A stretch of DNA of 64,000 nucleotides from positions 188,830 through 252,829 of the forward strand of contig NZ_AQWP01000003.1 in the NCBI RefSeq assembly GCF_000375585.1, in the 5' to 3' direction. Below, in pieces: positions 1 to 64,000 of this stretch (position 1 is its first letter; every line of letters starts with the position of its first letter). This DNA comes from Sinorhizobium meliloti 4H41. GTDB taxonomy: Bacteria > Pseudomonadota > Alphaproteobacteria > Rhizobiales > Rhizobiaceae. Made by a program: the position numbers and the translations under genes. The notes beneath the pieces are model-generated. The model did no database searches. It worked only from the letters and a program-made list of their open reading frames with translations, and was not told where the DNA came from.

Positions 1-367
1 GGGAATGACGAGCCGACCCTCTTACGCTTCCAGTCGCTTCGGGCAAAAGCGACCGCGTCTAACGTCTCGCCCGGCGGATGGTTCCGAGAAATCGTGACAT
101 GTGACGGGACGTTCGGCGCCGTAGACGGAAGAAGAGCGGGAATGCTCGAGGCGAGGGTCGCAGAGCGATACAGTTGGGGCTGGGGCGTCTTCGCTCTGCG
201 ACCCTCGCGCGCCCGGGCGGCAGTTGGGGCTTTCCGTTATCCCGAGAACGCGCAACCACCGGCATAGGTTATGGGAACTCGGCACGCAACGGTCCTAGGA
301 CCTATGGCCGGAAGCGTCGGACTAAGGTCTTAGAGCATTTCCAAAAAAAGGGCGCAGCTTCAATGAT
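1..367. other. Gene-free, palindrome-rich region
   Basis: No convincing gene is seen here; the short open frames lack a plausible ribosome site and recognisable protein features. The stretch contains several inverted repeats: perfect 18-base arms at 151-168 and 191-208, arms CCGGCATAGGT (259-269) and ACCTATGGCCGG (300-311, one extra base), the 12-bp palindrome GGTCCTAGGACC (291-302), and CTAAG-GT-CTTAG (322-333). An 11-base direct repeat CAGTTGGGGCT occurs at 171-181 and 221-231. It may be a mosaic of intergenic repeats or the 3' region of a gene outside the window. Confidence 0.5.
151..208. repeat. Perfect 18-bp inverted repeat (stem-loop)
   Basis: Arm GCGAGGGTCGCAGAGCGA (151-168) is exactly complementary to 191-208, with a 22-nt loop. 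The loop begins with CAGTTGGGGCT, which recurs just after the right arm (221-231). No T-tract follows, so a classical intrinsic terminator is not clear. Confidence 0.7.
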
Positions 368-838
368 CTAGACGGGAACGGCAGTGGAGTATTTGACGCT
401 CTTCAACGCGAAGTGAGACGACGAGTTCGCCACTGCCTCGTGGGTGAGGATGCCGCGCATCAGCAGGCGCTCGTAGTCGGCGACATCGGCAACGAGGACC
501 CGTAGCAGGTAATCCCAGTCGCCCGACATGGAATAGCATTCGAGAACTTCCTCGTGGCTTTCCACGAAGCGTTCGAAATTTCGGCGCGCAACCGGATCAT
601 GGGACTTCATGCGCACCTGGCAGAAGACGTTCAATCCGCGTCCGACCAGGTCGGGATTGACGAGGCTCACGGTCTTGACCAGCACCCCCGCCGTCTCGAG
701 CGCCTTGATGCGCCGCCAGCAGGAGGCCGGCGAGGCACCGACCGCCTCCGCCAAGGCTGCATGGCTGATGTCGCCCCGGTCCTGGAGGATCCCCAGAATC
801 TTTCGGTCGATCGCATCGAGATTGAATGAATTCATCAT
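368..838 (-). CDS. Lrp/AsnC-family transcriptional regulator (BkdR-like)
   Basis: A 156-residue Lrp/AsnC regulator of normal family length. Residues about 5-60 form the winged helix-turn-helix (ISHAALAEAVGASPASCWRR is the HTH core), and about 70-150 the RAM ligand/oligomerisation domain. The gene is divergent from the fused 2-oxoacid dehydrogenase at 955, with 116 bp between start codons. In pseudomonads and rhizobia an Lrp-type regulator (BkdR) next to branched-chain 2-oxoacid dehydrogenase genes responds to branched-chain amino acids. That role is inferred here from position. Two ATG codons (838 and 835) follow a GAGGGA ribosome site and either could be used. The family call is secure; the effector is not shown by the sequence. 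Confidence 0.88.
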   Translation of the reverse strand: MMNSFNLDAIDRKILGILQDRGDISHAALAEAVGASPASCWRRIKALETAGVLVKTVSLVNPDLVGRGLNVFCQVRMKSHDPVARRNFERFVESHEEVLECYSMSGDWDYLLRVLVADVADYERLLMRGILTHEAVANSSSHFALKSVKYSTAVPV

Positions 839-954
839 AAATCCCTCGAAACCGAAACAGCTTCATCAAAGCCTAGCTAAAAAACGACCAGATTGAAACC
901 GTTTTGCGCTTCGAGCGGCGTAGTCTTGATCTCGGAGGACTGGAGGAGACCCTG

Positions 955-3033
955 ATGGCCCAGGCCGCACTCAAAAAAGACCGGCGCAACGCACCGGACG
1001 AGAGCATCGAATGGAAGAAGGTCGTGCAACTTCTGCTTCTGTCGCGCGCCCTCGACGAGATGGAAGAGCAGCGCCTGGTCCCGGAGAAGAAGGTCCTCTA
1101 CCAATTTTCGGCGCGCGGCCATGACATGGCCCAGATTCTCCTGGGGCTGCACCTCACGGGCAGGCATGATGCGGCATGCGGCTATTATCGCTCGCGCCCG
1201 CTGCTGCTCGCGCTCGGCGTCGATCCGGCGGACGCGCTCGGCTCGGCGATGGGGCGCGCGGGCGGATATTCCGACGGCCGGGATATCGGTGTCGTTTTCA
1301 ACTATCCCAACCCGCACGGCGCCTCGGCCCTGCCGATGTGCGGCGGCGTGGGCACCCAGTACACGCCGACGGCCGGCTGGGCGCAGGCGATCACCTATTT
1401 CAGCGAAGTTCTCGGAAAAGAGGAATATCGGAAGGATGTTGCCGTCGTGCTGGGCGGTGACGGTTCCGTTGCCTCCAACGGCTTCTGGTCCGCTCTGACG
1501 ATCGCGACGACGCAGGGCCTGCCGCTGCTCTTCTATATCGAAGACAACGGCTTCGGCATCTCCGTTCCCTCGAGCTTCCAGACACCCGAAGGCAATATTG
1601 CCGGCAATCTCGCCGGCTGGAAAAACTTGACCGTTCTCGACGGCGACGGCTCGGATCCCGAAGAGGCCGCCCGGCTGACGAAGGGCGCCGTGGAACTGGT
1701 GCGCGAAGGGCGGATGCCGGTGCTGCTCAGGCTCGAGGTGCCGCGCCTCGAAGGGCACAGCTTCCAGGATACCCAGGCCTACAAGAGCGAGGAGCTCGTC
1801 AGGAGCGAATGGGCACACGATCCTCTGCCGCGGTTGAGGGACTATCTCGTCCCCGCCCTGTTGAGCGCAGAGGAATGGAACGAAGCTGCGAGAGATGCGA
1901 AGGCTGCCGCCGAACGGGCGCGCATGGAGGCCGAATCCCGGCCGGTCGCCGACCCCGAAACCGTCACCAGCAATGTCTTCTTCGAAGGCCAGATGCAGGT
2001 CATGGGCGGACAGCACTCTGCCGGCTACCGTCCGCCGGAAACGACGGAAACCGCGACGGGCGACGGCCAGAGGATCAACATGGTGACGGCGATCCGCCGC
2101 ACGCTCGATCACGAGATGTCGGTGAACGAGCGGGTCGTCCTCTTCGGCGAGGATATCGGCCCGAAGGGCGGCGTCCATGCCGTGACCCTCGGGCTGCAGG
2201 AGAAATACGGTACCGCCCGCGTCTTCGATACGTCGCTCTCGGAGGAGGGCATCATCGGCCGGGCGGTGGGCATGGCGCTCGCGGGGCTCGTACCGGTGCC
2301 GGAAATCCAGTTCCGCAAATATGCCGAGCCCGCGATCGAGCAGCTCAACGACTGCGGCACGATCCGCTGGCGGACCAGCAACCGCTTCGCCGCGCCGATC
2401 GTCGTGCGGATGGCGGGGGGATTCTTCAAATGCGGCGATCCGTGGCACAGCCAGACGAACGAGGTCGCCTTCGTCCACCAGCCCGGCTGGAAAATTGCCG
2501 TTCCCTCCAATGCCGAGGACGCCGTCGGGCTCCTGCGCACCGCCTTGCGCGGCAACGACCCGGTGATCTTCTTCGAGCACCGGGCCATGCTCGACCATCC
2601 CTGGGCGCGGCGGCCCTATCCCGGCGATGCCTTCGCCCTGCCTTTCGGAAAGGCGAAGTTCACGCGTGAAGGACGCGACATCACCATCGTCACCTGGGGC
2701 GCCATGGTGCCGCGTTGCGAAGAGGCGGCCGAGGGGATCTCCGCCGATGTGATCGATCTGAGAACCCTGATGCCCTGGGACAGGAAAGCGGTCATCGCCT
2801 CCGTGCGCCGCACCCGCCGGTGCCTCATCGTCCATGAGGACCTCGCAACGGCGGGTTTCGGCGCGGAGATTGCCGCAGCGGTCGCCGACGAAGCCTTCAT
2901 CGATCTCGACGCGCCGATCTCGCGTCTCACCATGCCGGATATTCCCAGCCCTCATAATCCCGTCCTGCTCGACTGGGCGGTTCCATCGACGGAACGCATA
3001 CGCCAGAAGATCACCGACCTTCTGGAGTTCTGA
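955..3033 (+). CDS. Fused alpha-beta E1 of a 2-oxoacid (branched-chain or pyruvate-type) dehydrogenase
   Basis: A 692-residue thiamine-diphosphate enzyme joining E1-alpha and E1-beta in one chain. Residues about 20-330 are the alpha part, with the ThDP signature starting at GDGS (168-171) and ending at N198 (EDNG). From about residue 370 (INMVTAIRRTL) to the end is the beta part, a transketolase pyrimidine-binding plus C-terminal domain, with FGEDIGPKGGVH and the FDTSLSEEGI segment. It would decarboxylate a 2-oxoacid and pass the acyl group to the lipoyl E2 encoded 2 bp downstream. The ATG at 955 was chosen because GGAGGAG (942-948) precedes it; an upstream in-frame TTG at 904 lacks such a site. 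The Lrp neighbour favours branched-chain 2-oxoacids, but pyruvate or acetoin cannot be excluded. No E3 gene lies in the window. Confidence 0.88.
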   Translation: MAQAALKKDRRNAPDESIEWKKVVQLLLLSRALDEMEEQRLVPEKKVLYQFSARGHDMAQILLGLHLTGRHDAACGYYRSRPLLLALGVDPADALGSAMGRAGGYSDGRDIGVVFNYPNPHGASALPMCGGVGTQYTPTAGWAQAITYFSEVLGKEEYRKDVAVVLGGDGSVASNGFWSALTIATTQGLPLLFYIEDNGFGISVPSSFQTPEGNIAGNLAGWKNLTVLDGDGSDPEEAARLTKGAVELVREGRMPVLLRLEVPRLEGHSFQDTQAYKSEELVRSEWAHDPLPRLRDYLVPALLSAEEWNEAARDAKAAAERARMEAESRPVADPETVTSNVFFEGQMQVMGGQHSAGYRPPETTETATGDGQRINMVTAIRRTLDHEMSVNERVVLFGEDIGPKGGVHAVTLGLQEKYGTARVFDTSLSEEGIIGRAVGMALAGLVPVPEIQFRKYAEPAIEQLNDCGTIRWRTSNRFAAPIVVRMAGGFFKCGDPWHSQTNEVAFVHQPGWKIAVPSNAEDAVGLLRTALRGNDPVIFFEHRAMLDHPWARRPYPGDAFALPFGKAKFTREGRDITIVTWGAMVPRCEEAAEGISADVIDLRTLMPWDRKAVIASVRRTRRCLIVHEDLATAGFGAEIAAAVADEAFIDLDAPISRLTMPDIPSPHNPVLLDWAVPSTERIRQKITDLLEF

Positions 3034-3035
3034 GA

Positions 3036-4199
3036 ATGGGCGATCTCATCGACATTCAGGCTCCGCTGGAGCAGGAGGGGACCAAAGCGGTCGTCCGCAA
3101 TTGGCTAAGGAAGATCGGCGAGACGGTCAAATCGGGCGATCCGCTGGTCGAGCTCGAGACCGACAAGGTGACCCAGGAGGTGTCGGCGCCCGCCGACGGG
3201 GTGCTCGCGGAAATCCTGATGCGAAACGGCGACGATGCCCCGCCCGGCGCCGTTCTCGGCCGGATCGGCAGCGAGGCTGCCGGGGCGGGACACGCGCCGC
3301 AATACTCGCCGGCCGTGCGGCATGCAGCGGAAGAATATGGCCTGGATCCGGCCACCGTCACCGGCACCGGCCGGGGTGGCCGCGTCACGCGCGCCGACAT
3401 GGACAGGGCGTTTACGGCCCGGCAGGAAGGCACTGCTTCGGTCGCGGCCGAGGCTGGCGACAGGGGAACGGCACCCAAGTCGCGCAGGATACCCCATAGC
3501 GCCATGCGCGCCGCGATCGCCGAACATATGCTCACCTCCGTCACGACGGCGCCGCATGTGACGGCGGTGTTCGAAGCCGATTTCTCGGCGGTGATGCGCC
3601 ATCGGGACGAACATGGGAAGAGGCTTGCCGCTGACGGCGCCAAGCTCTCCTATACGGCTTATGTGGTTTCGGCCTGCGTGGCGGCGATGCGCGCGGTCCC
3701 CGAGGTCAACAGCCGCTGGCACGAGGATGCGCTCGAAACATTCGACGACATCAATATCGGCGTGGGTATTTCCCTCGGGGACAAGGGCCTGGTCGTGCCG
3801 GTCCTCCATCGGGCGCAGGACCTGTCGCTTGCCGAGATTGCGGCCCGGCTGCGGGACCTGACGACACGCGCGCGTTCGAACGCGCTCTCCCGCGCGGACG
3901 TGACGGGCGGCACCTTCACCATCTCCAATCATGGCGTCTCCGGATCGCTGCTCGCGGCGCCGATCATTATCAACCAGCCGCAATCGGCGATCCTGGGCGT
4001 GGGCAAGCTCGACAAGCGGGTGGTCGTGCGCGAGGTGGACGGCGCCGACACGATCCAGATACGCCCGATGGCCTATGTGTCGCTGACGATCGACCATCGT
4101 GCGCTGGACGGCCACCAGACCAATGCGTGGCTGACGCATTTCGTCCGCGTGATCGAGACCTGGCCGACTGATCGGGGCCGATTACAGGCCGCAGATTAA
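3036..4199 (+). CDS. Dihydrolipoamide acyltransferase (E2) of 2-oxoacid dehydrogenase
   Basis: A 387-residue E2 core. Residues 1-75 are a single lipoyl domain with lipoyl Lys44 in ETDKVTQEV. About 88-125 is the peripheral-subunit-binding domain (AAEEYGLDPATVTGTGRGG). From about 150 is the catalytic acyltransferase domain, with the active-site motif DHRALDG (His354, Asp358). It accepts the acyl group from the fused E1 encoded immediately upstream (2-bp gap, so co-transcribed) and transfers it to CoA. With one lipoyl domain and under 400 residues it is short, like many bacterial branched-chain or acetoin-type E2 proteins. Substrate is not resolved by sequence. E3 must come from elsewhere in the genome. 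Confidence 0.9.
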   Translation: MGDLIDIQAPLEQEGTKAVVRNWLRKIGETVKSGDPLVELETDKVTQEVSAPADGVLAEILMRNGDDAPPGAVLGRIGSEAAGAGHAPQYSPAVRHAAEEYGLDPATVTGTGRGGRVTRADMDRAFTARQEGTASVAAEAGDRGTAPKSRRIPHSAMRAAIAEHMLTSVTTAPHVTAVFEADFSAVMRHRDEHGKRLAADGAKLSYTAYVVSACVAAMRAVPEVNSRWHEDALETFDDINIGVGISLGDKGLVVPVLHRAQDLSLAEIAARLRDLTTRARSNALSRADVTGGTFTISNHGVSGSLLAAPIIINQPQSAILGVGKLDKRVVVREVDGADTIQIRPMAYVSLTIDHRALDGHQTNAWLTHFVRVIETWPTDRGRLQAAD

Positions 4200-4207
4200 A
4201 GATCTTT

Positions 4208-4227
4208 GCGCGTCTGATAAGACGCGC
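4208..4227 (+). terminator. Hairpin after E2 gene (possible terminator)
   Basis: GCGCGTCT-GATA-AGACGCGC is a perfect 8-bp stem with a 4-nt loop, 8 bp after the E2 stop codon. There is no T-run after it, so it may be a weak terminator or an mRNA-stabilising hairpin separating the dehydrogenase genes from the sugar operon. Confidence 0.5.
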
Positions 4228-4275
4228 GGCTGTAAATGACCCTCCCGGCCCCTGATCGTCGCTCAAAACGGCGAT

Positions 4276-4289
4276 TGAAATCGATTACA
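4276..4289 (+). promoter_or_regulatory. LacI/GalR-type operator upstream of sugar ABC operon
   Basis: TGAAATCGATTACA is a near-perfect palindrome with the central CG and TG..CA ends typical of LacI/GalR operators. Only positions 3 and 12 break the symmetry. It lies 40 bp before the start codon of the binding-protein gene and is the obvious candidate site for the LacI-type regulator encoded as the fifth gene of the same operon (8969-9970). Confidence 0.7.
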
Positions 4290-4329
4290 TTTTCTGGCTT
4301 CATGTGCCGGCAAGATTTGGGAGGATCTT

Positions 4330-5352
4330 ATGAAGAAACTTATCGCATTTGCGCTGGGCACGGTCGCGTCCATCGTCCTTTCGGCATCCGCTCACGCCGA
4401 GACCTTTAAAATAGGTCTCTCCAACGGCTGGGTCGGCAGCGAGTGGCGCACCCAGATGATCGACGAGGCGAAGGCCGCCGCTGCGGAATGGAAGGAAAAA
4501 GGCGTCGACGTCGAGGTCTCCGTCCAGAGCGCCAATGTCGACGTGCCCGGGCAGATCGCGCATATCCGCAACTTCATCGCGGAAGGGGTGAACGCCATCA
4601 TCGTCAACCCCAACAGCCCGACCGCCTTCGATCCGATCTTCGCCCAGGCGAAGGAAGCCGGCATCCTGGTGATCGCCACCGACGCGGAAGTCTCTTCGCC
4701 CGATGCCATCTATGTCGGCATCGACCAGACCGCCTGGGGTGCCGCGGGCGCCAAGTGGCTCGCCGAAACGCTCGGCGGCAAGGGCAAGGTGGTTGCGATC
4801 AACGGCGTCGCCGGCCATCCGGCGAACGAGATGCGCGTCGCCGGCTACAAGAGCGTCTTCAAGGATTATCCGGATATCCAGGTCGTCAACGAGGTCAATG
4901 CCAACTGGGACCAGGCGCAGGGCCAGCAGGCGATGCAGAACATTCTTGCCACCTATCCGGACATCAACGGCGTGCTGGTGCAGGACGGCATGGCGGCCGG
5001 CGCCTGGAAATCGATCATGGACGCCGGCAAGGCCGGCGAGATCGCGGCGACCGGCGAAATCCGCAAAGACTTCATCGACCTCTGGATCAAGGAAAAACTG
5101 AACTCGGGAGCGACCGTGAATCCGCCCGGCGTCATGGCGAGTGCTCTCAACGTCGCCGTGCTGATGCTGCAGGGCAAGGAACTGAAGGAGCCGGCAAAGG
5201 CCGGACAATACGGCAACGCGCTCTACCTGCCGATTCCGTTCATCGACTCGAAGAACGTGGCGGAGGCCGCAAAGCAGCTCGAGGGCAAGCCCGGCTATTA
5301 TTCCTATACGAGCTCGCTTTCGATCGAGGAGGCGGAAGCGCTGTTCAAGTGA
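4330..5352 (+). CDS. Periplasmic sugar-binding protein of ribose-type ABC transporter
   Basis: A 340-residue type-I periplasmic binding protein (RbsB-like, Peripla_BP_4). Residues 1-24 are a Sec signal peptide (MKK, hydrophobic core, cleavage after SAHA). The mature part starts ETFKIGLSNGW and carries family segments such as GVNAIIVNPNSP. It should capture a monosaccharide or polyol in the periplasm and deliver it to the permeases at 7027-8972. GGGAGG (4319-4324) gives a good ribosome site for the ATG at 4330. It is the first gene of the operon, behind a LacI-type operator and followed by two hairpins. The sugar cannot be named from sequence. Confidence 0.88.
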   Translation: MKKLIAFALGTVASIVLSASAHAETFKIGLSNGWVGSEWRTQMIDEAKAAAAEWKEKGVDVEVSVQSANVDVPGQIAHIRNFIAEGVNAIIVNPNSPTAFDPIFAQAKEAGILVIATDAEVSSPDAIYVGIDQTAWGAAGAKWLAETLGGKGKVVAINGVAGHPANEMRVAGYKSVFKDYPDIQVVNEVNANWDQAQGQQAMQNILATYPDINGVLVQDGMAAGAWKSIMDAGKAGEIAATGEIRKDFIDLWIKEKLNSGATVNPPGVMASALNVAVLMLQGKELKEPAKAGQYGNALYLPIPFIDSKNVAEAAKQLEGKPGYYSYTSSLSIEEAEALFK

Positions 5353-5376
5353 GCCTTCGGCAGGGCGCTGAGGCAT

Positions 5377-5398
5377 TGCGCGTCCCGTTGGGCGCGCA
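5377..5398 (+). terminator. GC-rich hairpin after sugar-binding-protein gene
   Basis: TGCGCG-T-CCC / GGG-CGCGCA forms a 9-bp stem with one bulged T and a GTT loop, about 25 bp after the binding-protein stop codon. There is no T-run, so partial termination or protection of the upstream mRNA against 3' decay is more likely than full termination, because the transporter genes follow on the same strand. Confidence 0.5.
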
Positions 5399-5420
5399 TG
5401 CTCCCGGTAACACTTTGTCT

Positions 5421-5474
5421 TGCTGCATGTTTCTATCCCTAAATCCGCCAGGATTTGAGGAAACATACAGTAGC
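5421..5474 (+). repeat. Short palindromic rhizobial intergenic repeat (copy 1)
   Basis: The segment starts TGCTGCATGTTTC, has an inner stem AAATCC-GCCA-GGATTT (5441-5456), and ends GAAACATACAGTAGC. The outer arms ATGTTTC (5427-5433) and GAAACAT (5460-5466) pair. A related element, starting GCTGCATGTTTTTG, is at 40791-40838. This resembles the approximately 50-bp palindromic elements common between genes in Sinorhizobium. Confidence 0.55.
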
Positions 5475-5521
5475 CGATCCCGGCCAGCGCCCGCCAAACC
5501 GAAGCGAACGGACGAGTTTCC

Positions 5522-7027
5522 ATGTCGAAATTGAAACTGAGCGGCGTGAGCAAGGCTTACGGCGCGACCCTGGCGGTCCGCCGAGGCGATCTTGAGCTCA
5601 TGGCCGGCGAGGTCCATGTCCTGATGGGTTCCAACGGCTCGGGAAAAAGCACCCTCTGCAAGATCATTGCGGGCAGCGTGCGGCCCGATGGCGGCAGGAT
5701 CCTGGTCGACGACCAGCCTGTGACGATCAGCGGACCGCGCTCGGCGCGAGCCCACGGCATCGGCATCTTCTATCAGGAACTCAGCCTCGCCGCGCACCGC
5801 TCGGTCGAGGAAAACATCTCGCTTGGCAAGCTGCCGGTCAAATCGCGGGTCTTCATCGACCGCTGGGAACTCCGGCAGCGCGCGGCGCGCTATATCGGCC
5901 TTTTCGAAGGCGTCTGCGGCGAAGGGTTTTCCGCCGACACACTCGTCGGCAACCTGCGCCCCGACCAGCGTCAGCTCGTCGAGATCATGAAGGCGCTGGC
6001 CAGCGAGGCGCCGCTCCTCATCTTCGACGAGCCGACCTCGGCGCTCGACCGAGCCCAGGTGGAGCGCTTCTTCGAAATCCTGCGCGATCTCAAACGTCGC
6101 GGGCGCGGCATCATCTTCATTTCGCACCGCATGGACGAGATCAAGGCGATCGGCGACCGCGTCACCATCATTCGCGACGGCGAGACCATCACCACGCTCA
6201 ACCTGGGCGACACGGACCCGGCAACCGTGATCCGGCTGATGGTCGGCGGTGCCGGCGACATGCCGGCAACGCAATCCCCAGTGCCGGCGGTGGTGGAGGG
6301 TGAAGGAGGCGCCGCGCTGACGGTGCGCGATCTTTCCGGCCGCGGTTTCCGCAATGTAAGTTTCGAGGTTGGCCGCGGCGAGATTCTCGGCTTCGGCGGG
6401 CTGCACGGCCAGGGCCAATCGGCGGTGCTCAGAGCGATCTTCGGCGCCGGCTCGATCGCCTCGGGCGAAATCCTCATCGGCGACAGCCGCTTCGACGCTT
6501 CGAACCCGCGTGACGCGATCCGGCGCGGCTGCGCCTATGTCTCCGGCGACCGCAGCCGCGACGGCGTCATCAGCGGAAGACCGATCATCGAGAACGTCAC
6601 GCCGATCCACTATCTGCGCGACCGGCTGATGATCGCTCGGCCGGGCAAGCTGCGCGACAGGGTGGCGCCGGCGCTGGAAAGCATGCACACCAAATTCGCG
6701 AGCCTCTTCCACCCGATCGGTTCGCTTTCGGGCGGCAATCAGCAGAAGGTGATCATCGCCCGCTGGCTGATCGACCGCCCCGACGTGCTGCTGCTCGACG
6801 ACCCGACCAAGGGCATCGACCTGTCCGCCAAGGCGGACCTCTTCGCGCTGATCCGGCAACTGGCGGCGGAGGGGCTCGGCATTGTCCTCTATTCTTCCGA
6901 GGATGCCGAACTGCTCGGCAACGCCAACCGCATTCTCGTCTTCAACGGCGGATCGGTCAGCCGGGAGCTCACGGGGGCGGACCGCACCCGCTACAATCTA
7001 TATCAAGCCGCTTACGAGGCCGCGTGA
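5522..7027 (+). CDS. Sugar ABC transporter ATP-binding protein (RbsA/MglA-type, two NBDs)
   Basis: A 501-residue tandem ATPase, the usual length for RbsA/MglA/XylG. The N-terminal domain has an intact Walker A (GSNGSGKST, about residue 38) and Walker B (LLIFDEPTSALD). Its signature motif is atypical, reading NLRPDQRQ where LSIAQQQ or LSGGQ is usual. The C-terminal domain has a degenerate Walker A (GLHGQGQS, no Lys), a canonical signature (LSGGNQQK), and Walker B LLLDDPTKGID. A degenerate second Walker A is normal in this subfamily. It powers import by the two permeases that follow with overlapping codons. The ATG at 5522 comes 169 bp after the binding-protein gene. Confidence 0.92.
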   Translation: MSKLKLSGVSKAYGATLAVRRGDLELMAGEVHVLMGSNGSGKSTLCKIIAGSVRPDGGRILVDDQPVTISGPRSARAHGIGIFYQELSLAAHRSVEENISLGKLPVKSRVFIDRWELRQRAARYIGLFEGVCGEGFSADTLVGNLRPDQRQLVEIMKALASEAPLLIFDEPTSALDRAQVERFFEILRDLKRRGRGIIFISHRMDEIKAIGDRVTIIRDGETITTLNLGDTDPATVIRLMVGGAGDMPATQSPVPAVVEGEGGAALTVRDLSGRGFRNVSFEVGRGEILGFGGLHGQGQSAVLRAIFGAGSIASGEILIGDSRFDASNPRDAIRRGCAYVSGDRSRDGVISGRPIIENVTPIHYLRDRLMIARPGKLRDRVAPALESMHTKFASLFHPIGSLSGGNQQKVIIARWLIDRPDVLLLDDPTKGIDLSAKADLFALIRQLAAEGLGIVLYSSEDAELLGNANRILVFNGGSVSRELTGADRTRYNLYQAAYEAA

Positions 7028-8019
7028 TGGCAGAGACCGCAATCGTCCCGACATACCGGCGCGCCGGCGGCATCGGCAGGCTGCTGGAGCGCTATCCTTT
7101 CCTGCCCGCGCTCGTGATCGTCGCCGTACTCCTTCTCCTCAACGGCTTCTTTTCGCCGAACAGCCTGACATTCCGGGCTCTGACCGGGCTGCTCAGCACC
7201 TATATGGCGCTGATCCTGCTCGCGATCGCACAGACCTACGTCGTCTATGCCGGCGATATCGACCTCTCTGCCGGCGCGATCCTCTCGCTGGTCAATGTCG
7301 CGATCGTGGTTCTGATGGAACGCTGGGGAGGCGGTGCCGGCGCGGTGTTCCTGGCACTGGCCATCGGTCTCCTGCTCGGGCTCGCCTGCGGGCTCGTGAA
7401 CGGCCTCGTCGTCGCGGCTTTGCGGCTGCAGGCGATCGTCGCGACCTTCGCGACCAGCATCTTCTTCACGGGCCTTGCGCTTTACATCCTGCCCGTTGCC
7501 GGCACGCCGGCGCCGGCGCTCTTCTGGCGCACCTATGGCGGCCGGCTTTTCGGGGTTCCCTTCGTCTTCTACATCCTGGCGGCCCTCGTCATCCTCCTCG
7601 CGGTGATGAGCCGCACCAGGCTGGTCACGCAACTGCTTGCCGTCGGCGACGACCAGCAGGCGGCCTACCAGACCGGGCTGCCTGTCATAGCGACCCGGAT
7701 CAAGGGCTATGTGCTCTGCGGCCTCTTCTCCGCGCTCGCCGCCTTCTGCATCACCGGCGATACCGCAAGCGGCGATCCGCTGGTCGGGGGCAAGATGACG
7801 CTCTACAGCGTCGCGGCGGTCGTGCTCGGGGGCAGCGCGCTCTCCGGCGGCTGGGGTACCGTCGTCGGCTCGCTGCTCGGGGCGCTGACGATAGGGCTCA
7901 TCAACTCGGTCGTCTTCTTCATGGGCACGCCGTCCGAGTGGCAGAACTTCGTGCAGGGCCTCGCGATCCTCCTCGTCCTGATGGCGGGCGTGCTTGCCGG
8001 CAGGAGGGCGCGCTCATGA
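7027..8019 (+). CDS. Sugar ABC transporter permease 1 (RbsC-type)
   Basis: A 330-residue, strongly hydrophobic inner-membrane permease of the BPD_transp_2 (RbsC) family. The conserved segment YAGDIDLSAGAILSLVN is the hallmark of ribose-type permeases. About 8-10 membrane segments are expected. The ATG at 7027 overlaps the ATPase stop (TGATG); a GTG at 7024 is the alternative. It overlaps the next permease by ATGA (8016-8019), showing translational coupling. It should form a heterodimeric channel with the second permease. Confidence 0.9.
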   Translation: MAETAIVPTYRRAGGIGRLLERYPFLPALVIVAVLLLLNGFFSPNSLTFRALTGLLSTYMALILLAIAQTYVVYAGDIDLSAGAILSLVNVAIVVLMERWGGGAGAVFLALAIGLLLGLACGLVNGLVVAALRLQAIVATFATSIFFTGLALYILPVAGTPAPALFWRTYGGRLFGVPFVFYILAALVILLAVMSRTRLVTQLLAVGDDQQAAYQTGLPVIATRIKGYVLCGLFSALAAFCITGDTASGDPLVGGKMTLYSVAAVVLGGSALSGGWGTVVGSLLGALTIGLINSVVFFMGTPSEWQNFVQGLAILLVLMAGVLAGRRARS

Positions 8020-8972
8020 GCCGAGTGGTGTCCTTCGTCCGTCAGCCGATCGTCGTCGCGCTCGTGCTCATCGTGCTGCTCCTCTATCTCGGCGAGGCGC
8101 TGTCGCCGGGCTTTGCGACCGGCGGCCAGATCCTGAGGCTCCTGATCGTCGCCTCGCTGCTCGGCATCGTCGCGGCCGGTCAGAACGTCGTCATCCTCGG
8201 CGGACGCGAAGGAATCGATCTCTCGGTCGGCGGCGTCGTCTCGCTCTCGGCCATCCTCGCGGGCAACGTCATGAACGGCGCCGATGGCGGCATCTTGCCG
8301 GCCGTCGCCGCCTGTCTTGCGGCCGGCGCCTTCTTCGGCCTCCTGAACGGGCTCGGCGTCACGCTTCTCAGAATCCCGCCGCTGGTGATGACGCTCGGAA
8401 TGCTGGGCGTGCTGCAGGGGCTTCTCGTCGTCATCCGGATGGGAATTCCCTCCGGCCAGGCCGCGCCCGCGCTCTCGCGCTTCGTCACGCAACCGCTCGC
8501 CTATGGCATTCCCGGCATCATCTGGCTCTGGATCGTGATCGGCATCCTGATGGCGCTCATGCTCAACCGCACCGTCTTCGGCCATCGCATCTATGCGATC
8601 GGCTCCAACGAGCACGCGGCCTACATGGCCGGCGTGCCGGTGAAGCTGGTCCGCATCGCGCTCTTCATGATCTCCGGCATGTTCGCCGCGATCGCCGGCC
8701 TCTGCCTGCTCGGCTATTCCGGCACGTCTTTCGCCAATGTCGGCGAGCAGTACATGCTCCCCTCGATCATCGCGGTCGTCTTCGGCGGCACATCGCTTGC
8801 CGGGGGCAAGGGCGGCTACACCGGCACCATGGCGGGCGCGGTCCTGCTGGTCATCCTGCAGAGCATCCTGACGACGATCAACATCGAGGAGTCCGGACGC
8901 CAGATGGTGTTCGGCGCGACGCTGCTCCTGCTCATGATGTTCTATGGGCGCGGCCGGGCGATGCGCGCATGA
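8016..8972 (+). CDS. Sugar ABC transporter permease 2 (RbsC-type)
   Basis: A 318-residue RbsC-family permease with the family segment GGREGIDLSVGGVVSLSAIL and a conserved C-terminal region (SIIAVVFGGTSLAGGKGGY). It starts with MSRVVSFVRQP at the ATG that overlaps the stop of permease 1, and ends overlapping the LacI start by ATGA. Two different permease genes for one ATPase is the arrangement in several rhizobial carbohydrate (CUT2) systems. About 9 membrane segments are expected. Substrate unknown. Confidence 0.9.
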   Translation: MSRVVSFVRQPIVVALVLIVLLLYLGEALSPGFATGGQILRLLIVASLLGIVAAGQNVVILGGREGIDLSVGGVVSLSAILAGNVMNGADGGILPAVAACLAAGAFFGLLNGLGVTLLRIPPLVMTLGMLGVLQGLLVVIRMGIPSGQAAPALSRFVTQPLAYGIPGIIWLWIVIGILMALMLNRTVFGHRIYAIGSNEHAAYMAGVPVKLVRIALFMISGMFAAIAGLCLLGYSGTSFANVGEQYMLPSIIAVVFGGTSLAGGKGGYTGTMAGAVLLVILQSILTTINIEESGRQMVFGATLLLLMMFYGRGRAMRA

Positions 8973-9970
8973 GGAACCGGCCGAAGATCAAGGACATCGC
9001 CGAGAAGGCGGGCGTGTCGGTGGCCACCGTCTCGCGCGCCCTCGCCGCTTCGACGCTGGTGACCGCCGAGACGCGCCAGCGCGTGCTCGACCTGGCGCGC
9101 GAGCTCGACTACCGCCCGAATGTCAGCGCCCGGAACCTGCGCACCCGCAGGTCCATGACGGTGCTGATGGTCGTACGCGACGTCGGCAATCCCTTCTATC
9201 TCGACATCCTCAAGGGCGTCGAAGCGACGGCGCGCGAAGCCGGCTATGCCGTGCTGATGGGCAATACCGAGGACGACCCGGCCCGCGAGACCGAATATTT
9301 CAACATGCTGCGCGACGGGCATGCCGACGGCATGATCCTGATGACCGGCAAGCTGCCGCCCGCCGGCGGCTGGAACCATCTGCCCGTGGTGGTGGCGCTG
9401 GAAATGATCGAGGGCTCGGGCCTGCCGCATGTGCAGGTCGACAATGTCGCCGCGGCCCGCGGTGCCGTCGAGCACCTGATTTCACTCGGCCATCGGAGGA
9501 TCGCTCATATATCCGGGCCGGTTCCCGAGCCGATGAGCGTCTATCGGCGGGAGGGATATCGCCTGGCGATGCGCGCTGCCGGGCTGACGGTTCCAGCCGG
9601 CTACGAGGTGCGGGGCGACTTCCTGATCGAAAGCGGCGAGGAATGCTGCCGCTCGCTCTTCTCTCTTTCCGATCCGCCGACCGCGCTCTTCGTCGCCAAT
9701 GACGAAATGGCCTATGGTGCCATCCACGAGCTGAGACGGATCGGACGCGACGTGCCGGGCGACGTTTCGGTCGTCGGCTTTGACGATCTTTATCTGAGCA
9801 AGGCCTTCTATCCGCCGCTTACGACGGTCGTCCAGCCTCGCTCCGAGATCGGCCGCACCGCCATGGCGGTGCTCCTTGGAATTCTGGCGGGCGGCTCGGA
9901 GGGAGCCGAACCGATCGTGCTGCCCACGGTCCTGAAGGTACGAGGCAGTACGGCGCCGCCACTTATCTGA
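8969..9970 (+). CDS. LacI-family transcriptional regulator of the sugar operon
   Basis: A 333-residue LacI/GalR repressor of normal length. Residues about 4-25 are the DNA-binding helix-turn-helix (IKDIAEKAGVSVATVSRAL), followed by the hinge (YRPNVSARNLRTR) and a periplasmic-binding-protein-like effector domain to the end. It is the last gene of the transporter set, translationally coupled to permease 2. Likely it represses the operon and is relieved by the transported sugar or a catabolite; the palindrome at 4276-4289 fits as its operator. Effector identity is not visible. Confidence 0.92.
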   Translation: MRNRPKIKDIAEKAGVSVATVSRALAASTLVTAETRQRVLDLARELDYRPNVSARNLRTRRSMTVLMVVRDVGNPFYLDILKGVEATAREAGYAVLMGNTEDDPARETEYFNMLRDGHADGMILMTGKLPPAGGWNHLPVVVALEMIEGSGLPHVQVDNVAAARGAVEHLISLGHRRIAHISGPVPEPMSVYRREGYRLAMRAAGLTVPAGYEVRGDFLIESGEECCRSLFSLSDPPTALFVANDEMAYGAIHELRRIGRDVPGDVSVVGFDDLYLSKAFYPPLTTVVQPRSEIGRTAMAVLLGILAGGSEGAEPIVLPTVLKVRGSTAPPLI

Positions 9971-10023
9971 AAGCACATGCGGGCGGCTGGAAGCGGTCGC
10001 CGCTGGACGTCGGGGAGGAAAGA

Positions 10024-11268
10024 ATGACCACATTACCGAAACAGACCTTGCGAGTAGGCTTCGTCGGCACCGGCTTTATCGCGCATTTCCACCTGAAATC
10101 GCTCATCGGAGTACGCAATGTCGAGGTGACCGGCGTCTACAGCCGCAATCCCGAAAACCGCGCGCGCTTCGTGAGCGAAGTCGGGGCGCTTGATCTCGGC
10201 GAGTGCCGCGCGCATGAGAGTCTCGAATCGCTCCTGTCCGCCGGCGACGTCGACGCGGTCTGGATTCTGTCGCCGAACTACACGCGGCTCGACGTCATGC
10301 GGACGCTCCACCGGGAGATCAAGGCGGGACGCAGCAAGATCTTCGCCGTCGCCTGCGAGAAGCCGCTTGCGCGTACCGTAGCGGAGGCACGCGAGATGCT
10401 GCACCTGGCCGAGGATGCAGGTCTCAACCATGGCTATCTCGAAAACCAGGTCTTCTGCACGCCGGTGCTGCGGGGCAAGGAGATCATTTGGCGGCGCGCC
10501 GCCTCGACGACCGGCCGGCCCTATCTCGCACGCGCCGCGGAAGAACATGCCGGTCCGCACGAACCCTGGTTCTGGCAGGGCGACAAGCAGGGCGGCGGGG
10601 TGCTTTCCGATATGATGTGCCACAGCGTCGAGGTGGCGCGCCATCTGCTTACGGCGCCCGGCGCGCCCCGCAATTCGCTGAAGGTCAAATCGGTGAACGG
10701 CACGGTCGCGAACCTCAAATGGACGCGGGCCGGCTATGCCGATGAGCTGCGCCGCCGCTTCGGTGAGGATGTCGACTACCGCCGGCGCCCATCGGAGGAT
10801 TTCGCCCGGGCGACCGTGACGCTGGAGGACGAGGAGGGCAACGAACTGATGATCGAGGCAACGACCTCCTGGGCCTATGTCGGCGCCGGCCTGCGCATTC
10901 AGCTCGAGCTTCTCGGGCCCGAATATGCGCTGGAGTACAATTCGCTCGGCACCGGCTTGAAGATCTTCCTGTCGCGGGCCGTGCAGGGCACAGAGGGCGA
11001 GGACCTCGTCGAAAAGCAGAATGCCGAGCAGGGCCTGATGCCGGTGCTGGAGGACGAAGCCGGCGTCTACGGCTATACGGACGAAAACCGCCACATGGTC
11101 GAATGCTTCCGCAAGGGGATAAAGCCGCTCGAAACCTTCGAGGACGGCCTGGCGGTCGTCGAAATCCTGATGGGCCTCTACCGCTCCGCCGAGATCGGCG
11201 CGACGCTGCATTTCCCGGCGCCGGAGCTCGAAAACTATATTCCCGTCGTGGCGCGCGTGGGGGCGTAG
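10024..11268 (+). CDS. Gfo/Idh/MocA-family NAD(P)-dependent oxidoreductase
   Basis: A 414-residue dehydrogenase. The N-terminal Rossmann fold has GFVGTGFIAHFHLKSL (about residues 12-27) and the family segment ACEKPLARTVAEAREM, whose EKP lysine is the usual catalytic/cofactor residue. The C-terminal alpha/beta domain follows. Members oxidise or reduce sugars, inositols and sugar acids in the cytoplasm. It sits 53 bp after the LacI gene with a good GGGGAGGAAAG ribosome site, so it probably acts on the transported sugar. At 414 residues it is slightly longer than the 330-390 common in the family. The exact substrate cannot be given. Confidence 0.88.
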   Translation: MTTLPKQTLRVGFVGTGFIAHFHLKSLIGVRNVEVTGVYSRNPENRARFVSEVGALDLGECRAHESLESLLSAGDVDAVWILSPNYTRLDVMRTLHREIKAGRSKIFAVACEKPLARTVAEAREMLHLAEDAGLNHGYLENQVFCTPVLRGKEIIWRRAASTTGRPYLARAAEEHAGPHEPWFWQGDKQGGGVLSDMMCHSVEVARHLLTAPGAPRNSLKVKSVNGTVANLKWTRAGYADELRRRFGEDVDYRRRPSEDFARATVTLEDEEGNELMIEATTSWAYVGAGLRIQLELLGPEYALEYNSLGTGLKIFLSRAVQGTEGEDLVEKQNAEQGLMPVLEDEAGVYGYTDENRHMVECFRKGIKPLETFEDGLAVVEILMGLYRSAEIGATLHFPAPELENYIPVVARVGA

Positions 11269-11324
11269 TTCGTGCGCTTCAACCCAGTCGGGAACCTTCC
11301 TGCCTGAGCGCGGTTTGCTTCGGC

Positions 11325-13868
11325 ATGCCGAAAGATGCAAATCAGCCGACCGTTGTCATTACCGGCTCCAGCGGCTTCCTGGGCCAGGCGATCGCGCATC
11401 GCCTGAGGGACCGGTATCGCGTCATCGGGCTCGATCTGTCCCCTCCGAAAGGCAAGTCCGAGACCGAAGAGACGATCAAATTCGACATCACCTCCGACGA
11501 AAGCGTGAGAGAGGCGATCGAGACGGCGGGTAAGCGCAGCGGCCGGCGCCTTGCTTCCGTCATTCATCTCGCCGCCTATTACGACACCACCGGCAAGGAC
11601 AATCCCAAATACGATGCCGTCAATGTCGAGGGCACGCGCCGGCTATTGGAGGCGCTCCAGGATCTTCCCACCGAACAGTTCATCTATGCAAGCACGCTGC
11701 TGGTGCAGGCGCCCAGTCCGGCCAGGGGTGCGCGGATCAACGAGGATGATCCGCTGGACCCCGCCTGGGCCTATCCCAAATCGAAGGCCGAGACCGAGGC
11801 GGTGATCGCCAGACATCGCGGCGCGATCAGGACCGTGACCCTCCGTCTCGCCGGCGTCTATGACGAGGACTGCCGAGCCGCTTTCATTGCCCAGCAGATC
11901 GCCCGCATCTTCGAGCGGCTCCCGACCGCCTATCTGTTCAGCGGCGATCTGGACGCAGGCCAGCCCTATCTGCACAAGGACGATCTGGTCGAGGCTTTCG
12001 CGCGCACGGTCGACCGTCGCAACGACTTGCCCGATGATTGCGTGTTGCTGATCGGCGAGGAGGAAACGCTCTCCTATGGCGACTTGCAGAAGCGCATCGG
12101 CCGGCTGATCCACGGCGAGGACTGGCGCACGCTCGCTCTGCCCAAGAGCCTCGCAAAGCCGGGGGCTTGGATGCAGACCGAGGTGCTCGACCAGGACTCG
12201 GAGATCAAGCCGTGGATGGTCGAGAACTCGGACGATCATTACGAGATCGACATCTCTCGTGCCCGCAACAAGCTCGGCTGGGAGCCGAGGCACAGCCTAG
12301 CTGCGACGTTGCCGGAAATGATCCGGCGGCTGAAGCAAGACCCGACCGACTGGTACGCGAAGAACAAGCTGGAGCCCTCCGTGGTCGCCGCCTCGGATCC
12401 CGAGATCGAGCAGGCGGAAAAAAGGCTGGCGGAGCCGCTGGAGCGCAGTGACGCCGAAGTCGAAGCTGCCGTGGAAGAGCACCGGCTGCGCACGCTCTGG
12501 GCGCCGCTGGCAAATGTCGCTCTCGGCCTGTGGCTCGTTTCCTCGCCGGCGACGCTCGGCCTTTTCGATCCCGTCAGCGTACCGCTGCCACCGGCGCTCG
12601 GCCACGAGATCGACGAACCCGCCATACGCAATGCCCGTCTCGGGACAAGCGAGATCCTGTCCGGATTGCTCGTTGCCGCATTCGCGCTTTTCGGCATGTA
12701 CCGGCGCTGGTCTCATGCGCAATGGATCACGGCCGCGCTCGGCGTCTGGATCATGCTGGCTCCGCTTGTCTTCTGGACGACGAGTGCCGCGGCCTACGCC
12801 ATCGATACGCTTGCCGGCATGCTGATCGTAGCCTTTGCGGTGATGATTCCGCCGACGCCCGGAATAAGGCTGCGGGCGCTCGCGGCCGACGACGACCGGC
12901 CCCTCGGCTGGAGCTATTCGCCGTCCTCCTTCACGCAGCGCATGCCGATCGTGGCGCTCGCCTTTGTTGGCCTCTTCGTCTCGCGCTATCTCGCCGCCTA
13001 TCAGATGGGCCATGTCGACGGGCTGTGGGACCCGTTCTTCGGGCCGGGCGAGGCACCCGTCCGCAACGGCAGCGAGGCGGTCGTGACGTCCTGGGTTTCC
13101 AAGGGCTTTCCGATCGCCGATGCCGGCCTCGGCGCCTTCGCCTATTCGCTGGACATTCTGGCCGGCGCGATCGGAGACAGCCGCCGCTGGCGTACCATGC
13201 CCTGGATGGTGCTCCTCTTCGGCCTGCTGATCGTGCCCCTCGGCGCCGTCAGCGTCTCCTTCATCATCATCCAGCCGCCGCTTATCGGCGCACTCTGTAC
13301 GCTCTGCATCATCCAGGCGGCCGTCACCGTCGTGCTCATTCCCTATTCGATAGACGAGGTGCTCGCCACCATCCAGTATCTCTGGCGCGTAAGGAAGGCG
13401 GGCGAGCCGTTCTGGCGGACGTTCTGGATGGGCGGCCCGGCCATTTCGGAGGATCAGACGCCGGCGCCCGACCTCAACCGTCCGGCCACCGAGCTGTTGA
13501 AGGAATTCATCGTCGGCGGCGTCAACTTTCCCTGGACGCTGGTCGCCAGCGCATTGCTCGGCGCGGTCCTGATGACGACGCCCTTGATTTTCGGCAGCGT
13601 CCCGCCGCTCTATCACAGCGACCACATTCTCGGCTGCGTCGTGATCCTGGTTGCCGTCACCGCCATGGCGGAGGTCGTCCGACCGGTGCGCTTCCTGAAT
13701 GTGCTGCTCGGCGCCTGCGTGGCGGCCTCGCCCTTCCTGCTTGCCGGCGGCAGCACGGTCGCTACCCTTGCCGACGTCGCGATCGGCTTGGCACTGATCG
13801 CGCTCAGCCTTCCGCGCGGGACGCGCAGCGAAGAACATTATGGCGGCTGGGACCGGGCGATCGTCTGA
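11325..13868 (+). CDS. Fusion: NAD-dependent epimerase/dehydratase + SPW repeats + VKOR-like membrane domain
   Basis: An 847-residue protein with a rare domain order. Residues about 8-340 are an extended short-chain (epimerase-type) Rossmann domain: VVITGSSGFLGQA for NAD binding, and Y-x3-K as YPKSK. From about 387 are membrane segments with the SPW-repeat look (LWAPLANVALGLWLVSSPA and a WIMLAPLVFW segment). About 530-690 resembles vitamin K epoxide reductase, including KGFPIADAGLGAFAY and the CxxC motif C658-T-L-C661. More membrane helices, SPW-like, run to the end. The pair of loop cysteines that shuttle electrons in canonical VKOR is absent. The start at 11325 (MPKDANQPT) is the first Met before the Rossmann motif; no strong ribosome site is seen. 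Function unknown; a redox role at the inner membrane is inferred. Confidence 0.8.
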   Translation: MPKDANQPTVVITGSSGFLGQAIAHRLRDRYRVIGLDLSPPKGKSETEETIKFDITSDESVREAIETAGKRSGRRLASVIHLAAYYDTTGKDNPKYDAVNVEGTRRLLEALQDLPTEQFIYASTLLVQAPSPARGARINEDDPLDPAWAYPKSKAETEAVIARHRGAIRTVTLRLAGVYDEDCRAAFIAQQIARIFERLPTAYLFSGDLDAGQPYLHKDDLVEAFARTVDRRNDLPDDCVLLIGEEETLSYGDLQKRIGRLIHGEDWRTLALPKSLAKPGAWMQTEVLDQDSEIKPWMVENSDDHYEIDISRARNKLGWEPRHSLAATLPEMIRRLKQDPTDWYAKNKLEPSVVAASDPEIEQAEKRLAEPLERSDAEVEAAVEEHRLRTLWAPLANVALGLWLVSSPATLGLFDPVSVPLPPALGHEIDEPAIRNARLGTSEILSGLLVAAFALFGMYRRWSHAQWITAALGVWIMLAPLVFWTTSAAAYAIDTLAGMLIVAFAVMIPPTPGIRLRALAADDDRPLGWSYSPSSFTQRMPIVALAFVGLFVSRYLAAYQMGHVDGLWDPFFGPGEAPVRNGSEAVVTSWVSKGFPIADAGLGAFAYSLDILAGAIGDSRRWRTMPWMVLLFGLLIVPLGAVSVSFIIIQPPLIGALCTLCIIQAAVTVVLIPYSIDEVLATIQYLWRVRKAGEPFWRTFWMGGPAISEDQTPAPDLNRPATELLKEFIVGGVNFPWTLVASALLGAVLMTTPLIFGSVPPLYHSDHILGCVVILVAVTAMAEVVRPVRFLNVLLGACVAASPFLLAGGSTVATLADVAIGLALIALSLPRGTRSEEHYGGWDRAIV

Positions 13869-13869
13869 C

Positions 13870-13892
13870 GGACGCGCCTCAAGACGCGGTCC
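13870..13892. terminator. Possible bidirectional terminator between convergent genes
   Basis: GGACGCG (13870-13876) and CGCGGTCC (13885-13892) pair with one bulge across an 8-nt loop, in the 26 bp between the convergent stop codons of the fusion protein and the ZIP-like gene. No T-run. Confidence 0.35.
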
Positions 13893-13894
13893 AG

Positions 13895-14674
13895 TCAGCT
13901 CATCTGCGCAAGCACCATGACGAGCAGGAAGCCGGCGGCGTTGGCGATCGCCGAAGACTGCTGGAATTGATGCGACTCCGCTTCCGGCACGAGGTCGGTA
14001 ATCGTCAGGTAGAACATCCCGCCCGCTCCCGTCGCGAAGAGAAAACCGGTCACCGGCTGGACCAGGCCTTTCAGCAGGAACCACCCTGCAACGGCGGACA
14101 CGAAAAGGGAGAGGCCGATGAGGGAGGTCCATCCGAGCGTCCGGCGCTTCGCGTTCTTCCGCTCCTCGTCGATCGTCAATTCGCCGATGCTCATTCCTTC
14201 GCTGAAATTATCGATGCAGATCGCGAGACCCACGATAAGCGCCACTTTCGGCTCGAAGGTGGCGCCGACGCCGATCGTCATGCCTTCGATCAGCTCTTCC
14301 GCACTCGTGCCGCCGGCGAGCACCGCGACATTGCTCCCGCGCGGCTTGCGCCTTCGGTGCAACTGATCGACCTCGGCCCTTTGATCCGCCTCCGGCCCGG
14401 CCATTTTCCAGCGGTTGACGTAGAGGTCGAGAATATAGACGAGTCCCAGGCCGAGCAGAAATCCGGCAACGGCAAGCGGAAGACCTGCAAGTTCCATGGA
14501 GGTGGGCATCATCTCGAAAGCGAAGGTGCCCATGAGGACGCCGGCCGCGAAGCCGACCGCGATCGAGAGCACGAGGCTCGACGGCCTGAGCGAGATCGCC
14601 GCCAGGCCGCCCAGGGGCGATGCGACGGCCGCCGCCGCCGCGATTCCCAGGATGATCAAGAGATCATTGCTCAT
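13895..14674 (-). CDS. ZIP-family metal transporter-like membrane protein
   Basis: A 259-residue integral membrane protein with about 8 helices and a charged cytoplasmic loop around residues 92-112 (AEVDQLHRRRKPRGSN). The repeated ...EEGM-type helices match the ZIP fold: SAEELIEGMTIGVG and CIDNFSEGMSIGEL correspond to the two metal-binding helices. In standard ZIP proteins these helices begin with His (HN..EG, HE..E); here the positions are Glu and Asp, so metal selectivity may differ. The gene is downstream of a DNA ligase on the same strand, 21 bp apart. The family call is fairly firm, the substrate is not. Confidence 0.75.
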   Translation of the reverse strand: MSNDLLIILGIAAAAAVASPLGGLAAISLRPSSLVLSIAVGFAAGVLMGTFAFEMMPTSMELAGLPLAVAGFLLGLGLVYILDLYVNRWKMAGPEADQRAEVDQLHRRRKPRGSNVAVLAGGTSAEELIEGMTIGVGATFEPKVALIVGLAICIDNFSEGMSIGELTIDEERKNAKRRTLGWTSLIGLSLFVSAVAGWFLLKGLVQPVTGFLFATGAGGMFYLTITDLVPEAESHQFQQSSAIANAAGFLLVMVLAQMS

Positions 14675-14695
14675 CGCTGCCCGGATCCTCGGTTT

Positions 14696-15775
14696 TCAAG
14701 GCGATCCTTCGGTACGTACGATCTGCTCGTAGGTACATTGGCGCGGGTCCTTGTCCGGCCGCCAGCGCATGAGTTTCGTACCGTGGCGGAAGCGCCGGTT
14801 GCTGACATGGTCGAACCGGACTTCGACGACCAGTTCCGGCCGAACCGGCTGCCATTCGCCGCTGCGCTCGCTGCTCCAGCGGCTGGGCCCGCCCGGTGCC
14901 TTGCCGGTGAAGCCCGGCGGCTCCTGCAAAGCTTCGAGCTGGCGCGTCAGGGCAGGCCGCTCCTTGTCCGAGATCGTCGCGGTAAAGCCCACATGGTTCA
15001 GCAGTCCCTCGGTGTCGAAAAGGCCGAGCAGAAGCGAGCCGACCAAAGAACTGTCGCTCTCGTAGCGGAAGCCGCCGACGACGCAGTCGGCCGTCTTCAG
15101 CCGCTTGACCTTCACCATTGCCCTCTCGCCGCATTCATACGCGCCGTCGCGCCGCTTTGCGACGACCCCGTCGGTGGCACCCGCCTGCCATGAGGTGAGC
15201 CACCTCTCGGCCTCCTTAATGTCGAGCGTGAAGGGCGAAAGCTCGAGCATCTCCGCAGCCGCGTTCTCTTTGGCGAATGTCTCGAGGCGGGCGCGCCGTG
15301 CTGTCAGAGACTGGCCGGTCAGGACCGTTCCGTCGGTGCCGGCCAGCATGTCGAACAGGATGAGTTTGGCCGGCGTCTCCTGCGAGAGCTTCTGCACGCG
15401 GCTTGCCGCCGGATGCAGGCGCATCTGAAGAGCGTCGAAGGAAAGGCGCCCGTCGACCTCGATCACCAGTTCGCCGTCGAGGACGAACATGTCCGGCTCC
15501 AGTCGGCGCAGCAGGGCGAGGATCTCGGGGAAGAAACGCCCGAGCGGCTTGCCGGATTTCGCCCTTATGTCGACGTCCTCGCCGGACTTGAACGCAAGGC
15601 AGCGAAAGCCGTCCCACTTGGGCTCGTACTGCCATGTGTCGCCGCCCGGAAGCCCGGTCGCGGAACGGGCTTCCATCGGCGCCGTGCTGATGGGCAGGGG
15701 AAAGCTCCCCGCCTTCTTCGCCGCGCTTGACGGAGCGGCCTTCTTCGTCGGCTTTCCATGTGCGGGCGACGCCAT
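14696..15775 (-). CDS. ATP-dependent DNA ligase (LigC/LigD ligase-domain type)
   Basis: A 359-residue stand-alone ligase. Motif I is EPKWDGFR with adenylated Lys53. FVLDGELVI is motif III, and DGVVAKRRDGAYECGERAMVKVK covers motifs IV-V, completing the adenylation domain (about 30-220). An OB-fold domain follows (to about 345), ending RWRPDKDPRQCTYEQI. There is no polymerase or phosphoesterase domain, unlike full LigD. Such short ligases accompany the Ku/LigD end-joining set in rhizobia or act in base-excision repair; no Ku gene is in the window. A lysine/alanine-rich N-terminal tail (residues 8-22) may bind DNA. It lies 25 bp after the catalase gene, so it is likely co-transcribed. Confidence 0.92.
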   Translation of the reverse strand: MASPAHGKPTKKAAPSSAAKKAGSFPLPISTAPMEARSATGLPGGDTWQYEPKWDGFRCLAFKSGEDVDIRAKSGKPLGRFFPEILALLRRLEPDMFVLDGELVIEVDGRLSFDALQMRLHPAASRVQKLSQETPAKLILFDMLAGTDGTVLTGQSLTARRARLETFAKENAAAEMLELSPFTLDIKEAERWLTSWQAGATDGVVAKRRDGAYECGERAMVKVKRLKTADCVVGGFRYESDSSLVGSLLLGLFDTEGLLNHVGFTATISDKERPALTRQLEALQEPPGFTGKAPGGPSRWSSERSGEWQPVRPELVVEVRFDHVSNRRFRHGTKLMRWRPDKDPRQCTYEQIVRTEGSP

Positions 15776-15800
15776 CGTCCACTCCGTCTAAGCCGTCGGC

Positions 15801-17918
<2,118 letters not shown>

Positions 17919-18036
17919 TGCAGCACTCCTTGGTCGGGGGCGGATGGGCACGAAACCTTGGCGAGGGAGGTTGGTTCCCCTGCACGCAAAAATTACCCGG
18001 GCATCCGGCCTGCTGCTATCGCCGATTCCAAGAGGT

Positions 18037-18085
18037 GGAGCGGGATGCGGGCGGAAAACCGCACGCACTATCCTCATCCCGCTCC
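18037..18085. repeat. RIME-like palindromic repeat overlapping a gene end
   Basis: Perfect 11-bp inverted arms GGAGCGGGATG (18037-18047) and CATCCCGCTCC (18075-18085) enclose an inner GCGG-AAAA..CCGC hairpin (18051-18062). This is the look of the rhizobial intergenic mosaic elements. The right arm overlaps the end of the flavoprotein gene (stop at 18074-18076) and provides its last codons. Confidence 0.65.
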
Positions 18086-18994
18086 GGCAAGGTCGTAGCG
18101 AACAGGTAGTGCGTCGGCCCGCCATACGCTGCGGCGCGGACGGAAACGCCAATAGCGCTCGGCGCCGTCGAGAGGCACGCCTTCCGGAGCTTCGGACAGG
18201 AGCTCGGCCTCGCCGTTCATCTGCAGGAGGCCGCCAGTGGAGAAGTCCGGGAAAGTGAGCCCGGCGCGCGGATTGAGCGCGATGTTGCCGAGCGTGTTGA
18301 AGAAGCGGTTGCCGACGAAATCCGGGATTACCAGCCAGCCGTCTTCCCCGACATGCACGAATCCGGCGTGCCCGCCGCGATGGGAGACGTCGATCTGCCG
18401 GCCGCCGGCGAGATCGGCATAGGTTGCGACGAAGAACGTGTCCGCCTGCGCCACCAGAGCACGCGCGGCGGCGTTGAGCCTGAAGCTGGAAACGGGCGGT
18501 ACGGAAGGTGGCACGGAAGGGTCGCGCACGAAACGGGCCTGGCGGAGCTGGATGTATTTCGGACAGTTGCCGAAGCTCTGGTCGACGCCGAGATCGAAAC
18601 CGCGGGCATGCCGCTTAAGCGTGCCGTTCAGCCGGTTGCGCCGGCGGGTGCCGAGATCGATTCCGAGCAGGGCGAGGGGAGCGCCGTCCTCCATGCCCGC
18701 CTCGGCGGGGTCCGTCGGCTCCCGCGGGAGCTCGACGGTAAGCCTTTTTTCGTCCGGCGCGTGGAGGAAGCCGGGTTCGCCTGCCCTGAGCGTCGCCCAG
18801 GCGTCGCCGTCGCGATCGACCGAGCCCAACACGACCATCGGCAGAAGGGGATAGAATTCCCGGTGCTGGTCGATCAGGTGGTCGCGCATGACGCGGCGTC
18901 CGATCTCGTCCATGCGCGTTTCCACACCCAGCCTCTTCTGCAGGGCGATTTCGCCCTCATGCCAGGGCGAATGTGCGAGGATGGGAGCCTCCAT
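18074..18994 (-). CDS. Pyridoxamine 5'-phosphate oxidase-related flavoprotein
   Basis: A 306-residue protein with two PNPOx-like split-barrel segments. Residues about 40-150 read [20 protein letters not shown] (family beta-strand pair), and about 190-270 read [20 protein letters not shown], then [20 protein letters not shown]. Such proteins bind FMN or haem and are often annotated as general stress or flavin-reductase-like; the reaction is unknown. The start at 18994 ([11 protein letters not shown]) is favoured because AAGGAA precedes it at good spacing; an in-frame ATG at 19030 is possible. The last three codons and the stop come from the palindromic repeat at 18037-18085, so the C-terminus may be secondary. 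It is upstream of katC, and a link with oxidative stress is inferred. Confidence 0.75.
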
Positions 18995-19078
18995 GACGAT
19001 TGTTTCCTTGGTTGCGTGAATGTTGGGCATCTCGGGGCTTGTTCGCGGGCGATAACATCCGCCCCCGGCCCAAACTCC

Positions 19079-19208
19079 CTCATTCCTGTGCCTGTCACAG
19101 GAACCCAGCAGGCCAAGTCATTGGCCTGAAGGACTCTTCGCACCGCAGACGCGGCGCTGCTCTCATCCCTGTGACAAGCACAGGGAAGAGGGTGGTTGCA
19201 GTCCTTCG
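19079..19208. repeat. RIME-like mosaic palindromic element
   Basis: Three hairpins occur in about 130 bp: TTCCTGTG-CCTGT-CACAGGAA (19083-19103), CAGGCCAA-GTCA-TTGGCCTG (19109-19128), and CCCTGTG-ACAAG-CACAGGG (19167-19185). An outer pair AAGGACT (19129-19135) and AGTCCTT (19200-19206) encloses the third. The repeated CCTGTG..CACAGG modules fit a rhizobial intergenic mosaic element. It fills most of the gap between the flavoprotein and glutathione S-transferase genes; no gene is seen there. Confidence 0.65.
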
Positions 19209-19272
19209 ATACGCTTAAAAGCACGTGCCGTGCGAGAAGGCTTCCCGCAAGCGGACGTCGTCATAACGCTCG

Positions 19273-19884
19273 CTAAGCCGCCAACCCCACCGGCGTCTTT
19301 GCGAACTCGACGAAGCCCGGCAATGCCTCGATGCGGGCGAGCCAAGCGCGGATCTCCGGATAGGGCTGGAGATCGACGTCGCCTTCGGGGGCGCGCGCCA
19401 CGTAGCTGTAGAGCGCGACATCGGCGATCGTCGGCCGGTCGGCGGCAATCCAGCCTCTGCCTTTGAGCTCCTGCTCGATCAGCGCCAGGATCGCATGCGA
19501 ACGAGGGATCACCTCTTCCGGTCGGTAGGGCGCCTTGAACACGTTGATGAGCCGCGCCTGGGCCGGACCATGGGCGATCTGGCCGGCAGCCACCGAAAGC
19601 CAGCGCTGAACGGCAGCCGCCCCCGCGGCGTCTTCCGGCAGCCAGTCCGTGCGGCCGGTCTTCTTTGCCAGATAGACGAGAATTGCGCTTGAGTCCGAGA
19701 TGATCGTGCCGCCGTCGTCGAGCACCGGGACCTGACCGAAGGAATTGAGCTTCAGGAAATCCGCTTGCTTGTGCTCTCTCCTGGCGAAATCGACGACCAC
19801 CAGCTCATGCTCGATATCGAGCAGCGAGAGGAACAAGCGGGCGCGGTGCGCGTGGCCGGAGAGGGGATGGTGATAGAGTTTCAT
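19273..19884 (-). CDS. Glutathione S-transferase family protein
   Basis: A 203-residue cytosolic GST-like enzyme. The N-terminal thioredoxin-fold domain is residues 1-80 ([20 protein letters not shown]), with the glutathione-site strand [20 protein letters not shown] and its conserved cis-Pro and D-S-S. The all-helical C-terminal domain contains [20 protein letters not shown], the conserved N-capping/Asp motif. The start at 19884 matches the family N-terminus; an open frame extends 25 codons upstream without family similarity. It is divergent from a LysR-type regulator with a T-N11-A site between them, so the regulator probably controls it. Substrate not known. Confidence 0.92.
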
Positions 19885-19924
19885 GTCGGCCTCGTTGAAT
19901 GATGGAACGACACCAAGATGATTG

Positions 19925-19943
19925 TTATCCGCGGAGTTGATAA
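19925..19943. promoter_or_regulatory. LysR-type (T-N11-A) binding-site candidate
   Basis: TTATC-N9-GATAA is an inverted repeat containing the ATC-N9-GAT (T-N11-A) core typical of LysR-family sites. It sits between the divergent GST (start 19884) and LysR (start 19999) genes, the classical position for such a regulator. Confidence 0.55.
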
Positions 19944-19998
19944 GCTCCGATAGAGGCACTAGACCGTTTCACTTGATGAAATAATCGAGGAGCATTCG

Positions 19999-20904
19999 AT
20001 GGATCGCTGGCAGGCGATGCGGATTTTCGTGGAGGTGGTGGAAAGCGGCGGCTTCGCGGCGGCCGCCAAGGTGCTGCATATGAGCCCGCCATCGGTCACC
20101 CGGGCGGTGGCGAAGCTGGAGGACCTGATCGGGACACGGCTTCTGGTGCGCACCACGCGCTCGCTGAAACTGACTGCGGCGGGCGAAGGTTACGTGGCCG
20201 ATTGCCGGCGTATCCTCGGGGAGATCGCCGAGGCGGAAGCCAATGCGGCGGGTAGCTTCACCGCCCCTGCGGGGTTGCTCACGATAACGGCGCCCGCGCT
20301 CTTCGGGCGCATCCACGTGCTCCCCGTCATCCTCGACTTTCTCGATCACTATCCGGCAATGCAGGTCAAGACCGTCTTCGTCGACCGCGTGACCAATCTG
20401 GTTGACGAGGGTCTGGATGTGGCGATCCGCATTGCCTCGCTCCCGCCCTCCGGGCTCGTTGCGCGCCGGATCGGCTCGGTCCGGCAGGTGCTTTGCGGCT
20501 CGCCGGATTATTTCGCCCGCTTCGGCGAGCCGGGCAGCCCGCAGGAGCTTGCCCGTCATCGCATCATCGGGCGAGAGGGCCTCTTCGGCCACTCGGAATG
20601 GCTCTTCGGACGCGACAACAGCATCCGCGTTCCGATCAGCCCTCGTCTCATCTGCAACACCAATGACGCGGTCCTTGCCGCCGCTGTGGCGGGCTGGGGA
20701 TTGTCGCGGTTTCAGTCCTACCAGGTGGCACCCGACGTGAGAGCCGGCAGGCTCAAGGTCGTCCTTGCCGACCACGAGCGCGAGCCGGTGCCGATCCACA
20801 TCGTGCATGCGGAAGGCCGCATGGTCTCTGCAAGGGTGCGCGCCTTCGTGGACTTCGCCGCCGGGCGTTTTCGTCGCCACGCGGGTCTTGGCACCGAGCT
20901 TTGA
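19999..20904 (+). CDS. LysR-family transcriptional regulator
   Basis: A 301-residue LTTR. Residues 1-60 hold the winged HTH (MRIFVEVVESGGFAAAAKVL, then PPSVTRAVAKLEDLIGTRLL and RTTRSLKLTAAG). From about 90 is the substrate-binding domain, with segments such as VDEGLDVAIRIASLPPSGLV, the style of the CrgA/AaeR-like subgroup. It is divergent from the GST gene and probably regulates it and itself through the site at 19925-19943. The next gene (ProC-like) is convergent, 6 bp away. Inducer unknown. Confidence 0.92.
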   Translation: MDRWQAMRIFVEVVESGGFAAAAKVLHMSPPSVTRAVAKLEDLIGTRLLVRTTRSLKLTAAGEGYVADCRRILGEIAEAEANAAGSFTAPAGLLTITAPALFGRIHVLPVILDFLDHYPAMQVKTVFVDRVTNLVDEGLDVAIRIASLPPSGLVARRIGSVRQVLCGSPDYFARFGEPGSPQELARHRIIGREGLFGHSEWLFGRDNSIRVPISPRLICNTNDAVLAAAVAGWGLSRFQSYQVAPDVRAGRLKVVLADHEREPVPIHIVHAEGRMVSARVRAFVDFAAGRFRRHAGLGTEL

Positions 20905-20910
20905 AGACCT

Positions 20911-21679
20911 CTACCGGTCGTCGTCGCGCACCCGCAGCAGCACCCGTTCGAGCGCATCCGTCAGCGCCCGGTGGCCGCCGCCGCGGTCGAAGTCCGCCAA
21001 AACCTGCTCGTTCAATCCGCCGGCGGTCGAAAATTCGCGGGCGAGTTCTTCCAGCGGCGTCCCCCCGTCCCTGACCGCCCTCTGGGAGAGACTGGCGAAG
21101 AGCGGGGCGATATAGGCGCGTGCCTTGTCGCGGTCGAGACCCTTTTCGGCGAACCAGCCGGTCGTCCGGTCGAGAATGCCGAGATAGGTCGCCATCAGAG
21201 CGCTTCCGACGGCAAGCAGGTCATATTCCTCCTTGGTCTCGCATTCGACCGCCGTTCCGAGTGCCGCAAAGATCGCGGCAACGGCGCGGTTCGGTGGATA
21301 GATCGCCGTCACGCCCTCGCGCTCGGCGACGAAGGGCAGGGGGATTGCCTGGGTGAGCTCCACCTCCTCGCTGATCCAGCCGAGAAGCTTGGAACGATCG
21401 GTAGCGGCAATGACGCTGACGACCTTCTGACCCTTTGAGCTTGGGGATCACGTCCTCGGCGATTTGAGGACGAACGGCGAGGAACAGCACGTCGGCCGCG
21501 TCCACGGCTTCCTGATTGTCCTTGGCGATCCGCACGAGCGGGAAGCGGCCGGCAAGCCGGGCAGCAATTTCCCGGTTGCGCGGGGAGACGAGGATCCCGG
21601 CGACGTCGAGCCCGGAACCGACGATGCCCGTCACCATCGCTTCGGTGATGGCGCCGGTGCCGATGAAGCCAATACGCAT
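20911..21679 (-). pseudogene. Pyrroline-5-carboxylate reductase-like (ProC) gene with one-base frameshift
   Basis: Two reading frames together make one ProC-family protein. The N-terminal frame starts at 21679 (MRIGFIGTGAITEAMVTGIV, Rossmann fold) and runs in the family pattern to VIPKLKG. It is then out of frame. The second frame resumes as VVSVIAATDRSKLLGWISEE and continues through VELTQAIPLPFVAEREGVTA, ending at 20911. Total length is 769 bases, one more than 256 codons, so a single inserted base near 21430-21433 explains the break. Intact members reduce pyrroline-5-carboxylate to proline or act on related imines; this would be a divergent paralogue of about 255 residues. It may be a true pseudogene or a sequence error. 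It is upstream of lacK on the same strand but need not be part of the lac operon. Confidence 0.85.
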
Positions 21680-21739
21680 CGCTGTTCACTCCCTTGATTC
21701 GTACCGGCGACATTAGAACAATTCCGGGAAATTGCGTCA

Positions 21740-22810
21740 CTAACGCAGCCGTTTTCCCTCTCCGTCGAACACCAGAACCGAAACCGGATCGAAGCGGGCC
21801 GTCAGGCGGTCACCGGCCTTGAGTCCGCGGCCGTTCTTCGTTTCGACCACGATGAGCTCGCCGTTGCCGTGGCGGGCATAGGCGAAGGTCTCTCCGCCGA
21901 GATGTTCCAGCATGTCGATCGTGAGGGCTAGCCCTGCAGGACCGTCTTCATTGAAATGCTCGGGCCGGATGCCGATCGTCACCGCAGTTCCCGCCGCCGC
22001 CTGCAGGGTGACGGGGATCTTCGCGTCTCCGTGGCCCGGCAGGCGCGCATAGGCCCGGTCCTGGTCGATTTCGATCACGCCCTTCAGGAAATTCATCTTC
22101 GGCGACCCGATGAAGCCGGCGACGAAGAGGTTGGCCGGGTCGTCATAGAGATCGAGGGGCGAGCCCACCTGTTCGACCACGCCGGCGCGCATGACGACGA
22201 TCTTGTCGGCGAGCGTCATGGCCTCGACCTGATCATGCGTCACGTAGACGATGGTGGTGGCGAGCTGCTTGTGCAGCCGTGCGATCTCGATGCGCATATG
22301 CACGCGCAGCTCCGCATCGAGGTTGGAAAGCGGCTCGTCGAAGAGGAAGATCTTCGGATGGCGGACGATCGCCCGGCCGATCGCCACGCGCTGGCGCTGG
22401 CCGCCCGAAAGCTGCTTCGGTTTGCGGTCGAGCAGCGCGCCGAGTTCCAGGATATGGGCGGCCTCGTTCACCCTCTTCTCGATCTCGGCCCTGGGGACAC
22501 CGGCGAAGCGGAGCGCAAAACCCATATTCTCGCGCACCGTCATATGCGGATAGAGCGCATAGGACTGGAACACCATGGCGATCCCGCGCTTGGACGGATC
22601 GACATCGTTCATTCGGCTATCGTCGATCGTCAGGTCGCCGGAGGTGATCTCCTCAAGCCCGGCGATCATCCGGAGCAGCGTGGACTTGCCGCAGCCGGAA
22701 GGTCCGACGAAGACGACGAACTCGCCGGATTTTATGTCGAGATCGACGCCCTTGATGACCTCGAGGCCACCATAGGATTTACGGACATCGCTGAGTTGGA
22801 GTTGGCTCAT
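21740..22810 (-). CDS. lacK: Lactose ABC transporter ATP-binding protein LacK
   Basis: A 356-residue CUT1/MalK-type ATPase: Walker [10 protein letters not shown] (about residue 37), Q-loop [12 protein letters not shown], signature LSGGQRQR, Walker [13 protein letters not shown] and H-loop VYVTHD. A C-terminal OB-like regulatory domain follows from about 240 (IGIRPEHF). It energises the LacEFG importer. Its ATG overlaps the lacZ stop (ATGA, 22807-22810), giving tight translational coupling, and it is the last gene of lacEFGZK. The sequence is close to the second MalK-type ATPase at 61657. Confidence 0.93.
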
Positions 22811-25074
22811 GCGCTCGCCGCTCCTTCCGCCAGGGCGACGAGCTCGAGCTTCGCCGCGCCGAGCCGCGTCGAAGCGACCGAGACGACGACGGCGCCGGCG
22901 GGGCCCGTGGACTCCAGCCAGAAACCGGCGGAACCGCCCTGAAGGACGAGGCGGGCCGGTCCGACCAGCCGCGCCGGACCATGAACCTCGACGTCGACTG
23001 CATCGTTCAGGAAGGGCAGGACGTTGCCGGCCTGGTCGAGCGCGCGCAGGATGACGCGAACGCTGTCGCGGTCTTCAGCACGCAGCGTCTTGCTATCCGC
23101 CTCGACGTGAAGCGTCGTAGGCACGGGGTCGGCGGCCATGCGCAGATCGGCGACCGGCTTGCCGGCGACGAAGCCGGTAAATTCCGCGCTTTCCCACTTC
23201 ATGCCCCAGACTCCGAGCTCGTCCTTGGTGAAGTGGCGGTGGTCGATGACGACCGGCGGATGCGGCAGGTGCGGGAAATTCTCGCGATCCGGGCCGACGC
23301 GCTTGGAAAGCGAGCCGTATTTCAATTCGACCTCGTCGCAATTCGTCAGCACGATCAAGGGCAGCACGCCGCCTATATTGCGCTCGCCGCGCGCCCAGAA
23401 GGTCACCGGCTTCATCACGACTTCCTCGGAGGGATCGCACTGGCTGGCATAGACATAAGCAGCGAATTTCGGCTCGCGGAACATGTCCATGACGCCGTGA
23501 TAGCAGATCCGGTCCCCGGAGCCGAAATCCTTGTGGGTGTTGTAGTCGAACATGCACCAGCCGATCGCACCGGAAATGCCGGGATCGCCATAAGCCGCAT
23601 TCAGCACTTCCAGATGCCGGCGAACATGTTCGGCCTGGCGCTGCTCCTGGTCATAGATCTTCGTCGGATACATGTGCCCGCCGAATTCGGTGATGAGATA
23701 GGGCACCTTGCGGGCAAGCCCGGTGCATTCCTGCTGCGGGCGAAGCGCCGTGCGCGGCCGGTTCGAGCCGGGCAGCTCCTCGTTGCCGAGGATGAAGTCG
23801 TTCATCGTGTAGACGTCTTCCAGAAATTCGCTGTCGGTAATGTATCGCACGCCGCCCGTCTGCCGTGTCGGGTCGAGCTCGCGGGCGAGGCGATTGGTCT
23901 CGGCATAGAAGTCGTGCGAATCCTGTGACTCGTTGATGCGCACACCCCAGATGACGATCGACGGGTGGTTCCAGTCGCGCTCGATCATGCGGCGGACATT
24001 GCGGATCGCCTCCTGTTTCCATTCCTCCCCGCCGATGTGCTGCCAGCCGGGAATCTCCTCGAAGACGAGGAGCCCGATGCGGTCGCAATGGTCGAGGAAC
24101 CATTTCGACTGCGGGTAATGCGAGGTGCGCACGAGATTGCAGTGAAGCCTGTGCTTCATGATCTCCGCGTCGCGCTCCTGGGCGGTGCGCCCCATGGCGT
24201 AGCCGACATAGGGGAAGGACTGGTGACGGTTCAGCCCGCGGATCTTCAGCGGGCGGCCGTTGAGCCGGAAGCCTGCGGTCGTGAACTCCGCGGTGCGGAA
24301 ACCGAAATGCGAGGCCAAGCGGTCGGAGCCCTGGCGGGTCCGGAGCTCGGCTTCGATCTCGTACAGCACCGGATCGTCGATGTCCCAGAGCGATAGGCCT
24401 TTCAGGCCTTCCAACTCAAGAGTGAGGCTCTCGCCGGCCGTTTCGCGGGCGACCTCGGCCAGCACTTCGCCCGCCGCATTCTTGAGGAGCGCCGAGACCG
24501 TACCGGAGAAGGGCAACCCTTGCGGATTGGAAAGGTCGCACCGGACGGAAACGGCCTTGTCGTCGGAGAGCACGTCGCGGGTTTCGATCTTGATATTGCC
24601 GATCGATACCGGATCGGTGACCTTCAGCCAGACGTCGCGATAGATACCGGCATAGGTCAGATAGTCGATCCGGCCGCCGAAAGGCGGGATCTCCGGATTC
24701 TCGCTGCCGTCGATCTTCACCGTGATGAGATTGTCGCCTTCCTGGAGCCTGTCCGTCAGGCGTGCCTCGAAAGGCGTGTAGCCGTCCTTATGCGCCAAGA
24801 TCTCTTCGCCGTTGAGATAGACGACCGCATCGGCCATTGCCGCGTCGAAGACGAGCGAGACCTCCCGGCCGGAGAAGTCCGGGCGCCAGGCAAGGACCTT
24901 CTGGTAGGTGAAGGCGCGCTGGTAGCATGTCTCGTCGAAATAGTTGAACGGCAGTTCGACGGCGTTGTGCGGCAGGCTGATCGGCTGACCCGCCCGGAGC
25001 GTTCCGGCGTCGGCGGCGTCGAAGCCTTCGGAGAAGACCCACGAATTATTGAAGGAAGTAACAGAGCGCATCAT
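22807..25074 (-). CDS. lacZ: Beta-galactosidase, glycoside hydrolase family 2
   Basis: A 755-residue GH2 enzyme that hydrolyses lactose to glucose and galactose in the cytoplasm. The N-terminal sugar-binding jelly roll (about 1-160, [18 protein letters not shown]), the immunoglobulin-like domain (to about 270) and the TIM barrel (about 270-560, [16 protein letters not shown]) appear in order. The acid/base is Glu382 in RINESQ and the nucleophile Glu463 in ITEFGG. It is shorter than E. coli LacZ (1024) but matches the rhizobial LacZ1 size. It begins 5 bp after the lacG stop; a same-frame extension upstream is only lacG read out of frame. It lies between the transport genes and lacK. Confidence 0.94.
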
Positions 25075-25079
25075 CGTTC

Positions 25080-25898
25080 CTATTTGACTGAGCCCAGCAT
25101 GCCCTGGACGAACTGGCGTTGCATGAAGAAGAAAACGGCTAGCGTCGGCAGTGTCGCGAGAATCGTCCCGACCATGACCACGCCGTAATCGGGGTAGTAG
25201 GCGGAGGCGAGCGACGAGATGACCAGCGTGATCGTCTTGGTTTCGTTGGTCTGGAGCACGATCAGCGGCCAGAGATAGTTGTTCCACGCGGTCATGAAGA
25301 CGATGACGAAGGCGGCCGCATAGGTCGAACGCATGACCGGTACGTAGATGAAGAGGAAGATCTGCCACTCCTTGAGCCCGTCGACCTTGGCCGCGTCGCG
25401 GAGCTCGGAAGGGAAGGCCTTGGTGCTCTGCCGGAAGTAGAAGATGACGAAGGCCGAGCCGATCGTCGGCAGGACGACGGCGAGATGCGTGTTGATGAGA
25501 CCCGCCTTGCCCATGATGACGAAGAGCGGGATCATCAGCGCGGCGAAGGGGATCATAAGGGTGAGCAGCATCGCCCGGTAGACGCGCTCGCGTCTTCGCG
25601 AGCGGAACATCTCGAAGCCGTAACCGGCGAGCGAGGAGACCGCGAGCGTGAGCACGGTCGCAAGGATCGCGATCTTCGCCGAGTTCCAGAAGACGAGCGG
25701 CACATTTACCAGCGTGAAGAAGTTGCCGACATTGGTGGCAAAGGCTGCGCCCGGCAGGAGTTTGCCCTTGATGATGTCTATCGAGGAATTGGTTGCGCCG
25801 AGCACCATCCAGATGAACGGAAAGACGGAGAGGAAGGCCATCAGGCCGAGGAAGCCATAGGTGGCCGCCATTGCCGCGAAACGTCCAAATCCGTTCAT
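25080..25898 (-). CDS. lacG: Lactose ABC transporter permease LacG
   Basis: A 272-residue MalG-type permease with about 6 membrane helices. The EAA loop that contacts the ATPase is seen at ELRDAAKVDGLKEWQIFLFI. The C-terminus ends with the usual short tail QRQFVQGMLGSVK. It overlaps lacF by four bases (25895-25898) and is followed 5 bp later by lacZ, so it is part of one transcript. It pairs with LacF to form the lactose channel. Confidence 0.93.
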   Translation of the reverse strand: MNGFGRFAAMAATYGFLGLMAFLSVFPFIWMVLGATNSSIDIIKGKLLPGAAFATNVGNFFTLVNVPLVFWNSAKIAILATVLTLAVSSLAGYGFEMFRSRRRERVYRAMLLTLMIPFAALMIPLFVIMGKAGLINTHLAVVLPTIGSAFVIFYFRQSTKAFPSELRDAAKVDGLKEWQIFLFIYVPVMRSTYAAAFVIVFMTAWNNYLWPLIVLQTNETKTITLVISSLASAYYPDYGVVMVGTILATLPTLAVFFFMQRQFVQGMLGSVK

Positions 25899-26791
25899 CG
25901 GTCACGCTCCCTTGCCGCGAAGAACTGCACGAAGGCGAGGAGCGCGACGAGGACGACGATGACATAGGAGACCGTCGCCGCATAACCGAGATTCGGCATG
26001 AAGCGGAAGGTCAGGTTGTAGATGTAGAGCGACAAGGTGAGCGTGGCATTGGACGGGCCGCCCTTGCCCTCGGTCAGATTATAGACCTCGTCGAAAAGCT
26101 GCAGCGTGCCGATCGTCGAAATGACTGTCGTGAAGAGGATGACCGGCTTCAGCAGAGGGATGGTGAGGTGGGTGAAGCGCGCCCAGGCCGGAACGCCGTC
26201 GATGCGCGCCACCTCGTAGATCGACCTGTCGATGTTCTGAAGCGCCGCAAGATAGAAGATCATGTTGTAGCCGGTCCAGCGCCAGGTGATGGCAAGAATG
26301 ACGAGAACCTTCGCCCAGAAGGGATGCGTCAGCCACGGAATGGGCGAGGCGACGAGACCGATCGCCTGGAGCGTCGAATTGACGATCCCGTCGGTTGCGA
26401 ACATGCCCTTGAAGAGCACCGAATAGGCGACCAGCGAACTGACGCAGGGCAGGAAGATCGCCGTGCGGAAAACCCCTCGGCCGACGAGCCGCGGGTTGTT
26501 GAGGAGCGACGCCAGGATCAGCGCGAGCAGGATCATGATCGGCACCTGCACGACGAAATAGGTCATCGTGTTGGTGAGGGCCTTGATGAAGACCGGATCG
26601 TTCCAGAGCCGAACGATGTTCGCGAAGCCCGCGAACTTCATGGTCATGCCGCGGCCGGACTGGAATGACATCCAGAGTGACCACGCGATGGGATAGACCA
26701 TGAACAGGGCGATCAGCCCGAGGGCCGGCGCGACGAACAGCCAGCCATTGACGTCGTAATATCGGCCGATACCGCGGCGCGCTCGAACCAT
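25895..26791 (-). CDS. lacF: Lactose ABC transporter permease LacF
   Basis: A 298-residue MalF-type permease. It has an N-terminal arginine-rich segment (MVRARRGIGRYYD), about 6 membrane helices, and the EAA loop at IYEVARIDGVPAWARFTHLT. GGAGGGG before the ATG at 26791 gives a strong ribosome site. It lies after lacE, separated by 94 bp that contain a perfect 9-bp hairpin, and overlaps lacG. Confidence 0.93.
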   Translation of the reverse strand: MVRARRGIGRYYDVNGWLFVAPALGLIALFMVYPIAWSLWMSFQSGRGMTMKFAGFANIVRLWNDPVFIKALTNTMTYFVVQVPIMILLALILASLLNNPRLVGRGVFRTAIFLPCVSSLVAYSVLFKGMFATDGIVNSTLQAIGLVASPIPWLTHPFWAKVLVILAITWRWTGYNMIFYLAALQNIDRSIYEVARIDGVPAWARFTHLTIPLLKPVILFTTVISTIGTLQLFDEVYNLTEGKGGPSNATLTLSLYIYNLTFRFMPNLGYAATVSYVIVVLVALLAFVQFFAARERDR

Positions 26792-26826
26792 GTTCCCCTC
26801 CTGGAAGGCCGGACAGCCGGAAATTT

Positions 26827-26848
26827 GGCCGCGGCAAGAGCCGCGGCC
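26827..26848 (-). terminator. Perfect GC hairpin between lacE and lacF
   Basis: GGCCGCGGC-AAGA-GCCGCGGCC is a perfect 9-bp stem with a 4-nt loop, 38 bp after the lacE stop. On the minus strand it is followed by AAATTT rather than a T-run. It probably stabilises lacE mRNA or causes partial termination, raising LacE over LacFG. Confidence 0.6.
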
Positions 26849-26885
26849 GGAAACAGCGGGCGCATGCCCGCCGCCATCCCCCGCA

Positions 26886-28160
26886 TCACTGGATCTGTGC
26901 GCTGACCTCGGCCTCGATCGCCCGCAGCACCTCGTCGACCGGTGTGCCCTGCGTCACGGCCGGGAGTTGCGCAGTGACGGCGAGGTCCGCCTCGTTGGTG
27001 AAGATGCCGTAATTGACCGAGGGGACCTTCGCCAGCCAATCGGAGAAGTTTTGCCAGACCTTCTCGCCGCCGAAGAAGGGGTCTGCCGCCTCATAGGCCG
27101 CGCCGCCGCGGGCGGCGAGCAGCGAGCCGACCGCACCGCGGTCCTGGAGGATCTTCTGATAGAAATCGATGTCCTTGGCGTAGATCTCGTTCAGGAAGTC
27201 GATGGCCTCCGCCTTCTCCTCGGAGCTTTCGAGCACGTACCAGCTGGAGCCGCCGAGATTGGAGGCATGCGTCCCGCCTTCGATCGAGAGCGCCGGAATG
27301 GGGGCGACGCCCCAGTTGCCGGACTGGTCCGGCTGCGCCTTGACGGTGCCGGTGATCCAGACGCCCGTGACGACGGTCGCGACGTCGCCGGAGGTGAAGG
27401 TGCCCACCCAGTCGGACCAGCCGTTGGCAGGCTTGTAGATATTCGCCTGCATGATCTTGCCGATGGTTTCGAGCGCCGCCTTCAGCGCCGCATTGCCGGT
27501 GATGTTCGGCTTGCCTTCCTTGTCGAAATACCATTGCCCGGCCGACTGCATGATGATGCGCACGAGACCGGCGTCGTTCGGGTCGAGGCCCATCATCTTC
27601 TTGCCGGTCTTCTCTTCGACCTGCTTTCCGATCTCGATGAAGCGGTCCCAGGTGAGATCCTGCATGTCCTGCGGCTTGAAGCCGGCGGCTTCCAGATAAT
27701 CCTTGCGGTAATAAAGACCCGTGACGCCGGAATCGAAGGGCATTCCGTAGACTTGGCCGTCGAGCGTCATGAGCTCGACCTTGTAGGGGGCGAAACCGGA
27801 ATAATCGACGGTGCCGGACAAAGGCGCGAAGGCCCCCGGGAAGGATTGAAGGTATTTCTGAGCGCCGTAATCCTCGATGAGCACGATGTCGGGGAGCGCG
27901 TCGGCGGTGCCGGACGAAAGCCCGGTCTGCAGCTTCTGCTCGACGTCGAGCTTGGCGAAATCGACGATGTTGAAGGTGACGTCCGGATGCGTTTTCGTAT
28001 AGCGGGCGCCCGCCTCCTTCATGATCGCGACATTGAAATTCGGGTCCCAGCACCAGATGGTGATTTCCTTGGCCTGCGCCGCGGTAACCCCCAGGAAGCT
28101 TGCGCCCGCGAGAGCCAGAGCGGCGATACGCGGCAGATAGGCACGCGCCTGAATGTCCAT
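26886..28160 (-). CDS. lacE: Lactose ABC transporter periplasmic binding protein LacE
   Basis: A 424-residue family-1 solute-binding protein. Residues 1-30 are the signal peptide (MDIQARAYLPRIAALALAGA, cleavage near AQAK). The mature start KEITIWCWDPNFN is typical, and NLGGSSWYVLESSEEKAEAI is the conserved binding-protein signature region. It captures lactose in the periplasm for LacFG. GGGAGGAAACA precedes the ATG at 28160. It is the first gene of the lac operon, with a palindromic operator about 90 bp upstream that is also found before the adjacent regulator gene. Confidence 0.92.
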   Translation of the reverse strand: MDIQARAYLPRIAALALAGASFLGVTAAQAKEITIWCWDPNFNVAIMKEAGARYTKTHPDVTFNIVDFAKLDVEQKLQTGLSSGTADALPDIVLIEDYGAQKYLQSFPGAFAPLSGTVDYSGFAPYKVELMTLDGQVYGMPFDSGVTGLYYRKDYLEAAGFKPQDMQDLTWDRFIEIGKQVEEKTGKKMMGLDPNDAGLVRIIMQSAGQWYFDKEGKPNITGNAALKAALETIGKIMQANIYKPANGWSDWVGTFTSGDVATVVTGVWITGTVKAQPDQSGNWGVAPIPALSIEGGTHASNLGGSSWYVLESSEEKAEAIDFLNEIYAKDIDFYQKILQDRGAVGSLLAARGGAAYEAADPFFGGEKVWQNFSDWLAKVPSVNYGIFTNEADLAVTAQLPAVTQGTPVDEVLRAIEAEVSAQIQ

Positions 28161-28250
28161 TGTTTCCTCCCGAAATCGTGTTCCCCGAGACAGTCCTCTC
28201 TGTCCCGGCGGCGAGTATTTCTCAAAACTCGAGTGGGCGCAATTATTTTC

Positions 28251-28264
28251 AGTAAATTTTTACT
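28251..28264 (-). promoter_or_regulatory. Operator candidate upstream of lacE (shared with lacR)
   Basis: AGTAAA-TT-TTTACT is a perfect 6+6 palindrome, about 90 bp before the lacE start. The 12 bases AGTAAATTTTTA are repeated exactly at 29528-29539 before the LacI-type gene. Shared sites at both promoters are expected for the local repressor. Confidence 0.65.
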
Positions 28265-28421
28265 TGGCACTTGCGACGCGTGCTTTGAAGGCACGTTAGC
28301 CGTCACGACCGCGCGCCAGTCGGCGCCTGATGGCATGATTGCCGCTATGGCCAGAGTGAACGCGGGCGATTGGCTACACGCGACGTTGCGGATATCGTCC
28401 AGTCGATTTCGACCCGAGATT

Positions 28422-29480
28422 CTAGAGCCGGCCCGCCATGTCATCTTCCTTGTTCGCTGTCTCGGCCGGTGCCGGCGTGCTGCCGCGCCAGACGATTTCC
28501 GTGCCGAAAACCACCTTCTTGGCGACCTCTCGGCCCGAAAGGCGCTCCAGCAACAGGTCGACGGCGGTTTCGCCGATGAGCTCCGCCGGAATCTTCACCG
28601 TGGAAAGCGGCGGCCCGAGAAACTGCGCGACCGGAATGTCGTTGAAGCTCGCGACCGCGATATCCTCGGGAATCCTGAGCCCCATCTCGTGGATGGCCCT
28701 GTAGGCGCCCAGCGCCATATTGTCGTTGCAGGTGATGAGGATCTTCGGTGGATTGGGATTCGATAGCATCGCCCTGGCAAGCTTGTAGCCGCTGTCGGGC
28801 GTCATCGGCTCGACCATGCACAATTCCGGATCATAAAGCCCGGCCTTGGTCATCCAGTCGATATAGGTGCGGCAACGGCGCTCCGAATGGATGTTGTCGG
28901 GCCCGTAGAAAGCGTCGATCCAGCCGATGAAGCCGATGCGCCGGTAGCCCATGGCATGCACCGCCTCCAGGAGCCGGGTCATCGCCAGCGAGACGTCGCT
29001 GAGCACGGTGTCCTCCATGTCTCCGGCCGGTGCGTAATCGGCAAAGACGAGGTGGCGGCTGTGGCGGCGCAGCCATTCGAGCTCGTCGCCGTAATAGTGG
29101 CCGACGGCCACCACACCCGAGGCGCCCTCGAGGATCGTCGCTTCCGGAGGGTTGCCGGTGAGGAAGACCTTGACGACTTCGCTCTTCAGCGCCTGGCAGC
29201 GGCTTTCGATGCCGAGGCGAACACCGACATAGTAGGGATCGGCGAGTTCCTGGGCGGGGTCGAGGAAATGCACGAGCGCGATCTTCAGGCCGACGCCGAC
29301 GCCATGCGCTGCGGCGCGGCTGCGATTGCGCGGCGTCGCATAGTTGAGCGCCTCCGCCGTTTCGATGATCGCCTGGCGTTTCCTGTTCGAGATCGACAGC
29401 GTCGGGTCATAGTTGAGGACGCGTGAGACGGTTGCCGACGATACGCCGACGGCCGACGCGATTTCCTTGATTGTGACCAT
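28422..29480 (-). CDS. lacR: LacI-family repressor of the lactose operon
   Basis: A 352-residue LacI/GalR protein. Its HTH is VTIKEIASAVGVSSATVSRV (residues 2-21), then the hinge ALNYATPRNRSRAA and the effector domain; LITCNDNMALGAYRAIHEMG is the typical C-terminal subdomain segment. It ends 261 bp before lacE on the same strand, so it probably has its own promoter and represses lacEFGZK. Both promoters carry AGTAAATTTTTA. The symbol is by position and known rhizobial gene order; the inducer is presumably lactose or a product. Confidence 0.88.
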   Translation of the reverse strand: MVTIKEIASAVGVSSATVSRVLNYDPTLSISNRKRQAIIETAEALNYATPRNRSRAAAHGVGVGLKIALVHFLDPAQELADPYYVGVRLGIESRCQALKSEVVKVFLTGNPPEATILEGASGVVAVGHYYGDELEWLRRHSRHLVFADYAPAGDMEDTVLSDVSLAMTRLLEAVHAMGYRRIGFIGWIDAFYGPDNIHSERRCRTYIDWMTKAGLYDPELCMVEPMTPDSGYKLARAMLSNPNPPKILITCNDNMALGAYRAIHEMGLRIPEDIAVASFNDIPVAQFLGPPLSTVKIPAELIGETAVDLLLERLSGREVAKKVVFGTEIVWRGSTPAPAETANKEDDMAGRL

Positions 29481-29527
29481 TCGGTTCCGCCTGTCCTTCT
29501 GCCGTGCCGCGCTCGAGTATCCTGTTT

Positions 29528-29541
29528 AGTAAATTTTTATC
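29528..29541 (-). promoter_or_regulatory. Operator candidate upstream of lacR
   Basis: AGTAAATTTTTATC lies 48 bp upstream of the lacR start and shares its first 12 bases with the lacE operator at 28251. The right half-site is imperfect (TTTATC against TTTACT), consistent with weaker autoregulation. Confidence 0.55.
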
Positions 29542-29550
29542 GCGGCTTTT

Positions 29551-30492
29551 TCAATCGCAAGCCGCAGCCAAGGGGGGCACGGATTCGTTGGTCCTCGCAT
29601 TGCGGCCCGTGGCAGATACGCTCGCATACATGCCTGTGGTGCGGAATTCGGTCGGGCTCGCGCCGAAGACGCGGCGGAATACCTTGGCGAAGTAGTTGGG
29701 GTCCTCGAAGCCGGACAGGATGGCGACTTCCTTGACCGGCAGGTCCGCGGTCTTGGTCAGCAGCTTTACCGCCCTTTGCAGGCGCTTCTGCAGCACGAAT
29801 TCCGCCGGCGGCATGCCTTCGCTGGCGGCGAAGACTCGGGAGAAATGGGCGCGGCTCAGGCCCGAAATGCGCGCGAGCTCCTCGACCGGAAGGGGCTTGT
29901 CGAGATTGCTCAGAACATGATCGATCACGTGCTGCATCTTCCGGTATTCGTCACTGAGGACCGGATGCGATCCGAACACGTCGTCATAAAGCGCCATCGC
30001 CGCCTCATAGGCGATCGCCGAGGCGCTGCCCGGGGTGTCGCCACCGGCCATGAGGCGCAGGCTGCAGTCGGCAAGATGTTCGACGGTATCCGGCTGCAAC
30101 CTTATGATGGGACCGGTGACGGCGAGAATGGCGCGGTGGATCCTCAGCGCCTCCTCGCCGTTCATGGAGATCCAGAAGAACTCCCAGCGCCCGCCTTCCT
30201 CGAGCCAGTAGCGATGATTGTGGGGCACGAGCAGGAGCAGCGTCTCGCCCGGACGCACGCGGTGACTGCGGTTCTCATATCGCAGGTTGCCGGCCCCGCC
30301 GATCGTGTACTGCAGCACGGTGAACGGGGTTTGGCCGCGCTTGCGACCGTCCCAATCGTAGCTTGCATCGGTCCTGATCTCGTAGCCGGTGCTCGTCGGC
30401 ATGGTGTGCAGGCTCTGGCGTCCCCGCGGCAGTGAGACCGTCCGCATCGCGGGCCCCCGGGCGATCAGTTGCTGCAGCATAGAATTACCCAT
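29551..30492 (-). CDS. agpT: AraC-family activator of alpha-galactoside genes (AgpT-like)
   Basis: A 313-residue AraC/XylS regulator. It has an N-terminal cupin-type effector domain (about 30-170, YTIGGAGNLRYENRSHRVRP) and a C-terminal pair of HTH motifs (about 195-295; LPVEELARISGLSRAHFSRV, then LPVKEVAILSGFEDPNYFAK). It is divergent from agaL1 across a 184-bp promoter region. In S. meliloti an AraC-type activator, AgpT, controls agaL1/agpABCD, and the position here matches. Two possible starts (30492 and 30480) are both weakly supported. It lies upstream of lacR on the same strand, with 70 bp between. Confidence 0.88.
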   Translation of the reverse strand: MGNSMLQQLIARGPAMRTVSLPRGRQSLHTMPTSTGYEIRTDASYDWDGRKRGQTPFTVLQYTIGGAGNLRYENRSHRVRPGETLLLLVPHNHRYWLEEGGRWEFFWISMNGEEALRIHRAILAVTGPIIRLQPDTVEHLADCSLRLMAGGDTPGSASAIAYEAAMALYDDVFGSHPVLSDEYRKMQHVIDHVLSNLDKPLPVEELARISGLSRAHFSRVFAASEGMPPAEFVLQKRLQRAVKLLTKTADLPVKEVAILSGFEDPNYFAKVFRRVFGASPTEFRTTGMYASVSATGRNARTNESVPPLAAACD

Positions 30493-30676
30493 GAAAGCAC
30501 AATACCTCTCTAGTCGTGCATCCGATTATACACATAATGCCCCCAGATCGCGCAAGACATGCGGTTGCTACGGCGTTTGCCGAGGAGGGCACCGCTTCGC
30601 CGATCCAGGCCAGTTCAATGAATTGATTTTACCCTTTTAGCGCGAAGGTCGCAGTCTGAGGAGGAATAGCACGGCC

Positions 30677-32149
30677 ATGGCCAGCTTTAAGATCGCCATC
30701 ATCGGCGCCGGCAGCATCGGCTTCACCAAGAAGCTCTTCACCGACATTGTTTCCGTGCCGGAGCTCCGGGACGTCGAGTTCGCGTTGACGGATCTGAGCG
30801 AGCACAACCTCGCCATGATCAAGTCCATCCTCGACCGGATCGTCGAGGCGAACAAACTGCCCACGCGGGTAACCGCGACGATCGACCGCCGCAAGGCGCT
30901 GGAGGGCGCGCGCTACATCATCAGCTGCGTGCGCGTCGGCGGCCTCGAGGCCTATGCCGACGATATCCGCATACCGCTGAAATACGGCGTCGACCAATGC
31001 GTCGGCGACACGATCTGCGCCGGCGGCATTCTCTACGGTCAGCGCAACATTCCGGTGATCCTCGATTTCTGCACGGACATCCGCGAAGTGGCCGAGCCCG
31101 GCGCCAAGTTCCTCAACTATGCCAACCCGATGGCGATGAACACCTGGGCGGCGATCGAATACGGCAAGGTCGACACGGTCGGTCTCTGCCACGGCGTCCA
31201 GCACGGGGCCGAGCAGATCGCCGAGATCCTCGGCGCCGGGGAAGGCGAGCTCGACTACATCTGCTCCGGCATCAACCACCAGACATGGTTCGTCGATATC
31301 CGCCTCAACGGCCGCAAGGTCGGCAAGGACGAACTCGTCGCCGCCTTCGAGGCGCATCCCGTCTTTTCAAAGCAGGAGAAGCTTCGGATCGACGTGTTGA
31401 AGCGCTTCGGCGTCTATTCGACCGAAAGCAACGGACACCTGTCCGAATACCTGCCCTGGTATCGGAAGCGTCCGGACGAGATCTCCAGATGGATCGACAT
31501 GTCGGACTGGATCCATGGGGAAACCGGCGGGTATCTCCGCTATTCGACCGAGACCCGCAACTGGTTCGAGACCGAATATCCGCGCTTCCTCGAAGAGGCG
31601 GGCCGGCCGCTGGAAACGATCAGGCGCTCGAACGAACATGCGAGCCGCATCCTCGAAGCGCTGGAGACGGGTCGGGTCTATCGCGGCCACTTCAACGTCA
31701 AGAACAACGGCGTGATCACCAACCTTCCGGCGGATGCCATCATCGAATCGCCCGGCTTCGTTGATCGTTTCGGCATCAACATGGTGGCAGGCATCACATT
31801 GCCTGAGGCCTGTGCGGCCACCTGCATCTCGTCGGTCAACGTCCAGCGCATGTCCGTTCATGCGGCGATCACCGGCGACATCGATCTTCTGAAGCTCGCC
31901 GTGCTGCACGACCCGCTGGTCGGCGCCATCTGCACGCCGGAGGAAGTCTGGCAGATGGTCGACGAAATGGTCGTCGCGCAGGCCAGATGGCTGCCGCAAT
32001 ATGCCCATGCGATCGACGCTGCCAAGGAAAGGCTCGCCCGCGCCACGGTCGCCACCCGGGAGTGGAAGGGCGCCGCTCGGCGCGAAGTGCGCTCGATCGA
32101 GGAGATCCGCGCGGAGAAGGAAGCGGCGAAGCTGCGCGTGGCTGGGTAG
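30677..32149 (+). CDS. agaL1: Alpha-galactosidase, glycoside hydrolase family 4
   Basis: A 490-residue GH4 enzyme, NAD- and metal-dependent, which splits melibiose, raffinose and similar alpha-galactosides in the cytoplasm. Evidence: N-terminal Rossmann motif IAIIGAGSIGFTKKL, the NPMAMNTWA segment, the metal-binding motif C171-H172-GVQH, and GINHQTWF. It is longer than the usual 450 owing to a charged C-terminal tail (EIRAEKEAAKLRVAG). GAGGAA precedes the ATG at 30677. It is the first gene on the plus strand of the alpha-galactoside system and is paired with a second GH4 enzyme at 38477. Confidence 0.93.
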   Translation: MASFKIAIIGAGSIGFTKKLFTDIVSVPELRDVEFALTDLSEHNLAMIKSILDRIVEANKLPTRVTATIDRRKALEGARYIISCVRVGGLEAYADDIRIPLKYGVDQCVGDTICAGGILYGQRNIPVILDFCTDIREVAEPGAKFLNYANPMAMNTWAAIEYGKVDTVGLCHGVQHGAEQIAEILGAGEGELDYICSGINHQTWFVDIRLNGRKVGKDELVAAFEAHPVFSKQEKLRIDVLKRFGVYSTESNGHLSEYLPWYRKRPDEISRWIDMSDWIHGETGGYLRYSTETRNWFETEYPRFLEEAGRPLETIRRSNEHASRILEALETGRVYRGHFNVKNNGVITNLPADAIIESPGFVDRFGINMVAGITLPEACAATCISSVNVQRMSVHAAITGDIDLLKLAVLHDPLVGAICTPEEVWQMVDEMVVAQARWLPQYAHAIDAAKERLARATVATREWKGAARREVRSIEEIRAEKEAAKLRVAG

Positions 32150-32172
32150 AAGAGTGGCTACCTCTGCCCGAA

Positions 32173-32290
32173 TTGCCCCTCACCCTAACCCTCTCCCCGC
32201 AGGCGGGGAGAGGGGACTTCGGCGAGCGCTGCTAGTCCCCTTCTCCCCACTCGCGGGGAGAAGGTGGCCGGCAGGCCGGATGAGGGGCAA
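32173..32290. repeat. 118-bp rhizobial palindromic element with terminal inverted repeats
   Basis: Perfect terminal repeats TTGCCCCTCA (32173-32182) and TGAGGGGCAA (32281-32290) enclose two strong hairpins: CCTCTCCCCGC-AG-GCGGGGAGAGG (32190-32213) and CCTTCTCCCC-N6-GGGGAGAAGG (32239-32264). This is a REP-like element frequent between genes of rhizobia. It sits between agaL1 and agpA, which are on the same strand, so it could attenuate read-through or protect the agaL1 mRNA. The rest of the gap (32291-32437) shows no gene. Confidence 0.7.
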
Positions 32291-32437
32291 TCCCCCGGTC
32301 GGGGCGGATAGCAGGGCAAAGAGCCCGCAAATTGAGGTAATGCGCGAGGTCACCTGCGTGAGGAGACGCGAGTGCCACGAAGGAAGAGGAGCGCCGGCCG
32401 CCCCGGCCCGGCGAAGACAGGAGGGAGAACCTGGGAC

Positions 32438-34519
32438 ATGAAAACGCATCGACTGACTATGACCGCGAGCCTGCTGATCGGCATATCCGCCTTTGCCGTG
32501 CAGGCCTTCGCATCCGAGCCGACCGTGGTGCCGGAGCAGCCGCCCTTTCCGGCGCAGGGCAAGGTCACCTATGTGTCGCGCGATTCCATTCTCGAGTTCA
32601 AGGCGCTGCCGGAATACAGGGAGCCCGAATGGGTCACCGAGAAATTCGTCAAGGCCGGCAAGCTGCCGCCGGTGGCCGAGCGGCTTCCGAAGGAACCGAT
32701 GGTCTACAAGACCGGCAACATGCCCGACGGCATGGGCGTCTATGGCGATGTCATGCGCCACGTGATCGGCGGCCGGCCGGAAGGCTGGAATTACAGCGCA
32801 GGCCAGACTCAAGGGTGGGGCGGCATCGACATCGGCATGTTCGAGTGCCTGACGCGCACCGCGCCGCTCTTCCAGGTCGAGGCGGACGATATGGAGCCGC
32901 TGCCGAATCTCGCGAAAAGCTGGGATTGGTCGGAGGACGGACGCAAGCTGACCATGCATCTGATCGAAGGCGCGAAATGGTCGGACGGCGATCCCTTCGA
33001 CGCCGATGACGTTATGTTCTACTGGGAGGACAATGTCCTCGACTCGAGCGTTTCACCCTTGAACGGGGCGACGCCCGAAACGTTCGGCGAGGGCACGACC
33101 CTCAAGAAGATCGACCAGTATACGGTCGAATGGGCCTTCAAGGAGGCCTTCCCGCGCCAGCATCTTTTCGCAATGGCCTACGGTACCTTCTGCCCCGGCC
33201 CGTCGCATATCCTCAAGACCAAGCATCCGAAATATGCCGGCACGACCTACAACGAATACAAGAACGGCTTCCCCGCCGAATATATGAACCTTCCGGTGAT
33301 GGGTGCATGGGTGCCGGTCGCCTATCGTCCTGACGACATCATCGTGCTGCGCCGCAATCCCTATTACTGGAAGGTCGACGAAGCCGGCAATCAGCTCCCC
33401 TATCTGAACGAAGTCCATTACAAGCTGTCGACCTGGGCCGACCGCGACGTGCAGGCGATCGCGGGTTCGGGCGACATTTCGAACCTCGAACAGCCGGAAA
33501 ACTTCGTGGAATCGCTGAAGCGCGCCGCCAATGAGCGCGCGCCGGCGCGGCTTGCCTTCGGTCCGCGCGTCATCGGCTATAACATGCACATGAACTTCTC
33601 CGGCAATGGCTGGGGCGACCCGGACGAACGCGCGAAGGCGGTGCGAGAGCTCAACCGCAACCTGGACTTCCGCAAGGCCGTCACCATGGCGGTCGACCGC
33701 AAGAAGCTTGGCGAAGCCCTAGTGAAGGGTCCCTTCACGGCGATCTATCCGGGCGGGCTTTCCTCCGGCACGAGCTTCTACGACCGGAACTCCACCATCT
33801 ACTACCCCCACGATCTCGAAGGCGCCAAGGCGCTTCTCGAAAAGGTGGGGCTCAAGGACACGGACGGCAACGGCTTCGTCAATTTCCCGGCCGACAAGCT
33901 TGGCGGCCGCGACGTCGAAATCGTTCTGCTCGTCAATTCCGACTACAGCACCGACCGTAATCTTGCCGAAGGGATGGTCGGGCAGATGGAAAAGCTCGGG
34001 CTCCGGGTCGTCCTCAATGCACTCGACGGCAAGCAGCGGGACGCCGCCAATTATGCCGGCCGCTTCGACTGGATGATTCATCGCAACACGGCCGAATTTG
34101 CTTCCGTGGTGCAGAACACGCCTCAGCTCGCCCCGACCGGCCCGCGCACGAGCTGGCATCACCGCGCTCCGGAAGGCGGCGAAGTCGATGTCATGCCCCA
34201 CGAGCAGGAGCTCGTCGACATCGTCAACAAGTTCATCGCCAGCAACGACAATGACGAGCGAACGGAGCTGATGAAGCAATACCAGAAGGTAGCCACCACC
34301 AATGTCGATACCGTCGGCCTGACGGAGTATCCGGGCGCGCTGATCATCAACAAGCGCTTCTCGAACATTCCTCCGGGCGCGCCGATCTTCATGTTCAACT
34401 GGGCGGAAGACACGATCATCCGCGAACGGGTCTTCGTTGCCGCCGACAAGCAGGGCGACTACGAGCTCTATCCCGAGCAGCTTCCCGGCAAGCCGGGCGA
34501 AAGCGGCCCTATCAACTGA
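32438..34519 (+). CDS. agpA: Alpha-galactoside ABC transporter periplasmic binding protein AgpA
   Basis: A 693-residue family-5 (oligopeptide-type, SBP_bac_5) binding protein, larger than the usual 530. Residues 1-27 are the signal peptide (MKTHRLTMTASLLIGISAFA, cleavage after AFA). The start at 32438 follows GGAGGGAG; an open frame 22 codons further up lacks a ribosome site. The segment DMEPLPNLAKSWDWSEDGRK is a typical family motif. In S. meliloti AgpA binds melibiose, raffinose and other alpha-galactosides, an unusual use of a peptide-type transporter for sugars. It is the first gene of agpABCD, followed by a perfect hairpin and agpB. Confidence 0.92.
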   Translation: MKTHRLTMTASLLIGISAFAVQAFASEPTVVPEQPPFPAQGKVTYVSRDSILEFKALPEYREPEWVTEKFVKAGKLPPVAERLPKEPMVYKTGNMPDGMGVYGDVMRHVIGGRPEGWNYSAGQTQGWGGIDIGMFECLTRTAPLFQVEADDMEPLPNLAKSWDWSEDGRKLTMHLIEGAKWSDGDPFDADDVMFYWEDNVLDSSVSPLNGATPETFGEGTTLKKIDQYTVEWAFKEAFPRQHLFAMAYGTFCPGPSHILKTKHPKYAGTTYNEYKNGFPAEYMNLPVMGAWVPVAYRPDDIIVLRRNPYYWKVDEAGNQLPYLNEVHYKLSTWADRDVQAIAGSGDISNLEQPENFVESLKRAANERAPARLAFGPRVIGYNMHMNFSGNGWGDPDERAKAVRELNRNLDFRKAVTMAVDRKKLGEALVKGPFTAIYPGGLSSGTSFYDRNSTIYYPHDLEGAKALLEKVGLKDTDGNGFVNFPADKLGGRDVEIVLLVNSDYSTDRNLAEGMVGQMEKLGLRVVLNALDGKQRDAANYAGRFDWMIHRNTAEFASVVQNTPQLAPTGPRTSWHHRAPEGGEVDVMPHEQELVDIVNKFIASNDNDERTELMKQYQKVATTNVDTVGLTEYPGALIINKRFSNIPPGAPIFMFNWAEDTIIRERVFVAADKQGDYELYPEQLPGKPGESGPIN

Positions 34520-34533
34520 AGCTGAACCGCCTC

Positions 34534-34560
34534 CGCCGGCTCCGAGGAAAGGAGCCGGCG
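34534..34560 (+). terminator. Perfect hairpin between agpA and agpB
   Basis: CGCCGGCTCC-GAGGAAA-GGAGCCGGCG is a perfect 10-bp stem with a 7-nt loop, 14 bp after the agpA stop codon. It lacks a T-run, and agpB follows. It matches hairpins found after the binding-protein genes of the other three sugar transporters in the window. Confidence 0.6.
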
Positions 34561-34636
34561 AGGGTGCAAGCCCTTCACGCCGCCGCGAGCCGATGCAGGC
34601 ATGGCTCTCGCGGAACTCGAGACAGAAGGAAACGGC

Positions 34637-35650
34637 ATGTTCAGATTTCTGCTTGTCCGAATCGCCTCTGCCATTCCGGTGCTGCTCGTCCTGAGCGTGG
34701 TTACCTTCGGCATCATCCAGGCACCGCCGGGAGATTACAGCGACTACATCCGCTCGCAGCTCATCAATCAGGGCGGCGCTTCTTTCGAGGAGGCGGATGC
34801 CCAGGCGCAGGCCTACCGCAAGGAGCACGGCCTCGATAAGCCGCTGCCGATCCAGTACGTCGACTGGATAACGGGCATCGTGACGCGAGGCGATTTCGGC
34901 CACAGCCTCTACTACAACAAGCCCGTCGCTGACGTGGTCGGCGAGCGCCTGCCGCGAACGCTGGCGCTGGCGCTCGTCTGCCACATCCTGGCGTCGGTGA
35001 TCGGCATCGCCTTCGGCATCATCGCGGCGACGCGGCAATATTCCTGGATAGACAGCCTGCTTTCGACCGTATCGTTCCTCGGCATGACGGTGCCGCGCTT
35101 CCTCATGGCGCTGATCATCGTCTATATCCTCGTCTTTCATTTCAATGTGAGCGAGATCAACAGCTTCCATTCCGCCCGCTACGGCGGGGCGCCCTGGTCC
35201 TGGGACAAGTTCGTCGACCTGGTCAAACATGTCTGGCCGGTCGTGGCGATCGCCACCTTCGGCGGGCTCGCCTACAATATGCGGGTGATGCGGGGCAATC
35301 TCCTCGATACGTTGAACGCGCAATATGTCGAAACGGCACGCGCCAAGGGCCTGAGCGAGGGTGCGATCGTCATGCGCCATGCTGTGCCGAACGCTTTGCA
35401 CCCGCTGATCATGTACCAGGGCGTCGTGCTTCCCTACATGCTGACCGGCGAGATCGAGACGGCGATCATCTTCGCGCTGCCGACCGTCGGGCCGGCGATC
35501 GTCGGTTCCATGTGGGTGGGCGACGTCTATGTGACGGCGACATTCATGCTGGTCCTCTCCGCAACGCTGATCGTCGGCAACATCATCGCCGACATGATGC
35601 TCGCCGCGCTCGATCCGCGCGTGCGCATGGGAGGGGGGGTATACGCATGA
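34637..35650 (+). CDS. agpB: Alpha-galactoside ABC transporter permease AgpB (DppB type)
   Basis: A 337-residue DppB/OppB-type permease with about 6 membrane helices. N-terminal MFRFLLVRIASAIPVLLVLS and the EAA loop around EGAIVMRHAVPNALHPLI are typical. The start at 34637 has AGAAGGAAAC before it; an upstream in-frame ATG at 34601 has no family similarity. It ends overlapping agpC by ATGA. A large periplasmic insertion (NSFHSARYGGAPWSWDKFVD) is present, as in family members acting on larger substrates. Confidence 0.92.
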   Translation: MFRFLLVRIASAIPVLLVLSVVTFGIIQAPPGDYSDYIRSQLINQGGASFEEADAQAQAYRKEHGLDKPLPIQYVDWITGIVTRGDFGHSLYYNKPVADVVGERLPRTLALALVCHILASVIGIAFGIIAATRQYSWIDSLLSTVSFLGMTVPRFLMALIIVYILVFHFNVSEINSFHSARYGGAPWSWDKFVDLVKHVWPVVAIATFGGLAYNMRVMRGNLLDTLNAQYVETARAKGLSEGAIVMRHAVPNALHPLIMYQGVVLPYMLTGEIETAIIFALPTVGPAIVGSMWVGDVYVTATFMLVLSATLIVGNIIADMMLAALDPRVRMGGGVYA

Positions 35651-36774
35651 CCGTCGAAGCCGAAGGAACTCTTCCGGTGGCGATCGAGCCCGGGGAAAAA
35701 CACCACCACGAGAGCTACTCCGCCCTCGTCTGGCGGCGGCTGAAGCGTTCGTGGACCGGCCTGCTTGGCCTTGTCCTCGTCTGCCTCCTGATCCTGATGG
35801 CGGTCTTCGCCGAGTTCCTGTCGCCCGTCGATCCGAAGGCGACGGATGTGGCCTTCGCGCAGCCGCAGACGATCAGCTTCCGGGACAAGGAGGGCAATTT
35901 CGTCTTTCCGCCGAGGAGCTATCCGGTGCGGGAGACGGAGGAGCTCGATCCGGTCACCTTCCAGCCGATCATCGGACCGGATTACGACAACCCGCAGGTC
36001 CTCGGCTTCTTCGTCAAGGGCGCACCCTACAGGCTCTTCGGGCTGATCCCCGCCGAGCGGCATCTGTTCGGCGCCGTCGACGGTACGCCGGTGCATCTGC
36101 TCGGCACCGACAAATTCGGCCGCGACGTGCTGTCCCGCATCCTCTACGGCTCGCGCATCTCGCTGATGATTGCCCTCACCGTCGTCTTCATCGTCACCGT
36201 GGTCGGGACGACCGTCGGCATGGTGTCCGGCTATTTCGGCGGGCGCTTCGATGCCTGGGTGCAGCGTTTCGTCGAGCTGGTGCTCGCCTTCCCGCAATTG
36301 CCGCTCTATCTGGCGCTCGCCTCGCTGATCCCGGTCACCGCGCCGACCAATGTCTTTCTCGCCTTCGTCATCATCGTGATGTCCGCGCTCGGCTGGGCGC
36401 AGATGTCGCGCGAGGTGCGCGGCAAGACCCTGGCGCTTGCCCGGATCGAATATGTGCGGGCGGCGATCGCCATCGGCGCCACGGACCGGCGCATCATATT
36501 CCAGCACATCTTCCCGAATGTGATGAGCCACGTCATCGTCGCGGTGACGCTCGCCATCCCGCAGGTGGTGCTGCTCGAATCGTTCCTCGGCTTCCTCGGC
36601 TTTGCGGTCAAGCCGCCGCTGATCTCCTGGGGCCTGATGCTGCAGGACACGGCGAATTATTCCGCGATCGGTTCCTATCCCTGGATCCTCTCGCCCGTCG
36701 CCTTCGTGCTCGTCACCGTTTTCGCCTTCAATGCGCTGGGGGACGGCCTGCGCGACGCAATCGACCCCTATTGA
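35647..36774 (+). CDS. agpC: Alpha-galactoside ABC transporter permease AgpC (DppC type)
   Basis: A 375-residue DppC/OppC-type permease. It has a cytoplasmic N-terminus with a His run (EKHHHESYSALVW), one helix, a periplasmic domain with HLLGTDKFGRDVLSRILYGS (the hallmark GTD.GRD motif), then the transporter helices with the EAA loop (REVRGKTLALARIEYVRAAI). The start at 35647 overlaps the agpB stop. It is longer than most DppC (about 300) because of the periplasmic domain (residues 60-150). Confidence 0.92.
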   Translation: MTVEAEGTLPVAIEPGEKHHHESYSALVWRRLKRSWTGLLGLVLVCLLILMAVFAEFLSPVDPKATDVAFAQPQTISFRDKEGNFVFPPRSYPVRETEELDPVTFQPIIGPDYDNPQVLGFFVKGAPYRLFGLIPAERHLFGAVDGTPVHLLGTDKFGRDVLSRILYGSRISLMIALTVVFIVTVVGTTVGMVSGYFGGRFDAWVQRFVELVLAFPQLPLYLALASLIPVTAPTNVFLAFVIIVMSALGWAQMSREVRGKTLALARIEYVRAAIAIGATDRRIIFQHIFPNVMSHVIVAVTLAIPQVVLLESFLGFLGFAVKPPLISWGLMLQDTANYSAIGSYPWILSPVAFVLVTVFAFNALGDGLRDAIDPY

Positions 36775-36785
36775 GGAGCATGCCG

Positions 36786-38456
<1,671 letters not shown>

Positions 38457-38476
38457 ATTCAAACAGAGGCTATCCC

Positions 38477-39850
38477 ATGACGAGACGACCCAGGATTACT
38501 TTCATCGGCGCCGGTTCCACCGTTTTCATGAAGAACATCATCGGCGACATTTTGCAGCGGCCGGCGCTTTCGGCCGCAACCATCGCCTTGATGGACGTCA
38601 ACCCCGAGCGGCTCGCCGAAAGCGAGATCGTCGCCGGCAAACTCGCGCGCACTCTTGGCGCCGATGCCAGGATCGAAACCCATTCGAACCAGCGCAAGGC
38701 TCTGGAAGGAGCGGACTTCGTCGTCGTCGCCTTCCAGATCGGCGGTTACGAGCCTTGCACCGTCACCGATTTCGAAGTGCCCAAGAAATACGGGCTGCGT
38801 CAGACGATCGCCGACACGCTGGGCGTCGGCGGCATCATGCGCGGGCTCCGCACCGTGCCGCATCTGTGGAAGATCTGCGAGGACATGCTCGAGGTCTGCC
38901 CCGAGGCGATCCTTCTGCAATATGTGAATCCGATGGCGATAAACACCTGGGCGATCGCCGAGAAATATCCGGCGATCAAACAGGTGGGCCTCTGCCATTC
39001 GGTGCAGGGCACGGCTTTCGAGCTTGCCCGGGACCTCGACATTCCAGTCGAAGAGATCCGCTACCGCGCCGCCGGCATCAATCACATGGCGTTTTATCTC
39101 AAGTTCGAGCACCGTCAGAAGGACGGCAGCTATCGCGATCTCTATCCGGACCTGATCCGCGGCTACCGCGAGGGCCGTTTCCCGAAGCCCAGCCACTGGA
39201 ATCCGCGCTGCCCGAACAAGGTGCGCTACGAAATGCTGACGCGGCTCGGCTACTTCGTCACCGAGAGCTCGGAACATTTCGCCGAGTACACGCCCTACTT
39301 CATCAAGGACGGGCGCCCCGATCTGATCGAGAAATTCGGCATTCCGCTCGATGAATATCCAAAGCGCTGCGTCGAGCAGATCGAGCGCTGGAAGGGACAG
39401 GCGGCCGCCTTCAAGGAAGCCGAGACGATCGAAGTCGCGGAGAGCCGTGAATATGCCTCCTCGATCATGAATTCGGTCTGGACCGGCGAACCTTCGGTCA
39501 TCTATGGCAACCTCAGGAACAATGGCTGCATCACCTCGCTGCCGGAAAACTGTGCGGCGGAAGTGCCCTGCCTCGTCGATTCCTCCGGTATCCAGCCGAC
39601 CTATATCGGCGCCTTGCCGCCGCAGCTCACGGCCTTGATCCGCACCAACATCAACGTCCAGGAGTTGACTGTCCAGGCGCTCGTCACCGAGAACCGCGAG
39701 CACCTCTATCACGCGGCGATGATGGATCCGCATACCGCCGCCGAGCTCGATCTCGACCAGATCTGGTCGCTCGTGGACGATCTGCTGGCGGCGCACCGCG
39801 ACTGGATTCCGGAATGGGCGCGTGTGACGAAGAAGGTAGCGGCCGCCTGA
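38477..39850 (+). CDS. agaL2: Alpha-galactosidase, glycoside hydrolase family 4 (second copy)
   Basis: A 457-residue GH4 enzyme, similar to MelA: N-terminal ITFIGAGSTVFMKNIIGDIL, the YVNPMAINTW segment, the metal-binding C173-H in GLCHSVQGTAFE, and GINHMAFY. Its motifs (CHSVQG against CHGVQH in AgaL1) show that the two copies are diverged paralogues, perhaps with different substrate preference. The ATG at 38477 has AGAGG 7 bp upstream; a GTG at 38453 overlapping the agpD stop is possible. It closes the agp operon and is followed by a strong palindromic terminator. Confidence 0.92.
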   Translation: MTRRPRITFIGAGSTVFMKNIIGDILQRPALSAATIALMDVNPERLAESEIVAGKLARTLGADARIETHSNQRKALEGADFVVVAFQIGGYEPCTVTDFEVPKKYGLRQTIADTLGVGGIMRGLRTVPHLWKICEDMLEVCPEAILLQYVNPMAINTWAIAEKYPAIKQVGLCHSVQGTAFELARDLDIPVEEIRYRAAGINHMAFYLKFEHRQKDGSYRDLYPDLIRGYREGRFPKPSHWNPRCPNKVRYEMLTRLGYFVTESSEHFAEYTPYFIKDGRPDLIEKFGIPLDEYPKRCVEQIERWKGQAAAFKEAETIEVAESREYASSIMNSVWTGEPSVIYGNLRNNGCITSLPENCAAEVPCLVDSSGIQPTYIGALPPQLTALIRTNINVQELTVQALVTENREHLYHAAMMDPHTAAELDLDQIWSLVDDLLAAHRDWIPEWARVTKKVAAA

Positions 39851-40156
39851 TTTCTTCTCCCGGTCAGGCGACCAGACGGCCCCGGAACCGATCGGTTCCG
39901 GGGCCGCATCGTTATGCGGACTGGCGCAACCGCCGCACTCGAGATTTCTGGGTTTTCATGGTGAAGGCCTAAGACCGGGCGCAAGCCCGTAGTCCAATAG
40001 ACGTGGTCTGGGAGATGTGGGACAGCGGCTATACGGAGCGCACGCAGGCAAGATGTTTTGCGACAGGCAGCGCTTTCCGAACTGGTCTTGGCGGCTTCAA
40101 GCCTGCTTTCGACAATGCCTGACTCAAAGGCCATAACCCACAGTAAGGAAGCATTA
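39851..40156 (+). other. Gap between agaL2 and DUF992 gene
   Basis: Contains the palindromic terminator at 39877-39906 and a smaller hairpin CGGGC-GCAA-GCCCG (39976-39989). No gene is seen in the rest. Confidence 0.5.
39877..39906 (+). terminator. Terminator-like 30-bp perfect palindrome after agaL2
   Basis: A perfect palindrome from CGGCCCCGGAACC (left arm) through GATC to the matching right arm, 26 bp after the agaL2 stop. Followed by CATCGTTAT, with no clean T-run. It is very stable and likely ends the agp transcript. Confidence 0.65.
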
Positions 40157-40671
40157 ATGATTGAACGATTCCGTAACGTCCTGATCCGCGCGACAGTTGG
40201 CGGCCTCGCTTTCAGCGCTATCGCAGTGTCCGGCGCGATGGCCGAGGAGGCCAAGGGGCAGGCTCAGGCCGAGTTCGTAAAACGCGGCACACGTCCTGCG
40301 ACATTGCGGCAGGTATCGGCCTGGTCGTGGGTTCGTCGAAAGCGCTGACGTGCGTTTTCGAAGCAGACGGACAAAAGTCGCCTTACAAATATAGCGGCAC
40401 GATCGACAAGCTGGGCCTCGATATCGGCGTGACGGCGGAGAGCCGCGTCGTGTGGTCGGTCTACGCGAAGCCCAAAACCAAGCTCAAGGGCGCTCTTGCC
40501 GGCAACTATTCCGGCCTTTCCGCCGAATTCGCAGCCGGACTCGGGCTGGGCGCGAAATCCCTGGTCGGCTCGAAAAAGGAAATCGCGCTGCAGCCGGTGA
40601 AGATTGACGGCCAGACCGGACTGAATGTCGCTGTTGGAATTGCCAGCGTGAAGCTGACCCTGGCGAAATAA
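40157..40671 (+). pseudogene. DUF992-family small secreted protein with one-base frameshift
   Basis: The N-terminal frame starts at 40157 (MIERFRNVLIRATVGGLAFS, a signal peptide ending near AMAEE) and reads in register to EFVKRGT. It then diverges. The other frame continues the family sequence: CDIAAGIGLVVGSSKALTCV, then YSGTIDKLGLDIGVTAESRV and KIDGQTGLNVAVGI to 40671. The span is 515 bases, one short of 172 codons, so one base is missing near 40291-40297. Intact DUF992 proteins are small periplasmic beta-rich proteins of unknown function with a conserved pair of cysteines (LTC...LTC). AAGGAAGC precedes the start. A strong terminator follows at 40741. Confidence 0.8.
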
Positions 40672-40740
40672 CGGCATAAGGCCACCCGCCGCATTGGCCC
40701 TGCCGGTTGCGAACACCGCAACAGGCTCGGCACCGTTCAC

Positions 40741-40785
40741 GCCAGCGCCGCGCATCTGATCAGACGCGCGGCGCTGGCTTTCTTT
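40741..40785 (+). terminator. Intrinsic terminator before paaX
   Basis: GCCAGCGCCGCGC (40741-40753) pairs exactly with 40766-40778, a 13-bp stem, and is followed by TTTCTTT (40779-40785). The loop itself is self-complementary (TCTGATCAGA). This is the clearest rho-independent terminator in the window; it ends the DUF992 transcript. Confidence 0.8.
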
Positions 40786-40790
40786 GATCT

Positions 40791-40838
40791 GCTGCATGTT
40801 TTTGTTCTTTAATCGGCTACGGTTTAAAAACACGCAGC
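40791..40838. repeat. Short palindromic rhizobial intergenic repeat (copy 2)
   Basis: GCTGCATGTTTTT (40791-40803) pairs with AAAAACACGCAGC (40826-40838) with one mismatch. It resembles the element at 5421-5474 (TGCTGCATGTTTC... GAAACATACAG). It lies just before the paaX start and may contain or hide its promoter. Confidence 0.55.
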
Positions 40839-40862
40839 GGGTGGGGCTCGGAAGGCGGTCGG

Positions 40863-41783
40863 ATGCAGGCGAACGGCGAAAATTCGGCAGAGCAGGGCTC
40901 TAGGATCATCCGGGCAATTCTGGATGAAACGCCGCTCAGGGCCGCAAGCTTCATCGTCACCATCTATGGCGACGTGGTGGAGCCGCGCGGCGGCGCGATC
41001 TGGATCGGCAACCTGATCGAGATCTGCGCCGGAGTCGGCATCAGCGAGACGCTTGTGAGAACCGCCGTATCCCGTCTCGTCGCCGCCGGCCAGCTCGCCG
41101 GAGAGCGGGAGGGACGGCGCAGCTTCTATCGGCTGACGGATGCCGCACGCGCGGAATTCGCCGCGGCGGCGCAGGTGATCTTCGGACCTCCGGAGGAAGC
41201 GAGCTGGCACTTCGTCCAGCTGATGGGTTCGTCGGCCGAGGAGCGGATGCAGGTGCTCGAGCGCTCCGGTCACGCGCGCCTGGGCCCCCGGCTCGCGGTC
41301 GGCGTGCGGCCGTTTCCGAGCGCGATCATGCCCGCCGTGGTCTTCCGCGCGGAGCCTGCCCAGGGCGCGAGCGAGTTGAAGGCCTTTGCCTCGGACTGTT
41401 GGGACCTCGCACCTCACGCGCAGGCCTACCGGCGGTTCCTTGCCTGCTTCGGCAGGCTCGCCGATCTTCCGGATACCGCTACGGCGATTGCTCCCGCTGA
41501 GTGCCTCTCTGCACGCCTACTCATGGTACACCAGTTCCGCTTCGTGACGCTCCGCGAGCCGCGCCTGCCAGCCGAAATTCTGCCCGCCGATTGGCCGGGG
41601 GACGAAGCCCGCCGCCTGTTCGCCCGGCTGTACCGCAGCCTGTCTCCCCGGGCGGACCTGCATGTCGGGCGGAGCTGCGTCACGCTCACGGGTCCGCTGC
41701 CGAAGACGACCGGGGCGACGGAGCATCGGCTTCAAATGCTGAGCGGCGAAGCTGCGCCTGGGAAAGCCGGCGGCCCCGGTTGA
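40863..41783 (+). CDS. paaX: PaaX-family phenylacetyl-CoA-responsive repressor
   Basis: A 306-residue PaaX-type regulator of usual length. It has an N-terminal winged HTH (about 20-90: SFIVTIYGDVVEPRGGAIWI, then ISETLVRTAVSRLVAAGQLA and REGRRSFYRLTD), a middle domain (LAPHAQAYRRFLACF) and a C-terminal effector domain. In known systems PaaX represses the paa genes until phenylacetyl-CoA binds. It is 204 bp upstream of paaA on the same strand; the gap contains a split inverted repeat suited to a PaaX operator. Confidence 0.93.
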   Translation: MQANGENSAEQGSRIIRAILDETPLRAASFIVTIYGDVVEPRGGAIWIGNLIEICAGVGISETLVRTAVSRLVAAGQLAGEREGRRSFYRLTDAARAEFAAAAQVIFGPPEEASWHFVQLMGSSAEERMQVLERSGHARLGPRLAVGVRPFPSAIMPAVVFRAEPAQGASELKAFASDCWDLAPHAQAYRRFLACFGRLADLPDTATAIAPAECLSARLLMVHQFRFVTLREPRLPAEILPADWPGDEARRLFARLYRSLSPRADLHVGRSCVTLTGPLPKTTGATEHRLQMLSGEAAPGKAGGPG

Positions 41784-41862
41784 CCTGCCGCGCTCCTTCG
41801 TTCCTCATTCCTGCGACGCGTACGAAGACGGACGAAAATACCCGCCCCATCTCATTCATTAA

Positions 41863-41903
41863 ATGTCACAGAAAAATGTGCAAACGACGTTGAAGTGTGA
41901 CAT
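41863..41903 (+). promoter_or_regulatory. Split inverted repeat upstream of paaA (PaaX operator candidate)
   Basis: ATGTCACA (41863-41870) and TGTGACAT (41896-41903) are exact inverted repeats separated by 25 bp, three helical turns centre to centre. PaaX in E. coli uses short inverted arms separated by about 27 bp, so the architecture matches although the arm sequence differs. Confidence 0.5.
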
Positions 41904-41921
41904 GTCCTGCGCTAAATTCTA

Positions 41922-41931
41922 ACCGATCGGT
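41922..41931 (+). promoter_or_regulatory. ACCGATCGGT palindrome upstream of paaA
   Basis: A perfect 10-bp palindrome 56 bp before paaA. This type of ACCG..CGGT box is common for TetR-type regulators, some of which (PaaR) control phenylacetate genes in other proteobacteria. No TetR gene is in the window. Confidence 0.35.
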
Positions 41932-41987
41932 CAAAAGGAACTGCATCGACATCACTCCCGAACGCCCCTGGCGGAGGAGAGAGCAGC

Positions 41988-42986
41988 ATGTATGCTCAGA
42001 TGGTGAAGACGGATGCTCCGCGGGTCAAAAGCCGCGATGATATGGACCCGCAAGAGCGCGCTTTCCAGGAGCGGATCGACGCGGGTCAGAAGATCGAGCC
42101 GAAGGAATGGATGCCCGAAGGCTATCGCAAGACGCTCATCCGCCAGATCAGCCAGCACGCCCATTCCGAGATCGTCGGCCAGCTTCCCGAAGGCAACTGG
42201 ATCACCCGTGCGCCGACGCTGGAGCGCAAGGCGATCCTGCTCGCCAAGGTTCAGGACGAGGCGGGGCATGGTCTCTACCTCTACTGCGCCGCCGAGACGC
42301 TGGGGGTGAGCCGCGACGCGCTTTACGAGCAGCTCCATTCCGGCAAGGCCAAGTATTCGTCGATCTTCAATTATCCGACGCTCAACTGGGCGGATATCGG
42401 TGCCATCGGTTGGCTCGTCGACGGCGCGGCGATCATGAATCAGGTGCCGCTGCAGCGCTGTTCCTACGGACCCTATTCGCGCGCGATGATCCGCATCTGC
42501 AAGGAAGAGAGCTTCCATCAACGGCAGGGCTACGACATCCTGATCAAGATGATGAAGGGCACGCCTGCCCAGAAGGCCATGGTGCAGGACGCACTGAACC
42601 GCTGGTGGTGGCCGTCGCTGATGATGTTCGGCCCGTCGGACGACGCCTCGGTCCACTCGGCCCAGTCGATGGCCTGGAAGATCAAGCAGAACTCCAACGA
42701 CGAACTCAGACGGAAATTCGTCGACCAGACGGTACCACAGGCAGAATATCTCGGACTGACCATCCCCGATCCGGATCTGAAGTGGAGCGAGGAAAAAGGC
42801 GGCTACGATTTCGGCGAGCCGGACTGGAACGAATTTTTCGAGGTGATCGCCGGCAATGGCCCCTGTAATGCCGAGCGTCTCGGCGCGCGCAGGACGGCCT
42901 GGGAGGACGGCGCCTGGTTCCGGGACGGCCTGACGGCACATGCCGAAAAGGCCGTACGTCGCGCGCAGCCGGTTGCCGCCGAATGA
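41988..42986 (+). CDS. paaA: Phenylacetyl-CoA 1,2-epoxidase catalytic subunit PaaA
   Basis: A 332-residue diiron subunit that, with PaaC, PaaB and reductase PaaE, forms the 1,2-epoxide of phenylacetyl-CoA. The ferritin-like helices carry the iron-ligand motifs [12 protein letters not shown] (E/D-xx-H) and [13 protein letters not shown] (E-xx-H). The N-terminus ([13 protein letters not shown]) and the length match PaaA. GGAGGAGAG precedes the ATG at 41988. It is the first gene of paaABCDE-Z, 20 bp from paaB. Confidence 0.96.
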
Positions 42987-43005
42987 ACATCGGGAGCGAA
43001 ACGTT

Positions 43006-43290
43006 ATGTCCAGCGAATGGCCCCTCTGGGAAGTCTTCATCCGCGGCCAGCACGGCCTGAGCCATCGCCATGTCGGCAGCCTGCACGCGCCGGATGCCGA
43101 AATGGCGATCAACAACGCCCGTGACGTCTACACCCGCCGCAACGAGGGCGTCAGCATCTGGGTGATGCGTTCGAGCGACATAGCGGCAAGCGCGCCCTCG
43201 GAAAAGGGCCCGTTGTTCGAACCTGCGAATGCGAAGGTCTACCGTCACCCGACTTTCTTCGACATTCCGGATGAGGCAGGGCATATGTGA
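43006..43290 (+). CDS. paaB: Phenylacetyl-CoA epoxidase subunit PaaB
   Basis: A 94-residue subunit with the family N-terminus SEWPLWEVFIRGQHGLSHRH and the segment ARDVYTRRNEGVSIWVMRS. It has no catalytic metal; it is needed for assembly or electron transfer between PaaAC and PaaE. The start at 43006 follows CGGGAGCG. Its stop overlaps the paaC start (TGATG). Confidence 0.95.
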   Translation: MSSEWPLWEVFIRGQHGLSHRHVGSLHAPDAEMAINNARDVYTRRNEGVSIWVMRSSDIAASAPSEKGPLFEPANAKVYRHPTFFDIPDEAGHM

Positions 43291-44075
43291 TGGTTCAGAC
43301 AACCGCGATGCAGGCGGCCGTCGACCGGGCCGCGCTTTTCGATTTCCTGCTCGGCATGGGCGACAATACGCTGATCCTCGGCCATCGCCTTTCGGAATGG
43401 TGCGGCCACGCCCCGGCTCTTGAAGAGGACATCGCGCTCGCCAACACGGCACTCGACCTCATCGGCCAGACGCAGCTCTGGCTCGGCCTTGCAGGCGAGG
43501 TCGAGGGAAGGGGCCGCAGCGCGGACGATCTTGCCTATCTCCGAGACGTGCGAGACTTCCGCAACCTGCTGCTTACCGAGCGGCCAAACGGCGATTACGG
43601 CGAGACGCTGATGCGCCAGTTCCTGTTCGATGCATGGCACTATCTCGCACTGAAAGGCCTTCGCGGCTCCTGCGCGCCGCGCATTGCCGGGATAGCCGAG
43701 AAGGCGTCGAAGGAGGTGGCCTATCATCTCGAACGGAGCCGCGATCTCGTGATCCGCCTCGGCGACGGAACGGCGGAAAGCCACGCCCGGATGCAGGAGG
43801 CGCTGGACGATCTCTGGGCCTATACCGGCGAGATGTTCGTGAGCGAGGCGCACGACCTCGCCCTTGCGGCTGCCGGCGTCGCGCCGGAACCGGAGAGCTT
43901 GAGGGCCGATTGGGAGGCGCTGGCCGCCGAGACACTTCGCGCGGCGACGCTCGAAAAACCGGAGGACCGCTATATGCACGGGGGCGGCAAGCGCGGCCTC
44001 CATACGGAGCATCTCGGCTATGTGCTCGCCGAGCTGCAGTTCCTGCAGCGCGCCTATCCCGGCGCCAGCTGGTAG
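43290..44075 (+). CDS. paaC: Phenylacetyl-CoA epoxidase structural subunit PaaC
   Basis: A 261-residue ferritin-like subunit that pairs with PaaA. The segment GDNTLILGHRLSEWCGHAPA, then LEEDIALANTALDLIGQ, is family-typical. PaaC lacks a full diiron site and is structural. The ATG at 43290 overlaps the paaB stop; a GTG at 43287 is the alternative. paaD follows after 9 bp. Confidence 0.95.
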   Translation: MVQTTAMQAAVDRAALFDFLLGMGDNTLILGHRLSEWCGHAPALEEDIALANTALDLIGQTQLWLGLAGEVEGRGRSADDLAYLRDVRDFRNLLLTERPNGDYGETLMRQFLFDAWHYLALKGLRGSCAPRIAGIAEKASKEVAYHLERSRDLVIRLGDGTAESHARMQEALDDLWAYTGEMFVSEAHDLALAAAGVAPEPESLRADWEALAAETLRAATLEKPEDRYMHGGGKRGLHTEHLGYVLAELQFLQRAYPGASW

Positions 44076-44084
44076 GAGGCTCGC

Positions 44085-44609
44085 ATGGCAACGGCGATAC
44101 GCCCCTCGATCGCGGATGTGTGGCACTGGCTCTCGCAAGTGCCGGACCCGGAAATTCCGGTCATCTCCGTGGCCGACCTCGGCATCGTCCGCAACGTCGG
44201 CTGGGATGGCGAAACGCTGGTGGTGACGGTGACGCCGACCTATTCGGGCTGTCCCGCCACGGCGGTCATCAATCTCGATATCGAGCGGCAACTCAAGGAG
44301 AACGGCGTCGAGAGTGTCAGGCTCGAACGCCAGCTCTCGCCCGCCTGGACCACCGATTGGATCAGCGCCGAGGGCCGCGAAAAGCTTGAAAGCTACGGCA
44401 TTGCGGCTCCCGTCGACGGCACCGGAGCCGAGGGCAGGCTGTTGAAACGGATCGAAGGTCTCTCGGGCGGCGCGGCGCAGACGGTCTCCTGTCCGCGTTG
44501 CGGCTCCGCCCGGACCGAAAAGGTCAGCCAGTTCGGATCGACGCCCTGCAAGGCGAGCTATCGCTGCCGGGACTGTCTGGAGCCCTTCGATTATTTCAAA
44601 TGCATCTGA
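44085..44609 (+). CDS. paaD: Phenylacetate degradation protein PaaD (MIP18-type, zinc ribbon)
   Basis: A 174-residue protein. Residues 1-110 are a MIP18/SufT-like domain (VPDPEIPVISVADLGIVRNV, with SGCPAT). The C-terminal part holds a four-Cys zinc ribbon (CPRC... YRCRDC... FKCI). PaaD is thought to help assemble the iron-sulfur or diiron centres of the epoxidase. It sits between paaC and paaE, in the usual paaABCDE order. Confidence 0.95.
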   Translation: MATAIRPSIADVWHWLSQVPDPEIPVISVADLGIVRNVGWDGETLVVTVTPTYSGCPATAVINLDIERQLKENGVESVRLERQLSPAWTTDWISAEGREKLESYGIAAPVDGTGAEGRLLKRIEGLSGGAAQTVSCPRCGSARTEKVSQFGSTPCKASYRCRDCLEPFDYFKCI

Positions 44610-44632
44610 ATACGAGGCGGAAGAACGCTCAT

Positions 44633-45709
44633 ATGGCACGCTTTTATCCTCTTCAGGTCATCGACGTCCGGCGTGATACGCGCGATGCCGTGGTCGTGAC
44701 GCTCGAGCCGCGCGAGGAGGACCGCGCTGCCTTCGATTTCAAGCAGGGGCAATATCTGACGTTCCGCCGCCTCTTCGGCGGCGAGGAACTGCGCCGTTCG
44801 TATTCGATCTGCGCCGGTCTCGACGAAGGCGCCCTGAAGGTGGGCATCAAGCGCGTCGATGACGGCTGCTTCTCCAGCTGGGCGAATGAGGAGCTCGCGC
44901 CCGGCGACACGCTGGAAGCCATGCCGCCGATGGGGGCCTTCTTCACGCCTATCGAGCCGGAGGCCGCCAGACACTATCTCGGCTTTGCGGGCGGCAGCGG
45001 CATCACGCCGGTGCTCTCGCTCATCAAGACGGTGCTCGCGCGGGAGCCGCGGTCCGCATTCACGCTTGTCTATGCCAACCGCCACTTCAGCTCGATCATG
45101 TTCCGCGAGGAACTGGACGACCTCAAGAACCTCTATCTGGGGCGGCTTTCCGTTCTGCACGTCCTCGAGAACGAAGCCCAGGAGGTCGACCTGTTCAGCG
45201 GGCGGCTCGATCAGGAAAAATGCACTGCCCTCTTCCGGAGCTGGATCGATGTAAGGTCGGCCGATACCGCCTTCATCTGCGGGCCTGAGCCGATGATGCT
45301 CGCGGTTGCCGCAGCACTTCGCGCGCATGGCCTTGGCGACGATCGGATCAAGTTCGAGCTGTTCGCCTCCTCCCAGCCCGGCCGTGCCCGGCGCAAGGTC
45401 GAAAGCGCCGCCGGCGCCGATAGCCGGGCGCGCTGCGAGGCGACCGTGATACTCGACGGCGCCACGCGCAGCTTCACCTTTCCGAAAGAGGGGCTGAGCC
45501 TGCTCGAAGCGGCGCTCGAAAACAGCATGGACGCACCATTTGCCTGCAAGGCGGGGGTCTGCTCCTCATGCCGCGCCAAGGTGCTTGAAGGCGAGGTGGA
45601 GATGGAGAGCAACAACGCGCTCGAGGACTACGAGGTAGAGCAGGGCTATGTGCTGACCTGCCAATCCTATCCGCTCAGCGACCGGATCGTGGTCAGCTAC
45701 GATCAGTGA
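44633..45709 (+). CDS. paaE: Phenylacetyl-CoA epoxidase reductase PaaE
   Basis: A 358-residue electron-transfer subunit. It has an FAD-binding domain (RRSYSICAG, residues about 60), an NAD(P)-binding domain (FAGGSGITPVLSLIKTVLAR) and a C-terminal plant-type 2Fe-2S ferredoxin domain (CKAGVCSSCRAKV... VLTCQS). It moves electrons from NADPH to PaaA. The start at 44633 (MARFYPLQV) has AGGCGGAA before it; an ATG at 44600 would add 11 residues and overlap paaD. Confidence 0.95.
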   Translation: MARFYPLQVIDVRRDTRDAVVVTLEPREEDRAAFDFKQGQYLTFRRLFGGEELRRSYSICAGLDEGALKVGIKRVDDGCFSSWANEELAPGDTLEAMPPMGAFFTPIEPEAARHYLGFAGGSGITPVLSLIKTVLAREPRSAFTLVYANRHFSSIMFREELDDLKNLYLGRLSVLHVLENEAQEVDLFSGRLDQEKCTALFRSWIDVRSADTAFICGPEPMMLAVAAALRAHGLGDDRIKFELFASSQPGRARRKVESAAGADSRARCEATVILDGATRSFTFPKEGLSLLEAALENSMDAPFACKAGVCSSCRAKVLEGEVEMESNNALEDYEVEQGYVLTCQSYPLSDRIVVSYDQ

Positions 45710-45759
45710 CCGCCGATGCCGAGCCGACGCTGAAGCTGAACTGACGGGAGGACCATCCG

Positions 45760-47826
45760 ATGAACGCAGTGGCGGACCGGCCGCGCCGGCTCGAAAGCTA
45801 TATCGCCGGCACCTGGATGCGCGGAGCGAAGGACGGAGTGACCCTTTGCGACGCCGCGACCGGCGCGCCGGTGGCGCTCGTCGATTCCTGCGGCATCGAT
45901 TTCGCCGCCGCGCTTGCCTATGGACGCGAAAAGGGCGGTCCGGCGCTTCGCCGGATGTCGTTCCACGAGCGGGCGATGATGCTGAAGGCGCTTGCCCAGG
46001 TACTGATGGAGCGCAAGGAGGAATTCTATGCGCTCTCCACCGCCACCGGCGCCACGCGTGCGGACAGCTGGATCGACATCGAAGGCGGCATCGGGACACT
46101 CTTCTCCTATGCGTCGAAGGGCAGGCGGGAGCTACCGAACAGCCGCGTCCTCCTTGACGGCGGCGTCGAGGCGCTGTCACGCGACGATACGTTTTCCGCC
46201 CAACATATCCTGACACCGTTTCAGGGCATCGCGGTGCACATCAATGCCTTCAACTTTCCCTGCTGGGGCATGCTCGAAAAGCTCGCGCCGACGCTGCTGG
46301 CGGGGATGCCTGCGATCGTCAAGCCTGCGAGCCAGACCGCCTATCTCGCCGAGCTGGTGGTGCGGCGGATCCTCGGCACCGATTTGCTTCCGGAAGGCGC
46401 GCTCCAGCTCGTCTGCGGCTCCTCGGGCGATCTTCTGGATCATGTCGGCGACCAGGACGTGGTGACCTTCACCGGTTCGGCCACGACCGGGCGCAAGCTC
46501 AAGACCCATCCCGCGATCGTCGGCAATTCGGTGCGCTTCACCATGGAAGCCGATAGCCTCAATGCGGCTGTCCTTGGGCTCGATGCGGCCCCTGGAACGG
46601 AGGAATTCGATCTTTTCGTTCGCGAAGTCGCCCGCGAGATGACGTCCAAGGCCGGGCAGAAATGCACGGCCATTCGCCGGGTGATGGCGCCGCGGGGCCA
46701 TTGCGACGCGCTGGTCGCCGCTCTCGGCGAGCGGCTTGCCAAGGTTCCGCTCGGCGATCCCGCCGACGAGAACGTGCGGATGGGGCCGCTCGCAAGCCTC
46801 GGCCAGCGTGAAGAGGTGAGGGCGCGCATCCGCGATCTCACAACGGATGCAGAGATCGTTGCGGGCGATCCGGCAAGGCCGCAGCTCGTCTCCGGCGATG
46901 CGGAGGCGGGGGCTTTCCTCAACCCCGTTCTTCTCTATTGCGATCGTCCCGGCGCAGCGCGGTCGGTCCACGACGTCGAGGCCTTCGGCCCCGTGAGCAC
47001 GATCATGCCCTATGATACGGCGGAAGAGGCGGTTGAACTCGTCCGGCGCGGAAGGGGGAGTCTCGTCACCTCCGTCTTTACCAATGATCCCGATATTGCG
47101 CAGGAGCTGGTGATCGGCATGGCGCCGTTCCATGGCCGTGTGATGATCGGCAACCGCCTGAGCGCGAAATCTTCGACCGGGCACGGCTCGCCCTTGCCGG
47201 GTCTCGTCCATGGCGGCCCGGGCCGGGCTGGCGGCGGCGAGGAACTCGGCGGCATGCGGGGCGTCAGGCATTACATGCAGCGCACGGCCGTTCAGGGCGC
47301 GCCGGGTCTCGTCTCGGCGGTCACCGGCCGCTGGATGGAGGGTGCGCCGGCGCGAGCGGGGGGCGAACACCCCTTCCGCAAGTCGCTGGCAGAGCTGCGG
47401 GTCGGCGACCAGATCGTCACGGCGACGCGCACCGTCAGGCTCGAAGACATCGAGCATTTCGCCGAGTTCACCGGCGATACGTTCTACGCGCATATGGACG
47501 AGGAGACCGCCCGCGCCAATCCGTTCTTCGACGGGCGCGTCGCGCATGGTTATCTCGTCGTTTCCCTGGCCGCCGGTCTCTTCGTCGATCCCGCCCCGGG
47601 GCCGGTGCTCGCAAATTACGGCGTCGACGGGCTGCGCTTCCTGACGCCCGTCTATCCCGGCGACACGCTTCAGGTCCGCCTCACCTGCAAGGAGATCAGC
47701 CCGCGAATGAATGCCGACTATGGGGAGGTGCGATGGGACTGCCGCGTCTCCAACCAGACTGGCGCAACCGTCGCGCAATATGATGTATTGACCATGGTGG
47801 CGAAGACCGGAAGCGGGGAAGAATGA
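45760..47826 (+). CDS. paaZ: Bifunctional oxepin-CoA hydrolase / semialdehyde dehydrogenase PaaZ
   Basis: A 688-residue two-domain enzyme. Residues about 8-520 are an aldehyde dehydrogenase with catalytic Cys302 ([10 protein letters not shown]) and the glutamate of [10 protein letters not shown]. About 540-680 is a MaoC (R-hydratase) domain with [10 protein letters not shown] (Asp573) and GRVAHGYL. The hydratase opens the oxepin-CoA ring and the dehydrogenase oxidises the resulting aldehyde. GGGAGGA precedes the ATG at 45760. It overlaps the following thioesterase gene. Confidence 0.95.
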
Positions 47827-48326
47827 TGACGGAGCAGGAGACGCGGCATCTGGTGATGACCGTCCTGATGACGCCGGACATGGCGAATTTCAGCGGCAAG
47901 GTGCATGGCGGTGCGCTATTGAACCTGCTCGACCGAGTGGCCTTCTCCTGCGCGTCGCGCTTTTCCAAGCAATATGCGGTGACGCTCTCCGTCGACCAGG
48001 TGATCTTCAAGGAGCCGATCCATGTCGGCGAACTCGTCACCTTCCGCGCGGCGATCAACTATGCCGGCCGTACCTCGATGGAGGTCGGAATAAGGGTGGA
48101 GGCGGAAAACATCCGGGCGGGCACGCGGCGGCACACCAATTCCTGCTATTTCACCATGGTCGCCGTCGACGAAGCGGGCCGTCCCGTCACGGTCCCGGAG
48201 TACCATCCGGAGACGGCAACCGAAAAACGCCGACACCAGGCGGCCGAGCTGCGCCGCACGCTTCGGCGGGAATTCGCCCATCGGCTGAAGACGGTCGCGG
48301 AAACGGGGCGGGATGTTGGGGAGTAG
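47826..48326 (+). CDS. Acyl-CoA thioesterase (hotdog fold, BACH/YciA type)
   Basis: A 166-residue hotdog thioesterase. The helix and start of the active site read VHGGALLNLLDRVAFSCASR, with the strand SVDQVIFKEPIHVGELVTFR, as in the YciA/BACH group. It is not the PaaI sequence type but may have a similar role of freeing CoA trapped in dead-end paa intermediates. The ATG at 47826 (TGATG with the paaZ stop) has better spacing from GGGGAA than the ATG at 47823. It is the last gene of the plus-strand paa transcript, convergent with paaG. Confidence 0.85.
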   Translation: MTEQETRHLVMTVLMTPDMANFSGKVHGGALLNLLDRVAFSCASRFSKQYAVTLSVDQVIFKEPIHVGELVTFRAAINYAGRTSMEVGIRVEAENIRAGTRRHTNSCYFTMVAVDEAGRPVTVPEYHPETATEKRRHQAAELRRTLRREFAHRLKTVAETGRDVGE

Positions 48327-48415
48327 ACGGACTCCGATCGGATGGCGTCGATACCCTCTCCGCCCTGCCGATCCAATTCAGAGGGGGTGCCCGGCGTCAA
48401 GGTCCGCCGCATCGG

Positions 48416-49207
48416 TCAGCGACCCCTGAATTCCGGGTTGCGCTTCTCCAGGAAGGCTGCCACGCCCTCTGCATAGTCGGCGCTGCGGCCGGCTTCGCGC
48501 TGCAGGTCGCGTTCGAGGTCGAGTTGTTCGTCGAAGGAATGGGTGGCGGCGGCGTGGATCGCGCGCTTGGTCAGACCGAGCCCCCTGGTCGGCCCGGCAG
48601 CGAGCCGCACGGCAAGTGCGGAGGCCTCGTCCATCAGCGCCGCGTCGTCGACGGCCTGCCAGATCAGGCCCCAGCTCGCCGCCGTCTCTGCGTCCAGCGG
48701 TTCGGCCGTCATCGCCAGCGCCTTGGCTCGCGCCTCGCCGACGAGCCGCGGCAGGCTCCAGGTTCCGCCGGAATCGGGCACCAGTCCGATTTTCGCGAAG
48801 GCCTGAATGAAGCGGGCGGAGCGGGCGGCAAGCGTGATGTCGCAGGCGAAGGCGATGTTGGCGCCGGCCCCGGCGGCAACCCCGTTGACGGCGCAGACGA
48901 CCGGCTTTTCCAGGCTTCGGATCAGCTTCAGGAGCGGATTGTAGAAGGTCTCGATCGTGTGGCCGAGGTCCGGCGTGCCGCCCTTGCGGGGATCGCGGTC
49001 GCCGAGATCCTGGCCCGCGGAAAAGCCGCGTCCCGCTCCCGTCAGCATCACGGCACGCACATCGTCGTCCGATCCGGCGCGCTCGAAGCCGGCGCGCAGT
49101 GCCAGATGCATTTCCTCGTTGAAGGCATTGAGCTTGTCGGGCCGGTTGAGCGTCAGGCGCAGGACGCCGGCTTCAAGCGCCGACAGCACGGTGTCGGAAT
49201 CGGACAT
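48416..49207 (-). CDS. paaG: 1,2-epoxyphenylacetyl-CoA isomerase PaaG (enoyl-CoA hydratase family)
   Basis: A 263-residue crotonase-fold enzyme. It contains the PaaG-type oxyanion region GRGFSAGQDLGDRDPRKGGT, the FYNPLLKLI segment, GVAAGAGANIAFACDI, and the catalytic aspartate in GLVPDSGGTWSLPRL. It converts the epoxide to oxepin-CoA (and can act in later steps). The start at 49207 (MSDSDTVLSALEAG) follows GGGAGGAAAC; a longer frame upstream shows no family similarity. It is divergent from the paaH-like gene, 90 bp apart. Confidence 0.93.
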   Translation of the reverse strand: MSDSDTVLSALEAGVLRLTLNRPDKLNAFNEEMHLALRAGFERAGSDDDVRAVMLTGAGRGFSAGQDLGDRDPRKGGTPDLGHTIETFYNPLLKLIRSLEKPVVCAVNGVAAGAGANIAFACDITLAARSARFIQAFAKIGLVPDSGGTWSLPRLVGEARAKALAMTAEPLDAETAASWGLIWQAVDDAALMDEASALAVRLAAGPTRGLGLTKRAIHAAATHSFDEQLDLERDLQREAGRSADYAEGVAAFLEKRNPEFRGR

Positions 49208-49297
49208 GTTTCCTCCCTGCACCCTCTGGTCCCGCCCCATAAAAGCCTTGCATGGACCGACCCGCCGGTCAATCATGACGCACGGAGGACGAGCATC

Positions 49298-50614
49298 GTG
49301 CCCCTCAGCATCGTGCATAGAGACGGGGTCGCCGTCGTCGCCACCGGCAACCCGCTGCGCCACGTTTTTCATGCCGAGCGCGCCGCACGCCGTCCGCCGG
49401 CGCTAGCCGGCATCGAGCCGCACCCGATCCGTTCGGCGGCGGTGATCGGCGGCGGCACTATGGGAACCGGCATCGCCGCGGCCCTGCTCAATGCCGGACT
49501 TCCGCTCGTCCTGGTCGAGCGCGACGAGGCGGCGGTGGAACGGGCGCTTGCCAGGCTGAGCGCAATATTCGACGGCGCGGTGAAGCGCGGACGCATCTCC
49601 GTGAGGCTTGCGGCCGAGCGCCTGGCAGCCGTTACCGGCACGACGCATTATACAGCGCTCGCCGAGGCGGACCTGATCATCGAGGCGGTCTTCGAGGATC
49701 TTGACGTGAAGCGCGATGTCTTTCGAAGGCTCGCCGCCGTCTGTCGCGCTGACGCCATTCTCGCGACGAACACGTCCTATCTCGATCCCGAACGGATCGC
49801 CGCGGACATCGGGAGCCCGGAGCGGTTTCTCGGGCTGCATTTCTTCAGCCCCGCGCAGGTGATGAAGCTTCTCGAAATCGTGCCCACGCAAGCGACGGCG
49901 CCCGAGGTGCTGGCGACCGGTTTCGCGCTGGCGCGGATGCTGAACAAAATCCCCGTGCGCGCGGGTATCTCGGACGGTTTCATCGGCAACCGGATTCTCA
50001 AGGTGATGCGGGCCCAGGCCGAGCGGCTGCTGCTCGGCGGCGCGACACCCGCCGCCGTCGATGCCGCCATGCGCGCCTTCGGGCTGCCGATGGGGCCGTT
50101 CGAGGCGCAGGACCTCGGCGGGCTCGATATCGCCGCCTTCCAGCGCCGTGCCGCCCGCGCCCGCGGCGAGACGGCTTTTGCGCCGGTCGCCGACCGTCTT
50201 TCGGAGATCGGGCGCTTCGGCCAGAAGAGCGGCGGCGGCTGGTACGACTACGCGCCCGGCGACCGAACGCCACGGCCCTCCGCGACGGTCGCCCGCATCA
50301 TCGCGGACGAGGGTCGGGGCCGGCCCCGAAGCGTTTGGGACGAGGCCGCCATCGCCGACTGCATCTTTTGGCCGATGGTCAACGAGGCTACGCGGATTCT
50401 CGAAGACGGAACGGCTCTGAGGGCCTCCGATATCGATCTCGTGGAGATCCATGGCTACGGCTTTCCGCGCTGGCGGGGCGGGCTGATGCATCATGCCCAG
50501 GCGCACGGCCTTCACAAGGTCGCGGAGGCGCTGAGTGCGCTTGCGGAGGCGGGATTCGCCGATCCCCCTTGCGACCCGCTGCTCCAGGCTGCCGCGCGAG
50601 GCAGCTTCCTTTGA
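49298..50614 (+). CDS. paaH: 3-Hydroxyacyl-CoA dehydrogenase (PaaH-like / FadB dehydrogenase half)
   Basis: A 438-residue NAD-dependent enzyme. Its Rossmann motif is AAVIGGGTMGTGIAAALLNA (residues about 48-67), the catalytic His region LGLHFFSPAQVMKLLEIVPT, and a duplicated C-terminal domain whose second part ends DLVEIHGYGFPRWRGGLMHH. That ending resembles the dehydrogenase half of FadB/FadJ more than classical PaaH. A 45-residue N-terminal extension is present. It uses a GTG start at 49298 with GGAGGA 8 bp upstream. It would oxidise 3-hydroxyadipyl-CoA. A stem-loop with TTTT follows. Confidence 0.85.
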   Translation: MPLSIVHRDGVAVVATGNPLRHVFHAERAARRPPALAGIEPHPIRSAAVIGGGTMGTGIAAALLNAGLPLVLVERDEAAVERALARLSAIFDGAVKRGRISVRLAAERLAAVTGTTHYTALAEADLIIEAVFEDLDVKRDVFRRLAAVCRADAILATNTSYLDPERIAADIGSPERFLGLHFFSPAQVMKLLEIVPTQATAPEVLATGFALARMLNKIPVRAGISDGFIGNRILKVMRAQAERLLLGGATPAAVDAAMRAFGLPMGPFEAQDLGGLDIAAFQRRAARARGETAFAPVADRLSEIGRFGQKSGGGWYDYAPGDRTPRPSATVARIIADEGRGRPRSVWDEAAIADCIFWPMVNEATRILEDGTALRASDIDLVEIHGYGFPRWRGGLMHHAQAHGLHKVAEALSALAEAGFADPPCDPLLQAAARGSFL

Positions 50615-50619
50615 CGGCG

Positions 50620-50650
50620 CGCCCCGCAAGGCCACGGGGCGGGCATTTTG
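50620..50650 (+). terminator. Terminator after the paaH-like gene
   Basis: CGCCCCG (50620-50626) and CGGGGCG (50635-50641) form a perfect 7-bp stem with an 8-nt loop, followed by GGCATTTTG. It lies just after the stop at 50614. Confidence 0.6.
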
Positions 50651-50734
50651 TCTCGGCCGGCCGAGCCGGGTTGCGCAAACGGCCACGTTTTCCTAGGAGG
50701 ACCGTTTCGGATTTAAGAAGAGACAGGTCCTGCC

Positions 50735-51832
50735 TTGATCGAGACCCCATACTACCTCATCGACAAAGCCAAGCTTACTCGCAACATGGAAAGGATCGCC
50801 CATGTGCGCGAGAAATCCGGCGCCAAGGCTTTGCTGGCGCTGAAGTGCTTCGCCACCTGGTCGGTTTTCGACCTCATGCGCGACCATATGGACGGCACCA
50901 CGTCTTCCTCGCTTTTCGAGGTGAGGCTCGGCCGCGAGCGGTTCGGCAAGGAAACCCATGCCTATAGTGTCGCCTATGGTGACAACGAGATCGACGAAGT
51001 GGTCTCTCACGCCGACAAGATCATCTTCAACTCGATCTCGCAATTGGAGCGTTTTGCCGACAAGGCGGCGGGCATCGCGCGCGGACTGCGGCTCAACCCT
51101 CAGGTCAGTTCCTCGAGCTTCGACCTCGCCGATCCGGCGCGTCCCTTCAGCCGGCTCGGCGAGTGGGACGTTGCGAAGGTCGAGCGCGTCATGGACCGGA
51201 TCAACGGCTTCATGATCCACAACAATTGCGAGAACAAGGATTTCGGTCTCTTCGACTGGATGCTCGCGCGGATTGAGGAAAGGTTCGGCTCGCTCATCGC
51301 CCGCGTCGATTGGGTAAGCCTCGGCGGCGGCATTCACTTCACCGGGGACGACTATCCCATCGAGGCCTTTTCGGCGCGCCTCAGGGCATTTTCCGACCGC
51401 TACGGCGTTCAGGTCTATCTGGAGCCGGGCGAAGCGTCGATTACGAAGAGCACGACGCTCGAAGTGACGGTGCTCGACACGCTCTATAACGGCAAGAATC
51501 TCGCCATCGTCGACAGTTCGATCGAGGCGCACATGCTTGACCTGCTGATCTATCGCGAGGCGGCCAAGGTTTCGCCGAACGAGGGGCCGCATAGCTACAT
51601 GATCTGCGGCAAGTCCTGCCTCGCCGGCGACGTCTTCGGCGAGTTCCGCTTCGCCGAAGAGCTGAAGGTCGGCGACCGCATCTCGTTTCAGGACGCCGCC
51701 GGCTACACCATGGTCAAGAAGAACTGGTTCAACGGCGTGAAGATGCCGGCGATCGCCATCAGGGAACTTGACGGAAGCGTCAGGACCGTCCGCGAATTCA
51801 CCTACGCGGACTACGAGCAGAGCCTCTCCTGA
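50735..51832 (+). CDS. nspC: Carboxynorspermidine / carboxyspermidine decarboxylase
   Basis: A 365-residue PLP-dependent alanine-racemase-fold decarboxylase. PLP Lys37 is in LLALKCFATWSVF, GGGIHFTGDDYP is the glycine-rich phosphate loop, EPGEASI is conserved, and CGKSCLAGDVFGEF contains the C-terminal active-site Cys. It forms (nor)spermidine from its carboxy precursor. The family N-terminus (IETPYYLIDKAKL) fixes the start at a TTG (50735); no ATG or GTG fits. It is 43 bp upstream of the dehydrogenase that makes its substrate. Confidence 0.92.
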   Translation: MIETPYYLIDKAKLTRNMERIAHVREKSGAKALLALKCFATWSVFDLMRDHMDGTTSSSLFEVRLGRERFGKETHAYSVAYGDNEIDEVVSHADKIIFNSISQLERFADKAAGIARGLRLNPQVSSSSFDLADPARPFSRLGEWDVAKVERVMDRINGFMIHNNCENKDFGLFDWMLARIEERFGSLIARVDWVSLGGGIHFTGDDYPIEAFSARLRAFSDRYGVQVYLEPGEASITKSTTLEVTVLDTLYNGKNLAIVDSSIEAHMLDLLIYREAAKVSPNEGPHSYMICGKSCLAGDVFGEFRFAEELKVGDRISFQDAAGYTMVKKNWFNGVKMPAIAIRELDGSVRTVREFTYADYEQSLS

Positions 51833-51875
51833 GGCTTCGCGCAAGCAAGACGGGTAGAAGGAGATATCCCCCGAA

Positions 51876-53117
51876 ATGAAAAAGAACGTTCTCATCATCG
51901 GCGCCGGTGGCGTGGCACAGGTCGTGGCGCACAAATGCGCCCAGAACAGCGATGTATTGGGAGATATTCATGTTGCCTCACGCACGGTCGACAAGTGCCG
52001 CAAGATTATCGACTCCGTACGCGAAAAGAACAGTCTGAAGACCGAGGTGAAGCTCGAGGCGCATGCGCTCGACGCGCTCGACGTCGAGGCGACGAAGGCG
52101 CTCATCGTGAGCACCGGCTCTCAGATCGTGATCAATGTCGGCTCCGCCTTCGTCAACATGTCGGTGCTGCGCGCCTGCATGGACACGGGTGTGGCCTATA
52201 TGGACACGGCGATCCACGAAGAGCCGAACAAGATCTGCGAAACGCCGCCGTGGTACGGGAACTATGAATGGAAGCGCGCCGCCGAATGCAGGGAAAAGGG
52301 CATCACCGCCATTCTCGGCGTCGGCTTCGACCCGGGCGTGGTCAATGCCTATGCGCGCCTCGCCAAGGACGAATATTTCGACAAGATCACGGATGTCGAC
52401 ATCGTCGATATCAATGCCGGTAACCACGGCAAATATTTCGCCACCAATTTCGATCCGGAGATCAACTTCCGGGAATTTACCGGCGTCGTCTATTCCTGGC
52501 AGAAGGGCGCCTGGCAGACGAACCGGATGTTCGAGGTCGGCAAGGAGTTCGACCTGCCCGTCGTCGGCAAGCGCAAGGCCTATATGACCGGCCATGATGA
52601 GGTTCACTCGCTGTCGAAGAACATGGACGGGGCCGACGTGCGCTTCTGGATGGGCTTCGGCGACCATTACATCAACGTCTTCACGGTTCTGAAGAACCTG
52701 GGCCTCCTGTCAGAGCAGCCGGTCAAGACGGCCGAGGGCCTCGAGGTAGTGCCGCTGAAGGTGGTCAAGGCAGTCCTGCCGGACCCGGCGTCGCTCGCGC
52801 CCGGCTACGAGGGCAAGACCTGCATCGGCGATTTCGTGAAGGGCCTCAAGGACGGCAGGGAACACGAGGTGTTCATCTACAACGTCGCCGACCACAGGCA
52901 AGCCTATGAGGAAGTGGGCTCGCAGGGCATCTCCTATACGGCCGGCGTTCCGCCGGTGGCCGCCGCGATGCTGATCGCCAGCGGCGAGTGGGATGTGAAG
53001 CAGATGGCAAATGTCGAAGAACTGCCGCCCCGGCCCTTCCTCGACCTCCTGAACCGTATCGGCCTGCCGACGCGCATCAGGGACGAGCAGGGCGACCGGG
53101 CACTCAGCTTTTCCTGA
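51876..53117 (+). CDS. Carboxynorspermidine / carboxyspermidine dehydrogenase
   Basis: A 413-residue saccharopine-dehydrogenase-like enzyme: N-terminal Rossmann motif VLIIGAGGVAQVVAHKCAQN, the family segment AYMDTAIHEEPNKICETPPW, then LGVGFDPGVVNAYARLA. It condenses aspartate semialdehyde with a diamine reductively, giving carboxy(nor)spermidine for the upstream decarboxylase. This is the alternative polyamine route used by many alpha-proteobacteria. AGAAGGAGAT precedes the ATG at 51876. A long hairpin follows. Confidence 0.92.
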   Translation: MKKNVLIIGAGGVAQVVAHKCAQNSDVLGDIHVASRTVDKCRKIIDSVREKNSLKTEVKLEAHALDALDVEATKALIVSTGSQIVINVGSAFVNMSVLRACMDTGVAYMDTAIHEEPNKICETPPWYGNYEWKRAAECREKGITAILGVGFDPGVVNAYARLAKDEYFDKITDVDIVDINAGNHGKYFATNFDPEINFREFTGVVYSWQKGAWQTNRMFEVGKEFDLPVVGKRKAYMTGHDEVHSLSKNMDGADVRFWMGFGDHYINVFTVLKNLGLLSEQPVKTAEGLEVVPLKVVKAVLPDPASLAPGYEGKTCIGDFVKGLKDGREHEVFIYNVADHRQAYEEVGSQGISYTAGVPPVAAAMLIASGEWDVKQMANVEELPPRPFLDLLNRIGLPTRIRDEQGDRALSFS

Positions 53118-53144
53118 AAGACGCCGGGGCCCGAACGAGAGTCC

Positions 53145-53184
53145 GGTTGCAGCCCGACCGTCATATGACGGCCGGGCTGCAACC
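53145..53184. terminator. 40-bp palindromic terminator between convergent genes
   Basis: GGTTGCAGCCCG (53145-53156) pairs with CGGGCTGCAACC (53173-53184), and the inside CCGTCAT-ATGACGG continues the stem after one mismatch. It lies between the stop codons of the dehydrogenase (53117) and the hydrolase (53199), so it can serve both. Confidence 0.75.
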
Positions 53185-53198
53185 GCCGCGACGCCCCC

Positions 53199-54086
53199 TC
53201 ATTCCCGGCCCAGGAAATGCAGGATGTGATCGGTAAATTGCTCCGGATCCTGAAGCAGCGAAAAATGGCTGACTTCCGGCTGAATCAATAAACCCGCTGC
53301 GGGAATGCTGTCCGCGATGAACAGCGTGTCTTCTCGCCTGACGACCTCCTCATGGTCACCATCCACGACCCAGACGGGAACGGCGATGCTGCCGAGAGCC
53401 TCTGCGGTGAGGTTCGGTTGCGATTCCCACATCCGGTCCATCTGCTCACGGAAGTCGCCGTAGGCGCCCGGTGTGGGAGACAGTTTCACATATTCTTCGC
53501 GCGCCCTGTCGAGATAGGCTTTGAACAACACGTTTTGGTCCAGTGGGTAGAGGCCTGACGGCTTGCTGTTCGCTGCGAAAGCGAACACCCTGCTTATGCG
53601 TTCCGCATGGTCTATCGCGAGCTTCAGGCCGATGATCGCACCGTCGCTCCAGCCGACGATGGTGGCTTTCTGCAGGCCGAGGAAATCCATCAGCGCCACC
53701 ACATCGGTTGCCATGAGGTCATAGCTCAAGGGTCGTTCATCCCGGGTGCTGCGGCCATGGCCGCGGCTGTCCATGACGATGACCTGATAGGAGCCGGCGA
53801 GCGTGGAAATCTGGTTTCCCCAATAGTTCGAATTGCCGAGTCCGCCGTGGAGCATGATGACGGGCTCGCCGCTGCCGTAGACCGCATGCCAGATCTTGAT
53901 GCCGTTCACCGGCGCCTCTCCCTCGCGCCCTGCTGCGGGAAGGTCCGGCGTTTCCGGCAGCATCTCCCATCTCGGCTCCGCCATCGCCGTGCCAAGCGAG
54001 GCAGCGCCCGCAATCAAAGAGTACATGATTTTCGTTCCCCAGCGCTTCCCACGTCCCGACTGGGTCGGGCTCTCTATTGTCGCCAT
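53199..54086 (-). CDS. Alpha/beta hydrolase, probably exported
   Basis: A 295-residue alpha/beta-hydrolase. The segment VIMLHGGLGNSNYWGN has the oxyanion HG motif. The nucleophile elbow is GWSDGA (Ser). The acid lies in WVVDGDHEEVV and the His in EVSHFSLLQDP. An N-terminal stretch with a hydrophobic core (residues 20-36, IMYSLIAGAASLGTAMA) looks like a signal peptide with a long N-region, or a shorter one if translation begins at Met21. GCGGGGGAAACG precedes the ATG at 54086. Substrate unknown. It is 21 bp downstream of the LuxR-type gene, so probably co-transcribed. Confidence 0.85.
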   Translation of the reverse strand: MATIESPTQSGRGKRWGTKIMYSLIAGAASLGTAMAEPRWEMLPETPDLPAAGREGEAPVNGIKIWHAVYGSGEPVIMLHGGLGNSNYWGNQISTLAGSYQVIVMDSRGHGRSTRDERPLSYDLMATDVVALMDFLGLQKATIVGWSDGAIIGLKLAIDHAERISRVFAFAANSKPSGLYPLDQNVLFKAYLDRAREEYVKLSPTPGAYGDFREQMDRMWESQPNLTAEALGSIAVPVWVVDGDHEEVVRREDTLFIADSIPAAGLLIQPEVSHFSLLQDPEQFTDHILHFLGRE

Positions 54087-54107
54087 CGTTTCCCCCGCCA
54101 GCGATTG

Positions 54108-55199
54108 TCAGTTTTCCATTCGCAGCAGCCCGCTTATTCGAAGAAGCTCCATCTGGCTTCTGACGCCGAGCTTGCCGTAGAGGCTCTTCACCTGGGTCCT
54201 GACCGTCTCCCGCGAGATGCCGGCGGCATCGGCGATCCGCGCCGCATTCTGCCCCGAGATCAGACCCTGCATTGCCCGCAACTCCGCGGCCGTCAGACCA
54301 TTCGCGCTTGCAAATCCCCTGAGATCCAGGGGCGGCTCCTTTGCTTGGGATTCGATCAGCACGATCACGGAAGGGCCTTCGAAATAGGCAGACTCGCAGT
54401 CCTTGCACGTGCGAATGAGCGTGAGCTTCGTCGAACCGAGGACGAAGGTCGTGGCCGTCTCTCCGTCGTAGCCGCGGCGGAGCATCCCATGGAGCGCCGC
54501 GTCAGCATCGCTGTTCCGGATATGCAGTTTTCCCCCGGGGGTCAGCCTCAGGACCCGTCCCGCTTCGACCATCGCCTGGCCCTGGGCGCCGAAATTGATC
54601 GCGCGAGCGCCTTCGTCGACGACGACGACGCCCAGCTCACTCTTCTGACATACGGAACGGCCAATTTCGGACGCGACGGCGCTCCGCCGGTTGGCGTACC
54701 GGAAGGCCCGCCGCAGATGCGGCGCCAACCGCGTCAGCAGATCGGCCACGTCCCGGTTCTTCTCGGGATCGGCTCTCGAGGTGGTAATCGACAGCAGCAT
54801 TGACTGTCCGCGCTCTCTGGCGAGCGTCACGCCGACCGCGCTTTCCCCGACCATCGGTCGAAAGAAGTCGTTGTAGAAGGGTGTTTTCACGAATTGCTCG
54901 CGTGGCAGCATCTGCTCGGCGACGACACCGATCCCGATCTTCCGCCGAGAGGCTGCGGGCATCCACGGATTGAGCTTCGCATAGTGGCTGGCGTAGTCCG
55001 AGACGACGTCGGCCGGCAGACCCGATGTAAGCTCCCATGCCCCAGCCCCACTGTCGACGTCGTGATAGAACAAGGTCGATCGGCCGTCCGGAAGCGTAGC
55101 GGCCAAGCCGTCGAGAAAACTCTGCCACGTCGTCTCGTGAAGCAATGCGGAATAGATCCGGTCGGCAAGCCTGCTCTCGACTGCAGCTTCGATGCTCAT
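54108..55199 (-). CDS. LuxR-family (helix-turn-helix) transcriptional regulator
   Basis: A 363-residue regulator with a C-terminal LuxR-type HTH (about 300-355: LTAAELRAMQGLISGQNAAR, then IADAAGISRETVRTQVKSLY and GKLGVRSQMEL). The N-terminal part (about 1-290) is not a typical acyl-homoserine-lactone domain; it has a PAS-like look (LGVVVVDEGARAINFGAQGQ) and two closely spaced Cys in RTCKDCESAY. The start at 55199 (MSIEAAVESRL) has GGAGGGG upstream; an open frame runs about 100 codons further up into a palindromic region with no family similarity. A strong stem-loop lies just upstream (55228-55269). Confidence 0.85.
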   Translation of the reverse strand: MSIEAAVESRLADRIYSALLHETTWQSFLDGLAATLPDGRSTLFYHDVDSGAGAWELTSGLPADVVSDYASHYAKLNPWMPAASRRKIGIGVVAEQMLPREQFVKTPFYNDFFRPMVGESAVGVTLARERGQSMLLSITTSRADPEKNRDVADLLTRLAPHLRRAFRYANRRSAVASEIGRSVCQKSELGVVVVDEGARAINFGAQGQAMVEAGRVLRLTPGGKLHIRNSDADAALHGMLRRGYDGETATTFVLGSTKLTLIRTCKDCESAYFEGPSVIVLIESQAKEPPLDLRGFASANGLTAAELRAMQGLISGQNAARIADAAGISRETVRTQVKSLYGKLGVRSQMELLRISGLLRMEN

Positions 55200-55227
55200 G
55201 GCGGCCCCTCCTGCATAGTGGGCAGAC

Positions 55228-55269
55228 CTGCTCCGGACTGCAGGTCCCCCGCCTGCAGTTCCTGAGCAG
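55228..55269 (-). promoter_or_regulatory. Stem-loop in the leader of the LuxR-type gene
   Basis: CTGCTC (55228-55233) and GAGCAG (55264-55269) enclose ACTGCAGG-TCCCCCG-CCTGCAGT (55237-55259). With small bulges this gives about 16-17 pairs. It is 29 bp upstream of the LuxR-type start codon. It could be an attenuator, an operator or part of a repeat. Confidence 0.45.
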
Positions 55270-55450
55270 CCCAGGCTCTTACTATAGGCGATCAACCTCG
55301 ACCTGGCATCACCCCGCGGGGTGAGCGTCTCGGCTGCTCGTCTGCGGAGCTCTCGGGGGAGCGTATCGTCCCGCGAAGGCGGGCTTCGCTCGCGCCGCGG
55401 GATGAGCCAGCGGATCGCTAACGCGGAACGGGAAAAATCATACTTTTTCG

Positions 55451-55501
55451 TGAGAAAACCTTTTCTCATCTTGACGGACTCGCTGAGAAAAGGTTTTCTC
55501 A
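55451..55501. promoter_or_regulatory. Twin 18-bp operators before a LacI-type gene
   Basis: TGAGAAAACCTTTTCTCA (55451-55468) and TGAGAAAAGGTTTTCTCA (55484-55501) are each palindromes (TGAGAAAA-NN-TTTTCTCA) and also mirror each other, so 55449-55468 and 55484-55503 form perfect 20-bp arms. Centres are 33 bp apart, three helical turns, suited to cooperative binding or looping. The first base of the LacI-type gene is 28 bp further on. The most likely ligand is that regulator. Confidence 0.75.
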
Positions 55502-55528
55502 CGTCAGCTTATCTCAAGGGAGGCGAAG

Positions 55529-56551
55529 CTGAGTTCGCAGCGCGGCAAGGGACATCGGGTCACGATTCACGATCTGGCAAGGGTTGCCGGCGTGAGCGTT
55601 TCGACCGTGTCCAAGGCCCTCAACGACAACGGCCGCATGGCCGCCGGAACGCGCGAGCGTATCAAGTATCTCGCGGCGGAAATCGGCTTTCGTCCGAACG
55701 CGCTGGCGCGCGGCCTGCTCAGCAACCGCAGCTTTACAGTCGGCCTTCTGACCAACGACACCTATGGCCGCTTCACCCTTCCGGTAATGGCCGGCGTTTC
55801 CGAGGCGCTGGTGGATCATGGGGTTTCGGTCTTCCTCTGCGCAATCGAGGACGACCCGGCGCTCGGGAAAATCCATGTCGACGCCATGCTGGACAAGCAG
55901 GTGGACGGCATCATCGCGACAGGCAAGCGGGTCGACAGGTCTCTCCCGGTCGATCTCGCCGGCCTGCCGGTGCCCGTCGTCTATGCTTTCACCAAGGGCG
56001 AGCCCGGCAGCGTGACACTGACCTCCGATGACGCTCATGGCGCGAGGCTGGCGGCAGGACGGCTGAAGAAGATGGGCCGCAAGCGGCTGTTGCACATCAC
56101 AGGCCCGCTGGAATTTACCTCCGCGGTCGAGCGCGCCGAGGCATTTCGGGCCGTCGCCGGCGGTGGGGCGCCGGTCCTGCATGGGGTCTGGTCGGAGGCC
56201 TGGGGTCACGAGGCGATCGGCCGCATCTGGGATGCGGGCGGTGAGAGGCCCGACGGCGTCTTCTGCGGCAACGACCAGATCGCCCGCGGCGTGGTCGATG
56301 CGCTGCGCGAGCGCGGCGTCAGGGTGCCGGAGGATGTCTCCGTCATCGGCTTCGACAATTGGGAGATCATGGCGGCTCAGACGCGGCCGCCGCTGACGAC
56401 CGTCGACATGAACCTGAAGGAGCTTGGGCGGGAGGCCGGGCTGATGGTGCTTGCACTTGCAGAGGGGCGGACGATCGAGCCCGGCCTGCGCAAGCTGCCC
56501 TGCCGGCTTGTCGTACGGGACTCCTGCGGAGGCGGGGGAAGACAGAACTGA
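55529..56551 (+). CDS. LacI-family regulator of the arabinofuranoside operon, apparent CTG start
   Basis: A LacI/GalR repressor. The HTH reads VTIHDLARVAGVSVSTVSKA, followed by LAAEIGFRPNALARGL (hinge) and an effector domain. In-frame codons between the nearest upstream stop (55484) and the HTH include no ATG, GTG or TTG until GTG 55592, which would delete half of the HTH. AAGGGAGG (55516-55523) sits 5 bases before a CTG at 55529, giving a 340-residue protein of normal family length. So either CTG initiation or a small sequence error is likely. It is 48 bp upstream of the binding-protein gene and behind twin operators. Confidence 0.8.
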   Translation: MSSQRGKGHRVTIHDLARVAGVSVSTVSKALNDNGRMAAGTRERIKYLAAEIGFRPNALARGLLSNRSFTVGLLTNDTYGRFTLPVMAGVSEALVDHGVSVFLCAIEDDPALGKIHVDAMLDKQVDGIIATGKRVDRSLPVDLAGLPVPVVYAFTKGEPGSVTLTSDDAHGARLAAGRLKKMGRKRLLHITGPLEFTSAVERAEAFRAVAGGGAPVLHGVWSEAWGHEAIGRIWDAGGERPDGVFCGNDQIARGVVDALRERGVRVPEDVSVIGFDNWEIMAAQTRPPLTTVDMNLKELGREAGLMVLALAEGRTIEPGLRKLPCRLVVRDSCGGGGRQN

Positions 56552-56598
56552 TCGAGGAGATGGGGTCGAAGTGGCCCCGCATTTGGGAGGAATGCGAA

Positions 56599-57834
56599 AT
56601 GTTCACGAAACTGATGGCAGCGACGGCCCTCATATCGGCCAGCATGATCTCGGTCGCATCGGCCGAGACGATCAGCATGTGGGTCCGCTCGGGTATCGGC
56701 GACTCGTTCAAGGAAGTCGTCAAGGCCTACAATGCAGGTCACGAGCACAAGGTGGAGCTCACCGAGGTGCCCTTTGCCGAGCTCGTGCAGAAATATGCCA
56801 CTGCGATCGCCGGCGGCCAGGCGCCGGACGCGCTTTCGCTCGACCTGATCTACACGCCGGCATTCGCCGCCGCCGGTCAGTTGGAAGACCTCACCGACTG
56901 GGCGAAGGCGCTGCCCTACTTCAATTCGCTCTCGCCCTCGCATGTGAAGCTCGGCACCTATGAGGACAAGATCTACGGCCTGCCGCTCACGGTCGAGACC
57001 TCGATCTTCGCCTGGAACAAGGACCTCTACAAAAAGGCCGGCCTCGACCCCGAAAAGGCACCGGAGACCTGGGAGGAGATCACCGCCAATGCCGAGAAAA
57101 TCCGCGCGCTTGGTGGCGACACCTACGGCTTCTATTTCTCCGGGGGCGGCTGCGGCGGCTGCATGATCTTCACCTTCACGCCGCTGACCTGGGGCGCGGG
57201 CGCCGATATCCTTTCAGCCGACGGCAAGACCGCGACGCTCGACACGCCGCAAATGCGCAAGGCCGTCGACATCTACCGCAACATGGTCGAGAAGGATCTC
57301 GTTCCCGCGGGCGCCGCGAGCGACAACGGCGTGAATTTCCTCAGCTTCACCAATGGCAAGATCGGCCAGCAGAGCCTCGGCGCCTTCGCCATAGGCACGC
57401 TGGTGACGCAGCATCCGGAGATCGATTTCGGCGTGACGCTGATCCCGGGCGTCGACGGCAAGCCGTCCTCTTTTGCCGGCGGCGACAACTTCGTCGTCAC
57501 CAAGGGCACGCCGAAGCTCGAAGAGGTGAAGGAATTCCTCGAATATACCTATTCGCCGGAAGGCCAGAAGATCATGGCGAAATTCGGCAGCCTGCCCACC
57601 CGCGGCGACATCGCCAATGAGGTGCTCGAAGGCCTCGACCCGCGCCTCAAGGTCGGGATGGAGGCGATCGCCGTCGCCCAGACGCCTTATACGCTGCAAT
57701 TCAACGACCTGATCAACAGCGCCAACGGGCCGTGGGCGACCTTCACCAATGCTGCGATCTATGGCGACGACGTCGACGGGGCGTTCTCGAACGCACAAGA
57801 CGAGATGCAGTCGATCATCGACGCCGGGCAGTAA
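56599..57834 (+). CDS. Sugar ABC transporter periplasmic binding protein (CUT1 type)
   Basis: A 411-residue family-1 solute-binding protein. Residues 1-22 are the signal peptide (MFTKLMAATALISASMISVA, cleavage near ASA). The conserved segments are TISMWVRSGIGDSFKEVVKA and the binding-protein signature at SFAGGDNFVVTKGTPKLEEV. An unusual Gly/Cys-rich stretch GGGCGGCMI occurs near residue 190. GGGAGGA precedes the ATG at 56599. By its operon it probably binds an arabinofuranosyl oligosaccharide; this is inference. Confidence 0.9.
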   Translation: MFTKLMAATALISASMISVASAETISMWVRSGIGDSFKEVVKAYNAGHEHKVELTEVPFAELVQKYATAIAGGQAPDALSLDLIYTPAFAAAGQLEDLTDWAKALPYFNSLSPSHVKLGTYEDKIYGLPLTVETSIFAWNKDLYKKAGLDPEKAPETWEEITANAEKIRALGGDTYGFYFSGGGCGGCMIFTFTPLTWGAGADILSADGKTATLDTPQMRKAVDIYRNMVEKDLVPAGAASDNGVNFLSFTNGKIGQQSLGAFAIGTLVTQHPEIDFGVTLIPGVDGKPSSFAGGDNFVVTKGTPKLEEVKEFLEYTYSPEGQKIMAKFGSLPTRGDIANEVLEGLDPRLKVGMEAIAVAQTPYTLQFNDLINSANGPWATFTNAAIYGDDVDGAFSNAQDEMQSIIDAGQ

Positions 57835-57865
57835 GGCGGACACGAGGAAACTGCCGCTTCGCGGA

Positions 57866-57893
57866 TGGCGGGTGGGGATAACCCCCTCCGCCA
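57866..57893 (+). terminator. Hairpin between binding-protein and permease genes
   Basis: TGGCGGGTGGGG (57866-57877) pairs with CCCCCTCCGCCA (57882-57893) across an ATAA loop with one mismatch and one G-T pair, 31 bp after the binding-protein stop. No T-run; transcription presumably continues into the permeases. Confidence 0.55.
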
Positions 57894-57924
57894 CCAGTGC
57901 CCCGAAACTCTCGAAAGTGCATAC

Positions 57925-58842
57925 ATGACGACGTCAGCGCTCACATCCGCCAGGCACCGACGCCGCCCGAAGCGGCAACCCGGCTGGCGCGGGCTCATCT
58001 ATATCGCGCCGGCGATGGCGCTCGTCACGCTCTTCTTCGTGCTGCCCGTGCTGTTCACCCTGTGGATGAGCCTGCACAAATGGCCGCTGCTCGGCGAGCC
58101 GGCCTGGATCGGCCTGCGCAACTATACGCGGATGTTCACCGATGCGCGGTTCTTCAACGCGCTCGGTTTCACCGCCCACTATACCCTGATCGTCACAATA
58201 GCGATTTTCGCCGTCGCCTTTCCGCTGGCGATTTTCGTGGAGAAACAAAGGCCGTTGGTCTCGCTCTACCGGACCATCGTCTTTCTGCCTGTCGTGGTGG
58301 GGCTCGCATCCGCCTCGCTGCTCTGGGTGTGGCTCGCCAATGTCGACAGCGGGCTTTTCGCGCCGCTCTTCGATATGCTGGGCCTCACCTCCGGACGGAT
58401 CAACCTGCTCGCCAAGTTCGATACCGCGTTTCTGACCATCATCGTCATGGTGGTCTGGAAGATCGCCGGCTTCACCATGATCATCCTGCTGACGGGGCTG
58501 CAGGCCATCCCGGCCGAACTGACCGAGGCCGCGCGCATCGACGGCGCCGGCCGCTGGCAACGCTTCCGCCACCTGACGCTGCCCCTGATGCGCCGGACCA
58601 TGGCGCTGGCGCTCATCCTTTCGGTCACCGGCTCGATCCTCGCCTTCGACCAGTTCTACATCATGACCAGCGGTGGCCCGCAGAACAAGATGATCTCCGT
58701 CGTCTACTATATCTTCAACCAGTCCTTCGTGTCTTTCAATCTCGGCTACGGTGCGGCACTGTCGATCGCGCTCCTCCTGATCCTGGTGACGCTCAGCGTC
58801 GTCCAGCTCTGGCTGCTCAAGGTGGGGGACGAACGCCCATGA
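57925..58842 (+). CDS. Sugar ABC transporter permease (MalF type)
   Basis: A 305-residue CUT1 permease. It has an arginine-rich cytoplasmic N-terminus (SARHRRRPKRQPGWR), about 6 membrane helices, and the EAA loop at TEAARIDGAGRWQRFRHLTL. The start at 57925 (MTTSALTS) is the last Met before the helices; the ribosome site is weak. It overlaps the next permease by ATGA. Confidence 0.9.
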   Translation: MTTSALTSARHRRRPKRQPGWRGLIYIAPAMALVTLFFVLPVLFTLWMSLHKWPLLGEPAWIGLRNYTRMFTDARFFNALGFTAHYTLIVTIAIFAVAFPLAIFVEKQRPLVSLYRTIVFLPVVVGLASASLLWVWLANVDSGLFAPLFDMLGLTSGRINLLAKFDTAFLTIIVMVVWKIAGFTMIILLTGLQAIPAELTEAARIDGAGRWQRFRHLTLPLMRRTMALALILSVTGSILAFDQFYIMTSGGPQNKMISVVYYIFNQSFVSFNLGYGAALSIALLLILVTLSVVQLWLLKVGDERP

Positions 58843-59702
58843 GGACGCGCCGCGAAATCCGCGCCCGCAAGGCGCTCCGGGACAGGATCGTCTACCACGG
58901 CATCGGCATCGGCACGGCCTTCTTCTTCCTGGCGCCCTTTGCCGTTTCCTTTCTTGCCTCCTTCCGGCCGAACAGCGAGTCCGGCAGGCCGCCGCTGCCG
59001 CCATGGCCGATCTCGGGGCTGAGCTTCGACGCCTACCGGGCGCTCGACAGCTTCGGTGCCGGCATCTGGCAGCACATGTTCAATTCGCTCCTCGTGTCGA
59101 TCGGAACGGTCGCCCTGACCGTCGCGGTCAGCGTGCTCGCCGGTTACGGCTTCTCCCGCTACCGCTTCCCGTTCAAGAACGCGCTTTTCGTGCTGATCAT
59201 CGCGACGCTGATGATCCCGTTCCAGTCGATCCTGACGCCGCTCTTCATCATCCTGGCGCGGCTCGGGCTCAACAATTCGCTCGTCGGGCTGATGCTCGTT
59301 TATGTGACGCTGCAGCTCCCTTTCTCCGTCTTCATGATGCGCAACGCCTTCGATGCCGTGCCGAAGGAAATCGAGGAGGCGGCGCGCATCGACGGCGCCC
59401 GCGATCTGAAACTGCTCGTGCGGGTGTTGCTGCCGCTGGTCATGCCCGGGATTGCGACCGTGTCGATCTTCGCCTTCCTCAATGCCTGGAACGAATTCTT
59501 CGCCGCGCTCGTCCTTCTGTCCAGCAACGACAATTACACGCTTCCCGTTCTGATGACCGCCGTGCGCGCCGGCCGTCTCGGTGCGATCAACTGGGGCGCG
59601 GTGCAGGCCGGCGTCGCGGTGATGGTCGTTCCCTGCCTGTTCGTCTTCCTTCTTCTGCAACGCTATTACATGCGCGGGCTGATGGCCGGCGCGGTGAAAT
59701 AA
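58839..59702 (+). CDS. Sugar ABC transporter permease (MalG type)
   Basis: A 287-residue CUT1 permease with about 6 helices and EAA loop EEAARIDGARDLKLLVRVLL; the C-terminus ends YYMRGLMAGAVK as in MalG. It starts at the ATG overlapping the previous stop (58839-58842). It is followed 19 bp later by the GH127 gene. Confidence 0.9.
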   Translation: MRTRREIRARKALRDRIVYHGIGIGTAFFFLAPFAVSFLASFRPNSESGRPPLPPWPISGLSFDAYRALDSFGAGIWQHMFNSLLVSIGTVALTVAVSVLAGYGFSRYRFPFKNALFVLIIATLMIPFQSILTPLFIILARLGLNNSLVGLMLVYVTLQLPFSVFMMRNAFDAVPKEIEEAARIDGARDLKLLVRVLLPLVMPGIATVSIFAFLNAWNEFFAALVLLSSNDNYTLPVLMTAVRAGRLGAINWGAVQAGVAVMVVPCLFVFLLLQRYYMRGLMAGAVK

Positions 59703-59721
59703 TCCGAGAGAAAGAAACCTC

Positions 59722-61644
59722 ATGACAAAGACCGTGAAAGACCGCCAGTTCCGCCCCGTTGCCGTTCCCGATGTCGAACTCGGCGGATTCTGGGGCAAAT
59801 GGCAGGATGCCGTCTGCCAATCCACCGCCGAAACCCTGCTCGACCGCTGCGTCGAGGCTGGCATGATCAAGGCGATCGACGTCAGTGAGCCAAGCCCAGG
59901 TATCGTCATCCCCATCCAACCCTGGGGCGGCACCACCCAGATGTTCTGGGACTCCGACCTCGGCAAGTCGATCGAGACGATCGCCTATTCGCTCTACCGC
60001 CGCCCCAATCCGGAACTCGAGGCGCGTGCCGACCGGATCATCGACATGTACGAGAAGCTGCAGGACCGGGACGGATATCTCAATGCCTGGTTCCAACGCG
60101 TGCAGCCCGACAGGCGCTGGACCAACCTGCGCGACCACCACGAGCTCTATTGCGCCGGCCATCTGATCGAGGCTGCCGTCGCCTATTACCAGGCGACCGG
60201 CAAGCGCAAGCTTCTCGACATCATGTGCCGCTTTGCGGACTATATGATTACGGTCTTCGGGCATGGCGAAGGGCAGATTCCGGGTTATTGCGGCCATGAG
60301 GAGATCGAGCTCGCGCTCGTCAAGCTTGCGCGCGTGACGGGCGAGAAGAAGTATCTCGACCTTTCGAAGTTCTTCATCGACGAGCGCGGCACCGAGCCAC
60401 ATTTCTTCACCGAAGAGGCCAAAAGGGATGGCCGCGATCCGGAGAGTTTCATCCAGAAGACCTATGAATACGGGCAGGCGCATCAGCCGGTGCGCGAGCA
60501 GAAAAAGGTCGTCGGCCACGCCGTGCGCGCGATGTATCTCTATTCCGGCATGGCCGACATCGCGACCGAATACAGGGACGACAGCCTGACGGCGGCCTTG
60601 GAAACGTTGTGGGACGACCTCACCACGAAGCAGATGTACATTACCGGCGGCATCGGTCCGGCAGCCTCGAACGAGGGTTTCACCTGCTATTACGACCTGC
60701 CCAACGACACGGCCTATGCCGAGACCTGCGCCTCCGTCGGCCTTGTCTTCTGGGCGAGCCGCATGCTCGGCCGCGGCCCGAACCGCCGCTATGCCGACGT
60801 CATGGAGCAAGCGCTTTACAACGGCGCCTTGCCGGGTCTTTCGATCGACGGCAAGACCTTCTTCTACGACAACCCGCTCGAAAGCACTGGCGGGCACCAC
60901 CGATGGAAGTGGCATCATTGCCCCTGCTGCCCGCCCAATATCGCGCGGCTCGTGACCTCGATCGGTTCCTATATGTATGCGGTCGCGGAGGACGAGATCG
61001 CAGTCCATCTCTACGGAGAAAGTACGGCGCGGCTGAAACTCGCGAACGGCGCCGAGGTCGAGCTCAGGCAGGAGACCAGCTACCCCTGGGAGGGGGCGAT
61101 CGCCTTCACGACGAAGCTCGCCAGGCCGGCGAAGTTCGCGCTGTCCTTGCGCATACCGGAATGGGCGGTCGGCGCGACGTTAAGCGTCAACGGTAAGATG
61201 CTCGATCTCTCGGCTCATTTGACCGGCGGCTATGCCCGCATCGAACGCGAATGGTCGGACGGCGACCGGGTGGCGCTTTATCTGCCGCTGGCGCTTCGGC
61301 CGCAATATGCCAATCCGAAGGTCCGGCAGGATGTCGGCCGCGTGGCGCTGATGCGCGGTCCGCTGGTCTATTGCGTGGAGGCCACGGACAATGGCGAGGA
61401 TCTGAACGCAATTGTGCTTCCCCGCGAACTGCCGGCTGCCGAAACGGTCGTGCTCGATGATCTGAACGGTGCGATTGCCATCGACATTTCCGTCGAGCGC
61501 GAGGAAACGGAGGACTGGGGAAAGGCGCTTTACCGACAGACGAGGCCTGAGCGCCGCCCGCACAAAGCGCGCTTCGTGCCCTATCATCTCTGGGACAACC
61601 GGGCGCCGGGAGAGATGCTCGTCTGGGTCCAGTCGGAAAAGTAG
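59722..61644 (+). CDS. Beta-L-arabinofuranosidase, glycoside hydrolase family 127
   Basis: A 640-residue GH127 (DUF1680) enzyme that releases L-arabinose from beta-arabinofuranosides in the cytoplasm. By comparison with the known bifidobacterial enzyme, the zinc ligands correspond to E334 and C336 (YAETC) and C402, C403 in HCPCCPPN. The general acid corresponds to E318 (SNEGF), 16 residues before E334, exactly as in the known enzyme. A Cys of the CC pair (C402) is the nucleophile in that family. Length and the C-terminal beta-sandwich domain are normal. It sits between the permeases and the ATPase, so it processes the imported sugar. Confidence 0.92.
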   Translation: MTKTVKDRQFRPVAVPDVELGGFWGKWQDAVCQSTAETLLDRCVEAGMIKAIDVSEPSPGIVIPIQPWGGTTQMFWDSDLGKSIETIAYSLYRRPNPELEARADRIIDMYEKLQDRDGYLNAWFQRVQPDRRWTNLRDHHELYCAGHLIEAAVAYYQATGKRKLLDIMCRFADYMITVFGHGEGQIPGYCGHEEIELALVKLARVTGEKKYLDLSKFFIDERGTEPHFFTEEAKRDGRDPESFIQKTYEYGQAHQPVREQKKVVGHAVRAMYLYSGMADIATEYRDDSLTAALETLWDDLTTKQMYITGGIGPAASNEGFTCYYDLPNDTAYAETCASVGLVFWASRMLGRGPNRRYADVMEQALYNGALPGLSIDGKTFFYDNPLESTGGHHRWKWHHCPCCPPNIARLVTSIGSYMYAVAEDEIAVHLYGESTARLKLANGAEVELRQETSYPWEGAIAFTTKLARPAKFALSLRIPEWAVGATLSVNGKMLDLSAHLTGGYARIEREWSDGDRVALYLPLALRPQYANPKVRQDVGRVALMRGPLVYCVEATDNGEDLNAIVLPRELPAAETVVLDDLNGAIAIDISVEREETEDWGKALYRQTRPERRPHKARFVPYHLWDNRAPGEMLVWVQSEK

Positions 61645-61656
61645 GCGACCTCCAGG

Positions 61657-62742
61657 ATGGCGAACGGCATCAGCAACAAAAGCGTCGTGCTCAGCGACAT
61701 ACGCAAGAGTTATGGCGGCCTGGAGGTTATCCATGGCATCGACCTGACGATCGAGGAAGGCGATTTCGTCGTCTTCGTCGGCCCGTCGGGCTGCGGGAAA
61801 TCGACCCTGCTGCGAATGATCGCGGGGCTCGAAGAGGTGACCGAGGGGGAGATCGCAATCAAGGGCAGGGACGTGACAGACCTCGACCCCTCCGAGCGCG
61901 GCATTGCCATGGTCTTCCAGTCCTACGCGCTCTACCCGCATATGAGCGTCAGCGACAATCTCGGCTTCGGGCTCAAGATGGCGCGAACGGATTCGGCCGA
62001 AATCGAGCGCCGCGTCGCGCAGGTCTCGTCCATTCTCAAGATCGACCATCTGCTCGACCGAAGGCCCGGCCAGCTTTCCGGAGGCCAGCGCCAGCGCGTG
62101 GCGATCGGCCGGGCGATCGTGCGCAAGCCCGACGTCTTCCTGTTCGATGAGCCGCTTTCCAACCTCGATGCGGAACTGCGCGTCTCGATGCGCATCGAGA
62201 TTGCCCGCCTGCACCGCGAGCTCGGCAACACGATGGTCTATGTCACACACGATCAGACGGAAGCGATGACGCTGGCCGATCAGATCGTCGTGCTTCGGGA
62301 CGGCCGGATCGAGCAGGCCGGCAGCCCCCGCGACGTTTACGAGGACCCGGCCAACATGTTCGTGGCAGGCTTCATCGGTTCGCCACGGATGAATTTTCTC
62401 GATGCGGAATGGCAGGGGGACGGGACGATCCGGGTCGGCGAGACCACAGTCGAGGCAGCGATCGACGGCGGCAGCCTGAGGCACGGCGAGCGCCTGCTTT
62501 TCGGCATAAGGCCCGAACATATCGCCGTGGCGGAGCCGGGACCGGAACGGATCACTGCCCAGGTCGAGTTCTCGGAATATCTCGGTGGAACGCGCTACCT
62601 CTACTGCCAGCTCGAAGACGGCCAGAGCCTCGTCGTGGAACAGCGCGAGGGTCCGAACTGGCAGGCAGGGCAAAGACTTTCTTTCGCCGTACCCGAGGAC
62701 CGAAGGCGGTTCTTCGCCGAAGACGGGCGGCGTTTGCGGTAG
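61657..62742 (+). CDS. Sugar ABC transporter ATPase (MalK/UgpC type)
   Basis: A 361-residue CUT1 ATPase: Walker [11 protein letters not shown]-loop [12 protein letters not shown], signature LSGGQRQR, Walker [14 protein letters not shown]-loop VYVTHD, and a C-terminal regulatory domain (FGIRPEHIAV). It shares long identical stretches with LacK (21740-22810), such as the segment from Walker A to IAGLEE. It is the last gene of the arabinofuranoside operon. Confidence 0.92.
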   Translation: MANGISNKSVVLSDIRKSYGGLEVIHGIDLTIEEGDFVVFVGPSGCGKSTLLRMIAGLEEVTEGEIAIKGRDVTDLDPSERGIAMVFQSYALYPHMSVSDNLGFGLKMARTDSAEIERRVAQVSSILKIDHLLDRRPGQLSGGQRQRVAIGRAIVRKPDVFLFDEPLSNLDAELRVSMRIEIARLHRELGNTMVYVTHDQTEAMTLADQIVVLRDGRIEQAGSPRDVYEDPANMFVAGFIGSPRMNFLDAEWQGDGTIRVGETTVEAAIDGGSLRHGERLLFGIRPEHIAVAEPGPERITAQVEFSEYLGGTRYLYCQLEDGQSLVVEQREGPNWQAGQRLSFAVPEDRRRFFAEDGRRLR

Positions 62743-63008
62743 CGAGCCGCACCGCTCTCAACTGCCGCATGGCCGTGCTTGGTTATGCAGATGCAGGGGG
62801 CTACATTTAAAGAAGCGATCCACATGGAGGGCCGGCGTGCCGATCAATGTCAACAACCCGAGGCGGATGCCCTGACGCGCAAGGCGTACCGATCCTGGCC
62901 ACCGACGACGAGTTTCGGCAGAGCGCGCTGATTAAGTGCAGCCGGAGTGTCTTCCATCGGAAAGCACCGCAAGGGGTCCTGAAGTTCCTGCCCTTGGGGG
63001 GGCTCCTT
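62743..63008. other. Gap after the arabinofuranoside operon
   Basis: No gene supported. A weak CAAGGG/CCCTTG inverted pair (62970-62975, 62991-62996) could be part of a terminator. Confidence 0.4.
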
Positions 63009-63643
63009 CTATGAAGTATTTTCAATAGCAGCCGGCTTCCACACCAGATCCCTGTCGGCCATACCTGAAAGATCCAAGGTTACCCGAATACCGTTCCTGA
63101 TTCGCCGTCGTAAGAGATCGGTGCGATCAGGTGTCGTCCGAAGCAAAGCGCTCCGATGGAGTGCGCTCAACTGAGAGCGCGAGATTCTTAGCTCCAGGCA
63201 AGTAAGCGATCCAGGCGCGTACTGCTCGGGAATGGAACCGAAAGCTCGATCTCCAAGTGCTCCCAATCAGCAACCTCGTGCAGCAGCTCCTTTCGAACCT
63301 CGAATTCGGAAAACTCATCGATCCTTTGCGACTTCCGCCTGAGTGCTTCGAGATTGAAAGTCTCCGCTTGAATCCAAGAGGGATCGTTGGACTGTAGTGC
63401 GTTGAGGACAGCGGGACGGATGTCGCGAACATTTCGGCGTTCGAATATTGGGCGGTTCCAGGTCCTGTCGCACGTCGAGCATTTGTAGATAAGCCATGCA
63501 TCAAGCTTCCGACCATTGGCATTAAGCCTGATCTTGTTGCTGCTTTCGAAGGCTCTAACGCCGCCGCATCCGCTGCATGCTACCCAAGGCTGAGGGGGGA
63601 TTAGGGGAATGATGGTCCAACGGACCTGAAGTGTATTGCACAT
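63009..63643 (-). pseudogene. DUF1062-family protein with one-base frameshift
   Basis: The frame from 63643 (MCNTLQVRWTIIPLIPPQPW) reads as DUF1062: a zinc-ribbon-like pair CSGCG and CSTCDRTW, then RNVRDIRPAVLNALQSNDPS, up to STRLDRLLAWS and a stop. The family sequence resumes in another frame as LRISRSQLSALHRSALLRTT, then RRRIRNGIRVTLDLSGMADR, ending at 63009. The total of 635 bases is one short of 212 codons, so one base is missing near 63190-63196 (TGGAGC where TGGGAGC restores the frame). AAGGAAGG precedes the ATG at 63643. Function unknown; the Cys pairs suggest metal binding, and the C-terminal half resembles an S4-like RNA-binding segment (inference). Confidence 0.82.
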
Positions 63644-64000
63644 ACCGTCTTGGCCTTCCTTTCGGAAGTCCACCAAGATGGGAGCTTGAGAAAGCCATTA
63701 GGGCACGGCATGGCGGCGTTCGGGGGGTGAAGAGCTGAGACAGCGGGGCTGCACTTGGCACATTTAAACGATGCCAGACCGGTCTCATGCCACCACCCGA
63801 TGAACACATTCATACCCCACCAACTCTCGTCGGCCGGCGGCAGTACGGGTGAGAAATGGATTGAGACCGGTTTTTACTTAGGCAAAGTGGACCTCTGCAT
63901 GCCAACGCTCTTCACCAAAGCGATAACAAATGATCCGGTTGAGATGGAGTCCTCATTACGGCAGAACCGACAAACATGTCGCGTGCTGCATTTTTGCAAC
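63644..64000. other. Window end without a supported gene
   Basis: No gene with a ribosome site or family similarity is seen. A 70-codon minus-strand frame (63601-63813) overlaps the DUF1062 start and is not convincing. The region probably contains the DUF1062 promoter. Confidence 0.4.

Follow-up and report, generated by a model that had tools for sequence, protein, structure and literature searches.

DsbB is a quinone-linked four-helix thiol oxidase, and two cysteine pairs are, by the usual description, required in VKOR and DsbB alike. The accessible part of PMC4555120 calls both pairs fully conserved among VKORs, and it reports that DsbB resembles VKOR and has two functional cysteine pairs. 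Some members of the SPW repeat family also have either a VKOR or an epimerase domain, according to the available text of PMC8078820; for the fused form that text does not go into function, cysteines, promoter or genomic context. SPW, VKOR and Epimerase are combined in 120 relatives given in public domain lists, and our literature search found no function for this combination.

Here we describe such a gene from Sinorhizobium meliloti 4H41, located in a 64,000-nt stretch of DNA (the window).

Domain layout and predicted topology

The gene for the SDR-SPW-VKOR-SPW membrane protein occupies positions 11325-13868 of the plus strand, as delineated from the translation, the Pfam matches and the genus orthologues; it is one frame encoding 847 amino acids, with no stop inside. 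A 921-aa version starting from an upstream ATG is less likely than the start at 11325, because the genus-conserved promoter motif ends at 11315. The original prediction had placed an epimerase-type domain, SPW-like helices, a VKOR-like segment and further SPW-like helices in one 847-residue chain, and translation and Pfam agree with it; the chain was called three-part, and the domains named are all present, but the parts number four (SDR, SPW, VKOR and SPW). The profile searches that it had proposed put all three families above the Pfam cut-offs: Epimerase (PF01370) at residues 10-235 with 86.8 bits (cut-off 20.9), VKOR (PF07884) at residues 541-676 with 77.4 bits (cut-off 27.5) and SPW (PF03779) in two stretches with 68.3 bits (cut-off 31.5). 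None of the 25 NCBIfam matches listed (of 35) exceeded its cut-off, and Pfam found no thioredoxin domain in the 847-aa chain.

The extended SDR domain, of the NAD-dependent epimerase type (residues 8-345; 11346-12359, plus strand, as are all features of the chain given below), carries the Rossmann motif TGSSGFLG (residues 13-20; 11361-11384) and the active-site motif YPKSK (residues 150-154; 11772-11786). It is followed by the first SPW segment, predicted TM1-TM4, which was taken from the model helices and the topology prediction (residues 392-507; 12498-12845), by a VKOR-like four-helix bundle, delimited by Pfam and by the match to solved VKOR structures (residues 536-684; 12930-13376), and by the second SPW segment, predicted TM9-TM12 (residues 737-828 in the model, 737-829 in Pfam; 13533-13808). 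Twelve membrane helices in the order SPW-VKOR-SPW are thus predicted after the N-terminal SDR. The AlphaFold2 model of the 847-aa chain (pLDDT 87.5) does hold the four-helix VKOR bundle for which the original prediction had proposed to look in a predicted structure; solved VKOR structures match approximately residues 534-688, the best VKOR match by Foldseek alone having an E-value of 0.04 and a probability of 1.00. The SDR domain is probably cytosolic, and the topology prediction puts the SDR and the CxxC motif (CTLC, residues 658-661; 13296-13307), at the predicted periplasmic end of VKOR helix 4, on opposite faces of the membrane.

Conservation of the SDR motifs and of the single cysteine pair

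A scan of genome contigs gave 589 matched stretches, at least 530 of which were confirmed as loci; the window protein together with the best 80 of the 530 makes the set of 81 full-length rows used below. These 80 come from Alpha-, Beta- and Gammaproteobacteria. Since a match to the peptide motifs [RK]RWRTMPW and V[IV]HLA[AG][YF][YF]D was the basis for picking the loci, conservation at about residues 78-87 and 620-627 is partly built in. The original prediction had suggested a survey of homologues for co-conservation of the Rossmann glycines and the CxxC; G14, G17 and G20 are kept in 81/81 rows, as are Y150, S153 and K154, and both CxxC cysteines in 73/81. T13 is present in 80 of the 81 rows, while residue 37 is Asp in 75 and Glu in six; an acidic residue at this position is the usual sign of NAD preference.

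The chain has cysteines at 183, 239, 658, 661, 771 and 798. The pair C658-x-x-C661 is therefore where it had been predicted, and the predicted cysteine-free stretch of about 530-657 in fact runs from 240 through 657. The absence of the canonical loop pair, pointed out for this one protein, proves to be family-wide: in a survey of the membrane module (best 120 of 2138 proteins) CxxC is present in 118 proteins and loop cysteines in none of the 120, and only three of the 81 rows have one single Cys somewhere in 541-656. In the comparison with the canonical VKORs L119 and L124 of our class sample (by hhalign and MAFFT, the VKOR of L122 being left out), S583 faces the second loop Cys of both proteins and D569 the first loop Cys of L124 (D569 and S583, 13029-13073); S589 (13089-13091), which aligns with human VKORC1's catalytic Ser57, faces the second Ser of the L119 VKOR, six residues past the second loop Cys, as in VKORC1. 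This comparison is qualified by a weak hhalign match with L119 alone (probability 24) and by the lack of a Ser at the S589 place in L124. Residue 583 is Ser or Thr and S589 is invariant in all 81 rows, and three of the five VKOR signature residues are found in the window protein.

Our preferred reading, to which we give a probability of roughly 0.4, is that of a quinone-linked one-pair VKOR with a function in stress, whose CxxC would be fed directly by a periplasmic thiol or Cu(I), with the SDR acting alongside.

A conserved CxxC was to be expected of a VKOR-like part; this holds for 73/81 rows and 118/120 module proteins and fails in one clade and one further relative. Eight of the 81 rows have S-x-x-A in its place, and seven of them form, with P0236, one clade of the tree (Microvirga, Sphingomonas, Acetobacteraceae), which was built without 14 rows, mostly near-duplicates and including the eighth SxxA row (L089). 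The further relative, L037, has ATLT at the CxxC place. In the SxxA rows the SDR motifs are intact and almost every other conserved VKOR position is kept; thus, thiol chemistry is not required everywhere. These losses, with the SDR motifs kept in the SxxA rows, are what one would expect if the SDR were the only enzyme and the VKOR-like bundle a structural or quinone-sensing anchor in which thiols are optional. We find this reading doubtful, as the module also exists without a fused SDR. In 83 of the best 120 module proteins fewer than 60 residues precede the place of residue 391, leaving no fused SDR (contig ends may have truncated some of the 83; others come from contigs of ~90-190 kb), and 82 of these 83 keep the CxxC, often as the sole Cys pair of the chain, which indicates a thiol function.

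Genomic company of the module

Outside the window family the module is found with other SDRs. P0178 has a complete classical SDR fused to it instead, and P0143 part of one. In each of the five haloarchaeal plasmids examined, module and SDR are encoded separately, the SDR gene lying 2-93 nt downstream of the module gene; the downstream gene is annotated as SDR family oxidoreductase in four of the five, and these four SDRs are classical (two by Pfam, two by similarity), while in Haladaptatus the adjoining SDR is an NDUFA9-like extended SDR without YxxxK. In Candidatus Manganitrophus (Nitrospirota) an SDR lies two genes after the module, and Cupriavidus has both arrangements, in that an epimerase-SPW-VKOR fusion has a classical SDR gene next to it. 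Identity among the classical SDRs from haloarchaea, Nitrospirota, Cupriavidus and P0178 is 51-79%, and related cassettes are therefore common to different domains of life; we infer horizontal transfer of cassettes between these domains. The cassettes commonly include GH15 and four-helix copper-binding protein genes. The GH15 gene, of glucoamylase/trehalase type, is repeatedly a neighbour of the module, in haloarchaea, Nitrospirota and Cupriavidus (L132, L135, L137, L138, L186 and L187). The cassettes, the adjoining genes and the Cupriavidus pairing argue that SDR and module belong together; that the SDR type is exchanged speaks against a fine-tuned electron path from one particular SDR.

A bolder reading takes the cassette of four-helix copper protein, GH15, SDR and SPW-VKOR-SPW as a stress/copper unit shared across domains of life, in which a one-thiol-pair VKOR would be linked across the membrane with an NAD-dependent SDR, as a new quinone-thiol or quinone-Cu(I) device fused to two SDR classes; we hold it unlikely.

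The original prediction saw in the NAD domain an alternative electron source. The resulting NAD(P)H:quinone or disulfide reductase, with electrons running from the fused SDR to quinone and on to the CxxC and with no need of loop cysteines or a thioredoxin partner, would fit the SDR being fused to the module in the window family and encoded by the adjoining gene in the haloarchaeal operons, the second, classical SDR class fused in P0178 and P0143, and SDR motifs more conserved than the CxxC across the window protein and the best 80 of 530 loci. It would also fit the phylum sample, where all seven module places (in 6/398 genomes) lie in frames of at least 831 aa, long enough for a fused SDR, so that fusion is the rule there; this also speaks against free-standing modules being common. 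Several observations nonetheless make this reductase quite improbable: SDRs normally move hydride to a carbonyl, the ten Pfam families found include no flavin domain, and the SDR beside the Haladaptatus module has no YxxxK. Moreover, the topology prediction separates SDR and CxxC by the membrane, loop cysteines are likewise missing from modules that have no fused SDR (as judged from the protein chain), and the SxxA clade keeps the SDR, so that the replacement of loop cysteines by the NAD domain is only weakly supported.

Near-full-length copies of the gene are present in 26 of 32 Sinorhizobium/Ensifer genomes, the window's own included. Of the matches listed, three Sinorhizobium sp. replicons agree with its DNA at 98.2% identity and one S. 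meliloti record at 97.8%; the remaining S. meliloti records listed, pSymB of strain 1021 among them, are ~95% identical. Outside the genus the gene is scattered (5/385 class genomes and 6/398 phylum genomes, our own genome being counted in both); any VKOR match at all is found in eight of the 385 class genomes, five of which are the genomes with the window-type gene. In the copies L029 (G038) and L104 there is an in-frame stop, the gene apparently decaying in some genomes. In two Rhizobium plasmids (H54 and H98) the matched feature is labelled 'DNA polymerase III subunit epsilon', probably by misannotation or overlap.

Upstream of the gene, at 11291-11315 (plus strand), is a GGAAC-N17-GTT sequence whose last base is 9 nt from the ATG; GGAAC-N17/18-GTT is what we take to be the EcfG (general stress, RpoE2-type) consensus. 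It occurs within 120 nt upstream in 26/26 genus orthologues, the window's included, versus 38 of 8000 random 120-nt pieces, and at the genome-contig loci in 11/11 of the genus and 5/68 others. From this motif the gene is probably under general-stress control. With the motif ending this close to the ATG, almost no leader would be left on the transcript; PMC3616915, in the accessible part of which the string GGAAC does not occur, reports leaderless transcripts in S. meliloti.

The neighbouring gene for a large catalase (15801-17924, minus strand) has the same EcfG-type motif upstream (17978-17954, minus strand), and an ATP-dependent DNA ligase gene (14696-15775) lies downstream of it on the same strand; the two genes likely form a stress gene group. 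In S. meliloti Ak57 (L033) an alpha/beta hydrolase gene and a LysR regulator gene are additionally found between the ZIP transporter and DNA ligase genes; positions 14674-14696 of the window leave no room for these two.

Copper or heavy-metal genes were found in 16 of 19 plasmid stretches outside Sinorhizobium, the 19 being our own choice; 60 of 137 records were listed, with 28 rows outside Sinorhizobium/Ensifer to choose from, and the choice includes five of the six haloarchaeal rows listed. The three stretches with no copper gene are L139, L143 and L145; in L143, a Sphingomonas paucimobilis plasmid, the gene lies with universal stress protein, Hsp20, YfdX and K+ efflux genes, a company reminiscent of transmissible stress-tolerance islands. 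In the genome contigs at least one copper/heavy-metal marker was present at 22 of 69 non-Sinorhizobium loci, which are not independent (e.g. two are from Brevundimonas), versus none of 40 control regions, which were placed arbitrarily in 17 genomes and cover 740 kb as against 1111 kb for the loci; the marker queries were derived from the plasmid islands, and those for CueR and RND also match looser relatives. Only 1 of 11 Sinorhizobium/Ensifer loci has such a marker, which makes for a weak copper link within the window's own genus.

A Met-rich stretch of the MMPGMSxxxMM type lies between SPW1 and VKOR in 33 of the 81 rows, and a His/Met-rich linker precedes TM1 in two of eight rows viewed (L080 and L101). 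Among the rows that carry one or the other, resembling metal-binding sequence, are L080, L101, L070 and L066. Copper or silver handling, in which Met/His-rich loops and the CxxC would bind or oxidise Cu(I) and quinone would take the electron, could draw on these stretches and on the cop, cus-like, cueR, DUF411 and four-helix copper-binding neighbours, but it is improbable, the Met-rich stretch being cytosolic by topology prediction and missing from the window protein and 47 other rows, and island genes may ride along without a common function.

Proposed mechanism and comparison with known systems

Returning to the one-pair VKOR, we derive quinone binding, the direction of electron flow, the donor, the SDR substrate and sigma dependence by inference; computed are the architecture, predicted fold, conservation, topology statistics, promoter motif and genomic company. 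The protein would be a general-stress membrane oxidoreductase of VKOR fold, its chain leading from a cytosolic NAD-binding extended SDR through twelve crossings (SPW1, VKOR bundle, SPW2) to a cytosolic end. The bundle may retain the quinone-facing half of the chemistry, i.e. the outer-face CxxC and the Ser57 equivalent. Because it has no relay cysteine pair, an external donor is suggested (a periplasmic thiol protein, a small thiol, or Cu(I)/metal-thiolate) that would reduce the single CxxC directly, and electrons would then go from the CxxC to ubiquinone. The SDR would be a co-selected cytosolic partner acting on a carbonyl or nucleotide-sugar-type substrate, not a donor to the CxxC. Expression of the gene in Sinorhizobium would be driven by the general stress sigma factor EcfG/RpoE2. 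Counting against this mechanism are the SxxA clade and L037, which lack the CxxC, the weak copper link in the genus, the three plasmid stretches devoid of copper genes, the E-value of 0.04 from Foldseek alone, the full conservation of both pairs that PMC4555120 ascribes to VKORs, and the prevalence of fusion in the phylum sample.

A one-pair branch, spanning Proteobacteria, Nitrospirota and haloarchaea, would test whether the relay pair is necessary for the chemistry of the fold. The SDR link, the copper islands and the rhizobial stress-type promoter are direct experimental handles on this uncharacterised protein. The SPW-VKOR and SPW-epimerase pairings are already in print at the annotation level; our search of the literature turned up no mention of the missing relay pair across the rows compared, the predicted topology, the stress-type promoter, the SDR partnership across domains of life or the copper islands.

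With the SPW repeat family the window protein shares its Pfam content. Its SDR has the fold, TGxxGxxG and YxxxK of the extended SDR family and, unlike the usual members, is fused to a membrane module. DsbB (PF02600) is encoded by a separate gene of this same genome. The four-helix bundle is common to the window protein and the VKOR family (Synechococcus VKOR, 3KP9/4NV2; human VKORC1, 6WV3), and so are the CxxC at the start of helix 4 (cf. Cys132/135) and the Ser57 equivalent. In contrast to VKOR, the window protein has D569 and S583 in place of the loop pair Cys43/Cys51, no thioredoxin domain that we could find, SPW helices on both flanks of the bundle, and an SDR.
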